This document shows positions 1 through 64,000 of a stretch of 64,000 bases of DNA, piece by piece. Numbering within the stretch: position 1 is the first letter of the stretch; the number at the start of each line of letters is the position of its first letter. Both the position numbers and the translations under genes were made by a program. Below the pieces are notes generated by a model, which saw nothing but the letters and a program-made list of their open reading frames with translations, did not search any database and had not been told where the DNA came from. This stretch comes from a virus: positions 1 through 64,000 of the IMG/VR virus record IMGVR_UViG_3300032307_000370; one strand, 5' to 3'.

Positions 1-663
1 ACTAACGGAACTAATGGTTCAAGTGGGACCAACGGTACAAGCGGTACGAATGGTACTTCAGGTGTTAGTGGGGCTTCGGGTACTAGTGGAACAAATGGTA
101 CTTCGGGAACTGGTTTTAACACCATATCACCAACAACCGCAAATAACATACTTACCGCCAACGGAACACCAAATAGTGCCGATAGCGAACCTAACTTAAC
201 TTTTGATGGTAACGTATTAAACGTTACGGGATCAATAGTTCAAACAGGTGGGGGTTATTCATTAATTAATAATCCAACGACCATTTTAACTGGTAATGGA
301 GGATATGGGGACATTGTGACTTTTGGAACAGGAACATTAAGTGCCGGTCAACTTTATTATTATAATAGTTCAGGAGCTTGGGTTGCTGCAGACGCGGATT
401 CGGTGACAACATCTAGTGGTTTATTAGGTATAGCATTAGGATCGGCACCTTCAAATGGTATTGTTTTAAGGGGGTATGTAAGAAATACTTCATACACATT
501 TGCAACCGCAGATATATTATATGTGTCAACAACCGCAGGATCAATTACTTCAACGCAACCTTCAGGATCGGGAGATATTGTTAGAATAGTTGGGTATATG
601 ATAGATTCCTCAACTGATGTTTTATTCTTTAACCCTGATAATACATTCATTGAATTATCTTAA
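1..663 (+). CDS. Collagen-like tail fibre or adhesin, C-terminal part (5' end outside window)
   Basis: The reading frame is open from the first base of the window to a TAA at 661-663, so the gene begins upstream; an internal ATG further in is not the true start. Residues 1-36 are Gly-Xaa-Yaa triplets (GTNGTSG type), the pattern of phage collagen-like trimeric shafts. A short hinge follows and then a segment reading NLTFDGNVLNVTGS, of the kind common near the tips of phage tail fibres. The last 115 residues are beta-rich and Gly/Ser/Thr-rich, with no enzymatic motif. The protein is probably a trimeric fibre on the virion surface that contacts the host. It is followed directly by a promoter-like motif and the first Thr/Pro-repeat gene. 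The family was assigned from composition and repeats, not from a domain hit. Confidence 0.7.
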   Translation, partial: TNGTNGSSGTNGTSGTNGTSGVSGASGTSGTNGTSGTGFNTISPTTANNILTANGTPNSADSEPNLTFDGNVLNVTGSIVQTGGGYSLINNPTTILTGNGGYGDIVTFGTGTLSAGQLYYYNSSGAWVAADADSVTTSSGLLGIALGSAPSNGIVLRGYVRNTSYTFATADILYVSTTAGSITSTQPSGSGDIVRIVGYMIDSSTDVLFFNPDNTFIELS

Positions 664-696
664 TTTATAAAAGGTCATTTATTTTTCTTGTTTGAG

Positions 697-704
697 TATT
701 TATA
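697..704 (+). promoter_or_regulatory. Late-type promoter motif AG-TATTTATA
   Basis: TATTTATA preceded by AG, ending 12 bases before the ATG at 717. It is one of a series of the same strand-oriented motif before structural genes. Function is inferred from recurrence. Confidence 0.5.
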
Positions 705-716
705 ATATATTATATT

Positions 717-2717
717 ATGTCAAATCTTATTAAAATAAATGGTGTTTTATGCGAATCAATTTCAAAAATTGATGGTGTAAACCGTTTAAATATTTTTGAA
801 GTAAATCTTGTTGAATTAATCTGTAACACTCCGACCCCAACACCAACAAATACACCAACGAATACATTAACGCCAACGAACACATTAACGCCAACGAATA
901 CGTTAACTCCGACAAATACTCCAACGAACACATTAACACCAACAAACACATTAACACCAACAAACACATTAACACCAACAAATACTCCAACGAACACATT
1001 AACACCAACAAACACATTAACACCAACAAACACATTAACACCAACAAATACTCCAACGAACACATTAACACCAACAAATACTCAAACTCCGACAAGAACG
1101 GCAACACCAACTTTAACTCCAACAAATACTCAAACTCCAACAAATACTCCAACGAACACATTAACACCAACAAACACATTAACACCAACAAATACGCCAA
1201 CAAACACATTAACACCAACAAATACCCAAACTCCAACCAATACTCCAACGAATACGTTAACTCCGACAAACACATTAACACCAACAAATACCCCAACGAA
1301 TACGTTAACTCCGACAAACACATTAACACCAACAAATACTCAAACACCAACAAATACATTAACTCCAACGGTTACTCCTACGGTTACCCCAACAAATACA
1401 TTAACACCGACTATAACGCCAACGAGAACACCTTCAAATACTCCAACGAATACATTAACACCTACGGTTACACCAACATTTACTCCAACGAATACATTAA
1501 CACCTACGGTTACACCAACATTTACTCCAACAAATACATTAACGCCAACTATAACACCAACGAGAACTCCGTCAAATACACCAACAAACACATTAACACC
1601 TACGGTTACACCAACATTTACACCAACAAATACATTAACTCCAACCATAACACCAACGAGAACTCCATCAAATACGCCAACAAATACATTAACACCAACA
1701 AGAACACCTTCAAATACGCCAACAAACACATTAACTCCAACCATAACACCAACGAGAACACCTTCAAACACACCAACAAATACATTAACACCAACAAGAA
1801 CACCTTCAAACACACCAACAAATACATTAACACCAACCGTAACCGTAACAGAAAGTCCTGGAGCTTGTAAAAATGGTGCTTACGCTAACACTAATGGATT
1901 TGCGGTATTCATTACTTGGTATGACTGTTGTGGTGTTCAACAAAATATGACTGTTCCTGCAAATACAACATTGAATTTAACAACTTGTATTGATGTTACT
2001 CAACCATACACTTCAGGCATAAAAGCAACAGGAGCTTGTAGTCAAGTTTGTCCTTCACCAACACCAACAGTAACAGCAACAAGAACACAAACACCAACAA
2101 GAACACCATCACAAACACCAACAAGAACGCCATCACAAACACCAACAAATACATTAACTCCAACGGTAACTCCAACGAGAACACCATCAAACACACCAAC
2201 AAATACCCCAACAAATAGTTTAACACCAACAAGAACCCAAACACCAACAAATACTCAAACACCAACACCAAGTCCGGGTGGATCAACAACATACAAATAT
2301 AATATTCGTTTGTGTTGCGATGGTGGAGCAACTCCTGGTGTGGTTGAGGTTACATTTACTTTATCCGCAGGAGATGTATTTGTTGATACTAATGGTAATT
2401 GTTGGACGGTCACTACATCATCCACAGGTTCTCCAACCGTAACATTTGACACTTATGTTGGTACAGATTGTAGAGAATGTATGGAGATATACGGTTGTGT
2501 ATGGGAAATTCAATGTTGTCCATCATATTCATTTACAGATTACGTTAGTGATTTAGGATGGGCTGGAATGATATACCCTGGTGCGTTTGTTAAATGTAGT
2601 AACGATTTTTGTTATGAGGTAATACAAGCCGTGATTGCAACACCAACCGAAAGTATCGTTAGTGTATATCGCTCTTGTGACGAATGTTCGGGGGATAGCG
2701 GTAATCCATGTAAATAA
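717..2717 (+). CDS. Mucin-like Thr/Pro-repeat surface protein with Cys-rich modules (TP1)
   Basis: The 666-residue protein has four parts. Residues 1-37 form a short structured head ([20 protein letters not shown]) of the type seen at the N-terminus of phage fibre proteins. Residues 38-378 are almost pure [20 protein letters not shown] repeats. A Cys-rich module of about 65 residues follows, then a second TP tract (about 446-520), then two more Cys-rich modules ending at [13 protein letters not shown]. No signal peptide or membrane segment is seen. Known Thr/Pro tracts of this kind form stiff, extended and often O-glycosylated stalks; here that is inferred. The modules resemble those in the genes at 8827, 19792 and 23637. 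Synonymous third-base differences between repeats indicate selection on the protein. It converges on a glycosyltransferase fusion gene across a terminator. Confidence 0.8.
828..1850 (+). repeat. Coding tandem repeat, mostly 18- and 12-base [10 protein letters not shown] units
   Basis: About one kilobase of near-identical short units encoding Thr-Pro-Thr-Asn-Thr-Leu and the variants [16 protein letters not shown] and TPTITPTR. Unit order changes along the tract: TPTNTL is early and TRTPSN units are late, consistent with local duplication by slippage or recombination. Wobble positions vary between copies. Confidence 0.9.
2052..2276 (+). repeat. Second Thr/Pro coding repeat tract of TP1
   Basis: Encodes [20 protein letters not shown] followed by further TPTRTPSQ and TPTNT units. 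It links two Cys-rich modules. Confidence 0.85.
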
Positions 2718-2736
2718 TAGTAATCTATAAAATAAA

Positions 2737-2763
2737 AAACCCCACCTTTTAAAGATGGGGTTT
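2737..2763. terminator. Bidirectional rho-independent terminator
   Basis: An inverted repeat AAACCCCACCTTT / AAAGATGGGGTTT with one non-Watson-Crick position, flanked by A-rich sequence on the left and T-rich sequence on the right. It lies between the convergent stops at 2717 (plus) and 2769 (minus) and can serve both genes. Confidence 0.85.
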
Positions 2764-2768
2764 AATTT

Positions 2769-5693
2769 TTATTTTCTGTTATCCATATAAATTATTATCT
2801 CATTATACCATTCCATAAAATGTTCATTCCATAAATCCCATTTTATATCTACACCGTCCACCGAATATATTTGAAAATTTTCAAATTGAGGTAGAATGTT
2901 ATCTCTAAACCATCGGAATTTACATTTATGAAAATTTTCATCTTCCCTCATATGAAATTCAGTTACAATCTTTGGGATAGTTTTTAAGAATTCAATATTA
3001 CTTTGTTGGAATACGTCGTATTCTCCACCTTCACAATCACACTTTAGGAAATCAATATGGTTGATATTATTTTCTTCCAAAAATTCTTTGAAGGTAAACG
3101 TTGGTACATTTTCTGTAACATTATCCCACGATATGGTAATATGTTTTTTATCTGTTATTGCTCCCTGTATAATTTTAACATTGTCTTGACCAACATTATT
3201 ATGTAAAACTCCAATCTGATATGATAAAGGTTCAACAACGTAACATTGTTTAGGGTTCTTTGGTAAAATCTTATATGTGAATGGACCCAATGATGCCCCT
3301 AAATCCACAACAATATCACCTTCCTCAACCTCAAAAAATCTTTCATAGGTATTATCTTCAAATATTTCTTTGGTTGCCTGATCTTTATACCAATCAGTTT
3401 TACCACCCCAATCAAATGGTTTGTCATCTATCATTTCTTCCATTACTTCATTATTTATTATTTTATTTATTTCTTTTATAACCATATCGGTACTAATACG
3501 TTTCGTACATTCAAACATCCGATCGGTATTTTTATGTAATGGACACCAATTCCAATCACCGGCATCTAATCTTTCCGAATTAAAACATCCGTGACAAACA
3601 TTTTCATTAATGACCCTATAAGTATCCAAAGTTGTTTCCGCCCATTTTTCACTAAACCCTGAGATTAAAACAACGGGTAATTTACAAGCCCAAGCCAACC
3701 AAGATAAACCTGAACCTAAACCAACGAAGAATTCACATTCGGATAAGTCGTTAATGACTTCTTGTAAGTTTCCTCCTTTAAAAATGGTTACCCCTTTTGG
3801 GTAATGGTTATTCATATAACCATTTCCTTCTTTAGAGTATATCATACATTCATACCCTAATGAGTTTAGGTAGTCAACCACTTTTTGCCAACCATCAGAG
3901 TTATTCCAATACTTTGCCTGTGCGGTTGAATGGAACCCAATCCCAACCTTTTTTTTCTTTGTGGTCTTAGGTAGATTTAATTTTGGTCTTATTTCTTTAT
4001 ACTCTAAACCTAAAATATCGGTTGCAGTTTTTTGTAGTGGTATTTTCTTAAAGTCAATTGGGTTTCTATTTTTATCAAACTTTCCGTCTTTATCGTAAAA
4101 CCAACCCAATCTATATTGAGCGTGTATATTTGGGACAACATCTCCCGGATCAACAAACTCTATATTCGGATATTGATCTCTAAATAAATCATTCATAAAA
4201 GTTGATACAATCAATTTACAATCATGTTTTTGTCTAAACACTTCCATATATGGTATCCATGCCAATGTATCTCCCAATGATTTAGACCCAAACGATATGT
4301 AAACCCTATTATCCTTTAAATTCAAAGTTTGATCATATATGGTCTTACCTTCTTCTTCAACGGTTGTTCTCCACTTAACAAAATATTCGGTATTCAATTT
4401 AACCCAACTATTAATTGATAATTGGTTTTGATAAACAACATTATTGTTGTTATCATAAAATTTTATCGTGAATAAGTTTTTACTTTCTCCTTGTACCTCA
4501 AAGTAAGGTTGGGTTACATAATGTCTTATAAATGTATAATTATTTGTGATCGGTTTGTTTTCGGTAATTTCTAAATCCATTACCATTTTATACATAGTTA
4601 ATAACTCTTCACCAAAGTTTTCATCATTAGGAACTTTATATGTTTTATCGTCATTAATTAAATTAACTAATTGTTTGGAGATATTATCAATACCTTCTTC
4701 AATTGGGGTTATATAGTTTTCAAACATACCAACATATTGTGGTAAATTTCTTGTTAGGATTTTTAACCCATAGTTAATAGATTCTCTTAAAACTAAAGGG
4801 TTACACTCCCAAGTTGAATTAAACATTAACACGTCACAAGCTTGCATGAATTTATCAACATCATCTCTTTCTCCCCAAACTTTTACATTTGATGGTAGGT
4901 TCTTCATAATTGGACCCCAATACTCTTCAAAGTTAGGTGCTTGATTACCAATAAAGTGAAATTGTATTTCGGGATTAGATTCAACCAAAGTTCTTGCAAC
5001 CTCAACTCCCTCACCTTGATTTTTTCCACTTGTCCATAATCCAACATTTAATACATGAGTTTTAAACATATCCATTCCAAGTTCATCCCTAACTTTAATT
5101 TTTTGAATTAATGGAATTTGGTTAATATTTAAATCTACACCATTTTCTTTTGATATCTCCCTAACTTTATTTTCATAAGGATACAAATTTAAAAATTTCA
5201 TGGGTGTTGTATTCTTAAATGTATTTTCCATATGATATGGTGTAACTAAAGAATATGCGTCAGGTTGTAATTTTTTATTTGTTTTTGGGTCATACCATAT
5301 GTTATGACACGTCTCAATAATTCTCCAAGTCCTATTATTAGAATATAATTGATTTAATAAATCTAATGGTATTTTATTAAAAGATTCAAACCCATCTAAC
5401 ATTTCTTCTGAGTGAATAACATCAATATTATTATTTTTAATAATATCAATTAACATATATTTTTTATCAACCTCATCAGTTCCACCTAATGTAAAGAAAT
5501 GATCGTTACCCAATAATTCAATAATTTTATTTCTTTGAACCACATATGTAGAACTGAATTGAGAATACTCAACCAAAAATAATTCAATCCGATCTTTATA
5601 ATCTTGTAATGACTCAATTCTTTTTAATACGAACTGAGGCATACCACCTGTTGATAAGTGGGGCGTTATATATAATAATTTAATCTTTTTCAT
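2769..5693 (-). CDS. Three-domain glycan enzyme: GT4-like + GT9-like glycosyltransferases + FkbM methyltransferase
   Basis: The 974-residue protein joins three enzymes. Residues 1 to about 375 resemble GT-B family 4 glycosyltransferases: the start LLYITPHLSTGGMPQFVLKR, then VLNVGLWTSGKNQ, and CDVLMFNSTWECNPLVLRES. Residues about 455-760 resemble the family 9 (heptosyltransferase-like) fold: SFGSKSLGDTLAWIPYMEVF, GIGFHSTAQAKYW and ECEFFVGLGSGLSWLAWACK, followed by a CHGCF Cys pair. Residues about 785-974 are an FkbM-type SAM methyltransferase, with motif I VVDLGASLGPF and later DFLKCDCEGGEYDVF. Together they would add two sugars and O-methylate one. It stands alone on the minus strand between a TP-repeat gene and a LamG protein, which suggests a virion-glycan role. 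The acceptor is unknown. Fold assignments are by motif only. Confidence 0.8.
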   Translation of the reverse strand: MKKIKLLYITPHLSTGGMPQFVLKRIESLQDYKDRIELFLVEYSQFSSTYVVQRNKIIELLGNDHFFTLGGTDEVDKKYMLIDIIKNNNIDVIHSEEMLDGFESFNKIPLDLLNQLYSNNRTWRIIETCHNIWYDPKTNKKLQPDAYSLVTPYHMENTFKNTTPMKFLNLYPYENKVREISKENGVDLNINQIPLIQKIKVRDELGMDMFKTHVLNVGLWTSGKNQGEGVEVARTLVESNPEIQFHFIGNQAPNFEEYWGPIMKNLPSNVKVWGERDDVDKFMQACDVLMFNSTWECNPLVLRESINYGLKILTRNLPQYVGMFENYITPIEEGIDNISKQLVNLINDDKTYKVPNDENFGEELLTMYKMVMDLEITENKPITNNYTFIRHYVTQPYFEVQGESKNLFTIKFYDNNNNVVYQNQLSINSWVKLNTEYFVKWRTTVEEEGKTIYDQTLNLKDNRVYISFGSKSLGDTLAWIPYMEVFRQKHDCKLIVSTFMNDLFRDQYPNIEFVDPGDVVPNIHAQYRLGWFYDKDGKFDKNRNPIDFKKIPLQKTATDILGLEYKEIRPKLNLPKTTKKKKVGIGFHSTAQAKYWNNSDGWQKVVDYLNSLGYECMIYSKEGNGYMNNHYPKGVTIFKGGNLQEVINDLSECEFFVGLGSGLSWLAWACKLPVVLISGFSEKWAETTLDTYRVINENVCHGCFNSERLDAGDWNWCPLHKNTDRMFECTKRISTDMVIKEINKIINNEVMEEMIDDKPFDWGGKTDWYKDQATKEIFEDNTYERFFEVEEGDIVVDLGASLGPFTYKILPKNPKQCYVVEPLSYQIGVLHNNVGQDNVKIIQGAITDKKHITISWDNVTENVPTFTFKEFLEENNINHIDFLKCDCEGGEYDVFQQSNIEFLKTIPKIVTEFHMREDENFHKCKFRWFRDNILPQFENFQIYSVDGVDIKWDLWNEHFMEWYNEIIIYMDNRK

Positions 5694-5730
5694 AATAATA
5701 AAAATAGGTTATTGAGAATTAAAATTAAAG

Positions 5731-5738
5731 TATTTATA
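5731..5738 (+). promoter_or_regulatory. Late-type promoter motif AG-TATTTATA
   Basis: TATTTATA preceded by AG, ending 13 bases before the ATG at 5752. It lies in the 58-base gap between divergent genes. The minus gene has only a looser TATTTTTA near its own start. Confidence 0.5.
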
Positions 5739-5751
5739 AAATAAAGATTAA

Positions 5752-7341
5752 ATGCCAAATTCAATAAAATATAATGCAAGTGCGGAAACTTTATCACTTA
5801 AAAAAGGTAACTTTTGGATTGGTACTGGTGATGTTGGGAAAGGTCCGACAAGTACCTCAGGATTTTACAATGGGATCACACCCCCATCCGGTGGGTATAC
5901 AATATATTTAAACAAAGCATCAGGTGGACCATCAATATATGTTGCTTATGATGATACTGAATTAATAAGTATGACTAATAAAATTGCAGGAACAAGTTAT
6001 AGTACGGCAAATGAATGTTTAAATTATTATACATCCCAAACAGATAAAGTTATCTCCAATAAAGAATGTCCAGCAATTATTACAAATGGATTAGTTTTAA
6101 ATATTGATGCAAGTTTTACGCCTTCATACCCAAAAAACGGCACCACATGGTACGATATAAGTGGTGGTGGTAATAATGGGACTTTAATTAATGGGACAAC
6201 CTTTAGTACGGATAATGGTGGTACTATTTTGTTTGACGGTGTGGACGATTATGTTGATATAAATAATAATTCGTCTTTACAGATTGTAGATAATATTACT
6301 ATTGAGATTATAGTTAAAATTAATTCCACAAATATAGGTGATATAAAAGTTATTGCAAATAAATATTCTGGTACGGGTTGGGAATTTCTTTTAGATTCGT
6401 CAGGGAAATTTGTATTAGCAGGAAGAAATGGAGATGGAACCTATTATACTAGTAATAGTCAAACAGTGGTTGCCAACAATAATTACTCTCATTTGGTTGG
6501 TATAAAATCAGGTTTATTATGGCAAACATATGTTAATGGAACTTTAACCTCCACAACAAATGCCAATTCAACAGGTACGTTATCTAACAATACGAATATG
6601 CAGATTGGTAGGGAGGGTCCGAATTACTACACATCCATGTATTTACCATCATTTAAAATATACAACCGAGCTTTATCATCCTCAGAAGTTCTACAAAATT
6701 ATAATGCAACCACATTTTTAGGGTCACAATATAATCCCGCAAATTCAGCTGCGTCAATTTTATCTGTAAACCCATCCGCAACGGATGGATATTATTGGAT
6801 TAATACCAGTTTAGGTCCGAGACAATTATATTGCATCATGTCTCAAGGAGGATGGATGGGAGTTACAAGTGAACTTAGCCCTCAGATTGCAAATTTAGGG
6901 TCATCAGCATCTTGGGAAACTAACACAAATAGAAGATTACAAAGTGCCAACTCTCAAGTATTAAATGTTACGGTTCAAGAAGGTGACTGTGGTTCTCCAA
7001 AATACTATCAATTACGTAGCCCAAGTGTAAACGGATTAAACCATAGTCAAACTATGTTGTTAATACAAAGAGTTACAACCATAGGTCAATGTTCATATAT
7101 AACAGATACGGTTAGTAATGGATATTATACCGGACCAGAATATACCGGAACTTACACTTCTTCCGCAATGTGTACATGGGGTGATGGTAATTTTGCTAAT
7201 ACTTGTTGTGGAGCCCAAAACATGACAGGATTAAAAACTTATTGGGTATTAATAGGTAGTGGTACTAACTCAAGTTTAACTTACCAAGTACAATGTGCCG
7301 GTGGTAGTGGTCAACATTACCATATGTGGTTTGTAAAATAA
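5752..7341 (+). CDS. LamG/concanavalin-like lectin plus fibrinogen-like domain surface protein
   Basis: The protein has 529 residues. Residues 1 to about 110 are an unrecognised N-terminal domain, probably for virion attachment. Residues about 111-315 form a LamG-type (concanavalin A-like) jelly roll: GLVLNIDAS at the start, TILFDGVDDYVDI, IQIGREG-like MQIGREGPNYYTSMY and the closing IYNRALSSSEVLQNY. Residues about 330-529 resemble a fibrinogen-like C-terminal domain (ATDGYYWINTSLGPRQLYCI, then MSQGGWMGV) with several cysteines (CCGAQ, CAGG). Proteins of this build bind carbohydrate. This one probably recognises host surface glycans, or packs against sugars on the neighbouring TP fibres. It has no enzymatic motif. 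The assignment rests on characteristic strands, not a search. Confidence 0.75.
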   Translation: MPNSIKYNASAETLSLKKGNFWIGTGDVGKGPTSTSGFYNGITPPSGGYTIYLNKASGGPSIYVAYDDTELISMTNKIAGTSYSTANECLNYYTSQTDKVISNKECPAIITNGLVLNIDASFTPSYPKNGTTWYDISGGGNNGTLINGTTFSTDNGGTILFDGVDDYVDINNNSSLQIVDNITIEIIVKINSTNIGDIKVIANKYSGTGWEFLLDSSGKFVLAGRNGDGTYYTSNSQTVVANNNYSHLVGIKSGLLWQTYVNGTLTSTTNANSTGTLSNNTNMQIGREGPNYYTSMYLPSFKIYNRALSSSEVLQNYNATTFLGSQYNPANSAASILSVNPSATDGYYWINTSLGPRQLYCIMSQGGWMGVTSELSPQIANLGSSASWETNTNRRLQSANSQVLNVTVQEGDCGSPKYYQLRSPSVNGLNHSQTMLLIQRVTTIGQCSYITDTVSNGYYTGPEYTGTYTSSAMCTWGDGNFANTCCGAQNMTGLKTYWVLIGSGTNSSLTYQVQCAGGSGQHYHMWFVK

Positions 7342-7348
7342 TATAATT

Positions 7349-7546
7349 ATGGCGTATATAATAGTTAAAAATGTTATGGGAATTATTGGAGAACAAATCT
7401 TAATATACCCATTTAGAGAAGGGGATCAAATATATAGTTATGTTACTATGGAAGAAGCCCAACAAAAACTTAATGAGATTCAAAATGAAATCATTTACAG
7501 TGATTGTACCCTTCAAATTATTGAGGATAATGATTGGTATTTATAG
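7349..7546 (+). CDS. Small hypothetical protein (65 aa)
   Basis: Starts 7 bases after the lectin gene and encodes a 65-residue acidic protein, MAYIIVKNVMGIIGEQ onward, predicted alpha/beta with a short amphipathic helix (MEEAQQKLNEIQNEI). No family is recognised. Close spacing indicates co-transcription with the lectin gene, so a chaperone or accessory role is possible but unsupported. Confidence 0.6.
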   Translation: MAYIIVKNVMGIIGEQILIYPFREGDQIYSYVTMEEAQQKLNEIQNEIIYSDCTLQIIEDNDWYL

Positions 7547-7548
7547 TT

Positions 7549-7821
7549 ATGGAAACTCAAGAATATGATAATAGAAGATTTATGATATTTTCAGTAACTG
7601 AATTAAATCAAATTGATTTTAATGAAGTTTTAGAAACATCAATAGACACCGTAAGAAAATCGGTGGACCAATTAAAAACATTTGTAAAGTGGGAGAATGT
7701 AATACCCGAATGCGTAACTAATCTAACAACAAAGGAGGGTCCTTATACTTATGAAGAGATATTAGTAATTTTGGCAACACCAGAATGGACAGATCCGAAC
7801 CCTCCAATGATAATACCATAA
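7549..7821 (+). CDS. Small hypothetical protein (90 aa)
   Basis: The ATG at 7549 is preferred over an in-frame TTG at 7534 because the upstream stop is at 7544-7546 and the ATG gives METQEYDNRRFMIFS. The 90-residue protein is acidic, with a helix near residues 25-45 (VLETSIDTVRKSVDQLKTFV) and a Pro-rich tail (DPNPPMIIP). No family is recognised. It belongs to the small cluster behind the lectin gene. Confidence 0.6.
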   Translation: METQEYDNRRFMIFSVTELNQIDFNEVLETSIDTVRKSVDQLKTFVKWENVIPECVTNLTTKEGPYTYEEILVILATPEWTDPNPPMIIP

Positions 7822-7859
7822 CTTATTTATTTTTATCTCATAGCCTTTATAATTAAGAT

Positions 7860-8798
7860 ATGAAAAAAGTTTGTTTGGATGTTTCGGGCGCAAGAGCGTT
7901 AGGTGATACCTTGGCTTCAACTCCCACTTTAAGAAAACTCTATCATTCATATAATCAAAAAATTTCCATCATAACTCACCACCCATATTTATTTCATAAT
8001 AACCCATACGTTGATGTGGTATACAACGAACTAACTATTCCGATAACCGATGAACAAAAACAAGAATATGAAATTTTTAATTCGTTCAACATTGGGTATC
8101 ACCCAAATGGTGTTTGTTATAAACATAATACGATGGATATAAGACAGTTCCACGCAATTAATCTTGGGTTTATGTTAACCAAAGATGAGATGGTGTTGGA
8201 TTACATTTCAGATCCGTACGAACCTATTGAAGGTCTACCTGAAAAATACGTTTTAATACACCCCGTTCAGAATTGGAACTCAAGAACGTGGGATGCAAAA
8301 AAATGGCAACTACTCACAAAACTTTTAAACGAAAGGGGTATTGCCGTTGTGTCGGTCGGTAAAGATTCTTCCGAACTCGGAGGATCTAATGTTGATAAAC
8401 CGGTATTCAATTTCCCAATAGAATTAGGTATGAACCTAATGAACCAAACTACATTATCTCAAACGTGGCATTTAATTAATAATAGTATGTGTTTTATCAC
8501 TATGGATTCAGGTTTATTACATTTGGCGGGAACGACAGATGTACATATTATTCAATTGGGTAGTTCAATAAATCCTGAGTTCAGATCACCATTTAGAAAA
8601 GGATCACAAGAATATAAATACCATTATGTTAGAGGTGGTTGCGGATTAAATTGTGCTTCAGATATGAAATATGGGGTTAGAGAATGGCAATCAATACAAG
8701 GAATACCATCTTTAGTTAATTGTTTGGAAAGAAAAGAAACTTTTGAGTGTCACCCAAACCCATTGATGGTATATAATAAAGTTATGGAAATAATATAA
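7860..8798 (+). CDS. Family 9-like (heptosyltransferase-type) glycosyltransferase
   Basis: The 312-residue protein has the GT9 layout. The N-terminal GARALGDTLASTPTLRKLY has the Gly-Asp acceptor-side signature. YVLIHPVQNWNSRTWDAKKW opens the C-terminal Rossmann half, and FITMDSGLLHLAGTTDVHII is the nucleotide-sugar loop. A Cys-rich stretch follows (GGCGLNCASDMKYG, NCLERKETFECHPNP), as in phage and LPS members that carry a CxxC-like tail. It matches the middle domain of the fusion protein at 2769-5693 in type and length. It sits directly before TP-repeat gene 2, supporting a role in decorating that protein or a related glycan. Donor and acceptor sugars cannot be read from sequence. Confidence 0.8.
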   Translation: MKKVCLDVSGARALGDTLASTPTLRKLYHSYNQKISIITHHPYLFHNNPYVDVVYNELTIPITDEQKQEYEIFNSFNIGYHPNGVCYKHNTMDIRQFHAINLGFMLTKDEMVLDYISDPYEPIEGLPEKYVLIHPVQNWNSRTWDAKKWQLLTKLLNERGIAVVSVGKDSSELGGSNVDKPVFNFPIELGMNLMNQTTLSQTWHLINNSMCFITMDSGLLHLAGTTDVHIIQLGSSINPEFRSPFRKGSQEYKYHYVRGGCGLNCASDMKYGVREWQSIQGIPSLVNCLERKETFECHPNPLMVYNKVMEII

Positions 8799-8805
8799 AA
8801 AGTAG

Positions 8806-8813
8806 TATTTATA
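8806..8813 (+). promoter_or_regulatory. Late-type promoter motif AG-TATTTATA
   Basis: TATTTATA preceded by AG, ending 13 bases before the ATG at 8827, in the 28-base gap after the GT9 gene. The spacing matches that before TP1 and the lectin gene. Confidence 0.5.
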
Positions 8814-8826
8814 ATAAAATAATTTA

Positions 8827-10596
8827 ATGTCTCAAGTAGTTGATATACTTACCTCAACAGGTGTTGCCCCATATAATGTTTTTGTTTGTGATATAACAAA
8901 TACTTTTTGTTATCCGGTTGCCAATGGTATAACATTACCTTATCAATTTACCGTACCACCACCATTAGACACATCAACATCAGTTATAATCAAACTTATT
9001 GATTCTGATGGATGTGAAACCTTTGAATTGTACCAATGTCCGGTAACACCAACTGTAACTCCAACCGCAACTGTAACCCCAACTCCAACACAAATTATCC
9101 CTTGTAATTGTTTAATATTAACAAACCCAACAACAACCATAATCGGTTATTTTGATTATGTTGATTGTAATGGTAATCAACAGACGAGTGTGCCTGTTAG
9201 CCCAGGATTAACATATTATGTGTGTGGTGGAAATATTACAAATGTTATTGGGTTAATACAATCAATGGGTAACCCTTGTGTTAACGGTGATTGTATTCCC
9301 GTACCTTCATCAACACCAACTTTAACTCCAACCCCAACTATTACCCCAACAATAAGTTTGGGACCAACGAATACCCCCACAAATACTCAAACACCAACCG
9401 TAACACCTACAAATACGTTAACACCAACTGTAACCCCTACAAATACTCAAACTCCAACTAACACACCTACCATAACGGAAACTTTAACAAATACCCCAAC
9501 ACCAACTGAAACCCCAACAAATACCCCAACAAATACATTAACACCCACAAACACAAATACGCCAACCAACACAAATACGCCAACCAACACAAACACACCA
9601 ACAATAACTCCAACCATAACGCCAACACCAAGTATTACACCCACTATTACACCAACACCAACTTTATCATCAACATATCCACCATTACCACCATCACAAA
9701 CTCCAACGAATACCCAAACGAATACCCAAACACCAACTAACACATTAACCCCTACAAATACCCAAACCCCAACTGTAACAACCACAAATACATTAACCCC
9801 AACAAATACACCAACCCCGACCAACACGTTAACACCGACTATTACACAAACACCAACTAACACATCAACAAATACAGTAACACCCACAAATACTCCTACA
9901 AATACCCTAACGCCAACCAACACCCAAACGCCAACCATAACCCCAACTAATACACCAACGAACACATTAACTCCAACAAATACTTTAACACCAACAAACA
10001 CATTAACCTCAACGATAACACCATCTATAACCCCAACAATAAACTATTCGGTATTTTATGTTGTATCTTGTGGAACTTGCGGTGGATCATACCCAATTGA
10101 TGGGTTTATGTTGTTACCATCATCATTCAGTATAGGTACGGTTGTTTTGGCAACAAATGGAGGATGTTATCAAATTAATTCAACTTTAAGTGGTACAATA
10201 ACATTATATTGGAGCTCAACATCATATACCGAATGTGCAAAATGTGAGTTAGATAACCCATGTCCTACCCCAACCCCAACTCCAACCAGAACAATAACAC
10301 CAACACCAACAATAACACCTACCAAAACTAAGACACCAACACCTACCAAAACTAAGACACCAACTCCAACTCCGACACCGGGTACGGTTTATTTAGCAAA
10401 TTCTTGTTGTATTCCGGGGTTACAAAAATACGTTATATTACCATCAGCAGGATTAGGTCCGAGATTAGTTTTAATTGGTGGTCAGTGTTATCAAACAATT
10501 GCTCAAACTAGTGGAACACCATTAAACGTTGGTACATTATTACCGATTGGTACTACTTGTAGTAGTTGTATATCAACTTATGGTTGTGACGGATAA
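8827..10596 (+). CDS. Mucin-like Thr/Pro-repeat surface protein with Cys-rich modules (TP2)
   Basis: The 589-residue protein begins with a structured head (1-73, ending CETFELYQCP). A short TP linker and a Cys module follow (about 91-160; CNCLILTNP to GDCIP). Next is a TP tract of about 245 residues ([19 protein letters not shown]), a second module (about 407-478, ending CAKCELDNPC), a [10 protein letters not shown] linker and a last module ending CSSCISTYGCDG. The architecture parallels TP1. The upstream GT9 gene and the eight-gene sugar operon downstream bracket it, so it is a natural candidate acceptor for glycosylation of its hundreds of Thr residues. Presence in the virion is inferred from context and the late-type promoter motif. 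No catalytic motif is present. Confidence 0.8.
   Translation: MSQVVDILTSTGVAPYNVFVCDITNTFCYPVANGITLPYQFTVPPPLDTSTSVIIKLIDSDGCETFELYQCPVTPTVTPTATVTPTPTQIIPCNCLILTNPTTTIIGYFDYVDCNGNQQTSVPVSPGLTYYVCGGNITNVIGLIQSMGNPCVNGDCIPVPSSTPTLTPTPTITPTISLGPTNTPTNTQTPTVTPTNTLTPTVTPTNTQTPTNTPTITETLTNTPTPTETPTNTPTNTLTPTNTNTPTNTNTPTNTNTPTITPTITPTPSITPTITPTPTLSSTYPPLPPSQTPTNTQTNTQTPTNTLTPTNTQTPTVTTTNTLTPTNTPTPTNTLTPTITQTPTNTSTNTVTPTNTPTNTLTPTNTQTPTITPTNTPTNTLTPTNTLTPTNTLTSTITPSITPTINYSVFYVVSCGTCGGSYPIDGFMLLPSSFSIGTVVLATNGGCYQINSTLSGTITLYWSSTSYTECAKCELDNPCPTPTPTPTRTITPTPTITPTKTKTPTPTKTKTPTPTPTPGTVYLANSCCIPGLQKYVILPSAGLGPRLVLIGGQCYQTIAQTSGTPLNVGTLLPIGTTCSSCISTYGCDG
9304..10044 (+). repeat. Thr/Pro coding repeat tract of TP2
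   Basis: About 740 bases of 6-, 12- and 18-base units encoding [24 protein letters not shown] and TPTITP. It is less regular than the TP1 tract, with one break at STYPPLPPSQ. Confidence 0.9.
10264..10380 (+). repeat. Short Thr/Pro/Lys linker repeat of TP2
   Basis: Encodes [20 protein letters not shown], then two copies of KTKTPTPT. It joins the two C-terminal Cys modules. The Lys-bearing version recurs in the genes at 19792 and 23637. Confidence 0.8.
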
Positions 10597-10656
10597 TAAA
10601 AATTTTTACTATTGTTTTTTTCATTTGATATTTTATTATTAAAATAAAAAAATCAT

Positions 10657-11904
10657 ATGAAAATATTTGTTCAAATCGCAGCGTATAGAGATCCTCAATT
10701 GGAGCCAACAATAAAAAATATGTTGGAAAACGCTAAAAGACCCAAAAATTTAAGAATTGGTATTTGTAGACAATACAATCCTGATGATCAATTTGATTTG
10801 TTAGAGGAATATCGTAAAGACAATAGATTCAGAATATTGGATGTTTTATATTCAGATTCAAGAGGAGTTTGTTGGGCAAGAAATCAGGTCCAACAATTAT
10901 ATGAAGGTGAAGAATATACCCTACAAATTGATTCACATATGAGATTTGAGAAGGATTGGGATGATACATTAATTAAAATGATTAAACAACTTCAGAAAAA
11001 AGGTTTTGAGAAACCTTTATTAACGGGTTATGTTTCATCATTTGATCCTGATAATGACCCAGCAGGAAGAGTTCAAGAACCATGGAGAATGGCGTTTGAT
11101 AGATTTATTCCTGAAGGTGCTGTATTCTTCTTACCTGAAACAATTCCGGGTTGGCAAAAAATGAAAGAACCTGTTCCTGCAAGATTTTACTCGGCACACT
11201 TCGCATTTACTTTAGGTCAATTTAGCGAAGAGGTACAACATGATCCTGAATTTTATTTTCACGGGGAAGAAATATCAATTGCGGTAAGAGCATATACTCA
11301 TGGTTATGATTTGTTCCACCCACATAAAGTAGTTATTTGGCACGAATACACTCGTAAGGGTAGAACTAAACAATGGGATGATGATAAAGATTGGGTTAAT
11401 AAAAATAATTTATCTCACCAAAAAAATCGTCAGCTTTTTGGTATGGACGGTGAAGAAGTTACAATGGAATTTGGTAAATATGGTTTTGGTACCGAAAGAA
11501 CATTAAGAGATTATGAAATTTATTCGGGTCTTTTATTTTCAAAGAGAGCAGTTCAACAATATACATTAGATAAAAACTACCCACCTAACCCCCATATTTT
11601 TGAAACCGAAGAAGAATTAATGGCGAGTTATGCATCCATATTCAAACATTGTATTGATATTGGGTTTACCCAAGTTCCTGAAAAAGATTATGAGTTTTGG
11701 GTTGTTGCATTTCATGATGAAAATGATGAAACCATTCATAGACAAGATGCCGATATTAACGAAATTAATATGATGATGAATGATCCTGATGGGTATTGTA
11801 AAGTGTGGAGAGAATTCCAAACCGCACATAAACCAAAATATTGGGTTGTATGGCCTTATAGTACATCAAAAGGTTGGTGTGAAAGAATCTCAGGAAATTT
11901 ATGA
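10657..11904 (+). CDS. GlcNAc-transferase family glycosyltransferase (polypeptide/Skp1-type fold)
   Basis: The 415-residue protein starts KIFVQIAAYRDPQLEPTIKN, the characteristic start of the GlcNAc glycosyltransferase family (Pfam PF11397). It continues with SDSRGVCWARNQVQQLY, a DxD-like site at LQIDSHMRFEKDWDD, FYSAHFAFTLGQF and FYFHGEEISIAVRAYTHGYD, and H-E residues in VIWHEYTRKGR. The best studied relatives add GlcNAc to hydroxyproline in Dictyostelium Skp1, so a protein rather than lipid acceptor is plausible. Residues about 300-415 are an unassigned C-terminal extension. It is the first gene of an operon of eight whose members overlap or lie within 20 bases, immediately after TP2. That position is the main reason to suspect the Thr/Pro tracts are its substrate. 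Confidence 0.8.
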   Translation: MKIFVQIAAYRDPQLEPTIKNMLENAKRPKNLRIGICRQYNPDDQFDLLEEYRKDNRFRILDVLYSDSRGVCWARNQVQQLYEGEEYTLQIDSHMRFEKDWDDTLIKMIKQLQKKGFEKPLLTGYVSSFDPDNDPAGRVQEPWRMAFDRFIPEGAVFFLPETIPGWQKMKEPVPARFYSAHFAFTLGQFSEEVQHDPEFYFHGEEISIAVRAYTHGYDLFHPHKVVIWHEYTRKGRTKQWDDDKDWVNKNNLSHQKNRQLFGMDGEEVTMEFGKYGFGTERTLRDYEIYSGLLFSKRAVQQYTLDKNYPPNPHIFETEEELMASYASIFKHCIDIGFTQVPEKDYEFWVVAFHDENDETIHRQDADINEINMMMNDPDGYCKVWREFQTAHKPKYWVVWPYSTSKGWCERISGNL

Positions 11905-12338
11905 TTTTAATATCTCATAGAGGTAACATTAATGGTAAAAAAGAAGATCTTGAAAATAAACCTCAATATATTGATGAAGCATTAAGTTTAGGTTATAATG
12001 TTGAGGTTGATGTTTGGATGATTGATGGCGTTTTATTTTTAGGTCATGATGATCCACAGTATGGTATAACTCAAGAATGGTTAAATACCCGATACGAACA
12101 TTTATGGATACATTGTAAAAATATAGGAGCAATAGAATGGTTTAATATTATTGGTGGGTTTAATTATTTTTGGCATCAAGAAGATACTTTAACCATAACA
12201 TCAAATGGGTATCTTTGGGTATATCCGGGTAAACAACCCATTAAAAATAGTATTTCAGTATTACCCGAAATGTTTAATGATGATGTTTCGGAATGTATTG
12301 GGATATGTTCTGATTATATAAAAAATTATAATGATTGA
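11901..12338 (+). CDS. Glycerophosphodiester phosphodiesterase-like short protein
   Basis: Overlaps the previous gene by four bases (ATGA), so translation is probably coupled. The 145-residue protein opens ILISHRGNINGK (His6-Arg7) and carries GYNVEVDVW (Glu35, Asp37) and LFLGHDDP (His49). These are in the order of GDPD/TIM-barrel catalytic and metal residues. At 145 residues it is only about half the usual barrel length, so it may be a reduced family member. Similar short HRG proteins occur in surface-polysaccharide loci. The substrate is unknown; removal or transfer of a glycerol-phosphate-like group on the glycan is a guess. Confidence 0.65.
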   Translation: MILISHRGNINGKKEDLENKPQYIDEALSLGYNVEVDVWMIDGVLFLGHDDPQYGITQEWLNTRYEHLWIHCKNIGAIEWFNIIGGFNYFWHQEDTLTITSNGYLWVYPGKQPIKNSISVLPEMFNDDVSECIGICSDYIKNYND

Positions 12339-13686
12339 GTTAATTATATTTGATTTAGACGGAGTATTATTTGATGCAAAAGAAATACATTATGAATCCC
12401 TAAATAAAGCTCTTGGTAATTATTCCATATCTTGGGATGAACATTTATCAATATATGATGGGCTTAAAACAAATCAAAAATTAGAAATACTTCACGACAG
12501 AAAAGATTTACCTAAAGAGTTATTTAAAGACGTGTGGGATAAAAAACAACAATACACACTAGAGTCATTAAAAAACTTAAAACCAAATAACGATATTATC
12601 TTAACGGTATCTAAACTCTCTAAAGATGGGTATAAATTGGCCGTGTGTTCTAATAGTATTAGAAAAACAGTTCTAACTGTTTTATCAAAATTAGGTATCA
12701 TTGAATATTTTGACTTAATACTTTCAAATGAAGATGTAAAAAATTCAAAACCTCATCCTGAAATTTATTGGAAAGCAATATCAATAATCCAATGTTTACC
12801 TGAAGAAACTTTAATCGTTGAAGATTCCCCATATGGTCTTTTATCCGCATCCAGAAGTAAATCCCATGTATTAAGAGTTAAATCAACCTCTGAGGTTAAT
12901 TATGATAACATAACAAATAAAATAAAAGAAATAGAAATGGGTAATGATATTGGTATACCAAAATGGGAAGATAAAAATTTAAATATTTTGATCCCAATGG
13001 CAGGTGCCGGATCAAGATTTCAACAAGCGGGATATACATTTCCTAAACCGTTGATAGATATTAATAATAAACCTATGATACAAGTTGTTGTTGATAATTT
13101 AAATATTGATGCTAATTACATTTATGTTGTGCAAAAAGAACATCGTGAAAAATATAACTTAGATACGATGTTAAATTTAATAACACCTAATTGTAAGATT
13201 GTTGAGGTGGATGGTATAACTGAAGGAGCCGCTTGTACCGCCTTATTGGCAAAAGAATACATTAATAATAACAAACCATTATTCTTTGCAAATTCAGACC
13301 AATATGCGGAGTGGGATTCAAATGAATTTATGTATAAAATGAATGAGACGGATTCTGATGGTGGTATCGTTACGTTTAAATCTTCCCACCCAAAATGGTC
13401 CTTTGCCAAAGTTGACGAAAATAATATGGTAACGGAAGTTGCTGAAAAAAATCCCATATCGGATAATGCAACCGTTGGATTTTACTATTGGAAAAAAGGT
13501 TCCGACTTTGTCAAATACGCGGAAAAAATGGTAGAGAAAAACATAAGGGTTAATAATGAATTTTATGTGTGTCCCGTTTTTAATCAGGCAATAGAAGATA
13601 ATAAAAAAATAAGAATATACGAAATAAAAAATATGTGGGGTCTTGGTACCCCCGAAGATTTAAAAACTTTTCTAAATAAAAAATAA
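12331..13686 (+). CDS. HAD phosphatase-sugar nucleotidyltransferase fusion
   Basis: The 451-residue protein has two domains. Residues 1 to about 205 are a HAD phosphatase of the phosphoglucomutase-like class: IIFDLDGVLFD with Asp8 and Asp10, then LAVCSNSIRKT, and KPHPEIYWKA followed by IVEDSPYGLLSA. Residues about 212-451 are a GT-A-like nucleotidyltransferase: ILIPMAGAGSRFQQAGYTFP, KPLIDINNKPMIQ, then FFANSDQYAEW and WGLGTPEDLKTFL. The pairing suggests two late steps making an NDP-sugar, namely dephosphorylation and then nucleotide transfer to a sugar-1-phosphate. It would supply an activated donor to the neighbouring transferases. It overlaps the preceding gene by eight bases. The sugar cannot be identified from sequence. 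Confidence 0.8.
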   Translation: MIELIIFDLDGVLFDAKEIHYESLNKALGNYSISWDEHLSIYDGLKTNQKLEILHDRKDLPKELFKDVWDKKQQYTLESLKNLKPNNDIILTVSKLSKDGYKLAVCSNSIRKTVLTVLSKLGIIEYFDLILSNEDVKNSKPHPEIYWKAISIIQCLPEETLIVEDSPYGLLSASRSKSHVLRVKSTSEVNYDNITNKIKEIEMGNDIGIPKWEDKNLNILIPMAGAGSRFQQAGYTFPKPLIDINNKPMIQVVVDNLNIDANYIYVVQKEHREKYNLDTMLNLITPNCKIVEVDGITEGAACTALLAKEYINNNKPLFFANSDQYAEWDSNEFMYKMNETDSDGGIVTFKSSHPKWSFAKVDENNMVTEVAEKNPISDNATVGFYYWKKGSDFVKYAEKMVEKNIRVNNEFYVCPVFNQAIEDNKKIRIYEIKNMWGLGTPEDLKTFLNKK

Positions 13687-14558
13687 TGGAAGAACTATCG
13701 TTAGTATTATATACATCCGTGAATAATACCTTAATTGCAAAATTATTTGTCCAAGAGTTTAATAAATTCTCAAATGGATTAAATATTCCAAAATACGTTG
13801 TGAGTAATAATTTTAAATGTGAAACGGATTTTGAGTCAATGGGTTTTAAAAAAATAAATTGTAACATACCACATTGTGATGGAGGAACTCATTTTACAAA
13901 AGTTATGTTAAATTCTTTAAATCAAATTGATTCTGATTACATTTTATTTTTTTTAGAAGATTATATTTTAATGAAAAATATAAAAGTTGATGTGTTAAAT
14001 AACATACTTAATTTTATGAAAAATGAAAATGTAGATCACATTTCATTAATGTCATATGAAGGAGATGATTGGGAATTGTTAGACATTGATTACAAGTCAT
14101 ATAATTTAGATGATGATATTTTTGTAAAAATGAATAAAAAATATCTTTATATGTTTTCTGTTCAACCATGTATATGGAAAAAAGATTCACTTATTAAAAT
14201 ATTAGAAAATAATATTAATGTCAGTATAAACAGTTTTGATACGAGCTACATTAAAAATATGAAAGGACAAGTGAGAAATGTTTTAATTGGTGAAAATTAT
14301 GAAACTCCATCTGATTTTTGGGATTATAACTTTAAACATATTGCATTAAAGAAAAATCCATTAACCACAAATTACGCTTTTGATGAACATAATGGTGAAG
14401 ACGATTATTTTTTATTTCTTTATTCTGAGATAATGAGACACGGTAAATTTAATATTTATTCTCATGAAAATAATAAAATTTTTATAAATAATTTCTTATC
14501 TTCTAATAACATTACCTCACAAAATAAAGAATATTCAAAATACTTTCACAATGATTGA
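13686..14558 (+). CDS. Putative glycosyltransferase (GT-A-like)
   Basis: The 290-residue protein's start overlaps the previous stop (TAATG). ELSLVLYTSVNNTL opens a Rossmann-like strand, and SDYILFFLEDYILMKN looks like the acidic metal-site strand of a GT-A enzyme (LED in place of DxD). GGTHFTKVMLNSLNQI lies between. The C-terminal half has aromatic acceptor-side segments (FSVQPCIWKKDSLIKIL, ETPSDFWDYNF). Family membership is uncertain; operon position supports a glycan role. Confidence 0.6.
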   Translation: MEELSLVLYTSVNNTLIAKLFVQEFNKFSNGLNIPKYVVSNNFKCETDFESMGFKKINCNIPHCDGGTHFTKVMLNSLNQIDSDYILFFLEDYILMKNIKVDVLNNILNFMKNENVDHISLMSYEGDDWELLDIDYKSYNLDDDIFVKMNKKYLYMFSVQPCIWKKDSLIKILENNINVSINSFDTSYIKNMKGQVRNVLIGENYETPSDFWDYNFKHIALKKNPLTTNYAFDEHNGEDDYFLFLYSEIMRHGKFNIYSHENNKIFINNFLSSNNITSQNKEYSKYFHND

Positions 14559-15387
14559 AGTCACATATCAAAAACCTAACGGTGTAACTTGGTCAGTTAC
14601 TAATATGTATGAAAAATTTTTTAATTACCTATCAGAAAATTATGAGTGTATACATAGAACCCCAACCTGTGTTGGTTATGGATCACCTAATTCTCCACAT
14701 CATATGACTATAAAAAATCTTATTAATAATAAGTATTTCGTTGTATCATATTGGGATTACACAGGTGACATATATAATCCCGAATATGGGTGGGACGTAC
14801 ATAATATGGTGGATTTATTTACATCAAGTGGTGTTCATTATGATTTTAATTTTACTCCTTTTTCATACATGGCATATTCAATAGAATTTGAGGAATACAC
14901 CAAAAATATAGTACCATTTGATGAAAAACCAAATAATGAATTATTTTTTAGGGGATTTTTACACGGAATGAGAAAAAAGTTACATTTATTAAACGAAATC
15001 CCAATGAGTGATGAAAGAATAGAACCTTTTGATTATTTTACGGAATTAACAAATAATAAAATATGTTTATCTCTTAATGGTGTTGGTGAAATATGTAATA
15101 GAGATATGGAAATTTTATCATCAGGATCTGTTTTATTGAGACCATTATTAAGACAGAAATTCCACGATGATTTAATACCTAATGTTCATTATATCCCATT
15201 TGATGTAAGTTTTGATCATGTAGAACAAATGAAAATTATAAAAGAAAAATATAATGAAATAAAAGATAATGATGATCTTTTAAGAGAAATATCTAAGAAC
15301 GGACACGAGTGGTACATGAAAAATGGTACAACTCAAGGTAATGTTGATATTTTAAAAAACATACTTAATATTGATTTAATCATATAA
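14551..15387 (+). CDS. Putative glycosyltransferase (CAP10/GT90- or exostosin-like)
   Basis: The 278-residue protein overlaps the previous gene by eight bases. The C-terminal half has KICLSLNGVGEICNRDMEIL, then SSGSVLLRPLLRQKFHDDL and VHYIPFD. This follows the pattern of GT-B enzymes of the CAP10/exostosin type, where a Gly-rich loop precedes an SGSV..R nucleotide-sugar site. RGFLHGMRKKL in the middle could be the basic phosphate-binding segment. The N-terminal half has no clear motif. It is probably one of the transferases building the phage glycan. Confidence 0.55.
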   Translation: MIEVTYQKPNGVTWSVTNMYEKFFNYLSENYECIHRTPTCVGYGSPNSPHHMTIKNLINNKYFVVSYWDYTGDIYNPEYGWDVHNMVDLFTSSGVHYDFNFTPFSYMAYSIEFEEYTKNIVPFDEKPNNELFFRGFLHGMRKKLHLLNEIPMSDERIEPFDYFTELTNNKICLSLNGVGEICNRDMEILSSGSVLLRPLLRQKFHDDLIPNVHYIPFDVSFDHVEQMKIIKEKYNEIKDNDDLLREISKNGHEWYMKNGTTQGNVDILKNILNIDLII

Positions 15388-15405
15388 ACAAAAAATATAA
15401 TAAAA

Positions 15406-15777
15406 ATGGAATACCCAATAAGTGAAATTTTAGACAGATATTCAATTGCCGTTTTAAAAAAACAAAGATTAGATGCTGATAATGATATTGAATTAAAAGA
15501 TTTGTCGGAAGTAATTGAGGAATATAAAAAAATTAATTCCCAAGTTATTGAAACTTACATTGATAAATTAATTGCAATTAATGGGGATATCTGGGATTTA
15601 GAATCGGATATTAGAAAAGGTAAAGAAGGTGAGTTAGGGTTAGAAGAAGTTGGTAGAAGAGCAATAAAAATTAGAGAATTTAACAAAATCAGAGTTGGAT
15701 ATAAAAATATTATAGTTGAAACTTTTGGTGAGGGTTATAAAGATGTTAAAATGAATCATGCAAGCTCAGATGAATAA
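15406..15777 (+). CDS. Small helical protein typical of glycan loci (DUF6165-like)
   Basis: The 123-residue protein starts MEYPISEILDRYSIAVLKKQ and is almost entirely helical and charged (IEEYKKINSQVIETYIDKLI). Short proteins with a P/S-ISEIxDRxSIxxLKxxR start sit beside glycosyltransferases in other polysaccharide and phage loci; the family name is recalled, not searched. No catalytic motif is visible. It may scaffold or regulate the transferases. Confidence 0.5.
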   Translation: MEYPISEILDRYSIAVLKKQRLDADNDIELKDLSEVIEEYKKINSQVIETYIDKLIAINGDIWDLESDIRKGKEGELGLEEVGRRAIKIREFNKIRVGYKNIIVETFGEGYKDVKMNHASSDE

Positions 15778-17362
15778 AATAATAATTTCCCTAACAACCG
15801 TACCCGAACGTTTAACACAAAACGTTGATGATGGATTCAGATTGGTTATGAAGTCAATTTGTGAACAAAATTATAAAAACTATGAGGTTCATTTAAATTT
15901 ACCTTTAATTTATAATGTAACAGGTGAAGAATATATAATTCCTCAATGGTTAGAAGAATATCAAGAAACATATAAGCACCTAAAAATATTTAGAACTGAA
16001 GATATGGGACCACCAACAAAAGTGATCCCAACTATTATTAGAGAATCGGATGACACATTATTAATTGTTGTTGATGACGATTTAATTTATCATGAAAATA
16101 TGATTTTAGAACATATTAAATATCATATTGAATTACCTGATTCTGTTGTATTATATGATGGAAGAAGTTTGGTTACACCTAAATATGGTGATTTAAGAGA
16201 TTCTTGGGTTTTAAGTGTAAATGAACCATTGGAAGTAAAAGATTTACAACATTACAAATCAGCATCTTATTTTGTTAGATATTTTGAAGAAGATTTTTTC
16301 AATGACTTTGTTGGTAAAACAAAATCGGATGATGTATTAATGTCTTTCTATTTTAAATTCAAAAAGATTAAAATGTTTGTTGTACCTTATGGACCTGATA
16401 TTGATAAATTGTCAACTTATGATGATTGGTATAAGTTTCAAGGTGTAACCACATTTCCCGTTATAAGACATTCAAATAGTGTTTTAAATACGGGGTGTAA
16501 TCACCCAACAATGTTAGAGGATCAACCAAGATTCTTTATACCTGAAGAATTCAAGATTATTGAAAATCCTAATTACAAACCATCTAATCAAGTTATAACT
16601 CAACCTATAAGTCAAGTAATCATAGAGAATGGTATTGTTAGACCAAACATTCCGGAAATAACTGAAATACATAACTCAAGAGATTTAATTTATAAGTTGG
16701 TTGGCGAATTTAATAAAATGGAAAAACGTTTTTGGGATACTACTCAACTAACAGGTGAACAACATAACAACCAAAGAAGTAAACCAGCACCTTACATTAA
16801 AAAGACATCTGAAATTGCAAAAATTTTAGGTCTTAAAACTTTGGTTGAAATTGGTGCAACAAGACATGGTATTACACCTAAATGTATTAATTATTATTTT
16901 TTAGGTAATGATCCTTTTGTTTCACCACCTTGTTGTGGTGATGGTCACGGTGGAATAATGTTTACGTTAGAAGGTTTTGATGTTTATTCAGTTGATATTG
17001 ATGAGAATTGCTCAATACACGCAGATTGGTCATTTGGTTCATTAAATAGATCCATACCTGAAAATTTACATTTAAATATCCCTAAAGATGGTATTGAATT
17101 TTTAAAAGAATTTGACAAAAATATTGATATTCTATTTTTGGACGGATGGGATGTTGGTACCGAACAATATAAGGAAAAACATTTGGAGGCTTTTGAAGTA
17201 TGTAAAGATAAATTATCTGACACTCATTTAATCCTAATTGACGACACCGACTTTAATTTAACAAATGAAGGTAAAGACGCGTTATTATCTCCACATTTAT
17301 TATCGTTAGGATATATTCTATTATTTGACGGTAGACAAAAACTATACATAAATAAAATATAA
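15770..17362 (+). CDS. Two-domain GT2-like glycosyltransferase + methyltransferase-like protein
   Basis: The ATG at 15770 (MNKIIISLTTVPER) is preferred over the ATG at 15758 because the hydrophobic first strand of the fold follows it at once; it overlaps the previous gene by eight bases. Residues 1 to about 270 are GT-A-like, with SICEQNYKNYEVHLNLP and the metal motif LLIVVDDDLIYH. Residues about 300-530 resemble a SAM-methyltransferase-like Rossmann domain: LKTLVEIGATRHGITPKCIN, FDVYSVDIDENCSIHADW, DILFLDGWDVGTEQY and LILIDDTDF. A Cys pair (PPCCGDG) lies between. Transfer of a sugar and methylation of the glycan are both plausible. The second domain could instead be a class I-like enzyme of another type. 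Confidence 0.7.
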   Translation: MNKIIISLTTVPERLTQNVDDGFRLVMKSICEQNYKNYEVHLNLPLIYNVTGEEYIIPQWLEEYQETYKHLKIFRTEDMGPPTKVIPTIIRESDDTLLIVVDDDLIYHENMILEHIKYHIELPDSVVLYDGRSLVTPKYGDLRDSWVLSVNEPLEVKDLQHYKSASYFVRYFEEDFFNDFVGKTKSDDVLMSFYFKFKKIKMFVVPYGPDIDKLSTYDDWYKFQGVTTFPVIRHSNSVLNTGCNHPTMLEDQPRFFIPEEFKIIENPNYKPSNQVITQPISQVIIENGIVRPNIPEITEIHNSRDLIYKLVGEFNKMEKRFWDTTQLTGEQHNNQRSKPAPYIKKTSEIAKILGLKTLVEIGATRHGITPKCINYYFLGNDPFVSPPCCGDGHGGIMFTLEGFDVYSVDIDENCSIHADWSFGSLNRSIPENLHLNIPKDGIEFLKEFDKNIDILFLDGWDVGTEQYKEKHLEAFEVCKDKLSDTHLILIDDTDFNLTNEGKDALLSPHLLSLGYILLFDGRQKLYINKI

Positions 17363-17371
17363 TACTACATA

Positions 17372-19753
17372 ATGGAAGGTTTTTTTGATAAAGTATTACA
17401 TCATTACGGTAAAAAAGAAGAGAAGTTGTTCATCATAAATATTGGTGCAATGGATGGGTTAATGTTTGATGATATGTCGGCATATATTGATGTATATAAA
17501 TTTGATGGTTTATATGTTGAACCAATGAAACCTCATTATGAAAGATTATTATCAAATAAGAGCAATAACCCTAATAATAAATTTGAGAATTCTGCTATCA
17601 GTGACTTCAATGGTACTGTAGTAATGAAAACTATCCCAATTGAAATTATTGACGATGGTATCGTTAATGATGCGTTTTATGGTATGAGTGTTATTGACCC
17701 ATCAAAGAATGGTATGGGTAGTGAAGAGGATAGAGAACTTGTTGAAAAATATTCCATTGACGTTGAGGTAAATTGCATTACTTGGGAAACCCTAGTTGAA
17801 AAACATAATATAAAAGATTTTGATGTATTATCTATTGATACTGAGGGTCATGATTATACAATATTTAAACAAATAGATCTTAATAAGTATAGACCAAAAT
17901 TAATTCGTTTAGAATGGATTAATATGTCCGATGAAGAAAAAATTAACACAACAAAAAAATTAAGCGATCACGGATATGTTTATGAATTATTATATGATTT
18001 TGATATTGACGCAATAAGAGTTGATGTTTATAATGAATTAAAATTTTCATTTGAAAAGAAAGAAGAAAATATGGAAACAGGAGGATTAACATTAGTAACT
18101 GGTTTATGGGATATTAAAAGATCTGAATTATCAGAAGGATGGTCAAGAAGTTTTGGTGGTCACTATTTAAATAAATTTGAGGAACTATTAAAAATAAAAT
18201 CTAATATGATAATTTTTGGTGATTCTGAATTACAAAAGTTTGTTGAGGAAAGAAGATCACCAAATAATACTCAATTTATTTTAAAAGAATTAGATTGGTT
18301 TATTAATAATGACTACTATGAAAAAATACAAAATATAAGATTAAATTCGGAATGGTATAATAACGCAGGTTGGTTATCTGATTCAACTCAAGCCAAATTA
18401 GAATTATATAATCCATTAGTCATGTCAAAAGTATTTTTACTTCATGATGCAAAAATATTAGACAAATTTAATTCAGAAAAATTATTTTGGATTGATGCTG
18501 GTTTATCAAATACCGTTCATCCAGGATATTTTACTCACGATAATGTCTTAGATAAAATAAAAAATATTACAAATAAAATGTTATTTGTATGTTTTCCCTA
18601 TGGAGCAAGTAATGAAATTCATGGTTTTGATTATAATGAAATGAAACGATTAACAAACGATGAACCAAATATTGTTGCAAGAGGAGGATTTTTTGGCGGG
18701 GATAAAGATTCAATATCAGAATTAAATTCACTATATTATAATTTAATGATACAAACATTAAATGGTGGATTTATGGGAACCGAAGAAAGTTTATTTACTT
18801 TATTATTATATCAAAATCCACAACTTATAGATTATTGTGAGATAGATTCAAATGGTTTGTTATCTAAATTTTTTGAGGACGTAAAAAATGATAATGTGGA
18901 AGTTAAAAATAAAACTAAATTATTAACAGTATCAAACAGATCAAATAATGTTGGCGTATATGTCATCACATTTAATTCACCCAATCAATTTAGAACACTA
19001 ATAAAATCCATGTTAGATTATGATCCTAAATTTATAAATCAAACTAAAAAGTTTTTATTGGATAACTCAACGGATTTATCAACAACAGATGAATATCTCC
19101 AATTATGTGAAGAATATGGTTTTGAACATATTAAAAAAGATAACATTGGTATAACAGGAGGTAGACAATTTATTGCCGAACATTTTGATGAACAAGAAGA
19201 TTTGGGTTATTATTATTTCTTTGAGGATGATATGTTTTTCTATAATGGAAATGATTTAAATTGTAGAAATGGTTTTAGTCGTCACATAAAAAATATTTTT
19301 GATACAACATTAGATATTATTAAAACTGAAAATTTTGATTTTTTAAAATTAAATTTTAGTGAATTTTATGGATCACACGATAAACAGTGGGCGTGGTATA
19401 ATGTCCCTCAAGAATTTAGACAATCACATTGGCCAAACAACCCAAGATTACCACAACAAGGCTTAGACCCAAATTCACCTAATTTAGAATATAAACATAT
19501 TAAATCATATAGGGGAGTTCCTTACGTTTCAGGTGAAATATTCCTTTCCAATTGGCCAATATTAATGACTAAAGAAGGAAATTATAATTGTTATTTAAAA
19601 ACAAAATTCCAAAATCCATACGAACAAACATTAATGAGTCATTGTTATCAAGAAACCGTAAAAGGTAATATAAAACCAGGTCTTTTATTAGCAACTCCGA
19701 CTGAACATAATAGATTTGATCATTATGATGGTTCTTTAAGAAAAGAATGTTAA
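17372..19753 (+). CDS. FkbM methyltransferase - HtrL/WlaTC-like - GT-A glycosyltransferase fusion
   Basis: The 793-residue protein has three parts. Residues 1 to about 230 are FkbM-like: FIINIGAMDGLMFDDMSAYI, GLYVEPMKPHYERLL, SAISDFNGTVVM and DFDVLSIDTEGHDYTIFKQ. Residues about 233-520 match the HtrL/YibB/WlaTC pattern: LTLVTGLWDIKRSELSEGW followed by YLNKFEELLKIKSNMIIFGD, FWIDAGLSN and FMGTEESLFTLLLYQNP. Residues about 524-793 are GT-A-like: VGVYVITFNSPNQFRTLIK, GITGGRQFIAEHFDE, and YYYFFEDDMFFY with an EDD metal site. It closes the sugar operon and is followed by TP3. It is the second FkbM-containing multienzyme in the window, suggesting an O-methylated glycan. Domain limits are approximate. 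Confidence 0.75.
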   Translation: MEGFFDKVLHHYGKKEEKLFIINIGAMDGLMFDDMSAYIDVYKFDGLYVEPMKPHYERLLSNKSNNPNNKFENSAISDFNGTVVMKTIPIEIIDDGIVNDAFYGMSVIDPSKNGMGSEEDRELVEKYSIDVEVNCITWETLVEKHNIKDFDVLSIDTEGHDYTIFKQIDLNKYRPKLIRLEWINMSDEEKINTTKKLSDHGYVYELLYDFDIDAIRVDVYNELKFSFEKKEENMETGGLTLVTGLWDIKRSELSEGWSRSFGGHYLNKFEELLKIKSNMIIFGDSELQKFVEERRSPNNTQFILKELDWFINNDYYEKIQNIRLNSEWYNNAGWLSDSTQAKLELYNPLVMSKVFLLHDAKILDKFNSEKLFWIDAGLSNTVHPGYFTHDNVLDKIKNITNKMLFVCFPYGASNEIHGFDYNEMKRLTNDEPNIVARGGFFGGDKDSISELNSLYYNLMIQTLNGGFMGTEESLFTLLLYQNPQLIDYCEIDSNGLLSKFFEDVKNDNVEVKNKTKLLTVSNRSNNVGVYVITFNSPNQFRTLIKSMLDYDPKFINQTKKFLLDNSTDLSTTDEYLQLCEEYGFEHIKKDNIGITGGRQFIAEHFDEQEDLGYYYFFEDDMFFYNGNDLNCRNGFSRHIKNIFDTTLDIIKTENFDFLKLNFSEFYGSHDKQWAWYNVPQEFRQSHWPNNPRLPQQGLDPNSPNLEYKHIKSYRGVPYVSGEIFLSNWPILMTKEGNYNCYLKTKFQNPYEQTLMSHCYQETVKGNIKPGLLLATPTEHNRFDHYDGSLRKEC

Positions 19754-19770
19754 TATTTAGTAGTTCGGTA

Positions 19771-19778
19771 TATTTATA
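19771..19778 (+). promoter_or_regulatory. Late-type promoter motif GGTA-TATTTATA
   Basis: TATTTATA preceded by GGTA, ending 13 bases before the ATG at 19792, in the 38-base gap after the sugar operon. Confidence 0.5.
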
Positions 19779-19791
19779 GTAAAAACTATAA

Positions 19792-21681
19792 ATGGAATTT
19801 TTCATTAAAAAGAACGCTACTCTCCCAATATTAAAATTACAAGTCGTTAAAGACGGTAGAAGTGATTACAATTCTTTCATGGATATGATTGAGGAGTCAG
19901 CTATTTTCTTTTCAATGACTAATGTTGAAACTGGAATCCCTAAAATTTCCACAAACCCAGCAGGATTTGTTGAGAAAGAACTCATGGATCCAAATGCCGA
20001 TCCCGAATATTATATTTATTACCAATTCAAACCACAAGATACAAATAAAGTTGCGAGATACGAAGCTCAATTCTTATTAAGAAATTCTCAAGGAGTTTTA
20101 ATATTACCAATAAGAGAACAATTATACATTAACGTACAAGAAAGTTTCATTGCGGAAGATTTACCGTATAATGATTGTTACTTAATAGATTTCCCTTGTT
20201 GTAATACAGTTTGTCCGACAACAACAACTACAACGACCGTATGTTGTTGTCCTCAGGATACTCCAACACCAACACCAACGGAAACGCCTGTACCAACACC
20301 ATTTGTATCTGAACCGGCTCCAATTGATGAATTCTGTATGTCTGTGTTTGTGGAAACTCCAACACCAACACCAACACCAACTCTTACTCCAACAAACACT
20401 CCAATACCTTGTTGTGATACTTGGTATTTTTATGGTGGGTACTCATCAACAGGATCCACATTCACATATGTTGACTGTTCAGGTAATACAAATACATTCA
20501 GCGCCGCAACAAGTGAAGCGGGTTATATATGTGCAACTTCTGCCGAATTAATTAGTGGTAATGGTACAACTTACCTTCAGGAACCTTGTGGATGTCCTTC
20601 AGTTCAACCATCACCAACACCGACATCAACACAAACTCCAACTCCAACACAAACTCCAACAAATACTCAAACACCTACAGTAACACCAACGAATACTCAA
20701 ACACCTACGGTGACACCAACAATTACCAAAACGCCGGGGTTATCACCTAGCGTAACACCAACCAAAACAAAAACACCTACACCTACACCAACCAATAATT
20801 CATATGTAACATATAGAGTTGTTGCTTGTTGTACTGAGAATATTTTCTATGTTGTTTTACCTAATTATATGGTACCTGGTAATATAATTGTTGGTAACGA
20901 TAACCAATGTTATACTGTATTAAATCAACAGGCAGGACCAATAAGTGTTGTATGGAATGGTCAATCATTATATACCGATTGCTCAACTTGTGTGGCAGAT
21001 AACCCATGTCCGGTATCTCCATCTCCTACACCTGTTGCATCATCAACACCAACACCCACACCAACTAAAACAAGTACACCTACACCTACACCAACTAAAA
21101 CAGTAACACCAACTCCAGGATTATCACCTACACCTACACCAACTAAAACACCAACACCAACTCCTGTTAATGCTGCGATTGGTCCATTTACATCATTTGT
21201 TTCATTTGAGGCGTACGATTGTAATAATCCGTTACCAACTCCAACACCAACTAAAACCCCAACACCAACTCCAACACAAAATATTATTCCAACACCGTAT
21301 CAGTTTCAAACAGGTTATAATCTTATTTGTAATGGTTCTAATGTTGTTATAACAAACCCATCTTCTATAAGTGATAGTTTAATAAAATGTCAACTTAACA
21401 CTTACGCTTGTTCTTTAACTAATTGTGGTGGGGTTACATCCCAAGTTCAAGGAATGAGCAAAAGATGTTATAGTCCGCCGGCGTTAGGTGTAACAATTTA
21501 TGATTTTACTCCTAACGGATCAGGTATATATCCACCTCAAGTAAATCAGAGGTTTATTTACAATCCAATCCAATATGGTTTATGTAATAATTTACAAAAT
21601 CTTTATATGGTTAGAACCGATAATAATGGTGTTATAGTTCAATTTGACCCATTCACCTCAATACCTAATATAACTTGTTAA
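19792..21681 (+). CDS. Thr/Pro-linker Cys-module surface protein with structured head (TP3)
   Basis: The 629-residue protein has a folded N-terminal domain (1 to about 140; FFIKKNATLPILKLQVVKDG) that looks like a virion-docking beta domain. A Thr run (CPTTTTTTTVCCCPQ) follows. Four TP/TK linkers then alternate with Cys modules: about 204-268 (CCDTWYFYGGYSS to CGCPS) and about 338-406 (YRVVACCTENIFY to CVADNPCP), with a longer C-terminal domain rich in cysteines (about 500-629, ending PFTSIPNITC). Compared with TP1 and TP2 the linkers are shorter and contain Lys. It lies between the sugar operon and the protease gene, 15 bases before the latter, and is likely co-transcribed with it and TP4. 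No enzymatic motif is seen. Confidence 0.75.
   Translation: MEFFIKKNATLPILKLQVVKDGRSDYNSFMDMIEESAIFFSMTNVETGIPKISTNPAGFVEKELMDPNADPEYYIYYQFKPQDTNKVARYEAQFLLRNSQGVLILPIREQLYINVQESFIAEDLPYNDCYLIDFPCCNTVCPTTTTTTTVCCCPQDTPTPTPTETPVPTPFVSEPAPIDEFCMSVFVETPTPTPTPTLTPTNTPIPCCDTWYFYGGYSSTGSTFTYVDCSGNTNTFSAATSEAGYICATSAELISGNGTTYLQEPCGCPSVQPSPTPTSTQTPTPTQTPTNTQTPTVTPTNTQTPTVTPTITKTPGLSPSVTPTKTKTPTPTPTNNSYVTYRVVACCTENIFYVVLPNYMVPGNIIVGNDNQCYTVLNQQAGPISVVWNGQSLYTDCSTCVADNPCPVSPSPTPVASSTPTPTPTKTSTPTPTPTKTVTPTPGLSPTPTPTKTPTPTPVNAAIGPFTSFVSFEAYDCNNPLPTPTPTKTPTPTPTQNIIPTPYQFQTGYNLICNGSNVVITNPSSISDSLIKCQLNTYACSLTNCGGVTSQVQGMSKRCYSPPALGVTIYDFTPNGSGIYPPQVNQRFIYNPIQYGLCNNLQNLYMVRTDNNGVIVQFDPFTSIPNITC
20596..20799 (+). 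repeat. Thr/Pro linker repeat of TP3 (first long tract)
   Basis: Encodes PSVQPSPTPTSTQTPTPTQT followed by [12 protein letters not shown] units and [11 protein letters not shown], with one GLSPS interruption. Confidence 0.8.
21010..21168 (+). repeat. Thr/Pro/Lys linker repeat of TP3 (second tract)
   Basis: Encodes repeated STPTPTPTK and TVTPTPGLSPTPTPTK units between two Cys-rich domains. Confidence 0.8.
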
Positions 21682-21696
21682 AAATACATATTAATA

Positions 21697-23610
21697 ATGA
21701 TAACAAAAGATATAAATAAAAAATTAAAAGAATGGAATGATAAAACACCATCAGATATTGGTGTTGGTTATTCTTTTAAAAAAACAGATGGTGTTTATAC
21801 CGGAGAAATTTGTATATCATTTACAGTAAAAGAAAAAAAACCATTATCAGAATTATCCGAAGATGAAATATTACCTTCAGAAATATATGTAAATGATAAA
21901 TTAACACTTAAAACTGATGTAATACAAGTTGGTGAGATTCATGCATTACAATGTAGTAGGACCACACCAATAACCGCTAACCAACCTTGTGAGCCTTTTA
22001 TATTAACGGCACCAACAAATAGATCGGCATTCGCAACATTAAAAGGAGGTATATCAATAACTTCTGTTAATCAAAGTAATTCCGTTGGGACATTAGGTAT
22101 GATCGTTCAAGACATTCATACAGATGCTTTAGTTGGTTTAACAAATAATCACGTTGTTATTGGTAATTCAATTGCCGCTCAGTACCAAAATCTAAACGTA
22201 TACTTAGGAAATAATTTCCCAACAACAAATGAAATTTTACCAAATAGTAATTTTACTTGTCAACCCGGTGAGTTTGGTTTTCAAACAAATCTTAAATATG
22301 GTCAAGTTGTGAGATATGTACCTTTAATACCGAACACTAGTATCAACTTAACGGCTGGAGGATCATCCACCTCACCTTCTTTAGTCCCTAAAAATAGAGT
22401 AGATGGGGCATTAGTAAGTATTGATTGTAGTAAAATAGATTTTAATCAATCTTGGAAATTTTCGGGATTTGAATCTATAATGACTACTCCGTTACCTTTT
22501 GCAACAACAGCGGAGATTGATAATTTGATGGTTACAAACCCACAATTATATAGTACAGGTAGATCAACAGGACCAAAAGGTTTAGGAACTCCTGGTTGTG
22601 AATTAAGATTATATGGTATTAATCAAGCGGCAACAGTTGGGGGTTATAAATGGCACTTATCAGGTGGAAATCAGTATGGTACAAATGGCGCTTACGATAA
22701 TAGATTAATCGCATTTTACAAACCAAGTGGGAACCCATCCCAACCTCATTGTTTATGGCCGTGCGCAGCCGGAGATTCAGGATCAATGTTAATTGCTAAT
22801 TTTGGAACCCAAGCTTCACCAAATTTTAAAGTAATAGGTTTAGTTTTTGCGGGAAATAGTCAACCAGCATATCCAAATACGTGGCCGGATGCAAATAACC
22901 ATACTGTTTTTAATTGGACTTACTCAAATTACACAGATTGGTTAGGTTTTGCGTGTCGTATAGATGATGTCGCATCTCAATTAGGAATAAAAGCATGGAC
23001 AGGAGGAACGGCACCATTAGTTAATCCTTTATCAATAAATGTAATAACATTACCGGGTTTATCTCCTATTACAGCAACAACGTGTCAAAATAGTTATTAC
23101 TATCAGGTTGGAACAACAATGACACAAAATTCTTGTGGAGGGGCAAATTTCGGAGCAAAAAGTATATTACTTCAAAGTCCACAATTCCTTAATGGTCAAA
23201 CATTAAGTTATGTGGTTAGACATCCTAACTGTGGTGGTTTTAATTATAGTGTTGGGTTAATATGGTCTTTAACTGACTTTACAACAAATGATGTTTTATC
23301 TTATAGTTTATTAATGGAGGATATAAATGCCGGAGGTACAAGTCCAAGCGGATATTTTGTTCATTGGAAAGTTACAAACATACCTCCAACCCAAACATCA
23401 ATTAATTTATGGACATCCGGACCAACAGGATGGCAGGCTGGTGCAACAATACAACAAACGGATTGGTTCCCTAATTCGGTTAATCCAAATGGATATGGTG
23501 GACCTTGTCCTCCGGGTCATACCTATAGAATATCCATTACCGCATTTTTAACACCAGCCGCTGGTGGTGGACAGATAACAAGTAATTTACTTACATTTAT
23601 TAGTAGTTAA
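21697..23610 (+). CDS. Trypsin-like serine protease with C-terminal beta domain
   Basis: The 637-residue protein carries a chymotrypsin-fold triad in the right order. His152 is in VGLTNNHVVIGNS, Asp237 in KNRVDGALVSID and Ser362 in CAAGDSGSMLIANF, followed by VIGLVFAG, which resembles the S1 specificity-pocket strand. Residues 1-100 are a separate N-terminal domain (LKEWNDKTPSDIGVGYSFKK). Residues about 440-637 are a Gly/Thr-rich beta domain with NCGG and NSCGG Cys motifs, possibly for virion binding or carbohydrate recognition. There is no signal peptide. It sits between TP3 and TP4 with 15- and 26-base gaps. Possible roles are maturation of the neighbouring adhesins or degradation of host surface proteins during infection. 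The triad is seen; the role is inferred. Confidence 0.8.
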   Translation: MITKDINKKLKEWNDKTPSDIGVGYSFKKTDGVYTGEICISFTVKEKKPLSELSEDEILPSEIYVNDKLTLKTDVIQVGEIHALQCSRTTPITANQPCEPFILTAPTNRSAFATLKGGISITSVNQSNSVGTLGMIVQDIHTDALVGLTNNHVVIGNSIAAQYQNLNVYLGNNFPTTNEILPNSNFTCQPGEFGFQTNLKYGQVVRYVPLIPNTSINLTAGGSSTSPSLVPKNRVDGALVSIDCSKIDFNQSWKFSGFESIMTTPLPFATTAEIDNLMVTNPQLYSTGRSTGPKGLGTPGCELRLYGINQAATVGGYKWHLSGGNQYGTNGAYDNRLIAFYKPSGNPSQPHCLWPCAAGDSGSMLIANFGTQASPNFKVIGLVFAGNSQPAYPNTWPDANNHTVFNWTYSNYTDWLGFACRIDDVASQLGIKAWTGGTAPLVNPLSINVITLPGLSPITATTCQNSYYYQVGTTMTQNSCGGANFGAKSILLQSPQFLNGQTLSYVVRHPNCGGFNYSVGLIWSLTDFTTNDVLSYSLLMEDINAGGTSPSGYFVHWKVTNIPPTQTSINLWTSGPTGWQAGATIQQTDWFPNSVNPNGYGGPCPPGHTYRISITAFLTPAAGGGQITSNLLTFISS

Positions 23611-23636
23611 AATTAAAGAAACAAACGATATAAAAA

Positions 23637-26600
23637 ATGAATTATGATTTTAATTTTATTGGTTATTACAACTCAAAACCTTCTTGGGTGGCCTATGATG
23701 GTGCAACACCATTAACAATTAGATGGAACTCAAATGGTTATTGGGAAATGATCGGATGGGAGGGTATCTTTTGTGGAGAACCAAGATCAACAGATAGCGA
23801 CTCTTTTCCTGATACAGGTTGGTACATATATGATCCGAATAATAATTGCTCTGACACATCATTTGATGTTTCCATGGGGTCTTGCCCTTTACCTGGAGTA
23901 GCAACATTCCAATCCTGTTGTGATTCAAATGTTATTATTCGTGTAAGTGATGTACCGAGTAGTTTTTTTCCATTATCAAATAATTCATATTTATTACAAT
24001 CAAGTGGTTTTGTGGGGTGTGTAAACCCTGCAGACCTTTCATTAACACCAACTATTTCAGTTGCTTTTATTGATTTAATTGAACAAATAGGTGGGTGTGG
24101 TCCTTGTACGATAGATTACCCATGTGTTGATCCTATTATATGTCCTGACTGTGAGTATGTCGCTAATTTACCGGAATTAGATAATTCTTATACGTATTTA
24201 AATGGTTTAACAATAAGTGCATCGGGATCAGGAAGCGTTACGGTGTATGACCCATCATATGGACCTTTAGGTGAAGGATGTAACTTTACCTCAAATCTAA
24301 TTGGGCCTATATGGTTAGGTCAAAATGGGTCATTTACATATACTTTAACTTTTAGTTCTCCGGTTAATAATATTGCAATAAGATTATGGTTAATAAATCT
24401 TGGGGAGACATTTACGTTTACCACAAATGCCGGTGACCCCACTTTAATTTCTTGTGATAATTGTTGTGTTGATATAAATGGAAATATTGTTGGAAGAACT
24501 GCAGAGTGTGATTCACCAACTAGTAGTGATACGGGTATCGGTCTTATTAGGATTTCTTCAATATCAACGTTTACAGTTTTAACAATAACAGGACCGGGTG
24601 GAGGTAACGGATCAATTATTGATATATGTGAAGATTCTCTTACTCCAATTATAAGTCCAACACCTACCCCAACACCAACAATTATTCCTCCAACACCAAC
24701 CCCAACACCTGTTTGTCCAATATGTCCTAATGTAAGTACCTTACCTCCGGTAGGATCATCAGTTATTATTAATGGTGTTACTGTTACGGCATCAGGTTTT
24801 GGTAATATAGTGTCAACAACATTTAGTGGTGTACTTGCTTGGTGTATGACACCACCTGGATCCGCATTAAATACCATATTTTTAGGTTCAGGTGTTGGAC
24901 CAACATCATTTACCTATATATTAACTTTTAGTTCTCCTGTAAATAATATTGTTATAAGATTAATAAATTATAGTATAACACCTTCAAATACCGAATCGTT
25001 TACTTTTACAACAAATACCGGAAATCCAACATTATCTTCTTGTGATTATTGTTGTGCCACAATAAATGGAAATGTAGTTACTGCAACATATTGCCCATCA
25101 GGATCCCCTGACCCACAAAATGGAGGAGGAACATTTACTATTTCCAACCCATCACCATTTACGAGTTTATCAATAAGTGGTCCTGGAGGTGCGGCGGGAA
25201 CCATAGTAGATATATGTACCGACTCTGTTCAACCACCGGTCACACCAACCCCAACCCCAACTGTAACACCAACAGATCCACCTCCAACACAGAGTAACAC
25301 TCCAACACCAACACCTGAACCAATTAATGTGGATTGTTTTCCATTAATAATGACAAGGTTAGATACATCATCACCGTTTTCTGTTGGTCTTTATTCTTAT
25401 AATCCAACATTAAATATAACAACATATCTCAATTTACCACAATCTTTAAATATGTTAGGTCAATCCATGACAAATACCTCAACAAAATTATGGATATGTC
25501 AAGACACAGTAGGAATAAGAGAATGGAATATCACATTAAACCCTTGGAGTGCGGTATGGTCTAGAGATATTGCCCCACCAAGTGCTATCCCACCACCATT
25601 TAATTGGTTAGCCGCAGCATTGTGTGTTTATAGAGACCCAATAACAAATATTGTTAATCCTAATCTATTAGTATCTGAGGGATTCGGTAACACAGGTTTT
25701 GATATTGTATTGGTGGATATTAGTGGGTCTGTTTGGTCCAAAACTACATTATATCAATTAAGTAATTTATCAAGTGATAGACAAATAAGTGAAGTTGTTA
25801 TGAATAACAACGGTAAAATGATTACAATAGGATTTGATACAACAACAAATCAAAAATATGTAACACAATTTCATTACGTTGGGGGGTCTTGGCAAGTACA
25901 AATAGATATTCCGATCCCAATAACAACTTACATACATTCATTTTTCCAATGGAATGGGTTCTTTTATATTGGGTCATTTACTGGCGAACTTTATACCATT
26001 CAAACTTCACCTCCATACACAACTTCTTATCTTGGAAACTTTTTACAAATTAGATCTTTTGATTCGGGTCAAGACCCTGATTGTATTACATTAGAATTTA
26101 CGGTTCCAGATGTTACACCAACCGTAACCCCAACGCCAACTGTAACCCCAACGGATCCACCACCAACACCAAGTATTACACCTACAAATACATTAACACC
26201 AACGGTAACACCAACAACAGGTGTTCCTTGTTTAGACGATTGTAACATATTATTAAATTCAGGTGGTGATATTTATTTATATGATTTTGTATTGGGTACA
26301 ACCACATATTTGAACCCATATATTGTTGGGTTTATACCTCCAAATAGTCCCGACATTGCTCACACATCAAATAAAATATTCATGTACACATTAACTCAAA
26401 TATATGAATATAATTACACAAATTGTCCATTTAGTGCAACTTACAATAGAACAATAAATATTCCGGCACCATATATGTTAGGAAATGGGTTAACGGCAAA
26501 AAATAATACGACCTTAATTAGTACTAATGGTTTCTCATTTGGAACTTTTTGGTATGAAATTGATATTACAAATACAATTGCAGCAACTAATCTTTACTAC

Positions 26601-28274
26601 CCATTTGTTAATAGAAATGTATTAGGTGATTTATTATATACAACAACAGGTAAACTATTAGCATTACTACAAGATACTTCTAATAACAAATTTTTATCTC
26701 AGTATAATTATTCAACCGGTGTTTTAGAAATTGATATAAATATTAATTCCATAAACACACCATACGGTTTGTTTATTTGGAATAATCAAATTTATATGAC
26801 TTCCGGATTTGGACAAATATATGAAGTTAATTTAAATTTCCCATATACCATAACATTAATACAAAATTTACCTGTTGGTATTGGTGGGGCATCAAGTATA
26901 CCAGAGTGTTCTGATAGCGAATTCTACACAAGTGGGGCAACCCCAACACCAACACCAACTGTAACACCAACACCAACTGTAACACCAACGGATCCACCAC
27001 CAACACCAAGTATTACTCCAACCAACACAAAAACACCAACAGTAACACCAACCAAAACAACCACTCAAACTCCAACGCCTACGTCTACACCAACCCCAAC
27101 TAATCCAATAGGTGGATGTTGTCCTGAAAATTATAATTTACCATATAAAAATCCGGTATCAATAAATGGTGTTACATTAATACCAACAAATATTGGATCT
27201 GTTAATCAAGGTTCATCCATAACTTTTGTTCCGTCATGTGAATCATCAACAATTACAATTACACAACCATTATTATTGGGTCAAAATTCATTCACATATA
27301 CAATATCTTTTAGTAATCCTGTAAATAATGTTACATTAAGATTATCAAATTATAGATTTTTACCTACAGGTGTTGACTCGTTTACGATTACAACAAATTC
27401 AGGTAATCCAACTATAACTTCATGTCAATACTGTTGCGCAACGATTGCCGGTAACGTGATTACCGCAACACAAGATTTAACAAACATATTTTGTAATAGC
27501 ACATTTGGTATTGGTAGTGGTTTATTTACTTTCACCGCAACCAATCCATTTACAGTATTAACAATATCAGGTCCGGGGAATGGATCTTCTGTGGTTTACG
27601 CATCGTTATGTGATTTTGATGCAATACCTGCAGTGACACCAACTCCAACCCCAACTTTAACATCAACACCAACTTCAACTCAAGAACCAATATATTTACC
27701 ATATTTAGTGAGAAATTGTTGTACAGGAGTTTCATTATATGCAAACTTACCAAGTTCATTTGTATCGGGTGATATTATCTCTGATACAAATAACAATTGT
27801 TATACTGTTATATCAGTACAAGTCGGTACTGTAACAATAGGATGGTCAAATGCAACATATAGTAGCTGTTTAGATTGTATTACTGAAAATCCTTGTGTTA
27901 CCCCAACACCAACACCAACTAAAACAAAAACACCAACACCAACTGTTACCCCAACTAAAACACCATCGGTAACTCTATCAAAAACACCAACACAAACACC
28001 AACAAAAACTGTAACTCCAACTAAAACACCAACTAAAACACCAACAAATACACCAACACCAACCTCAACCCCAAGTTGTTTTTATTATAGAATTGTTAAT
28101 AATAATGAAACAAAAGATGTCTCAATAACATTTACACCTTGTTGTGATACTGAGATATCTCCATTAATAATTTCAGCATTAGGCGCAACATCAATTTGTT
28201 CAAGCACAACACCATCAGTTCCGGCTAATGTTGTTGTTACTTTACTTGGGGCTTGTCCTACTTGTAGTCAATAA
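23637..28274 (+). CDS. Giant modular Thr/Pro-linker surface protein (TP4)
   Basis: The 1545-residue protein is a chain of modules joined by short TPTPTVTPT linkers. It has an N-terminal domain with [15 protein letters not shown] (1 to about 90), a Cys module ending [10 protein letters not shown], and three copies of a domain of about 165 residues (CP.C...LP... [36 protein letters not shown]). Two copies of a YVTN/propeller-like domain of about 240 residues follow the pattern [18 protein letters not shown] and [18 protein letters not shown]. Then come another Cys module ([10 protein letters not shown]), a TPTKTP tract and a C-terminal Cys module ([11 protein letters not shown] to CPTCSQ). It is the largest and most modular of the four TP proteins and ends the adhesin region before the polymerase gene. 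It is likely a long surface fibre or host-binding protein. Confidence 0.75.
24141..24636 (+). repeat. TP4 domain C, copy 1
   Basis: Encodes a domain of about 165 residues from [13 protein letters not shown] to IIDICEDS, matching the copies at 24714 and 27117. Confidence 0.75.
24714..25226 (+). repeat. TP4 domain C, copy 2
   Basis: Encodes [16 protein letters not shown] to TIVDICTDS. It shares [24 protein letters not shown] and SISGPGG with the other two copies. Confidence 0.75.
27117..27622 (+). repeat. TP4 domain C, copy 3
   Basis: Encodes [19 protein letters not shown] to ASLCDFD, with the same [24 protein letters not shown] and ISGPGNG landmarks. It is separated from copy 2 by the two propeller-like domains. 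Confidence 0.75.
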
Positions 28275-28275
28275 T

Positions 28276-28304
28276 TTGACTTAAAATTATTTTTATATTA
28301 TACT
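28276..28304 (+). promoter_or_regulatory. Sigma70-like (early) promoter TTGACT-N17-TATACT
   Basis: TTGACT at 28276-28281 and TATACT at 28299-28304 with exactly 17 bases between. The same two hexamers at the same spacing precede the gp32 gene at 58991-59019. It is upstream of the DNA polymerase gene. Confidence 0.75.
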
Positions 28305-28320
28305 TATTAGTATAAGGTGA

Positions 28321-28365
28321 ATGTCGTTATACACGGCAGCCAATGAACCAATATTAATAATATGA
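28321..28365 (+). CDS. Possible 14-residue leader peptide overlapping the polymerase start
   Basis: ATG at 28321 preceded by the ribosome-binding-like AAGGTGA, encoding MSLYTAANEPILII. Its TGA at 28363-28365 overlaps the polymerase ATG (ATGA). The polymerase start itself has no visible Shine-Dalgarno sequence, so coupled translation is possible. It is short enough to be a coincidence. Confidence 0.35.
   Translation: MSLYTAANEPILII
28322..28338 (+). promoter_or_regulatory. Small RNA hairpin in the polymerase leader
   Basis: TGTCG / CGGCA can form a 5-bp stem (one G-U) with a 7-base loop TTATACA. T4 gp43 represses its own mRNA through a hairpin of about this size. Here the hairpin overlaps the leader ATG rather than the polymerase ATG, so the parallel is tentative. 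Confidence 0.3.
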
Positions 28366-31145
28366 TATCACAAGAAGAAATTAAAAGTTTCCTAGAAGGA
28401 AATGACCCTGAAGAGCACATAGTTGCCGTAGAGTTTGATTATGTATCAGACCACATTTTTAAAATCAAAGAAGTACCGGGAAAAGGTAAGGTTGTTCAAC
28501 AAGATTCTCTCATAGCATTCGCTTGGGTTGGTGATCTACGTGGTCTTAACTTTTACGAAGGGTCCAAAGCTTTACAAAAACAAGCAATGGGTAAATACGG
28601 TATTGTTATAGATAAACTCCGAACAGATGGTAATGAACGATTAGAAAATGGTTTAACTTATATGGTTAAATCAATTAAAGGTTATCGGTCATTAACCCAA
28701 TTTTTCCGTGACGGAGGAATTGACCCGTGGGGTGAAAAAGCAAAAGACAAGATATTAATGGTTTCCCCTGTAGAACAATACCTCATCTCAAAAGAGAAAA
28801 GATTGTTTAAAGGATTTGAAGAATACAATGATATTACAAGATTTGTATTTGACCTTGAGACGACCGCGTTAGAACCAAAAGACGGTCGTATCTTCATGAT
28901 CGGGATGAAAACAAATAAAGGATTCCAAAAAGTTATTGAATGTTCAAATGAAGATGAGGAACGAGCAGGTCTTGTTGAATTCTTCAGAACAATTGATGAT
29001 ATTAAACCATCAATTATTGCGGGTTACAATTCAGCAAACTTTGACTGGTTTTGGATTTTTGAAAGATGTAAAGCATTACATTTAGATATCAAAAAGATTG
29101 CGGTATCAATGAACGGTAAGAAAACAATCTCACAAAAAGAATCAATGTTAAAATTAGCAAATGAGGTTGAACGATATAACCAAGTTCAAATGTGGGGTTA
29201 TAATGTAATTGATATCATCCATTCAGTTCGTAGAGCACAAGCAATCAATTCCAATATTAAAGAGGCAGGTTTGAAGTATATTACGAAATATATTGACGCT
29301 GAGGCAAAAGACCGTATCTATATTGATCATACAAGTATTGGTCCAATGTACGCCGAGAAAGAAGAATATTGGTTGAATGTTGAGAATGGTAAATATAAAA
29401 GAGTTGGTATTGATCCAAAGGTGGATGAAATATGTGTGAGACGAGGAGATGTATATCTTAAAACAACGGGGGACGACATAGTTGAGCGTTATCTTGACGA
29501 TGACCTTGAAGAAACGTTAGTTGTGGATGATGAGTTCAACCAAGCAACGTTTCTATTAGCATCATTGGTTCCAACAACATATGAGAGAGCATCCACAATG
29601 GGAACCGCAACACTATGGAAAATGGTAATGTTAGCTTGGTCTTATAAATACGGATTAGCTATTCCTAAGAAAGAAGAGAGAAGAAACTTTGTTGGTGGAT
29701 TATCCCGATTACTTAAAGTAGGTTATTCTAAGGACGTATTAAAACTTGACTACTCGTCACTATACCCATCCATTCAGTTAGTTCACGATGTGTTCCCTGA
29801 GTGTGATATAACGGGAGCGATGAAGGGATTGTTAACCTACTTCCGTAACTCTCGTATTATGTATAAGAATTTGGCTGCGGAATATAAGAATATTGATAAA
29901 AAGAAATCAACATCTTATGACCGTAAACAATTACCAATTAAGATCTTTATTAACGCATTCTTTGGATCATTATCCGCACCACAAGTATTTCCATGGGGAG
30001 ATATTGATATGGGGGAACAAATTACTTGTACGGGTAGACAATACTTAAGACAGATGTTAAACTTCTTCAGTAAGAGAGGATATAGTCCTTTGGTATGTGA
30101 TACCGATGGTATGAACTTCTCATTACCTGAGGGTGGTGTTGATGATAGAGTTTATATCGGTAAAGGTAATAATTGGTTAGTTAAAGAAGGTAAGGAGTAT
30201 CGCGGATATGATGCCGATGTTGCTGAGTTTAATGACATTTTTATGAAAGGTGAAATGGGACTTGATTGTGACGGAACTTGGGATTCATGTATTAACTTGG
30301 CTCGTAAGAACTATGCCACTATGGAACATAATGGTAAGATCAAATTAACAGGTAATAGTATCAAATCTAAAAAGATGCCAAAGTACATTGAGAAGTTCTT
30401 AGATAAAGGAGTAAAACAATTACTTAAAGGTGAGGGTAAAGAATTTATTGAGTGGTATTACGAATACATACAAAAAATATTTGACCAAAGAATCCCATTA
30501 GCTGAAATTGCATCTAAGGCGAAAGTTAAATTAACGATTGAGGATTACATCAAACGTAGTAAACAAACAACCAAAGCTGGTAATCTTAATTCACGAATGG
30601 CACATATGGAACTTCTTATTAGAGATGGAGTTCAAGCAAATCTTGGGGATATGATTCTTTATGTTAATAACGGTACAAAAGCGTCTCATGGTGATGTTCA
30701 AAAAGTGAATGAGAAAATGACAAAGAAAGAAAAAGACGCTTACTTTGAGAAACACGGTAAGATGCCGGTACTTGGTTCACACATTGAATTAAACTGTTAT
30801 CGTATTGACCCTTCAGATTTAGAAAACAATCCTGAAATGTTGGGAGAATATAATATCCAAAGAGCGATTGCAACATTTAATAAACGAGTAGAACCTTTAT
30901 TAATTGTATTTGATGATGAGGTTAGAGATACTTTGTTAATTAAAAATCCTGAAGATAGAAGTTTTTATACAACAGAACAGTGTAGATTAATTAATGGTAA
31001 ACCATTTAGTCCTGAGGATCAGGATGATATTTATGAAAACTTAATTAAAATGGAACAAGGAGAAGTTGAGTTTTGGGAATCCGTTGGAATTGACCCTAAT
31101 TATATGTACGAGTTGGCCGAAGAAGGTTGGGAACAACACGTTTAA
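28362..31145 (+). CDS. 43: Family B replicative DNA polymerase (T4 gp43-like)
   Basis: The 927-residue protein is close to T4 gp43 (898). Its 3'-5' exonuclease motif I is RFVFDLETTAL (Asp164, Glu166) and motif II is IIAGYNSANFDWFWIF. Polymerase motif A is VLKLDYSSLYPSIQLVHD (near 460), motif B KIFINAFFGSLSAP (near 525), and motif C LVCDTDGMNFS (near 580). Motif C has Gly in place of the usual Ser of DTDS. It performs leading- and lagging-strand synthesis with proofreading. It is expressed from its own sigma70-like promoter, separate from the replication operon at 59052. The C-terminal end (ELAEEGWEQHV) would contact a sliding clamp in T4, but no clamp gene lies in the window. Confidence 0.97.
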   Translation: MISQEEIKSFLEGNDPEEHIVAVEFDYVSDHIFKIKEVPGKGKVVQQDSLIAFAWVGDLRGLNFYEGSKALQKQAMGKYGIVIDKLRTDGNERLENGLTYMVKSIKGYRSLTQFFRDGGIDPWGEKAKDKILMVSPVEQYLISKEKRLFKGFEEYNDITRFVFDLETTALEPKDGRIFMIGMKTNKGFQKVIECSNEDEERAGLVEFFRTIDDIKPSIIAGYNSANFDWFWIFERCKALHLDIKKIAVSMNGKKTISQKESMLKLANEVERYNQVQMWGYNVIDIIHSVRRAQAINSNIKEAGLKYITKYIDAEAKDRIYIDHTSIGPMYAEKEEYWLNVENGKYKRVGIDPKVDEICVRRGDVYLKTTGDDIVERYLDDDLEETLVVDDEFNQATFLLASLVPTTYERASTMGTATLWKMVMLAWSYKYGLAIPKKEERRNFVGGLSRLLKVGYSKDVLKLDYSSLYPSIQLVHDVFPECDITGAMKGLLTYFRNSRIMYKNLAAEYKNIDKKKSTSYDRKQLPIKIFINAFFGSLSAPQVFPWGDIDMGEQITCTGRQYLRQMLNFFSKRGYSPLVCDTDGMNFSLPEGGVDDRVYIGKGNNWLVKEGKEYRGYDADVAEFNDIFMKGEMGLDCDGTWDSCINLARKNYATMEHNGKIKLTGNSIKSKKMPKYIEKFLDKGVKQLLKGEGKEFIEWYYEYIQKIFDQRIPLAEIASKAKVKLTIEDYIKRSKQTTKAGNLNSRMAHMELLIRDGVQANLGDMILYVNNGTKASHGDVQKVNEKMTKKEKDAYFEKHGKMPVLGSHIELNCYRIDPSDLENNPEMLGEYNIQRAIATFNKRVEPLLIVFDDEVRDTLLIKNPEDRSFYTTEQCRLINGKPFSPEDQDDIYENLIKMEQGEVEFWESVGIDPNYMYELAEEGWEQHV

Positions 31146-31163
31146 TTTCCTAAATGATGAGGT

Positions 31164-31511
31164 TTAAGACATCTTCAACCCGTCTGAAGATAGTATATAC
31201 CAGTTTCCTTCAACAAACTGAAACTGTACACAAGCCCCCCAATCTAATTGGAGTTCGTCCCATTCCTCATCAATTTTTCCAATGTCAGGTAATACCCTAA
31301 CATTTGTTAATACTTTTACTATTATTTTTTGATTTTTTGTGGAATCTAAAGTTATAACTGTTTCATCCACATCTTTAGCGATAATTAATTTTTCGCCATT
31401 AGAATTGTAATTAGGTACAGATACGATCATATAATCAACCGGTAAAGTTGGTTGTGATTGTACTGTCTTAGTTATAACTTTTCTTTGTGGTATTTTAATA
31501 ATTTCCGGCAT
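31164..31511 (-). CDS. Hypothetical virion-block protein (115 aa)
   Basis: The 115-residue protein, MPEIIKIPQRKVITKTVQSQ onward, is beta-rich: the pattern VITLDSTKNQKIIVKVL and VQFQFVEGNWYILSSDG suggests a small beta-barrel or sandwich, as in phage neck or decoration proteins. It starts one base after the stop of the gp13-like gene, is transcribed with it, and is last in the minus-strand block, facing the polymerase gene. No family is recognised. Confidence 0.6.
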   Translation of the reverse strand: MPEIIKIPQRKVITKTVQSQPTLPVDYMIVSVPNYNSNGEKLIIAKDVDETVITLDSTKNQKIIVKVLTNVRVLPDIGKIDEEWDELQLDWGACVQFQFVEGNWYILSSDGLKMS

Positions 31512-31512
31512 A

Positions 31513-32637
31513 TTAGATTACATATATTTGTCTTGGCATTGCTCTAAACTTAAGAGATTTATTTAAGTTTTCAGCAATTAACGCTTCTCGTTCCATTACT
31601 TTCTCAGGTTTTAATCTTGTCAATCTACCTTCAGGTCCGATAAGTTCATCTATAAGTTTTGTTTTTTCATCTTTCGCTTCAGTAGCTAATGATGTGTAAT
31701 CCATAGTTAATTCAGAATCAGGGGTTTTGATGTTACCACTAAACTTACCTCTAACTCTTGCTAACGTTTCTTTACAATAAGCGGTAAACCATCTACGAAC
31801 CCAAACTTGTGCCGGATTATTTAGATCTGACCAAGACATTTGTTGGAATGGTACATCCGATGGCATTTGAATTATATCAGGGTTATTTTTTAAACAATCG
31901 TCCTTATCTTCTTCACAAGCATCATAATACCAATACCATACTCTACCTTTATTTAATGAACCATTACCAAAATCAAATTTTCCACCAGGAACATTCATTA
32001 AGTGAATGGCCTTTTTACCATCAGGTAATGCGGTAATTCTATATGTTAAATCACCTTGTATAATTCTTCTTTGGATATTAATTTCTTGCATTCTTAACAA
32101 CATATCAAATGCTGGCATCATAAAGTAACTACCTGCCAAGTTTCCCATTTGGGCAAACCCCGCAGGTCCTGCTAAACCACCACCAGCAATACCACCAAAA
32201 GTCCACGGATCAATTAATGTATTGTTTAACTCTGCCGGTGAAAACCATAATAATTCATTTATTTCTCTACACGCAGGGATTTCATAAATTTGTTGGTTCT
32301 CAACTAATTGTATATAATCTTTTTTCAGAACATAATCACCACCGGCTTGTAACCCAACAATCTTGGAATAAGCGTAAGTGTATCTTGTTTCGTAATCCAA
32401 ACTTTTCGTGATGAATGCTTTTGCAACTGATTGAGTTTCTATATTCAAACCCCAAAGATTAGACCACTGAGATTCAATCAACCAATCTTGTATGTATTGT
32501 GAGTAATCATCAATAGAGAATTCCAATAGAGTATCCATTTGTTCATCCTCTAATTCAACACTACGAAGTGGTGCACCTAATAGGTGACGAATTCTCGTGT
32601 ATAATTTACTTCTTTCTGGTTCTGAAATTATTGACAT
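31513..32637 (-). CDS. Neck (head-closure) protein, gp13-like candidate
   Basis: The 374-residue protein opens SKLYTRIRHLLGAPLRSVEL then EDEQMDTLLEFSIDDYSQYI. The pattern LGAP...VEL..EQ...LLE.A...Y is found near the N-terminus of neck proteins annotated gp13 in T4-like cyanophages, as recalled. T4 gp13 is 309 residues. A Gly/Ala-rich loop (FGGIAGGGLAGPAGFAQMGN) and the aromatic segment VWYWYYDACEEDKDDC follow. A late-type motif lies 11 bases upstream on the same strand. The function would be sealing the head after packaging and joining the tail. The assignment is tentative. Confidence 0.5.
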   Translation of the reverse strand: MSIISEPERSKLYTRIRHLLGAPLRSVELEDEQMDTLLEFSIDDYSQYIQDWLIESQWSNLWGLNIETQSVAKAFITKSLDYETRYTYAYSKIVGLQAGGDYVLKKDYIQLVENQQIYEIPACREINELLWFSPAELNNTLIDPWTFGGIAGGGLAGPAGFAQMGNLAGSYFMMPAFDMLLRMQEINIQRRIIQGDLTYRITALPDGKKAIHLMNVPGGKFDFGNGSLNKGRVWYWYYDACEEDKDDCLKNNPDIIQMPSDVPFQQMSWSDLNNPAQVWVRRWFTAYCKETLARVRGKFSGNIKTPDSELTMDYTSLATEAKDEKTKLIDELIGPEGRLTRLKPEKVMEREALIAENLNKSLKFRAMPRQIYVI

Positions 32638-32648
32638 AGTTTTTATTT

Positions 32649-32656
32649 TATAAATA
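32649..32656 (-). promoter_or_regulatory. Late-type promoter motif GA-TATTTATA (minus strand)
   Basis: Read on the minus strand, GATATTTATA ends 11 bases before the ATG of the gp13-like gene. Confidence 0.5.
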
Positions 32657-32658
32657 TC

Positions 32659-33753
32659 TTACTTTTTAGTTCTCAACAGATACAACTCATTAACAAACTC
32701 CCAATTTACGTGATCCCAAAACTTTTTAATATACTCGTCTCGTTTATTTCTATAACGTAAATAATATGCGTGTTCCCAAACATCAAGACCTAATAAAGGG
32801 TAACCCCCATCTTTAACAACACTCATCATAGGGTTATCTTGGTTTGGTGTTGATACGACTTTTAATCTTCCTGTCTTAGTAAGAACCAACCATACCCATC
32901 CTGAACCAAATCTATCCATGGCAGATTGATTAAATTCATCCTTCATTTTTTTTATGTTACCATATTGTTTGGTAATTTTTTCGTATACCTCACCACTTGG
33001 TTTTTGTCTTTTAGGTGATAACATTTTCCAAAACAATGCGTGATTAAAAGCACCACCAGCATTATTTCTAATTGTTGTATTGTATTTACCGATTGTTTTT
33101 ACAATATCTTCTAACTCAACATCACCATAATCTTTTTTGGATAACGCATCGTTTAATTTTTTAACATAACCTTTATAATGTTTGTTATAATGAACATCCA
33201 TAGTTTCAGGATCAACAAACTTATTTAATGCCGAATATGAATATGGTAATTTCTCAATACCAATTTTTTTCATTTCCATTATAAAGTTTTCACGGATATT
33301 TTGTTTTTCAACTAATATAAGTTGTTCATTGATTAAATTGATTTTTTTACCAATACCAACTAACCCTTCATACATTAACTTTTCATATTGGGGGAAATCA
33401 CGTTCAAATTTTTTAATAACTGAACCAGCTTCTGAGTTTGCTTCATCTTCATTTGGACCTCCAATATCAGGACCCCTCTCAACACCTTTAGTTGATCGTT
33501 GCCATTCGTGTACCCATTCGTGAGCCAATGTTCTACAAACATCACGATTTATTCGTCCTCTAGTTAACACTTTAAGTTCAGAATTATCGTTTCTACTTCC
33601 AGTTGACATACCTTCAGTTTTTTCACCCAAAAATAAAACAGTAACATCATTATTAACAGGATATTTTTTTTGTAAGTATTTTAGGAAATCTCCGACTAAT
33701 TCTTTGTCCTCTTTGGACATATCGCATTTTATATGTTTAATAGTTACTTTCAT
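32659..33753 (-). CDS. Metalloprotease-like domain fused to Fe/Mn superoxide dismutase
   Basis: The 364-residue protein has two domains. Residues 1 to about 150 contain HEWVH at 78-82, an HExxH zinc-protease motif, with acidic NEDEANSEAG at 101-110 as a possible third-ligand helix. Residues about 160-364 are a complete Fe/Mn superoxide dismutase. The metal ligands read His188 (MDVHYNKHYKGYV), His238 (GGAFNHALFWKML), Asp324 and His328 (GLDVWEHAYYLRYRNKRDEY), with the family strand GSGWVWLVLT. The dismutase would convert superoxide to peroxide and oxygen; the protease substrate is unknown. It has its own late-type motif and a terminator upstream. The combination is unusual for a phage. It could be a virion protein or a host-stress countermeasure. 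Confidence 0.85.
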   Translation of the reverse strand: MKVTIKHIKCDMSKEDKELVGDFLKYLQKKYPVNNDVTVLFLGEKTEGMSTGSRNDNSELKVLTRGRINRDVCRTLAHEWVHEWQRSTKGVERGPDIGGPNEDEANSEAGSVIKKFERDFPQYEKLMYEGLVGIGKKINLINEQLILVEKQNIRENFIMEMKKIGIEKLPYSYSALNKFVDPETMDVHYNKHYKGYVKKLNDALSKKDYGDVELEDIVKTIGKYNTTIRNNAGGAFNHALFWKMLSPKRQKPSGEVYEKITKQYGNIKKMKDEFNQSAMDRFGSGWVWLVLTKTGRLKVVSTPNQDNPMMSVVKDGGYPLLGLDVWEHAYYLRYRNKRDEYIKKFWDHVNWEFVNELYLLRTKK

Positions 33754-33757
33754 TAAT

Positions 33758-33765
33758 CATAAATA
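33758..33765 (-). promoter_or_regulatory. Late-type promoter motif GA-TATTTATG (minus strand)
   Basis: On the minus strand GATATTTATG lies 4 bases before the ATG at 33753, unusually close. It follows a terminator, which supports a fresh start of transcription here. Confidence 0.4.
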
Positions 33766-33779
33766 TCATATAAAACAAA

Positions 33780-33801
33780 AAACCCACCGAGTGGTGGGTT
33801 T
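33780..33801 (-). terminator. Rho-independent terminator
   Basis: Perfect 9-bp stem AAACCCACC / GGTGGGTTT with loop GAGT. On the minus strand it is followed by TTTTGTTTT. It ends the transcript of the gene at 33808-34194. Confidence 0.85.
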
Positions 33802-33807
33802 ATAATA

Positions 33808-34194
33808 TTATTTTTCTCCTTCAGGATTTTCAACTTCTTCTTCAGATGGTGGTTCCTCTTCAGGTGTTACCGGTTCAACAAGTAAACCTAAATTCATTGC
33901 TTTAGTTTCTAAACACGTAAATAACGATTCAAAACTTTGACCTGATGGTCTTCCCATGCTAACCATAGCAGTATTGATATCATTTTTACATTTTACAAAT
34001 TCTTCTTTATTGTTAATTGATCTACAACTTTGGGGTATTTGATCCATTGTTAATCCGTTAGCATCAAAACACTCCATAAAATCTTCTATTGTAGATTCAA
34101 ATAATAAACCTTTTTGTTTCAAATATCTTTCTTCGGCAAGTAAATTAACTTGTTGTGTTTTTCTAATTTTAGTTTGACTTCTACTGTTACTCAT
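33808..34194 (-). CDS. Hypothetical acidic-tailed protein (128 aa)
   Basis: The 128-residue protein has a basic N-terminus (SNSRSQTKIRKTQQVN), a helical middle with three spaced cysteines (MECFDANG, QSCRSINN, VKCKNDI) plus FTCLETK, and a Pro/Glu tail (TPEEEPPSEEEVENPEGEK). No family is recognised. It has a late-type motif upstream and a strong terminator downstream, so it forms its own transcription unit. That pattern fits an abundant virion or assembly protein. Confidence 0.6.
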   Translation of the reverse strand: MSNSRSQTKIRKTQQVNLLAEERYLKQKGLLFESTIEDFMECFDANGLTMDQIPQSCRSINNKEEFVKCKNDINTAMVSMGRPSGQSFESLFTCLETKAMNLGLLVEPVTPEEEPPSEEEVENPEGEK

Positions 34195-34210
34195 AATTTA
34201 TATGTTTCCA

Positions 34211-34218
34211 AATAAATA
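34211..34218 (-). promoter_or_regulatory. Late-type promoter motif GA-TATTTATT (minus strand)
   Basis: On the minus strand GATATTTATT ends 16 bases before the ATG at 34194, in the gap after the SNF2 helicase gene. Confidence 0.45.
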
Positions 34219-34235
34219 TCATAAAAAAACAAATA

Positions 34236-35999
34236 TTATCGTCTCTTATTTATTAAACTTAATATTTCTTCAACAACATCTCCACTATTCTCAGGTTGTT
34301 CATCCCCCATTACGGTTCGGATGATTTCTTTCTTACGATTTAAGATGTCATAAATAGCACCTTCAATAGTGTTTTCGTACAATGGATAGTAAACAAGTAC
34401 GTTTGATTTTTGACCATAACGATACGCTCTATCTTCAGCTTGAGCGTGTTCGGCGGGAACAAATGATAAGTCATTCATAATAACAACCTCAGCGGCGGTT
34501 AAAGTTAAACCAACACCAGCAGCCTTTAAGTTCCCAACAAATACCTTAATCTTTTCATTATCCTGAAACTCATCAACTGCGTGTTGACGATGAGGTTTAG
34601 AACAACTACCATCCAAATAAACCGCTTGTTTTCCAAAGTGATTATAGATAGTTTGTAATGTGTTGGTAAAGTTTGTGAAGATAATAACTTTTTTACCTTG
34701 TTCTATAATGTTCTCAGCAAACTCAATAGTTTGTTTTGTTTTCTCGTTAGCAATAACCTTCCTAACTTTCATTAGTTTTGAGAATTGAACCGTAAGAGAA
34801 GATGACTCATCTTTCTTATTGTCAAACCAATCATAATATTCCCCCATTAATTCCTCATACTCTTTTGATTTCAAACGAAGATATACAGGTGAAATAATTT
34901 TATCAGGGAGATCTAATACATCCTCTTTTAATCTACGAAGAATTTGTTTTGAAGTTCTATCCCTTAATTCTTCCAAATTAGAAGCCCCCGTAACATTCCA
35001 CACTTTTCTATTTCCCGCAGTAAATTGATATCCCTGACAATAACGAATAGCATAAGCCATCCAATTTTGAGCAACGGGGGACTCAATAATGTTTAATAGG
35101 TTATAATAGTTCATTGGACGAGATGTCATTGGTGTTCCCGTCAACAACCAAACCCTTTTTATGTTTTTAACAAAATGGTTAATAATTTTTGTTCTTTGTG
35201 CTTGGGGGTTAGATATCATATGGGCTTCATCCAAGATAACCAACTCAAAATCAGATTGATTTAGTAAGGACTTACTTTTGTCCTTCATATCGTGAAAGTT
35301 TTTTAGAATATCATAATTAACGATAACAAAATCAGATTCAGTTGAAAATTTCTTACCTTCTGCAATATATACGGTTCTATCTGAATAATTTTCAATCTCA
35401 CGTTGCCAGTTAATCTTTAAAGATGCGGGACAAATAATTAATATTTTCTTCGCCCCCGTCTCCAAAGCGGCAATAATCGTAGCCGTTGTTTTACCAAGAC
35501 CCATATCATCGGCAAGAATAAATCTTCTTGATCCTGCCAATTTTTCTATTGCTTCTTTTTGGTGTTGTAGTGGTGGTCTATGATCGTATTTAGAATAATC
35601 AACTTCAATCTTCTCAACATTATGTGATTTAATAAGAGCCGACTTAGGTACCCAAAACTCACTTAACCTATCTTTCTCAAAGAATTTGGCCCAAACGTGG
35701 TAAGATTTTTCTTTCTCAACTAATAACTTCTCAATATATATGTTTTCAGGTGTTTCTAAAAGATATTTTTCTTCAGCAAACTTTTTAGCGAAGTAAGTAT
35801 CCAATTCCACCCACTTACGAGCAATCTTTGGTGTGGTGTTAAAATAATTTATAATGTAATCCGCTTGAGTTCTTGTCGGATAAAATCTTTTGTTGGTTTC
35901 TTTTTTGGTTTTAAGATATATTATATAGTTATTGGCACCCGAATAGGTGTCTAACAATTCCAACGCTTTGTGTTCTATTAATGATTGATTAATATCCAA
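34236..35999 (-). CDS. SNF2-family DNA helicase/translocase
   Basis: The protein is about 587 residues from a TTG at 35999, which follows AAAAAGGAAAA. The frame stays open upstream to a TTG at 36065, but that would place the promoter-like motif pair at 36035-36050 inside the gene. Superfamily 2 motifs are complete: ILADDMGLGKTTA (Walker A, 167-171), ILDEAHMIS (DEAH, 257-260), VWLLTGTPMTSRPMN, AAGVGLTLTAA and AQAEDRAYRYGQ (motif VI). The Q-x-E-D-R-A-x-R-x-GQ ending is SNF2 type, resembling SMARCAL1-like annealing helicases more than T4 UvsW. It would remodel stalled forks or displace proteins from DNA. The N-terminal 140 residues are unassigned. No ATG is available early in the frame. Confidence 0.85.
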   Translation of the reverse strand: MDINQSLIEHKALELLDTYSGANNYIIYLKTKKETNKRFYPTRTQADYIINYFNTTPKIARKWVELDTYFAKKFAEEKYLLETPENIYIEKLLVEKEKSYHVWAKFFEKDRLSEFWVPKSALIKSHNVEKIEVDYSKYDHRPPLQHQKEAIEKLAGSRRFILADDMGLGKTTATIIAALETGAKKILIICPASLKINWQREIENYSDRTVYIAEGKKFSTESDFVIVNYDILKNFHDMKDKSKSLLNQSDFELVILDEAHMISNPQAQRTKIINHFVKNIKRVWLLTGTPMTSRPMNYYNLLNIIESPVAQNWMAYAIRYCQGYQFTAGNRKVWNVTGASNLEELRDRTSKQILRRLKEDVLDLPDKIISPVYLRLKSKEYEELMGEYYDWFDNKKDESSSLTVQFSKLMKVRKVIANEKTKQTIEFAENIIEQGKKVIIFTNFTNTLQTIYNHFGKQAVYLDGSCSKPHRQHAVDEFQDNEKIKVFVGNLKAAGVGLTLTAAEVVIMNDLSFVPAEHAQAEDRAYRYGQKSNVLVYYPLYENTIEGAIYDILNRKKEIIRTVMGDEQPENSGDVVEEILSLINKRR

Positions 36000-36034
36000 A
36001 TTTTCCTTTTTAATAAAAATAACAATAAAAAAGA

Positions 36035-36042
36035 TATTTATC
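36035..36042 (+). promoter_or_regulatory. Late-type promoter motif GA-TATTTATC
   Basis: Plus-strand copy, ending 16 bases before the ATG at 36059. It directly abuts the minus-strand copy at 36043-36050, forming a near-palindrome of about 20 bases. Confidence 0.5.
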
Positions 36043-36050
36043 AATAAATA
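36043..36050 (-). promoter_or_regulatory. Late-type promoter motif GG-TATTTATT (minus strand)
   Basis: Minus-strand copy reading GGTATTTATT, about 43 bases before the proposed TTG start of the SNF2 helicase. It faces the plus-strand copy. Confidence 0.45.
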
Positions 36051-36058
36051 CCGAAAAT

Positions 36059-36571
36059 ATGGCAAATAAAGTTCCTATTACAAGGATAGGTAAATTTTTT
36101 GGATCAAACGATTTTGACCTTGATATCTCAATGGGTGAAGAATGGTTAGTGGGAGATATGAACTTCACTTGCGTTTTATATCGCATTGATAGATACAAAA
36201 CAAAAACCGATGATGTATATGGTGAAACCGTATCAGACGGTATTAAATTTTTACCTCCAATTGAATTCAATGGTTTCGTTCAAGTAATGGCACCTGAAAA
36301 TAAAATGTTAGGATCAACAAGAGTTGATCAAATGGAACCTGGTAATATTAAAATTTCAGTTTATCAAAAAACTTTAGATGATTTAGGAATTGATATTAAT
36401 TTTGGTGATTATATTGGGTATTATGAAACGGAAACATTAGTTAGATATTACACCGTCAATAATGATGGTCGTGTGGTGTCGGATAATAAACATACTTATG
36501 CAGGGTATAAACCTTTCTATCGTACGATAATGGCTTCACCTGTAGGACCAAATGAATTTAGAGGATTATGA
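36059..36571 (+). CDS. Virion/neck-region structural protein candidate (170 aa)
   Basis: The 170-residue protein, MANKVPITRIGKFFGSNDFD onward, is beta-rich with VQVMAPENKMLGSTRVDQME and YIGYYETETLVRYYTVNND. No enzymatic motif is seen. It opens the plus-strand tail block with its own late-type motif and overlaps the next gene by four bases (ATGA). A tail-completion or neck role is suggested by position before the sheath gene. No family name can be supported. Confidence 0.55.
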   Translation: MANKVPITRIGKFFGSNDFDLDISMGEEWLVGDMNFTCVLYRIDRYKTKTDDVYGETVSDGIKFLPPIEFNGFVQVMAPENKMLGSTRVDQMEPGNIKISVYQKTLDDLGIDINFGDYIGYYETETLVRYYTVNNDGRVVSDNKHTYAGYKPFYRTIMASPVGPNEFRGL

Positions 36572-37008
36572 AACTATTATTAAACGAATCTCAGAGTAAA
36601 GATTTAATTTATTCAATTAAGGGAGACCCGGATTTATTGATTAATAAACAAGTTAAAGTTTATTATGATATTACGAGACATATGTTCTCAGTTACATTTG
36701 GTGGTATTGTCGTATTAAAAGCGGATTACGTTAGATTGGAAAATGTAAGATTTTTAGTGGGGGAAAAAGGTAAAGAAAAAGTTAGATCAGTTAAACAAAA
36801 AAATGTTCATGCTTATGTAACAGGAACATTGGTTGATTACTGTGAGTTTCCTTGTGATAATATTCCATCACCCGATTCAAATGTTGTTATTAAATATAAT
36901 CCTTATTTTGATGATACTTTTGTAATTAAGAAAACAAGAGAACCAATCTTTGGTGCAAATGAAGTTGAAATGATAAATTTAGAAGATAAAATATTTTTAG
37001 TGAATTAA
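36568..37008 (+). CDS. Hypothetical tail-block protein (146 aa)
   Basis: The 146-residue beta-rich protein, MKLLLNESQSKDLIYSIKGD onward, overlaps the preceding gene by four bases and ends two bases before the next. No motif is recognised. Tight coupling implies stoichiometric expression with its neighbours, as expected for a neck or tail-completion complex. Confidence 0.55.
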   Translation: MKLLLNESQSKDLIYSIKGDPDLLINKQVKVYYDITRHMFSVTFGGIVVLKADYVRLENVRFLVGEKGKEKVRSVKQKNVHAYVTGTLVDYCEFPCDNIPSPDSNVVIKYNPYFDDTFVIKKTREPIFGANEVEMINLEDKIFLVN

Positions 37009-37009
37009 T

Positions 37010-38071
37010 ATGGGGTTCCCAAAACAAATAAAAAAAAGTATTCCTCTGATTGAGAAAAAAATCTTAACTCCGAGAAGACATGAGATTGCGGACATGATTT
37101 CAGAAGATGGAACTTATCTTCCGAAATCTTTATTACACGCCGATTTAGATCGTGGATTTTTAGATTTTGTTAAAGATGAATTAAGATGTGTTGTTGAAGG
37201 ATCATTAATTCCAACTGTTGACATTATGATCACAACACAGAACTGGTCTCAGTTTGTGGAAACATGGGATTTCCAAAATATTGACAAAAATGCTGAACCC
37301 CCATTTATCACAACGATCAGAACCCCCGAAGTTAAATATGGATCAAATCCCGCATTAAGATGGAATATACCAAATAGAAGACAATACTATTACGCGAAAG
37401 TACCAACATGGGACGGACAAAGACATGGTATGGATATATACAAAATACCCCAACCAGTACCTGTTGATATAACATATACTGTGGCAATCTTATGTAATAG
37501 AATGAGAGAACTAAATAAGTTCAATCAAATTGTTCTTGAAAAGTTCGCATCAAGACAAGCATACCAAGTCATAAAAGGACATTATATTCCTATTGTAATG
37601 AATGACATTACAGATGAATCAGTATTAGACCTTGAGAAAAGAAAATTTTATATTCAAAAATATACCTTTACATTATTAGGTTTCCTTATTGATGAGGACG
37701 AGTTTGAGATTACTCCAGCAATCACACGAGTTTTTCAAATTTTTGAAACAGAAACAAAAACAAGAAAGAAAAGACAAAGAAAAGAAGAACCAAACCCACC
37801 TTCAGTAAAAAGATATGATTTTGCAACGGGTGTCACTGCCAATGAAGTTATAGAGGTTTTTGATTATAATGTTAATTTAAGATTTGTTGATAGTGATAAT
37901 GTATCAAGTGGGACCCCCCCATCAGGATATGAGGTTTATATTAATGGTCTTTACTATGGGAACGATGTTAGGGAAATACAAATTAATAGTGGGGATGAAT
38001 TAAAAATTATCATCTACAAACAATTTCCAAACGACACATCATTCTTAATATTTAATCAGGAGTTACTTTAA
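37010..38071 (+). CDS. Tail-completion/terminator-like structural protein candidate
   Basis: The protein has 353 residues. The core (about 60-250) carries VDIMITTQNWSQFVETWDF, YYYAKVPTWDGQRHGMDIYK, DITYTVAILCNRMRELNKFN, then RQAYQVIKGHYIPIVMNDIT and a strand pair with DEDEFEITP. A long antiparallel sheet crossed by one helix that ends in a variable C-terminus (PPSVKRYDFATGVTANE, then a small beta domain) resembles phage tail-terminator and completion proteins. Position immediately before the sheath gene agrees with T4 gp15-type function. Sequence similarity to gp15 was not established. Confidence 0.5.
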   Translation: MGFPKQIKKSIPLIEKKILTPRRHEIADMISEDGTYLPKSLLHADLDRGFLDFVKDELRCVVEGSLIPTVDIMITTQNWSQFVETWDFQNIDKNAEPPFITTIRTPEVKYGSNPALRWNIPNRRQYYYAKVPTWDGQRHGMDIYKIPQPVPVDITYTVAILCNRMRELNKFNQIVLEKFASRQAYQVIKGHYIPIVMNDITDESVLDLEKRKFYIQKYTFTLLGFLIDEDEFEITPAITRVFQIFETETKTRKKRQRKEEPNPPSVKRYDFATGVTANEVIEVFDYNVNLRFVDSDNVSSGTPPSGYEVYINGLYYGNDVREIQINSGDELKIIIYKQFPNDTSFLIFNQELL

Positions 38072-38236
38072 TTAATCCTCTCCGTAAATATCTTTTTTTT
38101 CCTTACATTTTTCCATTATCAGGTTTTCCAAAAACCGATACATTTTAATCCCACGCTTATCACAATACTTTTTTAGGGTTTCGTGAACCTCAACTGAAAT
38201 CTTCAAATTTTTTATCTTCTTAGTATCTTTATCCAT
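38072..38236 (-). CDS. Small ribbon-helix-helix DNA-binding protein (54 aa)
   Basis: A short minus-strand gene in the gap before the sheath gene. The 54 residues run from MDKDTKKIKNLKISVEVHET to KDIYGED. The strand LKISVEVH followed by two helices (ETLKKYCDKRG and KMYRFLENLIMEKCKEKK) is the Arc/MetJ/CopG ribbon-helix-helix pattern. Such proteins bind operators as dimers. Its stop lies one base after the plus gene's stop, and it has a sigma70-like promoter just upstream on the minus strand. An early-expressed regulator of late tail transcription is a reasonable guess. Confidence 0.75.
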   Translation of the reverse strand: MDKDTKKIKNLKISVEVHETLKKYCDKRGIKMYRFLENLIMEKCKEKKDIYGED

Positions 38237-38259
38237 AGGTAGAAAAAAGGTAGAATTAA

Positions 38260-38287
38260 ATCATACCAAAATATAAATAGTTTACAA
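38260..38287 (-). promoter_or_regulatory. Sigma70-like promoter TTGTAA-N16-TATGAT (minus strand)
   Basis: On the minus strand TTGTAA (38287-38282) and TATGAT (38265-38260) are 16 bases apart. The start of the ribbon-helix-helix gene is 23 bases further on. Confidence 0.5.
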
Positions 38288-38315
38288 GAAGTAAAGTTTT
38301 TGCGTAAAAAACTAA

Positions 38316-38323
38316 TATTTATA
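38316..38323 (+). promoter_or_regulatory. Late-type promoter motif AA-TATTTATA before tail sheath
   Basis: TATTTATA preceded by AA, ending 33 bases before the sheath ATG. The leader is longer than at other sites. Confidence 0.5.
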
Positions 38324-38356
38324 TAGAAATAAATTAAATAAACAAAAAAAAAGACA

Positions 38357-41300
38357 ATGGCTAATAGTAAAGTATTTGTATCACCAGGCGTCTATACTTC
38401 TGAAGTGGATTTAAGTTTTGTGGCACAAAGTGTTGGTGTTACAACTTTAGGTATCGCAGGTGAGACCTTAAAGGGTCCCGCATTCGAACCAATCTTCATT
38501 AGAAATTTTGACGAGTTCCAAACCTATTTTGGGGGAACTGTACCTGAAAAATTTGTGAACACACAAATCCCTAAATATGAGGCTGCGTATATCGCAAAAT
38601 CTTATTTACAACAATCTAATCAATTATTCGTAACGAGAATATTAGGACTTTCAGGTTATGACGCTGGTCCGTCTTGGTCAATCGTAACTACGGCAAACGT
38701 AGATTGTTCAACAATTGGTATTAATTGTTTTAGTGCAGTTACACCATCAGGATCATGTGATCCTGTATGTGTTACACCATTAGAATTACCATTTGTGGTT
38801 GATTTTACAGGATGTACTAATTCAACAACAAGTATAGATTATTTAAGTAATTTCCCACAAGAAATTCAAGATTTACTTAATGTGAGTTATGAAACACCTC
38901 AAGGTGGAACATCAACATTAGATAGTAACATTAGAGATTTAATCTTTGGTGTTATTACAAGTTCAAACCCTTTAACCGCTGAAGATACTAATATTAGTTA
39001 TTTTGGTAGTGTTGATGGTAATGATTATAGTGCGTTAACCGTAAATGGAACATATACCGCAACAACAAATGTTTATGGTGTTCCTGCAGTACCATTTGAT
39101 CAAAACACATTATGTGATGGGGCTAATACATCTTGGTATTATTCTTTATTTGATGAGGATGGTAATGGTAATTATTCTGGTTTCTCATTTTGGTCAATCG
39201 TTACAGGTGTGACAAACATTACACCAATAACAACAACCACTACGGCACCAACCACAACATCAACAACAACTAACCCTTGTGTTACTCCTGTTCCAACAAC
39301 CACAACAACTACAACAATTCCTGTACCTGTTGAGTGTTATTCAGGGTCAGTAATGGGTGTAATCTACTATTATACAGGTACATCATATACCAATTATGAT
39401 AATATGGTTGTATCAACATTCAGATCAAGAGGTATATCAACTTATGCTGATGGTAATAACCCAGTATATGAAGTACCTAATTTAAATGACGTTTCATTAA
39501 ACATGACAGGTCAATACTCAGGTGTTTTACAAAACCCATATTTACCATTTGGTGTAAATGTAACAAATAAAGATGGGGTTAACTTTAATTTTGAAGCATC
39601 ATTCTCAACATCGGACGCTCAATACCTTACTAAAGTATTTGGTACTACTAATTTTGGTAAACCAAGAAATGTAGTTCCTTTATTTGTTGAAGAAAGATTC
39701 CAAGCGTTATTAAATTATGGATGGAGAAAAGGTTTCATTAGAGGTTTAAGACCTACATTGGTTGATTTAGATTCTGCTCAAAGTAATGCTAGTGATTCAA
39801 TCGCATGGTATTTAGACAGATATCAAACACCAAGTTCACCATGGGTTGTATCTGAACTTAGAGGTACAAAAGTTTATAACTTATTTAAGTTCTACACAAT
39901 TGCCGATGGGGATGCTGCTAATTATGAAATTAAAATCTCTATTGGAAACATTTCATTCGCAAATGGCACTTTTGATGTATTCGTTCGTGATTATTATGAT
40001 ACAGATACTAATCCAGTTGTTGTGGAAAAATTCACAAACTGTAGTATGGATCCAAGTCAAAATAATTTCGTTGCTAAGAAAATCGGAACATTGGATGGAG
40101 AATTCCAACTTAATTCTACATATGTAATGGTGGAAATGAATGAAGATGCTCCTGTAGATGCATTACCTTGTGGATTTGAAGGATTTAACTTTAGAACATA
40201 CGGAACGGCAACATCACCATTCCCTGTGTATAAAACAAAATATGATTTCCCTGGTGAAGTAATATTTAACCCACCGTTTAGTGCACCAATTCAAAGTCCC
40301 GGTGATAATGTTAGAAGAACATATTTAGGTATTTCTAACAACAATAGTTGGGATGGTAACTATTTTGAATATATTGGTAAACAAAACCCTATCTCAACTT
40401 GTGATTTAGAAGGTGGTGAATGGAACTACAGATCAAAAGGTTTCCACATGGATAAAGATGCATCAGGTATTACAATTTCAGATGCATTTACAACATCAGG
40501 AACACCAAGATTTGATGTGGGTGATGCTAATTTCTCATCTGAACCAAACAACCCAACAAACCCTTACTATAGAATTTACTCAAGAAAATTCACTTTATTA
40601 GTACAAGGTGGTTTTGATGGTTGGGATATCTATAGAGAATATAGAACTAACGGAGATAGATATGTATTAGGAAGATCAGGTTACTTAAATGGTGCTTGTC
40701 CTGATAACAGATATCCGAATGCTGTTGGTTGGGGAGCATTCAAACAAATCGCTGTTGGTGATGGAACTCAAGATTTCGCAAATACTGATTACTACGCATA
40801 TTTGTTAGGTATTCAAACATTCGCAAATCCTGAAGCAGTTAACATCAACGTATTTGTATCCCCTGGTATTGACTACGTTAATAACAGTGACTTAGTAGAA
40901 GCAACAATTGATATGATTGAGAACGATAGAGCGGATTCACTTTATATTACAACTACCCCTGACTACAACCTATTCTTACCAACAACAACAGGTGGTGATG
41001 GAATGATTTATCCTCAAGAAGCGGTTGACAACTTGGAACAAACAGGAATTGACTCTAACTACACGGCAACTTACTACCCTTGGGTATTAACTCGTGATAC
41101 GGTTAACAATACTCAAATCTATATTCCAGCAACGGCTGAGGTAACAAGAAACTTGGCATTAACCGACAACATCGCGTTCCCTTGGTTCGCAGCTGCGGGT
41201 TATACAAGAGGTATCGTGAACTCAATCAAAGCACGTAAGAAGTTGACTCAAGAAGATAGAGATACTCTTTACCAAGGAAGAATTAACCCGATCGCAACCT

Positions 41301-41674
41301 TCTCTGATGTGGGTACTGTGATTTGGGGTAACAAAACTCTTCAAGTTAGAGAATCAGCACTTGATAGAATTAACGTAAGAAGATTGTTATTACAAGCTCG
41401 TAAATTGATTTCAGCGGTTTCTGTGAGATTGTTGTTTGATCAAAATGATGAACAAGTAAGACAAGATTTCTTAAACTCAGTAAATCCAATATTAGACGCT
41501 ATCAGAAGAGATAGAGGTTTGTATGATTTCCGAGTAACAGTTTCTTCAGATACTGCTGATTTAGATAGAAATCAAATGACAGGTAAGATTTACATTAAAC
41601 CAACAAGATCCTTAGAATTTATAGATATTACCTTCTATATTACACCTACAGGAGCATCATTTGAGGATATTTAA
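38357..41674 (+). CDS. 18: Contractile tail sheath protein (T4 gp18-like)
   Basis: The 1105-residue protein has both sheath hallmarks. The N-terminus is MANSKVFVSPGVYTSEVDLS then VGVTTLGIAGETLKGPAFEP. The C-terminal handshake domain reads FPWFAAAGYTRGIVNSIKAR, PIATFSDVGTVIWGNKTL, RINVRRLLLQARKLISAVSV and KIYIKPTRSLEFIDITFYI. T4 gp18 has 659 residues, so this protein carries about 450 extra in the middle. The extra part includes a Thr-rich stretch (about 287-325) similar to the linkers of the TP adhesins. The extra domains should face outward, where they could bind the cell or carry glycans. A strong terminator follows, consistent with high expression as a single gene. Confidence 0.93.
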   Translation: MANSKVFVSPGVYTSEVDLSFVAQSVGVTTLGIAGETLKGPAFEPIFIRNFDEFQTYFGGTVPEKFVNTQIPKYEAAYIAKSYLQQSNQLFVTRILGLSGYDAGPSWSIVTTANVDCSTIGINCFSAVTPSGSCDPVCVTPLELPFVVDFTGCTNSTTSIDYLSNFPQEIQDLLNVSYETPQGGTSTLDSNIRDLIFGVITSSNPLTAEDTNISYFGSVDGNDYSALTVNGTYTATTNVYGVPAVPFDQNTLCDGANTSWYYSLFDEDGNGNYSGFSFWSIVTGVTNITPITTTTTAPTTTSTTTNPCVTPVPTTTTTTTIPVPVECYSGSVMGVIYYYTGTSYTNYDNMVVSTFRSRGISTYADGNNPVYEVPNLNDVSLNMTGQYSGVLQNPYLPFGVNVTNKDGVNFNFEASFSTSDAQYLTKVFGTTNFGKPRNVVPLFVEERFQALLNYGWRKGFIRGLRPTLVDLDSAQSNASDSIAWYLDRYQTPSSPWVVSELRGTKVYNLFKFYTIADGDAANYEIKISIGNISFANGTFDVFVRDYYDTDTNPVVVEKFTNCSMDPSQNNFVAKKIGTLDGEFQLNSTYVMVEMNEDAPVDALPCGFEGFNFRTYGTATSPFPVYKTKYDFPGEVIFNPPFSAPIQSPGDNVRRTYLGISNNNSWDGNYFEYIGKQNPISTCDLEGGEWNYRSKGFHMDKDASGITISDAFTTSGTPRFDVGDANFSSEPNNPTNPYYRIYSRKFTLLVQGGFDGWDIYREYRTNGDRYVLGRSGYLNGACPDNRYPNAVGWGAFKQIAVGDGTQDFANTDYYAYLLGIQTFANPEAVNINVFVSPGIDYVNNSDLVEATIDMIENDRADSLYITTTPDYNLFLPTTTGGDGMIYPQEAVDNLEQTGIDSNYTATYYPWVLTRDTVNNTQIYIPATAEVTRNLALTDNIAFPWFAAAGYTRGIVNSIKARKKLTQEDRDTLYQGRINPIATFSDVGTVIWGNKTLQVRESALDRINVRRLLLQARKLISAVSVRLLFDQNDEQVRQDFLNSVNPILDAIRRDRGLYDFRVTVSSDTADLDRNQMTGKIYIKPTRSLEFIDITFYITPTGASFEDI
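39217..39330 (+). repeat. Thr-rich linker inside the tail sheath gene
   Basis: Encodes TPITTTTTAPTTTSTTTNPC then VTPVPTTTTTTTIPVPVEC. The composition matches the Thr/Pro linkers of region 1, and Cys residues flank it. Confidence 0.85.
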
Positions 41675-41697
41675 TCTTAAAAATGAAAAAAAATACG

Positions 41698-41726
41698 AAA
41701 AGGGAGACAAGTTCTCCCTTTTTTTA
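41698..41726 (+). terminator. Rho-independent terminator after tail sheath
   Basis: 10-bp stem AAAAGGGAGA / TCTCCCTTTT with loop CAAGT, then a T-run to 41726. It lies 24 bases past the sheath stop. Confidence 0.9.
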
Positions 41727-41735
41727 TTACCTTTG

Positions 41736-41743
41736 TATTTATA
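41736..41743 (+). promoter_or_regulatory. Late-type promoter motif TG-TATTTATA
   Basis: TATTTATA immediately after the sheath terminator and 14 bases before the ATG at 41758. This placement argues that the motif restarts transcription. Confidence 0.55.
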
Positions 41744-41757
41744 AATGTAAGAAAATT

Positions 41758-42591
41758 ATGGAACATAAACAACTTGTCAAAGAAATTATTAGTGAAATTG
41801 TCCAAGACAACTCAACTCCAGTGATGAAATATTATTCCTTTGATTGGGATGATAACCTAATGTATATGCCGACAAAAATTTATCTTTTAGATGATGAAGG
41901 TAATACGGTAGGTATGTCAACTGAGGATTTTTCCGAACACAGAACTGAAGTAGGTAAGACACCATTTAATTATAATGGTCATACAATTGTTGGGTTTCAC
42001 CCAAATGCCTTTAAGGATTTCGGAGTATTAGGTGATAGAAAGTTTTTAACCGATAGTATGGTAGCCCCAACAGGACCGGCATGGGATGATTTTGTGGAGG
42101 CGATTAATAACGGATCAATCTTTTCAATCATTACAGCAAGAGGACATACTCCATCGGCTCTTAAACAAGCGGTTTACAAATTAATTAAATCCAATAAAAA
42201 TGGAATTGATTCAAATAAATTGGTTAAAAATCTTATGAGATATAGAGATTTGGCTGACGAAGATAAACTTAATAAAGACCAACTTATACGAAGTTATTTA
42301 GATTTATGTCGTTTTCATCCGGTGTCTTTTGGTGTAAGTACTGAAACTAATCCTGAACAAGGTAAGATAAAGGCAATGGAAGATTTTATTAGATATGTAA
42401 AACAAATATCTCACCATTTACAAAAGAAGGCATTTATGAAAAACAAGATAAGTAATTATTTTACACCATATATTGGTTTTTCAGATGACGATGTAAGAAA
42501 TGTAGATACTATGAAGAAACATTTCAAAGACAAAGATGAAGATATATTACATACTTACTTAACTGCTGGAGGAATAAAAAGAAAGTATTAA
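41758..42591 (+). CDS. HAD-superfamily phosphatase-like protein
   Basis: The ATG at 41758 gives MEHKQLVKEIISEIVQ. An in-frame ATG at 41683 lies before the sheath terminator and is rejected. The 277-residue protein has HAD motif I FDWDDNLMYMPTKIYLLDD (Asp-Trp-Asp), motif II IFSIITARGHTPSALK (Thr/Ser) and a motif IV-like GFSDDDVRN. The insertion between motifs is large. The substrate is unknown; a nucleotide or phospho-protein phosphatase is possible. It sits between sheath and tube genes as its own unit, an unusual place for an enzyme. A role in tail assembly cannot be excluded. Confidence 0.75.
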   Translation: MEHKQLVKEIISEIVQDNSTPVMKYYSFDWDDNLMYMPTKIYLLDDEGNTVGMSTEDFSEHRTEVGKTPFNYNGHTIVGFHPNAFKDFGVLGDRKFLTDSMVAPTGPAWDDFVEAINNGSIFSIITARGHTPSALKQAVYKLIKSNKNGIDSNKLVKNLMRYRDLADEDKLNKDQLIRSYLDLCRFHPVSFGVSTETNPEQGKIKAMEDFIRYVKQISHHLQKKAFMKNKISNYFTPYIGFSDDDVRNVDTMKKHFKDKDEDILHTYLTAGGIKRKY

Positions 42592-42675
42592 TAATTAAAA
42601 TCCAGTAATGTCTAGTTCTAGATGTAATTTATTGAAAAAAAAGTAAAAGTAAATAGAAATTTTTTGTTTAGGGTA

Positions 42676-42683
42676 TATTTATA
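42676..42683 (+). promoter_or_regulatory. Late-type promoter motif GGGTA-TATTTATA before tail tube
   Basis: TATTTATA preceded by GGGTA, 32 bases before the tube ATG. The long A-rich leader parallels the sheath leader. The remaining gap from 42592 holds nothing else recognisable. Confidence 0.55.
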
Positions 42684-42715
42684 ATAAAAATAAACTAAAA
42701 CTAAAACAAAAAATT

Positions 42716-43204
42716 ATGGCTGATTTACTGATGAAAATGCCAGTTCCGTATGAACCGAAACGCCAGAATAGATTCATACTTAGGTTTCCTAGTCCACTAG
42801 GGATTAATGAATGGTTCGTGGAAAGTGCTTCAAGACCATCAATAAAAATTGGTTCAACTGAAATACAATTCTTAAATACATCTACGTTCGTTGCTGGACG
42901 ATTTAATTGGGATCCGATCACAGTTAAATTTAGAGACCCTATCGGTCCTTCAGCGGCTCAAGCATTGATGGAATGGGTTCGTTTATGTGCTGAATCTGTT
43001 ACAGGTCGTATGGGTTATGCTGCAGGGTATAAAAAGAACATTGATTTAGAGATGTTGGATCCAACAGGTGTAGTTGTTGAAAAATGGATTTTAGAAGGAA
43101 CATTTATGACAGATGTGAATTTTGGTTCATTATCATATTCACAAGATGCTCTTGCTGACATTACGGCAACTCTTCGTATGGATAGATGTATCTTGGTTTA
43201 CTAA
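42716..43204 (+). CDS. 19: Tail tube protein (T4 gp19-like)
   Basis: The 162-residue protein matches T4 gp19 in length (163) and pattern: KRQNRFILRFPSPLGINEWF, VESASRPSIKIG, PITVKFRDPIGPSAAQALME, GYKKNIDLEMLDPTGVVVEK and DITATLRMDRCILVY at the end. It forms the rigid inner tube inside the sheath through which DNA passes. It is transcribed as a single gene between a late-type promoter motif and a strong terminator, as expected for a protein needed in many copies. Confidence 0.93.
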   Translation: MADLLMKMPVPYEPKRQNRFILRFPSPLGINEWFVESASRPSIKIGSTEIQFLNTSTFVAGRFNWDPITVKFRDPIGPSAAQALMEWVRLCAESVTGRMGYAAGYKKNIDLEMLDPTGVVVEKWILEGTFMTDVNFGSLSYSQDALADITATLRMDRCILVY

Positions 43205-43227
43205 GAATTTAATGATAATATTATAAT

Positions 43228-43262
43228 AAACCTATATGGAGAAATCCGTATAGGTTTTTTTA
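43228..43262 (+). terminator. Rho-independent terminator after tail tube
   Basis: 13-bp stem AAACCTATATGGA / TCCGTATAGGTTT with one G-U pair and a GAAA tetraloop, followed by T residues. Confidence 0.92.
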
Positions 43263-43286
43263 TTTACTAAAAAGTAAATGATTTTA

Positions 43287-43294
43287 TATTTAAG
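43287..43294 (+). promoter_or_regulatory. Variant late-type motif TATTTAAG
   Basis: A weaker match (TATATTTAAGA), 14 bases before the ATG at 43309 and just after the tube terminator, where a restart is needed. Confidence 0.35.
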
Positions 43295-43308
43295 ATAAAA
43301 ATACGATT

Positions 43309-44073
43309 ATGGAAAACGACTCAAAACAATACGGTCAAATGGATTTTAATCTACCACATGATGTGGTAACGTTACCATCTGGAGGTAAATTCTATGCCTC
43401 TAAAAAGAAAAGTGTTAAAATTGGTTATTTAACCGCCGCGGATGAGAACACACTTTTAAATATGAATCCAAATAAAACAATTAAGGAATCAATTGTTTTA
43501 CCTTTGTTAAGAAATAAGTTATATGAAACGGATCTTAGACCTGAAGAACTTTTAGATGGTGATATTGAAGCTTTATTAATCTTTTTAAGAAATACATCGT
43601 TTGGACCTGAATATGTGGTAAGTGTAATTGACCCACAAACAAATAAAGAATTTAATGCAACTATTTTACTTGATGAATTAAATATTAATAAGGTATCGGT
43701 TGAGCCTGATTCAGATGGTTATTTAACAACCACTTTACCAAGAAGTGGTTCAAAAGTAAGATTAAAGTTTCTAATAATGAGAGATACAATTGAAATTGAA
43801 AAAATTATTAGTGAATATCCTGTTGGTAGACCGGCTCCAATTGCAACATTAAGATTATCTAAAATGATTGTTGATATTGATGGTAATTCAGATAGAGGAG
43901 ATATTAATAAATTTATTGAGAATATGCCAATTATGGATTCAAAACATATTAAAAATTTCATGTCACAAAATGAACCAAGATTAGACCTTATAAAAGAAGT
44001 TATCGCCCCGTCAGGAGAAAGAGTAATGGTGAACATTGCTTTTGGGGTGGAATTTTTTCGGCCTTTCTTCTGA
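43309..44073 (+). CDS. gp26-like baseplate hub / tail-assembly chaperone, frame 0 product
   Basis: The 254-residue protein contains VTLPSGGKFYASKKKSVKIG then YLTAADENTLLNMNPN, the start of the T4 gp26-type baseplate family (PF12322 as recalled). DGDIEALLIFLRNTSFGPEY and IAPSGERVMVNIAFGVEFF follow. It lies between the tail tube and the tape measure, the usual place for the G/GT-type chaperone that coats the tape measure during assembly. The frame-0 stop at 44071 comes 15 bases after a TTTTTTCGG shift site, beyond which the +1 frame is open for 50 residues with the expected second-domain pattern. The frame-0 protein would be the major product. Confidence 0.8.
   Translation: MENDSKQYGQMDFNLPHDVVTLPSGGKFYASKKKSVKIGYLTAADENTLLNMNPNKTIKESIVLPLLRNKLYETDLRPEELLDGDIEALLIFLRNTSFGPEYVVSVIDPQTNKEFNATILLDELNINKVSVEPDSDGYLTTTLPRSGSKVRLKFLIMRDTIEIEKIISEYPVGRPAPIATLRLSKMIVDIDGNSDRGDINKFIENMPIMDSKHIKNFMSQNEPRLDLIKEVIAPSGERVMVNIAFGVEFFRPFF
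44053..44061 (+). other. Predicted +1 programmed ribosomal frameshift site TTT-TTT-CGG
   Basis: In frame 0 the codons are TTT TTT CGG. A peptidyl-tRNA on the second TTT can slip forward to TTC while the uncommon CGG codon waits in the A site. Reading then continues GGC CTT TCT TCT GAT, open to the TAA at 44210. A -1 shift would stop after about eleven codons. Confidence 0.65.
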
Positions 44074-44212
44074 TTACTCCAAATTTTTATTAGACGAATT
44101 TTATTTATTAGCAAAAATATTAAGGACATCTTATTCCGATTATTTAAAAATGCCTACATATGTGAGAAGATATCTTGTAGATAAGATTATTGAAGAACAC
44201 AAAAAAGATTAA
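44060..44212 (+). CDS. Frameshift extension of the tail-assembly chaperone (+1 frame)
   Basis: The frame encodes GLSSDYSKFLLDEFYLLAKI then LRTSYSDYLKMPTYVRRYLV and DKIIEEHKKD. There is no plausible start codon of its own before this stretch. The pattern of a helix followed by MP..VRRY....I.EE matches the C-terminal part of shifted chaperones (lambda gpGT type and gp51-like proteins). The full fusion would be 300 residues: 250 from frame 0 plus 50. Coding character is clear because the frame ends only 34 bases before the tape-measure ATG and no other gene covers the gap. Confidence 0.65.
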   Translation, partial: GLSSDYSKFLLDEFYLLAKILRTSYSDYLKMPTYVRRYLVDKIIEEHKKD

Positions 44213-44219
44213 TAAAAGG

Positions 44220-44227
44220 TATTTATT
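44220..44227 (+). promoter_or_regulatory. Late-type promoter motif GG-TATTTATT
   Basis: TATTTATT preceded by GG, ending 18 bases before the ATG at 44246. Confidence 0.45.
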
Positions 44228-44245
44228 ATAAAATATTCATATTCT

Positions 44246-46108
44246 ATGCTTGAAACTAATCCATCTGGAAAAGGACCCGTTAATAATATAGTTGGTACGA
44301 CTAATGCTGATCAAAGTACGTCAACTAAATTAAGTGATGAGTTATTAAATTTAGATACTACAATAACAAATTTAGGTACTTTATTTACCGATCCTTTTAA
44401 AGGAATTGGTGCGATATTAACGCAAGTAAATGAACAACTTGGACCTAAAGGTATTTTAACTGCGTTAGGAAATTTAGATGCTGAGGCAACTAAATTGGTA
44501 AAAGCGTTTGGTATTAGTAAAGAAAGGGCGGGAGAATTAACCCAAACGGTTGCTGATGCAATACCTAAGTTTGTTGAAATGGGTCTCGATGTTGGAGATG
44601 TTGGTGAAACAATGAAGACATTAGGTCAAAGTATGAATACTAACCTGATGCTTAGTAGTGATGTTCTTGCTGATTTTGCGGCAACTGCTGAAGTAACAGG
44701 TGTAAAACAATCCGATTTAGCTGTTAAATTTAGAGATGTTGGTTTTAGTATTGCTAGTGTGGGTGATCAAATGATGGATGTTGTTAAAATTGCCCAACAA
44801 GCCGGTACGACAGTTGCTGCGGTTTCTGAAGGAGTTGTTGGTAATTTAGATAAAATGAATCTTTATAATTTTGAAGGAGGGGTAAAAGGATTAGCAAAAA
44901 TGGCGGCTCAAGCTTCAAGGTTAGGTATTAATATGCAAAGTATTTTTACGGTTGTGGATAAAGTATTTAATCCTGAAGGTGCGATTGAATTTGCAGCATC
45001 ATTACAAAGATTAGGGGTAACTTCAAGTCAATTATTGGACCCATTAAGATTAATGGATTTGGCTCAAAACGACCCGACAGAACTCCAAAACCAAATTGTG
45101 AATATGACTAAAGAATTCACAAGATTCAACAAAGAAAACAATCAAATAGAAATACTTCCTGGAGCGAAAAGACGTATTGAAGAAATTGGTAAGGCAATGG
45201 GATTACCTTCAGGTGAACTACAAAAAATGGCGGTAAATGCTGGTATGTTTGAAATGAAGTTAAAACAGATTAAATTCCCAACAGATATTGTTAATAAAGA
45301 AGATAGAGAACTTATCGCAACAATGGCTCAAATTAATAAATCAGGCCAAGCGGTTGTTAGAATTGAACAAAAAGATGAAAAAGGAAGAGGTACGGGAGAA
45401 TATATAGAAAAATTAGTGAGTCAATTAAATACTGATGATGTTAAAGAGTTAGCTGAACAGCAAAAAAGTGATGCTAAGTCAATGGATGAAATTGCAAAAG
45501 ATCAATTAACAGAATTAAAAAGAATATCATCAGGTATAAATGCTTTTGTTGGGGCTGCAAAATATGGAATTGCAAGTTCTAACGTTGCACAAGAAGGTTA
45601 TGTTGGAGGATTAAGAATGTTCCAAAATATGATAAATGAAGAATTACCAAGTGAAGGTAAGAAAACGCAAAATTGGAGAACAGGAACAGATAATACTGCT
45701 GGTTATGTAAGTGATTTCATGAAAAACGCCGGACTTAGCGATCTAATGGGTACATTTACAACAAAGGCAGGTGAATATTTTGATTTATTAAAATCTCAAA
45801 TTAGTAGTTTGTTTGGTAGTGGTGGTGTGGACACCCCAAGTCCTAACCAAACTTTAATACAATCATTAAATAATCCGAATTTAAATATTTCATATGAACC
45901 AATGACTATCAGTACTGATAATAAATTCAGTGTAGATTTCAAGGTAAGTACGGATGAAAAAATAAGTGCACAGGCGGAACAAGATATAAATAAAGCTGTG
46001 TCGGACTATTTTAACGGACCTGACTCAAGAAAAAATATGGAAAATCTACTTATGAGAATTGATCAGATCAGAACATCAAGTGGACAAAAACCGATTTTCA
46101 AAAAATGA
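44246..46108 (+). CDS. Tape-measure-like tail protein (gp29 position and size)
   Basis: The 620-residue protein is close to T4 gp29 (590). It is largely helical with repeated hydrophobic stretches (GPKGILTALGNLDAEATKLV, GLAKMAAQASRLGINMQSIF) and a central region of short Ala/Gly/Val-rich helices. It ends in charged helices (DINKAVSDYFNGPDSRKNME). Position directly after the chaperone with its frameshift, and length near that of T4 gp29, are the main evidence. A length of 620 residues would predict a T4-like tail of about 100 nm. No enzymatic domain is visible. The assignment could be wrong if this is another baseplate hub component. Confidence 0.65.
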   Translation: MLETNPSGKGPVNNIVGTTNADQSTSTKLSDELLNLDTTITNLGTLFTDPFKGIGAILTQVNEQLGPKGILTALGNLDAEATKLVKAFGISKERAGELTQTVADAIPKFVEMGLDVGDVGETMKTLGQSMNTNLMLSSDVLADFAATAEVTGVKQSDLAVKFRDVGFSIASVGDQMMDVVKIAQQAGTTVAAVSEGVVGNLDKMNLYNFEGGVKGLAKMAAQASRLGINMQSIFTVVDKVFNPEGAIEFAASLQRLGVTSSQLLDPLRLMDLAQNDPTELQNQIVNMTKEFTRFNKENNQIEILPGAKRRIEEIGKAMGLPSGELQKMAVNAGMFEMKLKQIKFPTDIVNKEDRELIATMAQINKSGQAVVRIEQKDEKGRGTGEYIEKLVSQLNTDDVKELAEQQKSDAKSMDEIAKDQLTELKRISSGINAFVGAAKYGIASSNVAQEGYVGGLRMFQNMINEELPSEGKKTQNWRTGTDNTAGYVSDFMKNAGLSDLMGTFTTKAGEYFDLLKSQISSLFGSGGVDTPSPNQTLIQSLNNPNLNISYEPMTISTDNKFSVDFKVSTDEKISAQAEQDINKAVSDYFNGPDSRKNMENLLMRIDQIRTSSGQKPIFKK

Positions 46109-46130
46109 TAAATAAAAAAAGGAGTAAAGG

Positions 46131-46138
46131 TATTTATA
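46131..46138 (+). promoter_or_regulatory. Late-type promoter motif GG-TATTTATA
   Basis: TATTTATA preceded by GG, ending 14 bases before the ATG at 46153. Confidence 0.5.
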
Positions 46139-46152
46139 TATAAAGTAAAAAA

Positions 46153-49100
46153 ATGCCAGAAAGTGTATTATCATTTGCATCATCATCGTCTTTTAGGGAC
46201 TTATTAATTGCTAGAAATTTAGCACCCTATCAAGTTCAAGGAGTATTTACTCCCCCACCTGGAAATGCGATATATGAAATTAGTCCGTTAAATGATAGTA
46301 ACGTAATAGATTCTCCTGACAATTTAATTTCTTCAAATCAATTATCAAATAATTTATACCCATTAAATCAATGGGGACCTGATGGGGGATTCCAAGGTAA
46401 ATATAGTGTTGGTAATCTAGTCCCTATTCCACCTAACGAAGGTCCATATGAACCAAACGATACTCAATTAGATTTAATAAATGAATTCTACATTGATGCA
46501 GCGTATATAACAAACATATATGGTCCCGAAGGTGGTTATAAAGATTTAGTTATAGTTACGGATGTCCAATTGGCGTCCCATTATTATTTACCATATTACG
46601 ATGGGGTACCAACAAATTATATTCCATCAACGTATAGTCCATATTCTATTTTATTTTCTGATAACCCAAGTGGTGATTTAGGGAATTTATCCCAAGATTC
46701 TTACCTTGCTAAAATAGGTGCGGTAGAATTAAAAGGTTATTTTGAAGATAGAATCGCACAAGAGTTAATCCAATTAACTTTAGGTAGTGCGAATTTAAGT
46801 AGTTTACAAGACCCTTTTAGTGCATCTATGTTAGCTACGGGTCAACAACCATTCTTCACAAAGAATTGGAAGATTACCGTACCTGAGAATCCACTATTAG
46901 CAGCTGTAAGTTTTGCTAATAGATTAACGGGAACATATTTTCCTGTATCATTTATACCTGGTGATTATTTTGATGATCCCGATCCGGTATTTTCACCACA
47001 AACAGAAAACGCATTAAATACTGTTAACAATTTAACGGGTGGTGCATTAGGTTCTGTGTTAAATAAGTTCAGAAGTCCTTCGGAGGTATTCATTGCAAAC
47101 ACGGGTAATGGACAACAATCTGTTTTATTTAAGAGTTTAGAATATAACTTATATAGACCTAACTATGACAAACCACCACTACAACAATTTACAAGTGCAA
47201 TATCCAATTTATTTGGTGTTGGACCTAATGGTGGGGGTGGATACTATGTTGGTAGTGAAGAAGCTGAACCATCACTTATAACTCAACCTGCTAATCAAGT
47301 TGCGGTTAATTATCTTGGTGTGCAACAAGGAACATTAGTTTATGGTCCTTCTGAATTAGGGAAACTTTATGAAGGTAACGAAGGTAAGATTAATTTTGGT
47401 CTACAAGCGGAATCGTATTCAAATGGTGGAGGTATAAATGGTAAATTAGTATGGACATCACCAAAATATAAAGATAATGCTGGTTTTAAAGTTGGACCGG
47501 GAGGTGATCCTAAAATCATTGATGGTGAATTTAATGAAATACAAAATTCATATAATCAAAGTTTATCCACCGATATTGAATTTAGAGGGGGATCAATTTT
47601 AGATGAAACCCAAAGAATTATTAACGCGGCTGATAACGTAACAGGTGCGGCTAGATTAAAACACGCAGGTAATGCGATGAACCAAGTTTCTAAAGTATTC
47701 AATGATGGATATAAAGAAATGACAAAAGGATCTCAAGTGATTGCTTATTATGATAGTTCAACGGGTGAGGATGTAATTGGAATTGATGGAATAGAAGTTG
47801 GTAGAGAATATTGTCGTGTGTTCCAAAAAGATACACCATATTTAACATATGCTGACTTACAGAAAACAGATGGTATTACAACATCTGGTCGTAAATTTAA
47901 TAATTCCGTTCTTGATAATACGTACAACTTAAATATTGCTCCGTTAAGGAATCCGGGATCAACAAATATTATTGATAGTAAAGTTAAGAAATATATGTTC
48001 TCATTAGAGAATTTGGCGTGGAGAACATCAGATCAACCGGGATATACCTACGATGACTTACCAACCTGTGAGAAAGGACCAAATGGAGGTAGAATTATGT
48101 GGTTTCCACCGTATGATATTTCATTTAACGAAGATGTAAGGGCATCTTGGAACCCGACTAAATTTTTGGGTAGACCTGAACCGATTTATACTTACGCTAA
48201 CACAACAAGAAGTGGTAGTTTAAGTTGGAAAATAGTTGTTGATACACCTTCAGCTATGAATACTATAATTGAAAAACAATTAGCAAATAGACCGTCAAAA
48301 GAAGTTGATTCAATAATTGATTCATTTTTTGCGGGGTGTGTTAAATATGATATATATGATTTAGCTGCTAAGTTTAATACTATTCCAACTAGTGAGTTAT
48401 ATACCTACCAACAATTATTAAATGAACCAAGATTAACTGAGGAAGAATTAGGATCAATATATTCAAATATTGGTAAGGATAAATCAACTGATATTGGTAC
48501 AAATGGTAGTGGTAACCCTGGTGGTGGGGATAGTGGTAAACCTGGTCCTGACAATCAAGAAAATGATACTCTAAATACGGATGAAACACAAAAAGTTGAT
48601 ATTGAAAGTATTCAGGAGTTTATTGATTACTCATTTTATTTTGATAATGATTATCCTGAAGGTTACACAACCAACGCAGTTACTGCAAGTCAACCATATG
48701 ATTATTGGTATAACCAATATCTTTCAGTAAAAGGGACTAAATATATAACTAACCCACCTGAATATGTTTATACAGGTAGTAAAAAATATGAAAATAAAAG
48801 TGTTGTTCAAAAGTTCTTTAATGATATTATTATTGGGAATTATCAAACAATTCAAACCGATTTTTTAAATAAATTAAAAGAAATAATTGTAGAAAAAAAT
48901 GGTACAGTTAAAATTGAATTACAAGGTTCGGCTTCCGCTCCTGCTAAAATTAATTACAATAGAAACTTATCTAAGAGAAGAATAAATTCTGTTTTACAAT
49001 GGTTTAGATCAAAAACAATTGGAGATAAAACCATATCCGCGTTAGAGGGTGAAGGAAAAATTACATTTATTGAAAATGCTAATGGTGAGGAAATTACGAT

Positions 49101-51201
49101 ACCAAAAACAAAAGATGGGGTATATGAATCGGTTACTTGTAGTGAGGACATAAGTTTAACTCCTAATGGTCCCGAAAATTCAACAGCACAATGGTACTCA
49201 ATACCGGCAATGGCTTGTAGAAGAGTTCGTTTATCAAGATTAGAAGTAAATATACCAACACCAACTACGACCACAACAACTACTGATCCGGCTCAAGGAA
49301 CTGATAAAACTGATGTAGTAACTACGGATACAACAATTAATAAAGTTGATTTAATACCACCGGGGATTAAACCTGTGAGAAAACCTGATCCAATTAAAAA
49401 GCTTAAAGAAGGTATTTCTAAAAAAATATTAAGATACTTATTTAGTGAGTGTGATTATTTTGAGGTTATAAAGGAAAATAACCCTATGGTGTATGATAGT
49501 ATTAAGGAAAAGATTAAATATTTTAGTCCGGCATTTCACTCAACAACACCTGAAGGTTTAAATGCAAGATTAACATTCTTAAACCAATGTATGAGACCGG
49601 GTCAAACAATACCTGTTATTGGACCTGATGGGAGACCAAAACATAATGATGCGTTGAATACATCATTTGGGGCTCCACCTGTATTAGTTTTAAGAATTGG
49701 TGACTTCTACCACACTAAAATCATACCAAATAGTATTGGTATTACTTATGATCCGTTAGTGTTTGATATCAACCCTGAAGGTATTGGTGTGCAACCTATG
49801 ATTGCGAAAGTTTCTTTAAATTTTGATTTTATTGGTGGTAGTGGTTTAGCTGGACCTGTGGAACAATTACAAAATGCATTATCGTTTAATTATTATGCGA
49901 ATACCGAGATTTATGATGAAAGAGCAATTGCAACTGAGGATACATCAGAGAGAGACGAAAAAGTAGTTGGTAAACTTGTCCCTTCAGCGTCAGCACCTTT
50001 AACAGTTGATAACATACCTAACGAAGTTGAAAATAGAGGAGGTCAAACTGTTGGTTCGATTATAAGTACTACTGCGAATGATGATGGAACAGTTGAAACT
50101 GGTGAGATTGATTATGACAATCTTATTCGTGAATTATCAACAGGAACAAAAGAATTCTTTTCAACGATATATAATAAGTTAAAAAGTATAAAAGATGTGA
50201 GTAATTACGGAATATTACAACTTGTTAATTTAAAAAGAAAATATTTTGATGGGGACATTAGTGAATTTCAAAACGATACCCCATTAAAAATTTATGGGAA
50301 ACCTGATAATGTTGAAAATTTAGTTAAAAATCTTGTTGATCAGGCAGTAAAAGATTGTAAAGATGATTTATCACCTGTTCTTAGGGAAATTGTTGAACCC
50401 AACTCCAATTTTAATAATGCTCAACAAAGACAAATAAGAAACAAAATGGAGGAAATTTTGGGTACGAGAAACGCTGAAATAAATAATGCGGTCATCGGAC
50501 CAATAAACGAGGCGACAAGTTATCAAGAAAATTTTAACTATACGTTTAGAAAAACAGATGTTGTTATATCAAAATTTGATGGTATACTTTTAGAAACGGG
50601 AGAACCTAAAGTTTATTCTTTGACTGGTGACAGTGCGACTACTGTAACAACTAAAATATTAGATGTTTATACAAATCAAGTTGGTAAAACAATAACAGAA
50701 TTTTTAGATGTTTTATCATCGTATTATATAATGGATTATAAATTACAATATAGTGATACTCAAAATATATGGAATCTACCGGATAGTTGGTCGAAACCAT
50801 TAGGGACAACAAAAGAAGATCAAAGGTTCTACATGGTAATGTCGGATATAATGTTAGATAATAATAAATACGATACTTTCATTGGTATTTTAACTTCATT
50901 GGATAAAATAAAATCATCTGATTCTTTGAAAAAAGAATTAAGAGATAAGTTTGATGTTTATAGAAAGAAATGTGTGGAACAAAGAGCAAATGAGGATAAA
51001 GCTTTTGCGGATTATGAATCAAGTCCCGAATACCAAAAGTTCCAAAGTTTTGAAATACTACCCTTTGAGGCTAAAGTAGGTTATACTACAAGTAAAGATG
51101 CTCTTGGGTATTCAACAGGAGTAGATAGAATTAAAAATTTATATTCTAAACAGAACTTGAATAAAGATGATAAATACAATGGTAAAGTAAAATTTAATTA
51201 A
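46153..51201 (+). CDS. Giant baseplate/tail protein with OmpA-like peptidoglycan-binding domain
   Basis: The protein has 1682 residues. The N-terminal half has structural segments such as MWFPPYDISFNEDVRASWNP followed by TKFLGRPEPIYTY, seen in tail proteins of large phages. Residues about 875-985 resemble an OmpA/MotB C-terminal domain: GTVKIELQGSASAPAKINYN, then RNLSKRRINSVLQWFRSKT, the usual Asn..Leu-Ser..Arg-Arg peptidoglycan contact pattern. A TTTTTTTD linker (nt 49257-49283) follows. Residues about 1130-1260 hold GAPPVLVLRIGDFYHTKIIP and a beta-rich block. It would form part of the baseplate and could anchor the tail to the cell wall during injection. It is followed two bases later by the gp53-like gene. 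Confidence 0.7.
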   Translation: MPESVLSFASSSSFRDLLIARNLAPYQVQGVFTPPPGNAIYEISPLNDSNVIDSPDNLISSNQLSNNLYPLNQWGPDGGFQGKYSVGNLVPIPPNEGPYEPNDTQLDLINEFYIDAAYITNIYGPEGGYKDLVIVTDVQLASHYYLPYYDGVPTNYIPSTYSPYSILFSDNPSGDLGNLSQDSYLAKIGAVELKGYFEDRIAQELIQLTLGSANLSSLQDPFSASMLATGQQPFFTKNWKITVPENPLLAAVSFANRLTGTYFPVSFIPGDYFDDPDPVFSPQTENALNTVNNLTGGALGSVLNKFRSPSEVFIANTGNGQQSVLFKSLEYNLYRPNYDKPPLQQFTSAISNLFGVGPNGGGGYYVGSEEAEPSLITQPANQVAVNYLGVQQGTLVYGPSELGKLYEGNEGKINFGLQAESYSNGGGINGKLVWTSPKYKDNAGFKVGPGGDPKIIDGEFNEIQNSYNQSLSTDIEFRGGSILDETQRIINAADNVTGAARLKHAGNAMNQVSKVFNDGYKEMTKGSQVIAYYDSSTGEDVIGIDGIEVGREYCRVFQKDTPYLTYADLQKTDGITTSGRKFNNSVLDNTYNLNIAPLRNPGSTNIIDSKVKKYMFSLENLAWRTSDQPGYTYDDLPTCEKGPNGGRIMWFPPYDISFNEDVRASWNPTKFLGRPEPIYTYANTTRSGSLSWKIVVDTPSAMNTIIEKQLANRPSKEVDSIIDSFFAGCVKYDIYDLAAKFNTIPTSELYTYQQLLNEPRLTEEELGSIYSNIGKDKSTDIGTNGSGNPGGGDSGKPGPDNQENDTLNTDETQKVDIESIQEFIDYSFYFDNDYPEGYTTNAVTASQPYDYWYNQYLSVKGTKYITNPPEYVYTGSKKYENKSVVQKFFNDIIIGNYQTIQTDFLNKLKEIIVEKNGTVKIELQGSASAPAKINYNRNLSKRRINSVLQWFRSKTIGDKTISALEGEGKITFIENANGEEITIPKTKDGVYESVTCSEDISLTPNGPENSTAQWYSIPAMACRRVRLSRLEVNIPTPTTTTTTTDPAQGTDKTDVVTTDTTINKVDLIPPGIKPVRKPDPIKKLKEGISKKILRYLFSECDYFEVIKENNPMVYDSIKEKIKYFSPAFHSTTPEGLNARLTFLNQCMRPGQTIPVIGPDGRPKHNDALNTSFGAPPVLVLRIGDFYHTKIIPNSIGITYDPLVFDINPEGIGVQPMIAKVSLNFDFIGGSGLAGPVEQLQNALSFNYYANTEIYDERAIATEDTSERDEKVVGKLVPSASAPLTVDNIPNEVENRGGQTVGSIISTTANDDGTVETGEIDYDNLIRELSTGTKEFFSTIYNKLKSIKDVSNYGILQLVNLKRKYFDGDISEFQNDTPLKIYGKPDNVENLVKNLVDQAVKDCKDDLSPVLREIVEPNSNFNNAQQRQIRNKMEEILGTRNAEINNAVIGPINEATSYQENFNYTFRKTDVVISKFDGILLETGEPKVYSLTGDSATTVTTKILDVYTNQVGKTITEFLDVLSSYYIMDYKLQYSDTQNIWNLPDSWSKPLGTTKEDQRFYMVMSDIMLDNNKYDTFIGILTSLDKIKSSDSLKKELRDKFDVYRKKCVEQRANEDKAFADYESSPEYQKFQSFEILPFEAKVGYTTSKDALGYSTGVDRIKNLYSKQNLNKDDKYNGKVKFN

Positions 51202-51202
51202 A

Positions 51203-51526
51203 ATGCAATTACAGTATTATAATAGATATAGTCCATTCTTGGTCAACGGAGAACAAACCGTTGTTCCATATATTAATTTACCATCAAAATCATCGGACAA
51301 AAGATACATTTATAAAGTTGGTATTTCAAGGTTGGATAAAGTTTCGCAACAACATTATAACTCACCATTTTTTGGTTGGTTAATATTACAAGCAAACCCC
51401 CAATATACAGGTTTTGAGTTTAACATACCTGACGGAGCGGTATTGACTATTCCATATCCATTACTAACTTCATTACAAGATTATAAAAACGAATTGGAAA
51501 ATTATACATTCTATTATGGTAAATAA
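51203..51526 (+). CDS. 53: Baseplate wedge protein (T4 gp53-like)
   Basis: The 107-residue protein is shorter than T4 gp53 (196) but has its pattern: RYSPFLVNGEQTVVPYINLP, YIYKVGISRLDKVSQQHYNS, PFFGWLILQANPQYTG and IPDGAVLTIPYPLLTSLQDY. The second half resembles the LysM-like fold that gp53 uses in the wedge. It overlaps the next gene by 11 bases, so the two are coupled. A Lys/Tyr-rich end (NYTFYYGK) closes it. Family assignment is by pattern. Confidence 0.7.
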   Translation: MQLQYYNRYSPFLVNGEQTVVPYINLPSKSSDKRYIYKVGISRLDKVSQQHYNSPFFGWLILQANPQYTGFEFNIPDGAVLTIPYPLLTSLQDYKNELENYTFYYGK

Positions 51527-54500
51527 CGGAGAAAATATATTAGTTGAATTTGACTACCAAAACATATCAGTTATTGACCCAAACAAAGTTATTGATGAAG
51601 AAGGTAGACCAAAAGAACGTCTTATAGATCACGAAAATCTTGTGTTCTATGCGAATTTAGAATGCTCAGTTCTACCAAGAACAAAGTTAGCATTAGGTGT
51701 TCCTTTAAGTGATTCAGTTAGAACTATTTCGGTTGGTAAGATTAATTTCTTAAATCCTGGTTTTAAAAAATTTTTAGATAATGGATGGACAGACGAATTA
51801 ACGGGAAAAAACACATTAACAGGACAAGGAGTAAATCAACCAAGACAATCGGTTAGTGTTAGTCCTGACAAACCCGATGATTTTTATTTCAGTCAAAGTT
51901 TAGTTTCTAATGGTGTTCCCGGTGCTGTGGATAATGGATTATTGGGTATTACACAAATAAACTATACTTGTGGTTTAGATTTCGTACCTACGATTGATAT
52001 TACCCTTGAGGATGTTAAAGGTAGATCATTATTTGAGGGGGGTAATAGTTCTCCATATGCTGCGTTTTTCCAATTCCCATATCCATTATTTTATTTAACA
52101 ATAAAAGGATATTTGGGTAAAGCGGTTAGATTACCATTAATGTTGGAAAAATTTGGTTCATCCTTTGACCCAAGTACAGGTAATTTTAGAGTTAGATTGG
52201 AGATGAAGACATATAAGTATACGATTATGTCTCACGTTAGTTTTGGTGCAATGATGGGAACTCCATTGATGTATAAATCAATTGTCTCAACAAAACAAAC
52301 ACAACCAAATAATAGTACAAACAACTCGACATCGGTTGTTAAAACGTTTGCAAGTGAAGGTTACCAAAAAATGAAAGAATTATATTCTGAATATAAGTCC
52401 AAAGGATTAATTGATGATAACTTTCCTGAAATAACAATACAACAATTAAAATATAGGTTAGATAGATTCATTAAAAACATTATTGATAGTTTCAAAAAAA
52501 CTAATTTAAATGTCTTAAATGATTTAAATAATTATTCAACACAATTAACCGAATATGAGGGTTATGTATTTTTCTATACTCCTGATTCTTGGATGAAAAC
52601 ATATTTAGATCAAACAAATGTTTATATCCTTAAAGATAGTGGTGAGTATGTGTATCAATGGAAAAAAGAATATAGAGATGATCCGGCAAAACAAACCGCA
52701 CCATTAAATGAACTTAATGGGTTAATTAAGAAATTTAATCTTGCTTTTGCAAATAACAAAACTCTTGGTCTTAATCAACCTAATTATATACCTAATAAAA
52801 TTGACATACAAAGTTGTATTAGCAAGGCAAAGTTTGATGATATTAATATAAATAAAACATATTATATTAGAACAAACAAGGAATTACCTGGAAACCCATC
52901 TGAGGTTTCCGCGTTTACAAAAACTTTAAAAGTAGAGTTCCAAAAAAATAAAAATTTTCAATTTGATGGTAAGGGATATTTTTTGGATTTTACTAAAACA
53001 ATGCAACAAAAATATCAAACAATAAGACAGACAATTGAAGAAGAATTGACTGCTAAATTGGCGGACCAAATGAGTGATACCTCAACAGGTATTGGATTTG
53101 CACCGACTATGAGAAATATTCTTGCGGTGTTCTTTGCTCAGGGTGAAGCGTTTTTACGTTTAATGGATGATGTTCATACAAAGGCTTGGAATTTAAGAGA
53201 AGACCCATACAGAAAAGATGCTGTCTTTGGAAGCAACTCAACGGTACCAAGTGTTGATATAAAAGGAGATGGGGAACAAAATACTCCAATATATCCTTGG
53301 CCACAATTAATTGTTGAGAATACAAGAAATGATGGTGGTGAAAAATATGAATTAAAATATCCTGGTGATCCTGTATTAGCAAGTAAATTAAGAGCGTTTG
53401 TTCCTGAAATATGGCCTGAGGTTGAATTTGTTGAAGAGTTTATTAAAGGTTATACAGAAAGAGAATTACCAATACCTGATCCTGAATATACAAATAATGG
53501 GTTAACGAGACCAAATAGGTTTAGTTTCAATGCAATTGAGTTCCCAATTACTAATCAAGTTTTTCAAAATACTGAAGAGGTTAAATTTTTCTATGAGATA
53601 TATGAAAGATTAATGTTGAATTCGTTCTATAGTTTAATAAGTAGAGATTCCTCAAAAATATATAATATGAGTTTTTATTCTGCTGAGGCTGAGGTTACGG
53701 ATATCATACAAGCTTTAGGTGATGATAATCCATTCTTAACAAAAAAATTAAAAGAGTATAATATTAATTCACAAGTTTATTTAGGTTTCTTGAGACACAT
53801 CTCCAATCAAGGGGAGGGTCAATCATGGCAAAATTTTATTAGAGGTGAGTTTAATACGACATATATCAAAAATGAAACATTAAACCCGTTTGAACTTTTA
53901 GACGGTAAAATATTGGGTAATGAAGTATCTCAACCAAATGTTGGTTTGGAGAATAGCGAATTAGTTGAAAAATATATTGGGATTGATAATGTTCCTGAAA
54001 AATATGACATATGTGATTTATATCCATTAACTAATTTGAATTGGGATAAAAATTACTTGGCAAATGGGTCAATATTACAAAATCCAGAATCAACATATAA
54101 AACTTCGGATGTATTAAAATATAACCTCAACAATAAATCAATTGTTAATTTTAATGAGGATCAAGTTATAAAACCAATAACCAATTTAAATTATATTGAT
54201 AGTGTTTTTAATCAAACAGTTGTAAATGACGACCTTAAATTATTTTATCAAAATAGACAAATAAAGAATCAGTTCATAACCGAGGGGAATATATTTTATG
54301 GGAATTATAATAACAACTTAATTTCTGATCAAACAACATCTATGTTGAATACCCCCTATTTCATAAACGCAATACAAAAAGGGGTTTATAATTTTAGGTA
54401 TAATAGCGGTGATCTTTCCCCATATAAATTGGCGGCGTATTTGTTCTTGAATAGTTTACCGTTGGCAACATTAAAAGAAAGATATAAATTAGTTGATGAC

Positions 54501-57500
54501 ACGAATAACACAACCAATGAGTTAAGTTATATTATGTCTACAATTAAAAAATTCGGTGCAATTCACAAATTACCATACGCTTGGGTTTTGAAATATGGAT
54601 CCCTTTGGCATAGATATAAAACTTGGGTTGATACCGGAAATGATATGTTATCTGATGTTTGGCAAGATTTTAACTATTCATACAATTATGATCCTGTTAA
54701 TAGTGCCACAACAAAAGTTTATAATGTAACACTAAATGGTACGACTCAAGATATTGTATTAGAAGATAATGTAAGTACGACTGTTGGTGTAAACACATTT
54801 ACCAAAACAATCATTAATAATGGATTTTATCCTAAAACATTAGACGACTTTAACGTCTTTTATCAAGGGAGACAATTATTTGAAACAAACGTTCAGATAA
54901 TTGGTACGTGTGCGGTTGTTAACGACAATCAATTAGAAGTGTTAACGGTAAACTCAAATGAGATTATTGACGGTATGGTAATTTCTGGTTCAGGATTACA
55001 ATACAATACCACAATAGTTTCTCAAGTTAGTGGAACAACGGGGGGTGTTGGTAGATATAACATTACACCTAATCAATTACCAAATGGTACTACAGTTGTT
55101 CCTAATGTTTTAGGACCAACAATTAACTTTTTTGTAACAAATCCAAATTCAATTGGTTACACAAGTGCGGAAATACAATTGGCGTTAAATACTAAACTTA
55201 ATATGGTTAAAACCACTAAATCATTAATAAATGAACCAAATGGTTTTGATCCTGTTGCTAATGGTAGGTCATTAAATTTAACTCCTTGGTCTTGTTATGT
55301 AAAAACACCTGATGAAACGTTTATTTATCCATTACCATCATTTGGGGGATTAATAAATCAAACCAAAGGCGAATGTTTTAATTCAAATGGTACAATTAAA
55401 ACTGAGGTTCTTGGTAATTCGGCAATGTATAATGGTTCGGTAAGATTATTTTGGAAAGCACCTAATTATGGTTACTATGATAATAGTAAAGTTGTATCTC
55501 CTGAACCTGATAGTTATTTAAAACAAATTTTTAATAGTGGTACAACACAAGAAAACTTCTCAATAAATTCTAATGTTAATGATTATTCTAAATTAGATGA
55601 AATGTTTACAACTTTTGATAAAGATGCGTTAGATATTTTAGAGATTGAGTTTTTAAATTTTAGTAGATCTGTATATGATTATGATAGTATCATTACATCT
55701 ATAAGTGAAAATGAAACTGAGAGTGAAAAATCATATAAAAATTTCCAAATGTTAATGAGAATGATGATGAAGGTAACTAAACCTACATCAACTGTGGATG
55801 ATACAATTGTTGAGGAAATCCAAAACGCTCAGATTGAATCATTTAAAACATATCTTTCTGGTTTTATGGATTACGAGGTTATTATGAAATATGGTAATCC
55901 ATCCAACTTTAATAAAAAATTGTTCTACACATTTTCAAATAAATATATACAGGATCCATACACATACCAAGGTTATAAGCAATCATCACCAAATACATTA
56001 CCAAAAGGAACATTAAGTCCGGTAACATTAGCCCAATCAAAAGCAAGTAATCCACAAACATGGAAGGCGTTGGAAACTTATGTCGGGTTTTCTGAAATCC
56101 CTCAATTACAATATAAAAATACGGGATCATATATTACTGACTTTTTTATAGATTTAGATGTTCAGTTTAATGAGAAAAATGTTATTGATTTTGCGCCAAT
56201 TATAAAAATATATGCGACTCAAAAATTAAATAACCCTAATATTACTAAAAGTCAGTTTTATTCTTTAATGAATGATTATTTGAATAAAAATGAAGATTAT
56301 ATTGATACTGTTCTTGATTTGGAATTAACAAGATTGAGAAATAAATTGCCAAATGTTATTGTAACGCCTGATAGAACAAATGTTAAATCCGATTTACAGG
56401 GTGAACAAAGTAGATATGAACTTTGGGACACATTCAAATCAATAAATGATAAATTTATTTCGGGTAATGATTATAAAACAAAAACATTATTTGAGGATAT
56501 ATTATTATTTGATAGAGCAAGCAGAGATGTTGGACAGAGAATATATGCTGATATTTTTAAAGTAAAAGATTTAATAGAATACGCAAAATATAGTAATAGT
56601 ATGTTAGATATGGTTACGACCATATTAACTGAAAATAATTTTACCTATTTTACATTACCGGCGTACGCTAATTTTTATAACGTACAAGACGCAAGTAAAA
56701 ACCCAACCCCAAACCCTGAAGGTACTTTAGAATTTGCAAATTCATTGTTCGGGACATTTTTAAGTTTGGATTATAGAGATACTACCTCAAAGTTTTTATG
56801 TTTATATGCAAATAAACCTAGTGAACATTTAGCGTTAAATGATAACGTTGATTATCGTTTTAGAGATGATGCTTTTGATTTGAGACGAGCAAGTGATAAC
56901 CCACTACTTGATAATTTAAATGGTAAAACTGATTGGGATAAGTCGAATAAAGTTGTTGGGTTTAATGTTGATATAGGACCCCAAAACCAACAAATATTCA
57001 AGCAGTTTGATATTTCTCAAGATCCTGGTTCACCAACAACAGAATCTTTAGAGGTTTTAAACCAAATGGCTAATTTGAATCGTAATAGAAGTGAATCAAC
57101 TCAAAGTGTTTCATTATATAATCTTTATAGAAATAGAAGTTATAAATGTAATATTGATATGTTGGGTAATGCTATGATACAACCTATGATGTATTTTAAT
57201 TTAAGAAATGTTCCAATGTTTAGTGGTCCATATATGATAATGAAAGTATCTCATAGAATAAGTGAAAATGGATTTGATACTGAGTTTGAGGGTCAAAGAC
57301 AACCATTCTATAGTATTCCGGCTATTGATAAATTTTTACAATCTTTAAATACTAAAATTTTAGAAACAATTAAAGAACAAATTCAAAAAGAGGAATCGGC
57401 ATTAATTGAATCTGAGGGTAATATACTACAGGAACAAAGTGATATTGTTAATAATGCAAATAATGGTAATGGAACCTTAACGTCTAATCAAAATTGTTCG

Positions 57501-58061
57501 GATAAATTAAATAGTGCTTACAGTAGTTACACTAATGAAACACCGGTTAAAACAACATTAACATTAACTAAGGCGATTGATATAATAAAAACAGAAATGA
57601 GTGCGGCGAACATTACAACAGATAATCAAACAATAATGTTAGCGTTTATATTCTCAATTATGTATATTGACTCATATAAATCCGGTAAGTTTGAATCTTA
57701 TGGTCACAATTATGGATCAATAAGATTGGATGTATCTTATGGTGGTTCAGCCGCATTAATGGGTAACACTTATTATTGTGTTAATCAAGGAACGACTCAA
57801 AATATACCTCTTGTTAATTTTGATACCGACAATTCATTTGTAAGATTTGTTATTTCTAAATTTAAAGAGAAAGTACCGTATATAAAAAATCAACCATTAT
57901 CTACAGAAAATGAACAAATAAAGGCATTATCAAAAGCATTTATTTTACGTTGGCCGGTAAATCAACCTGATAATGTTTATGATAAAATGACGGAACAAGA
58001 TAAAAAAACAATTGAAAATAAATTCAGAGAGGCATTTGATATTGTTAAAACAATAAAGTAA
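51516..58061 (+). CDS. Giant baseplate hub-like protein with possible C-terminal muralytic domain
   Basis: At 2181 residues this is the largest protein in the window. The N-terminus (FDYQNISVIDPNKVIDEEGR) begins a long structural region with FGAMMGTPLMYKSIV near 250. Residues about 1870-1945 read RSYKCNIDMLGNAMIQPMMY then GPYMIMKVSHRISENGFDTE, the type of beta-barrel found in tail hub proteins (gp27/gpD class). The last 200 residues form a separate helical domain (MLAFIFSIMYIDSYKSGKFE, then SYGHNYGSIRLD) that recalls glucosaminidase or lysozyme domains with an N-Y-G-S-I core; catalytic residues could not be fixed. In T4 the hub carries the tail lysozyme gp5. It is probably a hub-lysozyme equivalent. 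Confidence 0.6.
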   Translation: MVNNGENILVEFDYQNISVIDPNKVIDEEGRPKERLIDHENLVFYANLECSVLPRTKLALGVPLSDSVRTISVGKINFLNPGFKKFLDNGWTDELTGKNTLTGQGVNQPRQSVSVSPDKPDDFYFSQSLVSNGVPGAVDNGLLGITQINYTCGLDFVPTIDITLEDVKGRSLFEGGNSSPYAAFFQFPYPLFYLTIKGYLGKAVRLPLMLEKFGSSFDPSTGNFRVRLEMKTYKYTIMSHVSFGAMMGTPLMYKSIVSTKQTQPNNSTNNSTSVVKTFASEGYQKMKELYSEYKSKGLIDDNFPEITIQQLKYRLDRFIKNIIDSFKKTNLNVLNDLNNYSTQLTEYEGYVFFYTPDSWMKTYLDQTNVYILKDSGEYVYQWKKEYRDDPAKQTAPLNELNGLIKKFNLAFANNKTLGLNQPNYIPNKIDIQSCISKAKFDDININKTYYIRTNKELPGNPSEVSAFTKTLKVEFQKNKNFQFDGKGYFLDFTKTMQQKYQTIRQTIEEELTAKLADQMSDTSTGIGFAPTMRNILAVFFAQGEAFLRLMDDVHTKAWNLREDPYRKDAVFGSNSTVPSVDIKGDGEQNTPIYPWPQLIVENTRNDGGEKYELKYPGDPVLASKLRAFVPEIWPEVEFVEEFIKGYTERELPIPDPEYTNNGLTRPNRFSFNAIEFPITNQVFQNTEEVKFFYEIYERLMLNSFYSLISRDSSKIYNMSFYSAEAEVTDIIQALGDDNPFLTKKLKEYNINSQVYLGFLRHISNQGEGQSWQNFIRGEFNTTYIKNETLNPFELLDGKILGNEVSQPNVGLENSELVEKYIGIDNVPEKYDICDLYPLTNLNWDKNYLANGSILQNPESTYKTSDVLKYNLNNKSIVNFNEDQVIKPITNLNYIDSVFNQTVVNDDLKLFYQNRQIKNQFITEGNIFYGNYNNNLISDQTTSMLNTPYFINAIQKGVYNFRYNSGDLSPYKLAAYLFLNSLPLATLKERYKLVDDTNNTTNELSYIMSTIKKFGAIHKLPYAWVLKYGSLWHRYKTWVDTGNDMLSDVWQDFNYSYNYDPVNSATTKVYNVTLNGTTQDIVLEDNVSTTVGVNTFTKTIINNGFYPKTLDDFNVFYQGRQLFETNVQIIGTCAVVNDNQLEVLTVNSNEIIDGMVISGSGLQYNTTIVSQVSGTTGGVGRYNITPNQLPNGTTVVPNVLGPTINFFVTNPNSIGYTSAEIQLALNTKLNMVKTTKSLINEPNGFDPVANGRSLNLTPWSCYVKTPDETFIYPLPSFGGLINQTKGECFNSNGTIKTEVLGNSAMYNGSVRLFWKAPNYGYYDNSKVVSPEPDSYLKQIFNSGTTQENFSINSNVNDYSKLDEMFTTFDKDALDILEIEFLNFSRSVYDYDSIITSISENETESEKSYKNFQMLMRMMMKVTKPTSTVDDTIVEEIQNAQIESFKTYLSGFMDYEVIMKYGNPSNFNKKLFYTFSNKYIQDPYTYQGYKQSSPNTLPKGTLSPVTLAQSKASNPQTWKALETYVGFSEIPQLQYKNTGSYITDFFIDLDVQFNEKNVIDFAPIIKIYATQKLNNPNITKSQFYSLMNDYLNKNEDYIDTVLDLELTRLRNKLPNVIVTPDRTNVKSDLQGEQSRYELWDTFKSINDKFISGNDYKTKTLFEDILLFDRASRDVGQRIYADIFKVKDLIEYAKYSNSMLDMVTTILTENNFTYFTLPAYANFYNVQDASKNPTPNPEGTLEFANSLFGTFLSLDYRDTTSKFLCLYANKPSEHLALNDNVDYRFRDDAFDLRRASDNPLLDNLNGKTDWDKSNKVVGFNVDIGPQNQQIFKQFDISQDPGSPTTESLEVLNQMANLNRNRSESTQSVSLYNLYRNRSYKCNIDMLGNAMIQPMMYFNLRNVPMFSGPYMIMKVSHRISENGFDTEFEGQRQPFYSIPAIDKFLQSLNTKILETIKEQIQKEESALIESEGNILQEQSDIVNNANNGNGTLTSNQNCSDKLNSAYSSYTNETPVKTTLTLTKAIDIIKTEMSAANITTDNQTIMLAFIFSIMYIDSYKSGKFESYGHNYGSIRLDVSYGGSAALMGNTYYCVNQGTTQNIPLVNFDTDNSFVRFVISKFKEKVPYIKNQPLSTENEQIKALSKAFILRWPVNQPDNVYDKMTEQDKKTIENKFREAFDIVKTIK

Positions 58062-58087
58062 AATAATGTTTTTTTCTATTTGTTAGA

Positions 58088-58095
58088 TATTTATA
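58088..58095 (+). promoter_or_regulatory. Late-type promoter motif GA-TATTTATA
   Basis: TATTTATA preceded by GA, ending 11 bases before the ATG at 58107. Confidence 0.5.
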
Positions 58096-58106
58096 ATAAA
58101 AAAACT

Positions 58107-58331
58107 ATGAGCACAAAATTAATTTTAGACAACTATCTTGGAAAGAATACAAGAATGTCAGAAAAAGATGCGGGTAACGGATTCAAAGAAGTATGTGATT
58201 TAGATACTGGTGATTGTTACACAATAAGAATGAAAGATGGTTTAATTGAACGTGTGGATAATACAATGAATACACATAAAAAAATCCAAGTTGAAACTAA
58301 ATCGGGGATTAAACAATTATTAAACGGTTAA
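58107..58331 (+). CDS. Small hypothetical protein (74 aa)
   Basis: The ATG at 58107 gives MSTKLILDNYLGKNTRMSEK. An upstream in-frame TTG at 58080 lies before the promoter motif and is rejected. The 74-residue protein is beta-rich (FKEVCDLDTGDCYTIRMKDG) with two cysteines. It is followed one base later by the gene at 58333. No family is recognised. Confidence 0.6.
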   Translation: MSTKLILDNYLGKNTRMSEKDAGNGFKEVCDLDTGDCYTIRMKDGLIERVDNTMNTHKKIQVETKSGIKQLLNG

Positions 58332-58332
58332 G

Positions 58333-58944
58333 ATGGCGATAGATAAAAAAATTTTAGAAGAAATCAAAAGACATAATAGTATTAATAATTATATTATGGA
58401 ACAAGGTGAATTACCACCACCTCCAGCAGAAGCCGCTCCGGCACCTGTTGATGCTGGCGCTGCGGTTCCCCCACCACCTCCGGCACCTGCCGAACCAACA
58501 CCCCAACCTGTGGATATTGAAAATGATCCTGATGTTGAAGAAGTTGGTAATGAAACTGAGGAGTTAGATATTACAGATTTAGTTGACACACAAAAAACAT
58601 TTGCGGATAAGCAAGAAGAATATTTTAACAATCTTTTTGATCAATTAAAAAATCTTGAAACTAAATTAGGTGAGATGGATAACTTAGTTAATACTGTTAA
58701 TAGTTTAGAAACTAAAATTGAAAAAATGAGACCTAAAACACCTGAAGAAAAATTAGAATTGAGAAGTTTAGATTCAGGTCCATTTAATCAAAAATTAAGT
58801 CAATTTTTTGACGATAAAATGGATGATATGGAAAAAACAGGAAAAAATGAATACGTATTAACTAGCGATGAAGTTGAGGAATTTTCCCCAAGTGAAATTA
58901 AAGGAAGCTTTAGTGAATACGAAAACGAAGACGAAATGATGTGA
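58333..58944 (+). CDS. Pro-rich, coiled-coil virion assembly protein candidate (203 aa)
   Basis: The 203-residue protein has a helical start (DKKILEEIKRHNSINNYIME), a Pro/Ala-rich segment at about 26-60 (PPPPAEAAPAPVDAG, VPPPPPAPAEPTPQP), an acidic stretch, and a coiled coil at about 92-135 (EEYFNNLFDQLKNLETKLGE). It ends in a helical acidic tail (YENEDEMM). It is flanked by a late-type motif unit and a terminator. A scaffold or tail accessory role is possible; no family is recognised. Confidence 0.6.
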   Translation: MAIDKKILEEIKRHNSINNYIMEQGELPPPPAEAAPAPVDAGAAVPPPPPAPAEPTPQPVDIENDPDVEEVGNETEELDITDLVDTQKTFADKQEEYFNNLFDQLKNLETKLGEMDNLVNTVNSLETKIEKMRPKTPEEKLELRSLDSGPFNQKLSQFFDDKMDDMEKTGKNEYVLTSDEVEEFSPSEIKGSFSEYENEDEMM

Positions 58945-58948
58945 TGTG

Positions 58949-58979
58949 TGAGGTGTTGAAAGACACCTCATCTTTTTTT
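58949..58979 (+). terminator. Rho-independent terminator ending the tail block
   Basis: 8-bp stem TGAGGTGT / ACACCTCA with loop TGAAAG and a following run of seven T. It separates late genes from the gp32 promoter. Confidence 0.9.
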
Positions 58980-58990
58980 AATATACCTTA

Positions 58991-59019
58991 TTGACTACTA
59001 CTTTTATTTAACTTATACT
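58991..59019 (+). promoter_or_regulatory. Sigma70-like (early) promoter TTGACT-N17-TATACT
   Basis: TTGACT at 58991-58996 and TATACT at 59014-59019, spacer 17. The hexamers and spacing are identical to those before the polymerase. The gp32 ATG is 32 bases further on. Confidence 0.8.
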
Positions 59020-59051
59020 TACACTGTAAACTTTTAATTAATATATATAAT

Positions 59052-59918
59052 ATGGCGACAAACAATGTTTTAGATGCGGTTTTGGCTCAGTACGAGAACT
59101 CAAAACAAAGTGGTTCTTCTTCCACTTCAAAAATGTCTCAAGAAGAAAGAATGAAAAAGTATTTCGCGGCAATCCTTAAAGACAGCGAAAAACAAGGACA
59201 AAGAAAACTCCGTATTTTACCTACAACTGATGGATCATCTCCTTTTAAGGAAGTATGGTTCCACGAAATTAATGTTGATGGTAAATGGCAGAAATTCTAC
59301 GATCCGGGAAAAAATGACAACGAACGTTCACCTTTAAATGAGGTTTATGAAGAGTTGATGTCAACAGGTCGTGAATCTGACAAACAATTAGCAACACAAT
59401 ATAAAGCTCGTAAGTTTTACATTGTTAAAGTTATTGACCGTGATCACGAAGAAGATGGTGTTAAATTTTGGAGATTTAAACACAATTACAAACAAGAAGG
59501 AATCCTTGATAAAATCATTCCAATTTGGAAAGCAAAAGGTGACGTTACCGATCCTGACAAAGGTCGTGACTTAATCCTTGAACTTACAAAGGCAAAGACA
59601 CCAAAAGGTGCAACATATACGGTAATTCAAACTGTGATGTATGATGACCCAACACCAACTCATGAGGATCCTGAAACGGCAAACGCTTGGATTAATGACG
59701 AATTGACTTGGGAAGACGTTTACTCTAAAAAACCTGTAGAATATCTTGAAGCAATTGCAAGAGGGGAAACTCCTCGTTGGGATACAGATGCGGGTAAATA
59801 CATCTACTCAAACAGTGACGAATCTGAAGTATCTATGGGTGGATCAACACCAAAATCTAATAATGAAATATCCGATCCTCAGGCTAACGACGAGGAAGAT
59901 GAGGATTTACCATTCTAA
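59052..59918 (+). CDS. 32: Single-stranded DNA-binding protein (T4 gp32-like)
   Basis: The 288-residue protein (T4 gp32 has 301) has a helical start (NVLDAVLAQYENSKQ), the core KLRILPTTDGSSPFKEVWFH, IVKVIDRDHEEDGVKFWRF and YTVIQTVMYDDPTP, and an acidic C-terminal tip DEEDEDLPF, which in this family recruits replication partners. It coats single-stranded DNA at forks and recombination intermediates. It is the first gene after the early promoter; a hairpin downstream may lower expression of the following genes relative to it. The zinc-binding His/Cys set of T4 gp32 is not evident. Confidence 0.9.
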   Translation: MATNNVLDAVLAQYENSKQSGSSSTSKMSQEERMKKYFAAILKDSEKQGQRKLRILPTTDGSSPFKEVWFHEINVDGKWQKFYDPGKNDNERSPLNEVYEELMSTGRESDKQLATQYKARKFYIVKVIDRDHEEDGVKFWRFKHNYKQEGILDKIIPIWKAKGDVTDPDKGRDLILELTKAKTPKGATYTVIQTVMYDDPTPTHEDPETANAWINDELTWEDVYSKKPVEYLEAIARGETPRWDTDAGKYIYSNSDESEVSMGGSTPKSNNEISDPQANDEEDEDLPF

Positions 59919-59937
59919 ATAATTTATTAACTTTTAA

Positions 59938-59966
59938 TGGGATACTTACTTATTGTGGGTATCCCA
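59938..59966 (+). terminator. Hairpin, possible attenuating terminator after gp32
   Basis: 8-bp stem TGGGATAC / GTATCCCA with a 13-base loop, then TTATTTAAAAAATTTT. The weak T-tract suggests partial termination, letting gp32 be made in excess. Confidence 0.5.
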
Positions 59967-59988
59967 TTATTTAAAAAATTTTAACAAA

Positions 59989-60210
59989 ATGAATAAGATT
60001 TCAGAAAAAATGTATGAGGCATTGACCTTAAAATATCGTTCGGAAATGGCGGAAGCTGAAGCAACATTGTTAGTTTATTTTACAAATCCTGTTGGTATTG
60101 GAGAACATCCACAACACATTGAGGAAATGGACAATTTAGTTGAAAAAATGGTTAACGCACAAGATAAAATGAATGCCTTAGAAACATTCCGTAAATATAA
60201 TTTCAACTAA
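59989..60210 (+). CDS. Small helical protein (73 aa) in the replication operon
   Basis: The ATG at 59989 is preferred; an in-frame GTG at 59953 lies inside the hairpin. The 73-residue protein is helical (MNKISEKMYEALTLKYRSEM, VEKMVNAQDKMNALETFRKY) and acidic. Its stop is one base before the uvsX start, so it is co-transcribed with it. No family is recognised. T4-like phages often carry small gp32/UvsX accessory proteins here. Confidence 0.6.
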   Translation: MNKISEKMYEALTLKYRSEMAEAEATLLVYFTNPVGIGEHPQHIEEMDNLVEKMVNAQDKMNALETFRKYNFN

Positions 60211-60211
60211 T

Positions 60212-61219
60212 ATGGCAATTAAGAAAACAGATTTTAGTTCATTGAAGAAAAAATTCTCTTCGGATGCAAAATATAAACCACAAAGATTTTTTGATCTTGG
60301 TCCTGAATTTTTGGATGCCGTAGGATTACCCGGACCTGCTATTGGTCACCTTAATATGTTATTAGGTCATTCCGATACGGGTAAAACCACCGCACTTATT
60401 AAGACTGCGGTTGATGCTCAAAAGAAAAGTATTCTCCCTGTTTTCATTATTACCGAACAAAAATGGTCCTTTGAACACTCAAAAATAATGGGGTTTGAAT
60501 GTGAGGAAGTGGTTGATGAAGAAACGGGTGAATTAACTTGGGACGGATTCTTCTTGTTTAATAATAACTTTAGTTATATTGAACAAATTACAGATTACAT
60601 TAACGACCTATTGGATGCACAAGAAAAAGGTGAATTAGATTACTCACTTTGTATTATGTGGGATTCAGTTGGATCAGTTCCTTGTAAAATGACTTACGAG
60701 GGTAAAGGAGGTAAACAACACAATGCAAGTGTTTTGGCTGACAAAATTGGTATGGGTATCAACCAACGTATTTCAGGATCTCGTAAGGCAGATTCTAAAT
60801 ATGAAAATACCTTAATCATTGTTAATCAACCTTGGGTAGAATTACCTGACAACCCATTTGGTCAACCTAAGATCAAAGCTAAGGGTGGTGAGGCAATTTG
60901 GTTAAACTCTTCTTTGGTATTCTTATTTGGTAATCAAAAAGGTGCTGGAACAACAAAAATTACGGCAACTAAAGACAAGAGAACTGTAAAGTTTGCATCA
61001 AGAACAAAAGTATCAGTTATGAAAAATCACATCAACGGACTTGGGTTTGAGGATGGACGAATTATCGTAACACCACACGGATTCTTACCGGGTAAAGACA
61101 CCACAGAAGAAAAAGCATCAATAGAAAAGTATAAAAAAGAATATGCTGACTATTGGAAAGATATAATCGGAGTTGATGGTGACTTTGATTTGACAACAGA
61201 AAAAGAAGAAGTAGAGTAG
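60212..61219 (+). CDS. uvsX: RecA-like recombinase UvsX
   Basis: The 335-residue protein (T4 UvsX has 391) has Walker A GHSDTGKT at 52-59, a hydrophobic strand ending in a Walker B-like LCIMWDSVGSVPC, and LIIVNQPWVELPD. KAKGGEAIWLNSSLVFLFG resembles the L2/C-terminal core. The acidic end (DLTTEKEEVE) could contact partners. It forms helical filaments on single-stranded DNA and drives strand invasion for recombination-dependent replication. It lies between a small helical gene and the 5' nuclease gene. It is shorter than T4 UvsX, mainly at the C-terminus. Confidence 0.92.
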   Translation: MAIKKTDFSSLKKKFSSDAKYKPQRFFDLGPEFLDAVGLPGPAIGHLNMLLGHSDTGKTTALIKTAVDAQKKSILPVFIITEQKWSFEHSKIMGFECEEVVDEETGELTWDGFFLFNNNFSYIEQITDYINDLLDAQEKGELDYSLCIMWDSVGSVPCKMTYEGKGGKQHNASVLADKIGMGINQRISGSRKADSKYENTLIIVNQPWVELPDNPFGQPKIKAKGGEAIWLNSSLVFLFGNQKGAGTTKITATKDKRTVKFASRTKVSVMKNHINGLGFEDGRIIVTPHGFLPGKDTTEEKASIEKYKKEYADYWKDIIGVDGDFDLTTEKEEVE

Positions 61220-61240
61220 TAACAATTAAAGTAAAACAAA

Positions 61241-62248
61241 ATGTCAAAAACCTTATTGGTTGACGGTAACAATTTATTAAAAATAGGATTTCACGGAGCA
61301 CGTGATCTTTTTAACAAAGGTGAACACGTAGGTGGTATTTGGCACTTTTTAAATACGTTACGGAAATTCTTAGAAGAAACAAACTTCAATAAAGTAGTTG
61401 TATTTTGGGATAGTAAAACAAGCTCATCACAGAGAAGAATATTATACCCAAAATACAAACTCAATCGTAATCCTTTAGAAAACGAAAGTAAGGAAGAATC
61501 CTTTAATAATCAGAAACAAAGAGTTAAACAATATCTTGAAGAGATGTTTGTGAGACAATTAGAGACGGAAAATTCGGAAGCCGATGATCTTATTGCCCAC
61601 TACTGTAAAGTATCTCCAGAAGAAGAAAAAACGATATTCTCAAGTGATAGAGATTTAACTCAGTTGATATCTGAAAAGGTATCTATTTATTCCCCCCAAG
61701 CAAAACGATATTATAAATTCGGAGACAAAATTAAACTTAAAGATTATGAGTTTCCACATAATAATATTAAAACTGTTAAGATCTTAACGGGGGACAGTTC
61801 AGACAACATTGATGGTATCTTTTATCTTGGTGAGAAAACTTTAGTTAAGTTTTTTCCTGAGATACTTGATTCAGAGGTTTCTTTTACCGATATTTTAACA
61901 AAAGGTGAGGAATTACTGAAAGAGAATAAAGATGTTGTTGTCTTACAGAATTTACTCAGTGGGAAAACAAAGGAGGGGATATTTGGTGATGAATTCTTTG
62001 TAGTAAATGAAAAGATCGTTGATTTATCCACCCCTTTGATTTCTGAGGAAGGAAAAGAATTAGTTGAAATGTACCAATCAGAGTCGATGGATCCCGACGG
62101 GAGAGGACATAGAAACTTAATTAGAATGATGATGGAAGATGGATTCTTCAAATACCTCCCAAAAGGAGATGATAATTGGGTTAATTTTTTAAAACCATTC
62201 TTGAAATTATCAAGAAAAGAAAAAACAAAATTTAGAAACAAAAAGTAA
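61241..62248 (+). CDS. rnh: RNase H / flap-type 5' nuclease (T4 Rnh-like)
   Basis: The 335-residue protein (T4 Rnh has 305) begins TLLVDGNNLLKIGFHGARDL, the first acidic site of FEN/PIN-type 5' nucleases. VVVFWDSKTSSSQRRILYP follows, then ENSEADDLIAHYCK and IFSSDRDLTQLISEKVSIYS with clustered acidic metal ligands. ILTGDSSDNIDGI is the helix-hairpin-helix entry. It removes RNA primers and flaps on the lagging strand. A basic C-terminus (KLSRKEKTKFRNKK) may bind gp32 or DNA. It follows uvsX by 21 bases in the same operon. Confidence 0.9.
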   Translation: MSKTLLVDGNNLLKIGFHGARDLFNKGEHVGGIWHFLNTLRKFLEETNFNKVVVFWDSKTSSSQRRILYPKYKLNRNPLENESKEESFNNQKQRVKQYLEEMFVRQLETENSEADDLIAHYCKVSPEEEKTIFSSDRDLTQLISEKVSIYSPQAKRYYKFGDKIKLKDYEFPHNNIKTVKILTGDSSDNIDGIFYLGEKTLVKFFPEILDSEVSFTDILTKGEELLKENKDVVVLQNLLSGKTKEGIFGDEFFVVNEKIVDLSTPLISEEGKELVEMYQSESMDPDGRGHRNLIRMMMEDGFFKYLPKGDDNWVNFLKPFLKLSRKEKTKFRNKK

Positions 62249-62258
62249 AAACAAAATT

Positions 62259-62708
62259 ATGAGAGATCAAGATGTAACAAAAGTAGAGTTCTTGTTAATG
62301 TGTAATGATAATATCGTAGTACAACGATTTTTTAATGTGAAAGGTTTTAATAGAAACGCTCACAAATCTGAAGAGTTTTATGACTATATCCGTAGTTTTA
62401 CACAAAAACTTCAGAACAGTTTAAAGATGAGAAGTATTGTCTATATGTTAGACAATCAATATGAAATTGGGGAGAATCCTGAAATGTTAAATACGTCAAT
62501 TACGGACGGTCCTGAAAATTTTAATGTATATATTAAGGTTGGGGATATGACAATTTGTCAGAGAACTTTTGACGCTAAACTATACCCACCAAAGGTAAGA
62601 TACACCGTAGACCTACGCCCGCAACTAAAAGGCATACTAAGTGACCTGACTGACATTTTTTCAGGTAAAAATTTTAATTTTTATTATCCCGAATTTATCC
62701 AAAACTAA
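62259..62708 (+). CDS. Hypothetical protein (149 aa) between rnh and gp41 genes
   Basis: The 149-residue mixed alpha/beta protein has KVEFLLMCNDNIVVQRFFNV near the N-terminus and FNVYIKVGDMTICQRTFDAK in the second half, two similar beta hairpins around a helical middle. No family is recognised. Placement inside the replication operon suggests a replication or recombination accessory role. Confidence 0.6.
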   Translation: MRDQDVTKVEFLLMCNDNIVVQRFFNVKGFNRNAHKSEEFYDYIRSFTQKLQNSLKMRSIVYMLDNQYEIGENPEMLNTSITDGPENFNVYIKVGDMTICQRTFDAKLYPPKVRYTVDLRPQLKGILSDLTDIFSGKNFNFYYPEFIQN

Positions 62709-62711
62709 TAG

Positions 62712-62719
62712 TATTTATC
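62712..62719 (+). promoter_or_regulatory. Late-type motif AG-TATTTATC before the helicase
   Basis: TATTTATC preceded by AG, 23 bases before the gp41 start, with AGAAGGA as a ribosome-binding site in between. It is unusual as the only such motif in front of a plus-strand replication gene. Confidence 0.4.
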
Positions 62720-62742
62720 TTTACTAACAGAAGGAAAATTAT

Positions 62743-64000
62743 ATGGCGACAAACAAAAATTTTGAGTATTTGGGGAATGTATTCCAATTACAATTATTAA
62801 ATCAAATGGTCCTAGACAAGGACTTTTCACACTCAATTATTGATGTGATTGAGAACAATTATTTTGAGAATAAATACTTTAAAATAATTGTACAAATGAT
62901 TAGAGAGTATTATTCAAAATACAATCATACTCCATCATTTGAAACATTAGAACAGATTACAAAATCTGAATTACAACAAGAAATAGCATCCAAAGTTGTG
63001 TTGGACACAATCAAGAAAATTAAGGATGCACCTATTGACGGAGTAGATTTCGTTCAAGAGAAGGCTTTAAAATTTTGTAAACAACAAGAGTTACAAAAGG
63101 TAATGAATAAGGCACAAAAGATCATTGATGGTGGTGAATTTGAAAACTACGATGCTCTTGAAGAAATGGTTAGAGGCGCATTACAAGTTGGAGAAAAAGA
63201 CACAAGTATCTTAAACGTTTTTTCTAACATTGATCAAGTGTTAGATGACGATTATAGACACCCAATTCCAATGGGTATACCAGGGATTGACCGACTAATG
63301 AAAGGTGGATTGGCTAAAGGTGAAATTGGTGTGATTTTAGCGCCAACAGGTGTGGGTAAATCAACGGTATTAACCAAGATTGCGAACCACGCATTTAACT
63401 TAGGAAATAATGTGTTACAGATCTTTTTTGAGGACAATCCAAAGGTAATTCAAAGAAAACACTATACACTTTGGACAAAGATTCATCCTGACGAATTGTC
63501 AGAAAAAAGAGATGAGGTTGTTACAAGAGTTAAGGAGATTGAAGATACAATGGTAAACAAGTTGATCATGAAAAAATTACCATCAGATACCGTAACTATG
63601 TTACAAATTAAAAATCAAATTAGAAAGATGATTGCCGATGGGATGAAAATTGATATGGTGTTACTTGATTATATTGATTGTGTTGTTCCTGATAAAAATT
63701 TAGGTGATGAATGGAAGAGTGAAGGGTCTGTAATGAGAGCATTTGAGGCAATGTGTCACGAACTAAATTTGGTTGGGTGGACCGCAACACAAGGTAATAG
63801 AAGTTCTATCTCCTCTGAGGTTGTAACAACGGATCAGATGGGTGGATCTATTAAGAAAGCACAAGTTGGACACGTTATCATTTCCGTGGCTAAAACTTTA
63901 CAACAAAAAGAAATGAAATTGGCAACTATTGCAATTACTAAATCAAGAATAGGTGATGATGGGGTTGTATTTGAGAATTGTAAATTTGATAATGCAATGT
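62743..64000 (+). CDS. 41: Replicative DNA helicase (DnaB-type, T4 gp41-like), 3' end outside window
   Basis: The frame opens with ATG at 62743 after the ribosome-binding AGAAGGA and is still open at the last base (419 codons visible). The N-terminal 150 residues are helical (FEYLGNVFQLQLLNQMVLDK). The RecA-like core has IPGIDRLMKGGLAKGEIGVI, Walker A APTGVGKST (Ser/Thr at 207-208), QIFFEDNP, Walker B MVLLDYIDCVVP and a sensor region WTATQGNRSSISSEVVTTD. T4 gp41 has 475 residues, so perhaps 50 are missing. It unwinds the fork ahead of the polymerase and carries primase. It ends the visible replication operon. Confidence 0.93.
   Translation, partial: MATNKNFEYLGNVFQLQLLNQMVLDKDFSHSIIDVIENNYFENKYFKIIVQMIREYYSKYNHTPSFETLEQITKSELQQEIASKVVLDTIKKIKDAPIDGVDFVQEKALKFCKQQELQKVMNKAQKIIDGGEFENYDALEEMVRGALQVGEKDTSILNVFSNIDQVLDDDYRHPIPMGIPGIDRLMKGGLAKGEIGVILAPTGVGKSTVLTKIANHAFNLGNNVLQIFFEDNPKVIQRKHYTLWTKIHPDELSEKRDEVVTRVKEIEDTMVNKLIMKKLPSDTVTMLQIKNQIRKMIADGMKIDMVLLDYIDCVVPDKNLGDEWKSEGSVMRAFEAMCHELNLVGWTATQGNRSSISSEVVTTDQMGGSIKKAQVGHVIISVAKTLQQKEMKLATIAITKSRIGDDGVVFENCKFDNAM

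What the first reader, a model, noticed from the sequence alone, without database searches (positions are those of the whole stretch)
21697..23610. Trypsin-like protease inside the adhesin cluster
A full His152-Asp237-Ser362 triad sits in a protein with no signal peptide between two TP-repeat genes. S1-fold enzymes are rare in phage genomes. It may trim the adhesins, act as a virion-borne enzyme on host surface protein layers, or cut itself.
Basis: partly seen in the sequence, partly recalled or inferred. Interest (0 to 1): 0.7.

Follow-up and report, generated by a model that had tools for sequence, protein, structure and literature searches.

The report
NAL1-type protease in phage tail-fibre genes
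This phage gene encodes a real trypsin-fold protease of the plant NARROW LEAF 1 type, joined to a lipid-binding-protein-like (PEBP) domain; it belongs to a large, undescribed family that sits next to tail and fibre genes in many environmental phages, so the virus probably carries it on its tail to cut proteins on its host's surface.

Summary
The gene at 21697-23610 is real and single-copy in its 127.7-kb phage record. All three residues are invariant in 60 aligned relatives. A 60-sequence AlphaFold model matches rice NARROW LEAF 1 (NAL1) best: Z 27.8 over residues 1-440, against Z 17.2 for alpha-lytic protease. It is therefore a NAL1-type protease (NAL1_N-like domain plus chymotrypsin fold), not a plain trypsin.

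A search of IMG/VR found 193 viral stretches encoding relatives. Most of the 64 distinct proteins examined stand alone (404-520 aa). Others carry T/P- or T-rich linkers, PKD or DUF285 domains after the same conserved tail segment. Sixty-one of 62 upstream neighbours lie on the same strand, usually within 30 bp. Neighbours are enriched for large and repeat-linker proteins. In separate clades the next gene is a tail-fibre protein or the tail sheath. One tandem paralogue carries the protease on the same T/P-repeat tail and tip as the neighbouring fibre-like protein.

Best explanation: a tail-fibre-associated protease acting on host surface proteins (confidence 0.55). Fibre maturation and an intracellular role are not excluded.

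The parts
21697..23610 (+). Gene for the 637-aa NAL1-type protease with C-terminal PEBP domain
   Evidence: ORF; single copy in the 127,725-base record; six relatives at 73-85% identity
21697..22026 (+). N-terminal NAL1_N-like domain (residues about 1-110)
   Evidence: Structural match to NAL1 runs from model residue 1; NAL1_N PF25608 matches 20 of 60 family members, best E 6.2e-7, the window copy only at 12.9 bits, below cut-off
22033..23004 (+). Chymotrypsin-fold protease core (residues about 113-436)
   Evidence: Alpha-lytic protease Z 17.2, 192/198 residues, rmsd 2.4 A; pLDDT about 90 over much of it
22150..22152 (+). Catalytic His152 codon (TNNHVVI)
   Evidence: 60/60 conserved
22402..22404 (+). 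Catalytic Asp236 codon (VDGAL)
   Evidence: 60/60 conserved
22777..22779 (+). Catalytic Ser361 codon (GDSGS)
   Evidence: 60/60 conserved
23008..23136 (+). Conserved C-terminal tail segment of the protease unit (residues about 438-480, ..YYQVGTT..N.C); most relatives end here and fusions start after it
23230..23559 (+). PEBP / YbhB-RKIP-like domain (residues 512-621)
   Evidence: Pfam PF01161 45.3 bits, cut-off 24; only in the window's own close relatives
19792..21681 (+). Upstream T/P-repeat protein, probable fibre/adhesin (context)
   Evidence: its repeat modules and tip motif recur on the protease paralogue P0004
23637..28274 (+). Downstream T/P-repeat protein, probable fibre/adhesin (context)
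   Evidence: syntenic in L002-L007

Best explanation
The gene encodes a catalytically competent NAL1-type trypsin-fold serine protease that is a component, or close partner, of the phage tail-fibre apparatus. The N-terminal NAL1_N-like domain plus protease core plus a 45-residue conserved tail segment form one unit. Different phages leave it bare or extend it with T/P-rich repeats, T-rich linkers, PKD/DUF285 domains or, here, a PEBP domain. In this phage I infer that it is displayed on the virion next to the T/P-repeat fibres and cleaves host surface proteins during adsorption, with the PEBP domain as an accessory binding module. Shown: fold (predicted), invariant triad, purifying selection, genomic linkage to tail/fibre genes, module swapping with a T/P-repeat protein. 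Inferred: presence on the virion, activity, substrate at the host surface, role of PEBP.
For: Fold: NAL1 Z 27.8 over 332 residues, model range 1-440; top 34 Foldseek PDB hits are all NAL1; profile-to-PDB sequence search gives nine NAL1 sequences as best matches, E 0.002-0.018. Triad and GDSGS 60/60. dN/dS about 0.2. Context over 64 distinct proteins in 20 clusters at >=55% identity: 124 of 126 neighbours co-directional, 88/126 are >=400 aa against 88/491 other ORFs in the same stretches, 54/126 have repeat linkers against 44/491. Direct neighbours are a tail-fibre protein in L074, L123 and L077 and the tail sheath in L028. Fusions: T/P repeats (P0004), PKD+DUF285 (L032; L111), T-rich linkers (L077, L110). 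The C-half of P0004 is homologous to the upstream fibre-like gene of this window, including an 85%-identical tip over 26 residues, so the protease unit can replace that protein's N-terminal domain on the same tail. Conserved cysteines (86, 301 in 60/60; 98, 352 in 58-59/60) would suit an extracellular, disulphide-bonded protein.
Against: No virion proteomics or activity data exist. A distant NAL1-like protein in the 484-kb phage LR756508.1 lies among non-structural genes, so the family is not always tied to tails. Plant NAL1 acts inside the cell (PMC12915138). Host and surface substrate are unknown; one clade (L019) has a transcription-regulator-like gene directly downstream. The linkage is to fibre genes, not proof of attachment to them.
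Confidence: 0.55

Rival explanations
1. Assembly or maturation protease: it cuts the neighbouring fibre proteins (or itself) during virion assembly, for instance trimming their tips, and need not act on the host.
For: Gene lies between two fibre-like genes with 15- and 26-bp gaps and is adjacent to fibre or tail genes in most clades. Stand-alone copies predominate, as expected for a trans-acting enzyme.
Against: The neighbouring candidate substrates share no common sequence across clades (neighbours of L019, L035, L037 have no match to the window's T/P genes) while the protease unit is conserved. It is repeatedly fused to adhesion-type domains, which suits display rather than processing.
Confidence: 0.22
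2. Intracellular effector: like plant NAL1, it degrades host regulatory or defence proteins after expression or injection.
For: No signal peptide (sequence); NAL1 architecture, and NAL1 degrades a TOPLESS-like corepressor in the cell (PMC12915138); the LR756508.1 homologue lies outside structural genes.
Against: Genomic linkage to tail/fibre genes and fusions to adhesin-type modules; conserved cysteines.
Confidence: 0.13
3. The protease fold is kept only as a structural or binding module, without catalysis.
For: NAL1-like domains here are exchanged like structural modules.
Against: H, D, S and GDSGS are invariant in 60/60 across about 34-85% identity, which a purely structural role would not require.
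Confidence: 0.05

Closest known systems
NARROW LEAF 1 (NAL1) family, PDB 7y77, 8pmi, 8hau; Pfam NAL1_N PF25608 and Nal1_C PF25819
   Same: Same two-part architecture over residues 1-440 (Z 27.8, rmsd 3.6 A, 332 residues); His motif NH and GDSG Ser motif; best PDB hits by sequence profile.
   Different: Only 12-17% identical; below Pfam cut-off in the window copy; phage tail-fibre context; own C-terminal tail segment and variable fusions; ATP binding and oligomer state untested.
Alpha-lytic protease / Streptomyces griseus protease B (bacterial S1 proteases)
   Same: Protease core superposes over nearly the whole enzyme (Z 17.2, 192/198 residues).
   Different: Those are secreted enzymes without the NAL1_N-like domain (from knowledge).
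PEBP / YbhB / RKIP family (PF01161)
   Same: Residues 512-621 score 45.3 bits against a cut-off of 24; D542, H556, H608 correspond to the three cavity residues (residue list from PMC8793217).
   Different: The second Asp and the Arg of the usual salt bridge appear replaced by N544 and T609 in all five members; TIGR00481 score is below its cut-off; fused to a protease.
PHROG 20754 'protease' and the putative serine protease of Aeropyrum coil-shaped virus
   Same: phrog_20754 matches residues 18-159, E 1.6e-14; the archaeal virus protein is a weak tblastn match.
   Different: The PHROG match covers only the front part; the archaeal virus is unrelated and its tblastn match has E = 1.
Virus NIOZ-UU157 protein A0A7S9XDX3
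   Same: 34% identical, TM-score 0.85 on the target, 449 aa: the same stand-alone type.
   Different: Uncharacterised; at 449 aa it is too short to hold the PEBP extension as well.
Tail-spike enzymes of phages (depolymerases)
   Same: Works-like analogy: an enzymatic domain within a modular tail-fibre locus (from knowledge).
   Different: Those mostly cut polysaccharides; here the enzyme is a serine protease. Not a membership claim.

Membership tests
NAL1-type serine protease | Chymotrypsin fold with His-Asp-Ser triad and GDSG | tested here: met
   60/60 invariant; fold matches. Triad distances not measured directly.
NAL1-type serine protease | NAL1_N-like domain in front of the protease core | tested here: met
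   By fold: NAL1 alignment runs from model residue 1 to 440. By sequence: NAL1_N in 20/60 members, best E 6.2e-7; window copy 12.9 bits and P0004 24 bits, both below the cut-off of 27.
NAL1-type serine protease | Nal1_C C-terminal domain | tested here: inconclusive
   Six of 60 members match weakly, best E 0.035.
NAL1-type serine protease | Oligomer formation, ATP binding, measured protease activity | not testable with these tools
   Needs biochemistry.
Trypsin (S1A specificity) | Asp189 (six residues before the catalytic Ser) for Arg/Lys specificity | tested here: not met
   Position is Pro355 in 60/60; equivalence by the minus-six rule, not by coordinates.
PEBP family | Score above Pfam PF01161 gathering cut-off | tested here: met
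   45.3 vs 24 bits.
PEBP family | Five conserved polar residues (two Asp, two His, Arg; PMC8793217) | tested here: inconclusive
   D, H, H kept (D542, H556, H608); second Asp and Arg appear as N544, T609 in 5/5. Local alignment is weak (E 0.07).
YbhB/YbcL subfamily TIGR00481 | Score above NCBIfam cut-off | tested here: not met
   34.6 vs 57.75 bits.
Virion tail-fibre-associated enzyme | Encoded in a tail/fibre gene cluster | tested here: met
   exception LR756508.1.
Virion tail-fibre-associated enzyme | Present in the virion and active on host surface protein | not testable with these tools
   Needs virion mass spectrometry and adsorption assays.

The most novel reading that the evidence does not exclude
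The phage tail carries a regulated protease: a NAL1-type enzyme with its own PEBP domain in cis, which either senses a membrane or lipid head group at the host surface or acts as a built-in inhibitor (the PEBP-family member Tfs1 inhibits carboxypeptidase Y), so that the protease is released only on host contact. More broadly, a large family of environmental phages uses virion-borne NAL1-type proteases, a 'protein depolymerase' counterpart of polysaccharide-cutting tail spikes.
Probability: 0.12. Interest if true: 0.85.

Novelty: new variant of a known kind. Interest (0 to 1): 0.52.

Why it matters
NAL1 is known as a plant yield and flowering gene, and no paper in the library holds both 'narrow leaf 1' and 'bacteriophage'. 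A widespread phage family with that architecture in tail-fibre cassettes would suggest that some phages attack host surface proteins with a virion-borne protease, in the way others use polysaccharide depolymerases. It also gives a compact protein set in which to test what the NAL1_N domain and PEBP domains do, and a possible source of new proteases. The modular fusions make the hypothesis testable by virion mass spectrometry and one point mutant.

Tried and rejected
First AlphaFold model with five close sequences failed (mean pLDDT 28.6); discarded. phmmer of the single sequence against PDB gave nothing useful; the profile was needed. Whole-protein tblastn against INPHARED found no relative, nor did the PEBP part; one weak hit came from L020. 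The genome-contig scan found no relative with the patterns used, which says little, since NAL1_N does occur in the control genome of Methanosarcina acetivorans. The conserved tail segment was tested as a shared docking motif in other proteins of the loci: it occurs only in the protease family. A weak Kunitz_BPTI match in the upstream T/P protein (13.9 bits, cut-off 21) was rejected as a cysteine-pattern coincidence. The PEBP part is modelled with low confidence (pLDDT 30-50), so it rests on sequence only; no fold claim is made for it. No literature on a virion-associated tail protease of this sort was found with the terms tried; absence in this library is weak evidence.

Full report
OBSERVATION. 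The record is a 127,725-base virus contig in which this protease is the only copy. The N-terminus is polar and charged, so no signal peptide. The motifs are TNNHVVI, NRVDGAL and AAGDSGS.

WHAT IT IS. Pfam finds no protease family in the window copy but a clear PEBP domain at 512-621 (45.3 bits, cut-off 24); PHROGs gives a 'protease' family for residues 18-159 (E 1.6e-14). Six IMG/VR contigs carry close relatives (73-85% identity), and profile searches reach much further: 37 loci, then 193 stretches, of which the best 80 were kept as 79 loci. Sixty sequences were aligned (A5). H152, D236, S361, the GDSGS motif, N151, Pro355, C86 and C301 are identical in all 60. dN/dS against three close relatives is about 0.18-0.22 over the whole gene.

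FOLD. With A5 the AlphaFold model is good over most of residues 1-480 and poor over the PEBP part (mean pLDDT 70.6, many blocks of 85-97 in the first 480 residues). Foldseek's 34 best PDB chains are all rice NARROW LEAF 1, followed by bacterial S1 proteases such as alpha-lytic protease and S. griseus protease B. VIA-align gives NAL1 Z 27.8 (332 residues, rmsd 3.6 A, model 1-440, NAL1 93-454) and alpha-lytic protease Z 17.2 (192 of 198 residues, 2.4 A, model 113-436). Independently, the sequence profile of 27 members has NAL1 as its nine best PDB sequences (E 0.002-0.018), and 20 of 60 members match Pfam NAL1_N (best E 6.2e-7). The N-terminal 110 residues thus correspond to the NAL1_N domain. 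This is a NAL1-type protease. It is trypsin-like in fold only: the position six before the Ser is an invariant Pro, not trypsin's Asp189 (inference from spacing).

ARCHITECTURE. Nearly all members share a 45-residue tail segment after the core (..G.S..KT..C.G.TYWQVG.T..N.C), found in no other protein of these loci. Most members end there (404-520 aa). In others a C-terminal extension begins after it: PEBP (window clade), T/P repeats (P0004 in L004/L005/L007), a T/P-containing extension (L024), PKD + DUF285 (L032; L111 also a weak cohesin match), T- and ST-rich linkers (L077, L110). Tandem copies occur in L004/L005/L007 and L083. P0004 is only 38% identical to the main copy yet keeps all three catalytic residues.

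CONTEXT. Of 64 distinct proteins (20 clusters at >=55% identity), 61 of 62 upstream neighbours are on the same strand, usually within 30 bp. Neighbours are large (88/126 of at least 400 aa against 88/491 of other ORFs) and rich in T/P or T-rich linkers (54/126 against 44/491). These counts are not corrected for relatedness within clusters. In separate clades the next gene downstream is a tail-fibre protein (phrog_8469 / phrog_8763; L074, L123, L077) or the tail sheath (L028). The C-half of P0004 matches the upstream T/P protein of this window in two blocks, including the tip NAAxGPFTSFVxFExYxC (85% over 26 residues), while in L002 the same tip ends the T/P protein and in L007 it ends the protease paralogue. 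So the protease unit and the fibre-like N-terminal domain have been exchanged on the same repeat tail. This is the best sequence evidence that the protease is physically a fibre module. Conversely, the distant homologue in the 484-kb phage LR756508.1 is short and lies among non-structural genes, so not every phage NAL1-like protein is a tail protein.

PEBP. Within PF01161, residues D542, H556 and H608 correspond to the cavity Asp and two His, whereas the Asp and Arg of the usual salt bridge seem to be N544 and T609 in all five members (residue roles from PMC8793217). The domain, in this form, was found only in this clade. Binding of phospholipids and inhibition of carboxypeptidase Y are both reported for PEBP proteins (PMC8793217), hence two readings: surface-binding module or cis-inhibitor. 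Neither is tested.

MECHANISM. Most likely the protein is displayed with the tail fibres and cleaves host surface protein, opening a way to the receptor or releasing the particle (confidence 0.55). Predicted fold, triad, selection, linkage and module exchange are shown; virion location, activity and substrate are inferred. Main rival: a maturation protease for the neighbouring fibres (0.22). An intracellular effector by analogy with plant NAL1, which degrades a TOPLESS-like corepressor (PMC12915138), is less likely (0.13).

NOVELTY. The enzyme class is known; the setting is not described in the library searched. It is a new variant of a known kind: a NAL1-type protease family in phage tail-fibre cassettes, here with a PEBP fusion. 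The host is unknown: the nearest DNA polymerases are Salinibacter phages at 23%, the nearest tail sheath a Microcystis phage at 31%.

Noticed in passing
10657-19753: A run of glycosyltransferase and sugar-modifying genes (for example phrog_24687 glycosyltransferase, E 2.5e-172) lies directly upstream of the T/P-repeat genes and is partly conserved in relatives. It may glycosylate the Thr/Pro-rich linkers of the fibres.
   Followed up: partly
L007:4895-7986 and window 21166-21222: The tip motif GPFTSFVxFExYxC sits at the end of the protease paralogue P0004 in L007 but inside or at the end of the T/P protein in the window and L002, a trace of recombination between fibre and protease genes.
   Followed up: yes
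L130:6989-7996 (LR756508.1): A 484-kb uncultured phage has a 335-aa NAL1-like protein (SNNHVI, VDCAL, GDSGS) among genes that by eye look like tRNA-repair, peptide deformylase and IMP-dehydrogenase genes, outside any tail cluster: a second, different setting for this fold in phages.
   Followed up: partly
L083:3998-6563: Two divergent protease copies in tandem, apparently independent of the duplication in L004/L005/L007.
   Followed up: no
window 19792-20196: The first about 135 residues of the upstream T/P protein are 92% identical in L004 while its repeat part varies, the usual pattern of a fibre with a fixed virion-anchoring end.
   Followed up: no
window 5752-7341: ORF matching virion structural PHROG 8510 (E 6.8e-18), upstream of the glycosyltransferase run, so structural genes lie on both sides of the cluster.
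   Followed up: no
window 15758-19753: The 534- and 793-aa ORFs of the sugar-gene run look like fused enzymes (glycosyltransferase-like and methyltransferase-like parts by eye); L002 carries only a 558-aa counterpart of the second one.
   Followed up: no

What the first reader, a model, noticed from the sequence alone, without database searches (positions are those of the whole stretch)
44041..44212. +1 programmed frameshift in the tape-measure chaperone
Frame 0 ends just after TTT TTT CGG, and the +1 frame continues for 50 well-formed residues without a start codon of its own. Most known tail chaperone shifts are -1; +1 versions are rarer. The slip TTT to TTC next to a CGG codon is mechanistically reasonable.
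Basis: partly seen in the sequence, partly recalled or inferred. Interest (0 to 1): 0.75.

Follow-up and report, generated by a model that had tools for sequence, protein, structure and literature searches.

The report
Phage tail chaperone with +1 frameshift
A tail-building helper gene of this phage carries a conserved signal that very probably makes some ribosomes slip forward one base at UUU_CGG to add a 50-residue tail to the protein; this kind of gene was known to use backward slips, and the forward-slip motif was known mainly from viruses of eukaryotes such as influenza.

Summary
The gene at 43309-44073 is a T4 gp26-type tail assembly chaperone (PF12322/phrog_150), lying after the tail tube gene. 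The +1 frame at 44060-44209 adds 50 residues to give a 300-residue fusion. In 44 distinct relatives (<90% nt identity) the block TTT GGG GTK GAR TTT TTT CGG CCT TTC TTC is almost invariant, the A-site codon is CGG (42) or CGC (2), and the +1 extension is under purifying selection as strong as frame 0. CGC and CGG are the two rarest codons of the 127-kb contig. CGG is used although AGG would encode the same residues in both frames and is about ten times commoner, which places the slip at UUU_C. Distant relatives keep a +1 site of the same type (TTY TTT CGN; TTT TGG in one clade). A second set of T4-like and jumbo phages shifts -1 at T_TTT_TTC at the same point, and T4 uses two genes (gp26, gp51). 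The -1 and two-gene solutions are published (Vladimirov 2022, known here only through citing papers). The +1 UUU_CGN solution appears new, so this is a new variant of a known kind. Frameshifting itself has not been measured.

The parts
43309..44073 (+). Frame-0 gene, 254 aa: short form of the tail assembly chaperone (TAC-N), T4 gp26 family
   Evidence: PF12322 E 3.1e-9, 37.3 bits against cut-off 24.5; phrog_150 'baseplate hub' E 2.7e-13; only PF12322 copy in the 127-kb record
44044..44050 (+). G-run GGGGTGG, possible anti-Shine-Dalgarno pairing element
   Evidence: GGGGT invariant in 44 distinct loci; pairing -9.2 kcal/mol mean against -1.75 in control windows; role inferred only
44053..44061 (+). 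Shift site TTT TTT CGG; proposed P-site slip UUU (44056-44058) to UUC, A-site codon CGG (44059-44061)
   Evidence: TTT TTT CGG in 42 and CGC in 2 of 44 distinct loci; CGC and CGG are the rarest codons of the contig; AGG never used
44060..44212 (+). +1-frame extension, 50 codons plus TAA; with frame 0 gives a 300-aa fusion (TAC-NC)
   Evidence: Translation; dN/dS about 0.16, wrong frames no purifying signal; profile homology to extensions of -1-shifting phages
42716..43204 (+). Tail tube protein gene upstream
   Evidence: phrog_4542 E 1.9e-26
44246..46108 (+). 620-aa ORF downstream, putative tape measure protein
   Evidence: Position only: the same place holds an annotated tape measure gene in Listeria phage LIS04; no family match

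Best explanation
The gene encodes the tail assembly chaperone of a T4-related contractile phage in two forms. Most ribosomes read frame 0 and make the 254-residue short form (TAC-N). A minority, with peptidyl-tRNA-Phe on UUU (44056-44058) and the slow codon CGG in the A site, slip forward one base so that the tRNA re-pairs with UUC. They then read GGC and add a 50-residue C-terminal domain, giving the 300-residue long form (TAC-NC). By analogy with lambda gpG/gpGT, many short copies would coat the tape measure protein while the long form recruits tail tube subunits. Shown here: gene family, dual-frame conservation, selection on both frames, the nucleotide-level constraint on UUU_CGN, and homology of the extension to -1-shifted relatives. 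Inferred: the slip itself, its site within the U run, its frequency, and the chaperone role.
For: Family. Same stop and +1 ORF in close relatives. Synonymous conservation peak at the site. Purifying selection in +1. Site fixed while the frame-0 stop moves by 2 codons in 8 of 44 loci. CGG, never AGG, although both encode Arg in frame 0 and Gly in +1 and AGG is ten times commoner elsewhere in these genes. CGC and CGG rarest codons. UUU_CGN with +1 ORF also in SP-15/GXN1 relatives at 26-38% identity: 18 of 18 Arg codons at the site are CGN. Extension homologous to -1-shifted extensions (hhalign 99.5% over the fusion, 93% for the extension alone).
Against: No measurement of the long product. Some distant +1 relatives have other A-site codons (TGG, CAC, CAT, AGT, AAT), so CGN is not strictly required. 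Two LR756508 relatives (L171, L177) have an open -1 frame instead. The upstream G-run sits 6 nt, not the 3 nt of prfB, from the second UUU. The tape measure assignment rests on position.
Confidence: 0.9

Rival explanations
1. The extension is a separate small gene translated from an internal TTG in the +1 frame (44036 or 44042), overlapping the end of the chaperone gene.
For: TTG codons lie in frame just upstream, the second one kept because TTT GGG is kept; published genomes annotate the homologous extension as its own small gene.
Against: 37 of 44 loci have no ATG/GTG/TTG in the first 12 extension codons. The rare-codon slip site, its C after UUU and the shared FF junction would be unexplained. 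T4 gp51 carries the extension fused in one frame.
Confidence: 0.05
2. RNA polymerase slips on the T6 run and drops one U, giving an mRNA with the fused frame.
For: Deleting one U from UUUUUUC gives the same protein sequence.
Against: T6 is short for transcriptional slippage (general knowledge). Several relatives have TTC TTT CGT, with no U run longer than three, and the same +1 arrangement. The CGG-over-AGG preference is a decoding feature.
Confidence: 0.03
3. The ribosome shifts at another place or by -2: on the first UUU driven by the G-run, or at TTC_TGA, or -2 on the U run.
For: The G-run is 3 nt before the first UUU, the prfB spacing; a TTC TTC TGA lies at the frame-0 end in most of the clade.
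Against: The stop is 2 codons further in 8 of 44 loci while TTT TTT CGN stays. A first-UUU shift does not explain CGG instead of AGG. The -2 slip would put tRNA-Phe on AAU.
Confidence: 0.1
4. Assembly or base-call indel, or a decayed gene.
For: The window is a metagenomic virus record, and single-base indels do occur in assemblies.
Against: Same arrangement in 145 loci from many metagenomes and in isolated phages (SP-15, LIS04, GXN1, Mel-JY01), with purifying selection in both frames.
Confidence: 0.005

Closest known systems
Tail assembly chaperones of T4-like phages (T4 gp26/gp51; Vladimirov, Gautam and Davidson 2022, doi 10.1016/j.virol.2021.11.003, known only through PMC12846349 and PMC10885494)
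   Same: Same protein family and same short/long logic; the extension starts at the same FF point and is homologous.
   Different: Published frameshifting T4-like members, as cited, use -1 poly-T sites and T4 uses two genes; this clade shifts +1 at UUU_CGG from a single gene.
Influenza A PA-X and plant amalgavirus UUU_CGN +1 shift (PMC3498833, PMC5052127)
   Same: P-site UUU_C, A-site CGN, no evident downstream structure; A-site variants such as AGU also occur in both sets.
   Different: Eukaryotic ribosomes and RNA viruses; here bacterial ribosomes, a DNA phage, and in this clade an upstream G-run and the rarest codon in the A site.
Lambda gpG/gpGT-type chaperones (PMC5009743)
   Different: Lambda shifts -1; no sequence relationship was tested here.
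prfB (RF2) +1 shift, also present in Bacteroidia (PMC8710568)
   Same: +1 slip by a P-site tRNA with a slow A site and an upstream G-rich element able to pair with the anti-SD.
   Different: Sense codon instead of stop in the A site, UUU instead of CUU, spacing 6 instead of 3 nt, no autoregulation implied.

Membership tests
T4-like tail assembly chaperone (TAC) | Sequence homology to gp26/gp51 (PF12322, phrog_150) | tested here: met
   PF12322 37.3 bits, cut-off 24.5; phrog_150 E 2.7e-13
T4-like tail assembly chaperone (TAC) | Gene lies between tail tube and tape measure genes | tested here: inconclusive
   Tail tube upstream; downstream ORF has no family match, only the position of a tape measure gene
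T4-like tail assembly chaperone (TAC) | Short form plus a form with a homologous C-terminal extension | tested here: met
   Conserved +1 extension homologous to -1 extensions; as a sequence signature, product not seen
T4-like tail assembly chaperone (TAC) | -1 poly-T slippery site of the published frameshifting members | tested here: not met
   The extension is in the +1 frame in all loci of this clade
T4-like tail assembly chaperone (TAC) | Binds the tape measure protein and is absent from the virion | not testable with these tools
   Needs biochemistry and virion proteomics
T4 two-gene solution (gp26 and gp51) | A second full-length paralogue encodes the long form | tested here: not met
   One PF12322 match in the 127-kb record; the record may be incomplete
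UUU_CGN +1 shift motif (PA-X, amalgaviruses) | UUU in the P site followed by C, CGN in the A site, product in +1 | tested here: met
   TTT TTT CGG/CGC in 44 of 44 distinct loci
UUU_CGN +1 shift motif (PA-X, amalgaviruses) | No downstream RNA stimulator | tested here: met
   RNAalifold of 36 sequences gives no structure downstream of the site
UUU_CGN +1 shift motif (PA-X, amalgaviruses) | Measured low-level +1 frameshifting | not testable with these tools
   Needs a reporter assay
prfB-type SD-stimulated +1 shift | SD-like element 3 nt before the P codon and a stop in the A site | tested here: not met
   A site is CGG; the G-run ends 6 nt before the second UUU

The most novel reading that the evidence does not exclude
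UUU_CGN is a +1 slip signal that works on ribosomes of both bacteria and eukaryotes through an intrinsic property of CGN in the A site. A large clade of contractile phages has kept it at the tail chaperone junction, using the rarest CGN codon in this clade (CGG) and the commonest one in another (CGU). Phage lineages have moved between +1, -1 and two-gene solutions at one and the same protein junction.
Probability: 0.45. Interest if true: 0.72.

Novelty: new variant of a known kind. Interest (0 to 1): 0.58.

Why it matters
Backward slips dominate tail chaperones, and well-established +1 signals in bacteria are few (prfB, Listeria phage CCC_UGA). Here a +1 motif known from influenza PA-X and plant amalgaviruses recurs in bacterial viruses across deep divergence. 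The role of the CGN codon there is described as uncertain (PMC3498833), and bacterial genetics would make it easy to test. It also shows one protein junction served by three expression solutions (+1, -1, gene duplication), and it points to widespread mis-annotation: the extension is listed as a separate gene or left out in published genomes.

Tried and rejected
The gp26/gp51 paralogy as a discovery: I first thought it explained the 'T4 exception', but it is already published. A downstream RNA stimulator was sought by RNAalifold on 36 sequences and not found; a single-strand fold was unremarkable (z -1.03). A hairpin enclosing the slip site is conserved, but a ribosome on the site would melt it. 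An SD element as a general requirement was rejected: strong in this clade, absent in the SP-15/GXN1 group. A direct profile match to the single T4 gp51 sequence failed with this clade alone and appeared only with the pooled extensions (54% probability, 0 of 100 shuffles as good). The structure model was of low confidence (pLDDT 68) and only confirmed gp26-like relatives. The QdP_Psa3 scan found no relatives. The genome-contig scan gave one distant Bacteroidaceae MAG hit without a clear extension. First-pass site picking chose the stop-adjacent TTC TTC and was corrected; one pick in the TGG group (L178) remains visibly wrong there, its true site being TTT TTT TGG.

Full report
What is there. 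The gene at 43309-44073 encodes 254 residues and belongs to the T4 gp26 family (PF12322 E 3e-9, above the curated cut-off; phrog_150 E 3e-13). It follows a tail tube gene (phrog_4542) and precedes a 620-residue ORF that sits where relatives have the tape measure. Frame 0 ends GVEFFRPFF*, with TGA at 44071-44073. The +1 frame gives EFF-GLSSDYSK... to TAA at 44210-44212, so the fusion has 300 residues.

It is under selection. In 22 representatives below 97% identity, codons 245-254 are the most synonymously conserved ten-codon stretch of the gene; 7e-5 of random column draws are as conserved as codons 245-252. The extension past the frame-0 stop has dN/dS about 0.16, like frame 0 (0.158), and both wrong frames show no purifying signal. 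A second scan brought the clade to 44 loci distinct at 90%. All have TTT TTT CGG (42) or TTT TTT CGC (2). The frame-0 stop is 4 codons after the A-site codon in 36 and 6 codons after it in 8. The site is fixed although the stop moves, which argues against a stop-adjacent TTC_TGA shift.

Why the slip is UUU to UUC. Given Arg in frame 0 and Gly in +1, CGG and AGG are equally good codons. AGG is about ten times commoner elsewhere in these genes (39 against 4), yet the site is CGG in 42 loci and never AGG. Only the C lets tRNA-Phe re-pair fully after a one-base slip. CGC and CGG are also the two rarest codons of the 127-kb contig (6 and 8 of 39,144), and TTTTTTCGG occurs once in it. The A site is therefore probably slow in this host. 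The P values treat related loci or columns as independent and are best read as large effects, not exact probabilities.

Relatives. Phages related at 26-38% identity (SP-15, LIS04, GXN1 and metagenomic loci) mostly have TTY TTT CGT/CGG/CGC/CGA with a +1 extension; where the A-site codon is Arg it is CGN in 18 of 18 distinct loci, against 25% elsewhere in the same genes. A sister group, including the isolated Microcystis phage Mel-JY01 and most relatives of LR756508, has TTT TGG CCT and a +1 extension beginning GL; two LR756508 relatives (L171, L177) instead show an open -1 frame. Exceptions with CAC, CAT, AGT or AAT exist. A second set (KVP40, cyanophages S-SM2 and P-SSM2, phiAS5, 121Q, CBB, RaK2, Munch, PA5oct, Atu_ph07, RAS14, XacN1) has the extension in the -1 frame at T_TTT_TTC or T_TTT_TTT, at the same FF. 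T4 gp26 ends at this point, and gp51 is a paralogue covering the rest of phrog_150 (14-235 against 13-280). The window clade's fusion profile aligns with the -1 fusions through the extension (99.5%, E 2.5e-22; extension alone 93%). In a 57-row tree the +1 phages lie together (support 90/85), with one -1 phage (LR756511) inside and QdP_Psa3, a long branch, outside.

Stimulators. In this clade GGGGT is invariant and GGGGTGG could pair with the anti-SD (-9.2 kcal/mol against -1.75 in controls), but not in the SP-15/GXN1 group. The spacing to the second UUU is 6 nt. Only 4 of 76 large ORFs have an SD-like motif upstream, against about 15% at random positions, which fits a Bacteroidota host (inference). 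F. johnsoniae keeps an SD-dependent prfB shift despite an occluded anti-SD (PMC8710568), so a role is possible but open. No separate downstream structure was found.

Prior art. The 2016 review says G-T frameshifting is conserved in long-tailed phages 'except T4' (PMC5009743). Vladimirov et al. 2022 identified the T4-like chaperones and the two-gene solution; I could not read it and rely on PMC10885494 and PMC12846349. No held paper was found that reports UUU_CGN in a phage; only open-licence papers were searchable. The motif is established for influenza PA-X and proposed for amalgaviruses (PMC3498833, PMC5052127).

Verdict. A tail assembly chaperone expressed by +1 programmed frameshifting at UUU_CGG is very likely. 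The gene family and the two-form principle are known; the +1 UUU_CGN solution and its breadth are the new part.

Noticed in passing
window 44044-44071: A predicted hairpin GGGGU.GAR[UUUU]UUC.GCCUU encloses the slip site; the variable positions of the block (-4, -1) are those that keep it, except the two CGC variants. A ribosome on the site would melt it, so its role is unclear.
   Followed up: partly
window 38357-41674: Tail sheath of 1105 aa with a long central insertion including threonine-rich runs; only its C-terminal part matches sheath families.
   Followed up: no
window 41683-42591: 302-aa ORF between sheath and tube with a phosphatase-like motif (FDWDDNLM) but no Pfam or PHROG match.
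   Followed up: no
window 46153-51201: 1682-aa tail-region protein with a weak OmpA-like match near residues 904-979, below the curated cut-off.
   Followed up: no
L064, L075, L076, L077, L078, L220: Published genomes (SP-15, KVP40, S-SM2, P-SSM2, phiAS5, Mel-JY01) list the extension as a separate small gene, sometimes named gp51 or baseplate hub assembly catalyst; it is better read as a frameshift extension.
   Followed up: yes
L203, L204, L206, L208, L209, L213: Distant +1 relatives with TTA TTT AAT CCC or a TTC AAT CCC variant instead of UUU_CGN; the slip site there is not obvious.
   Followed up: no
L171, L177: Relatives of LR756508 where the extension-like ORF lies in the -1 frame without an obvious slippery heptamer; possibly a separate start or another shift.
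   Followed up: no
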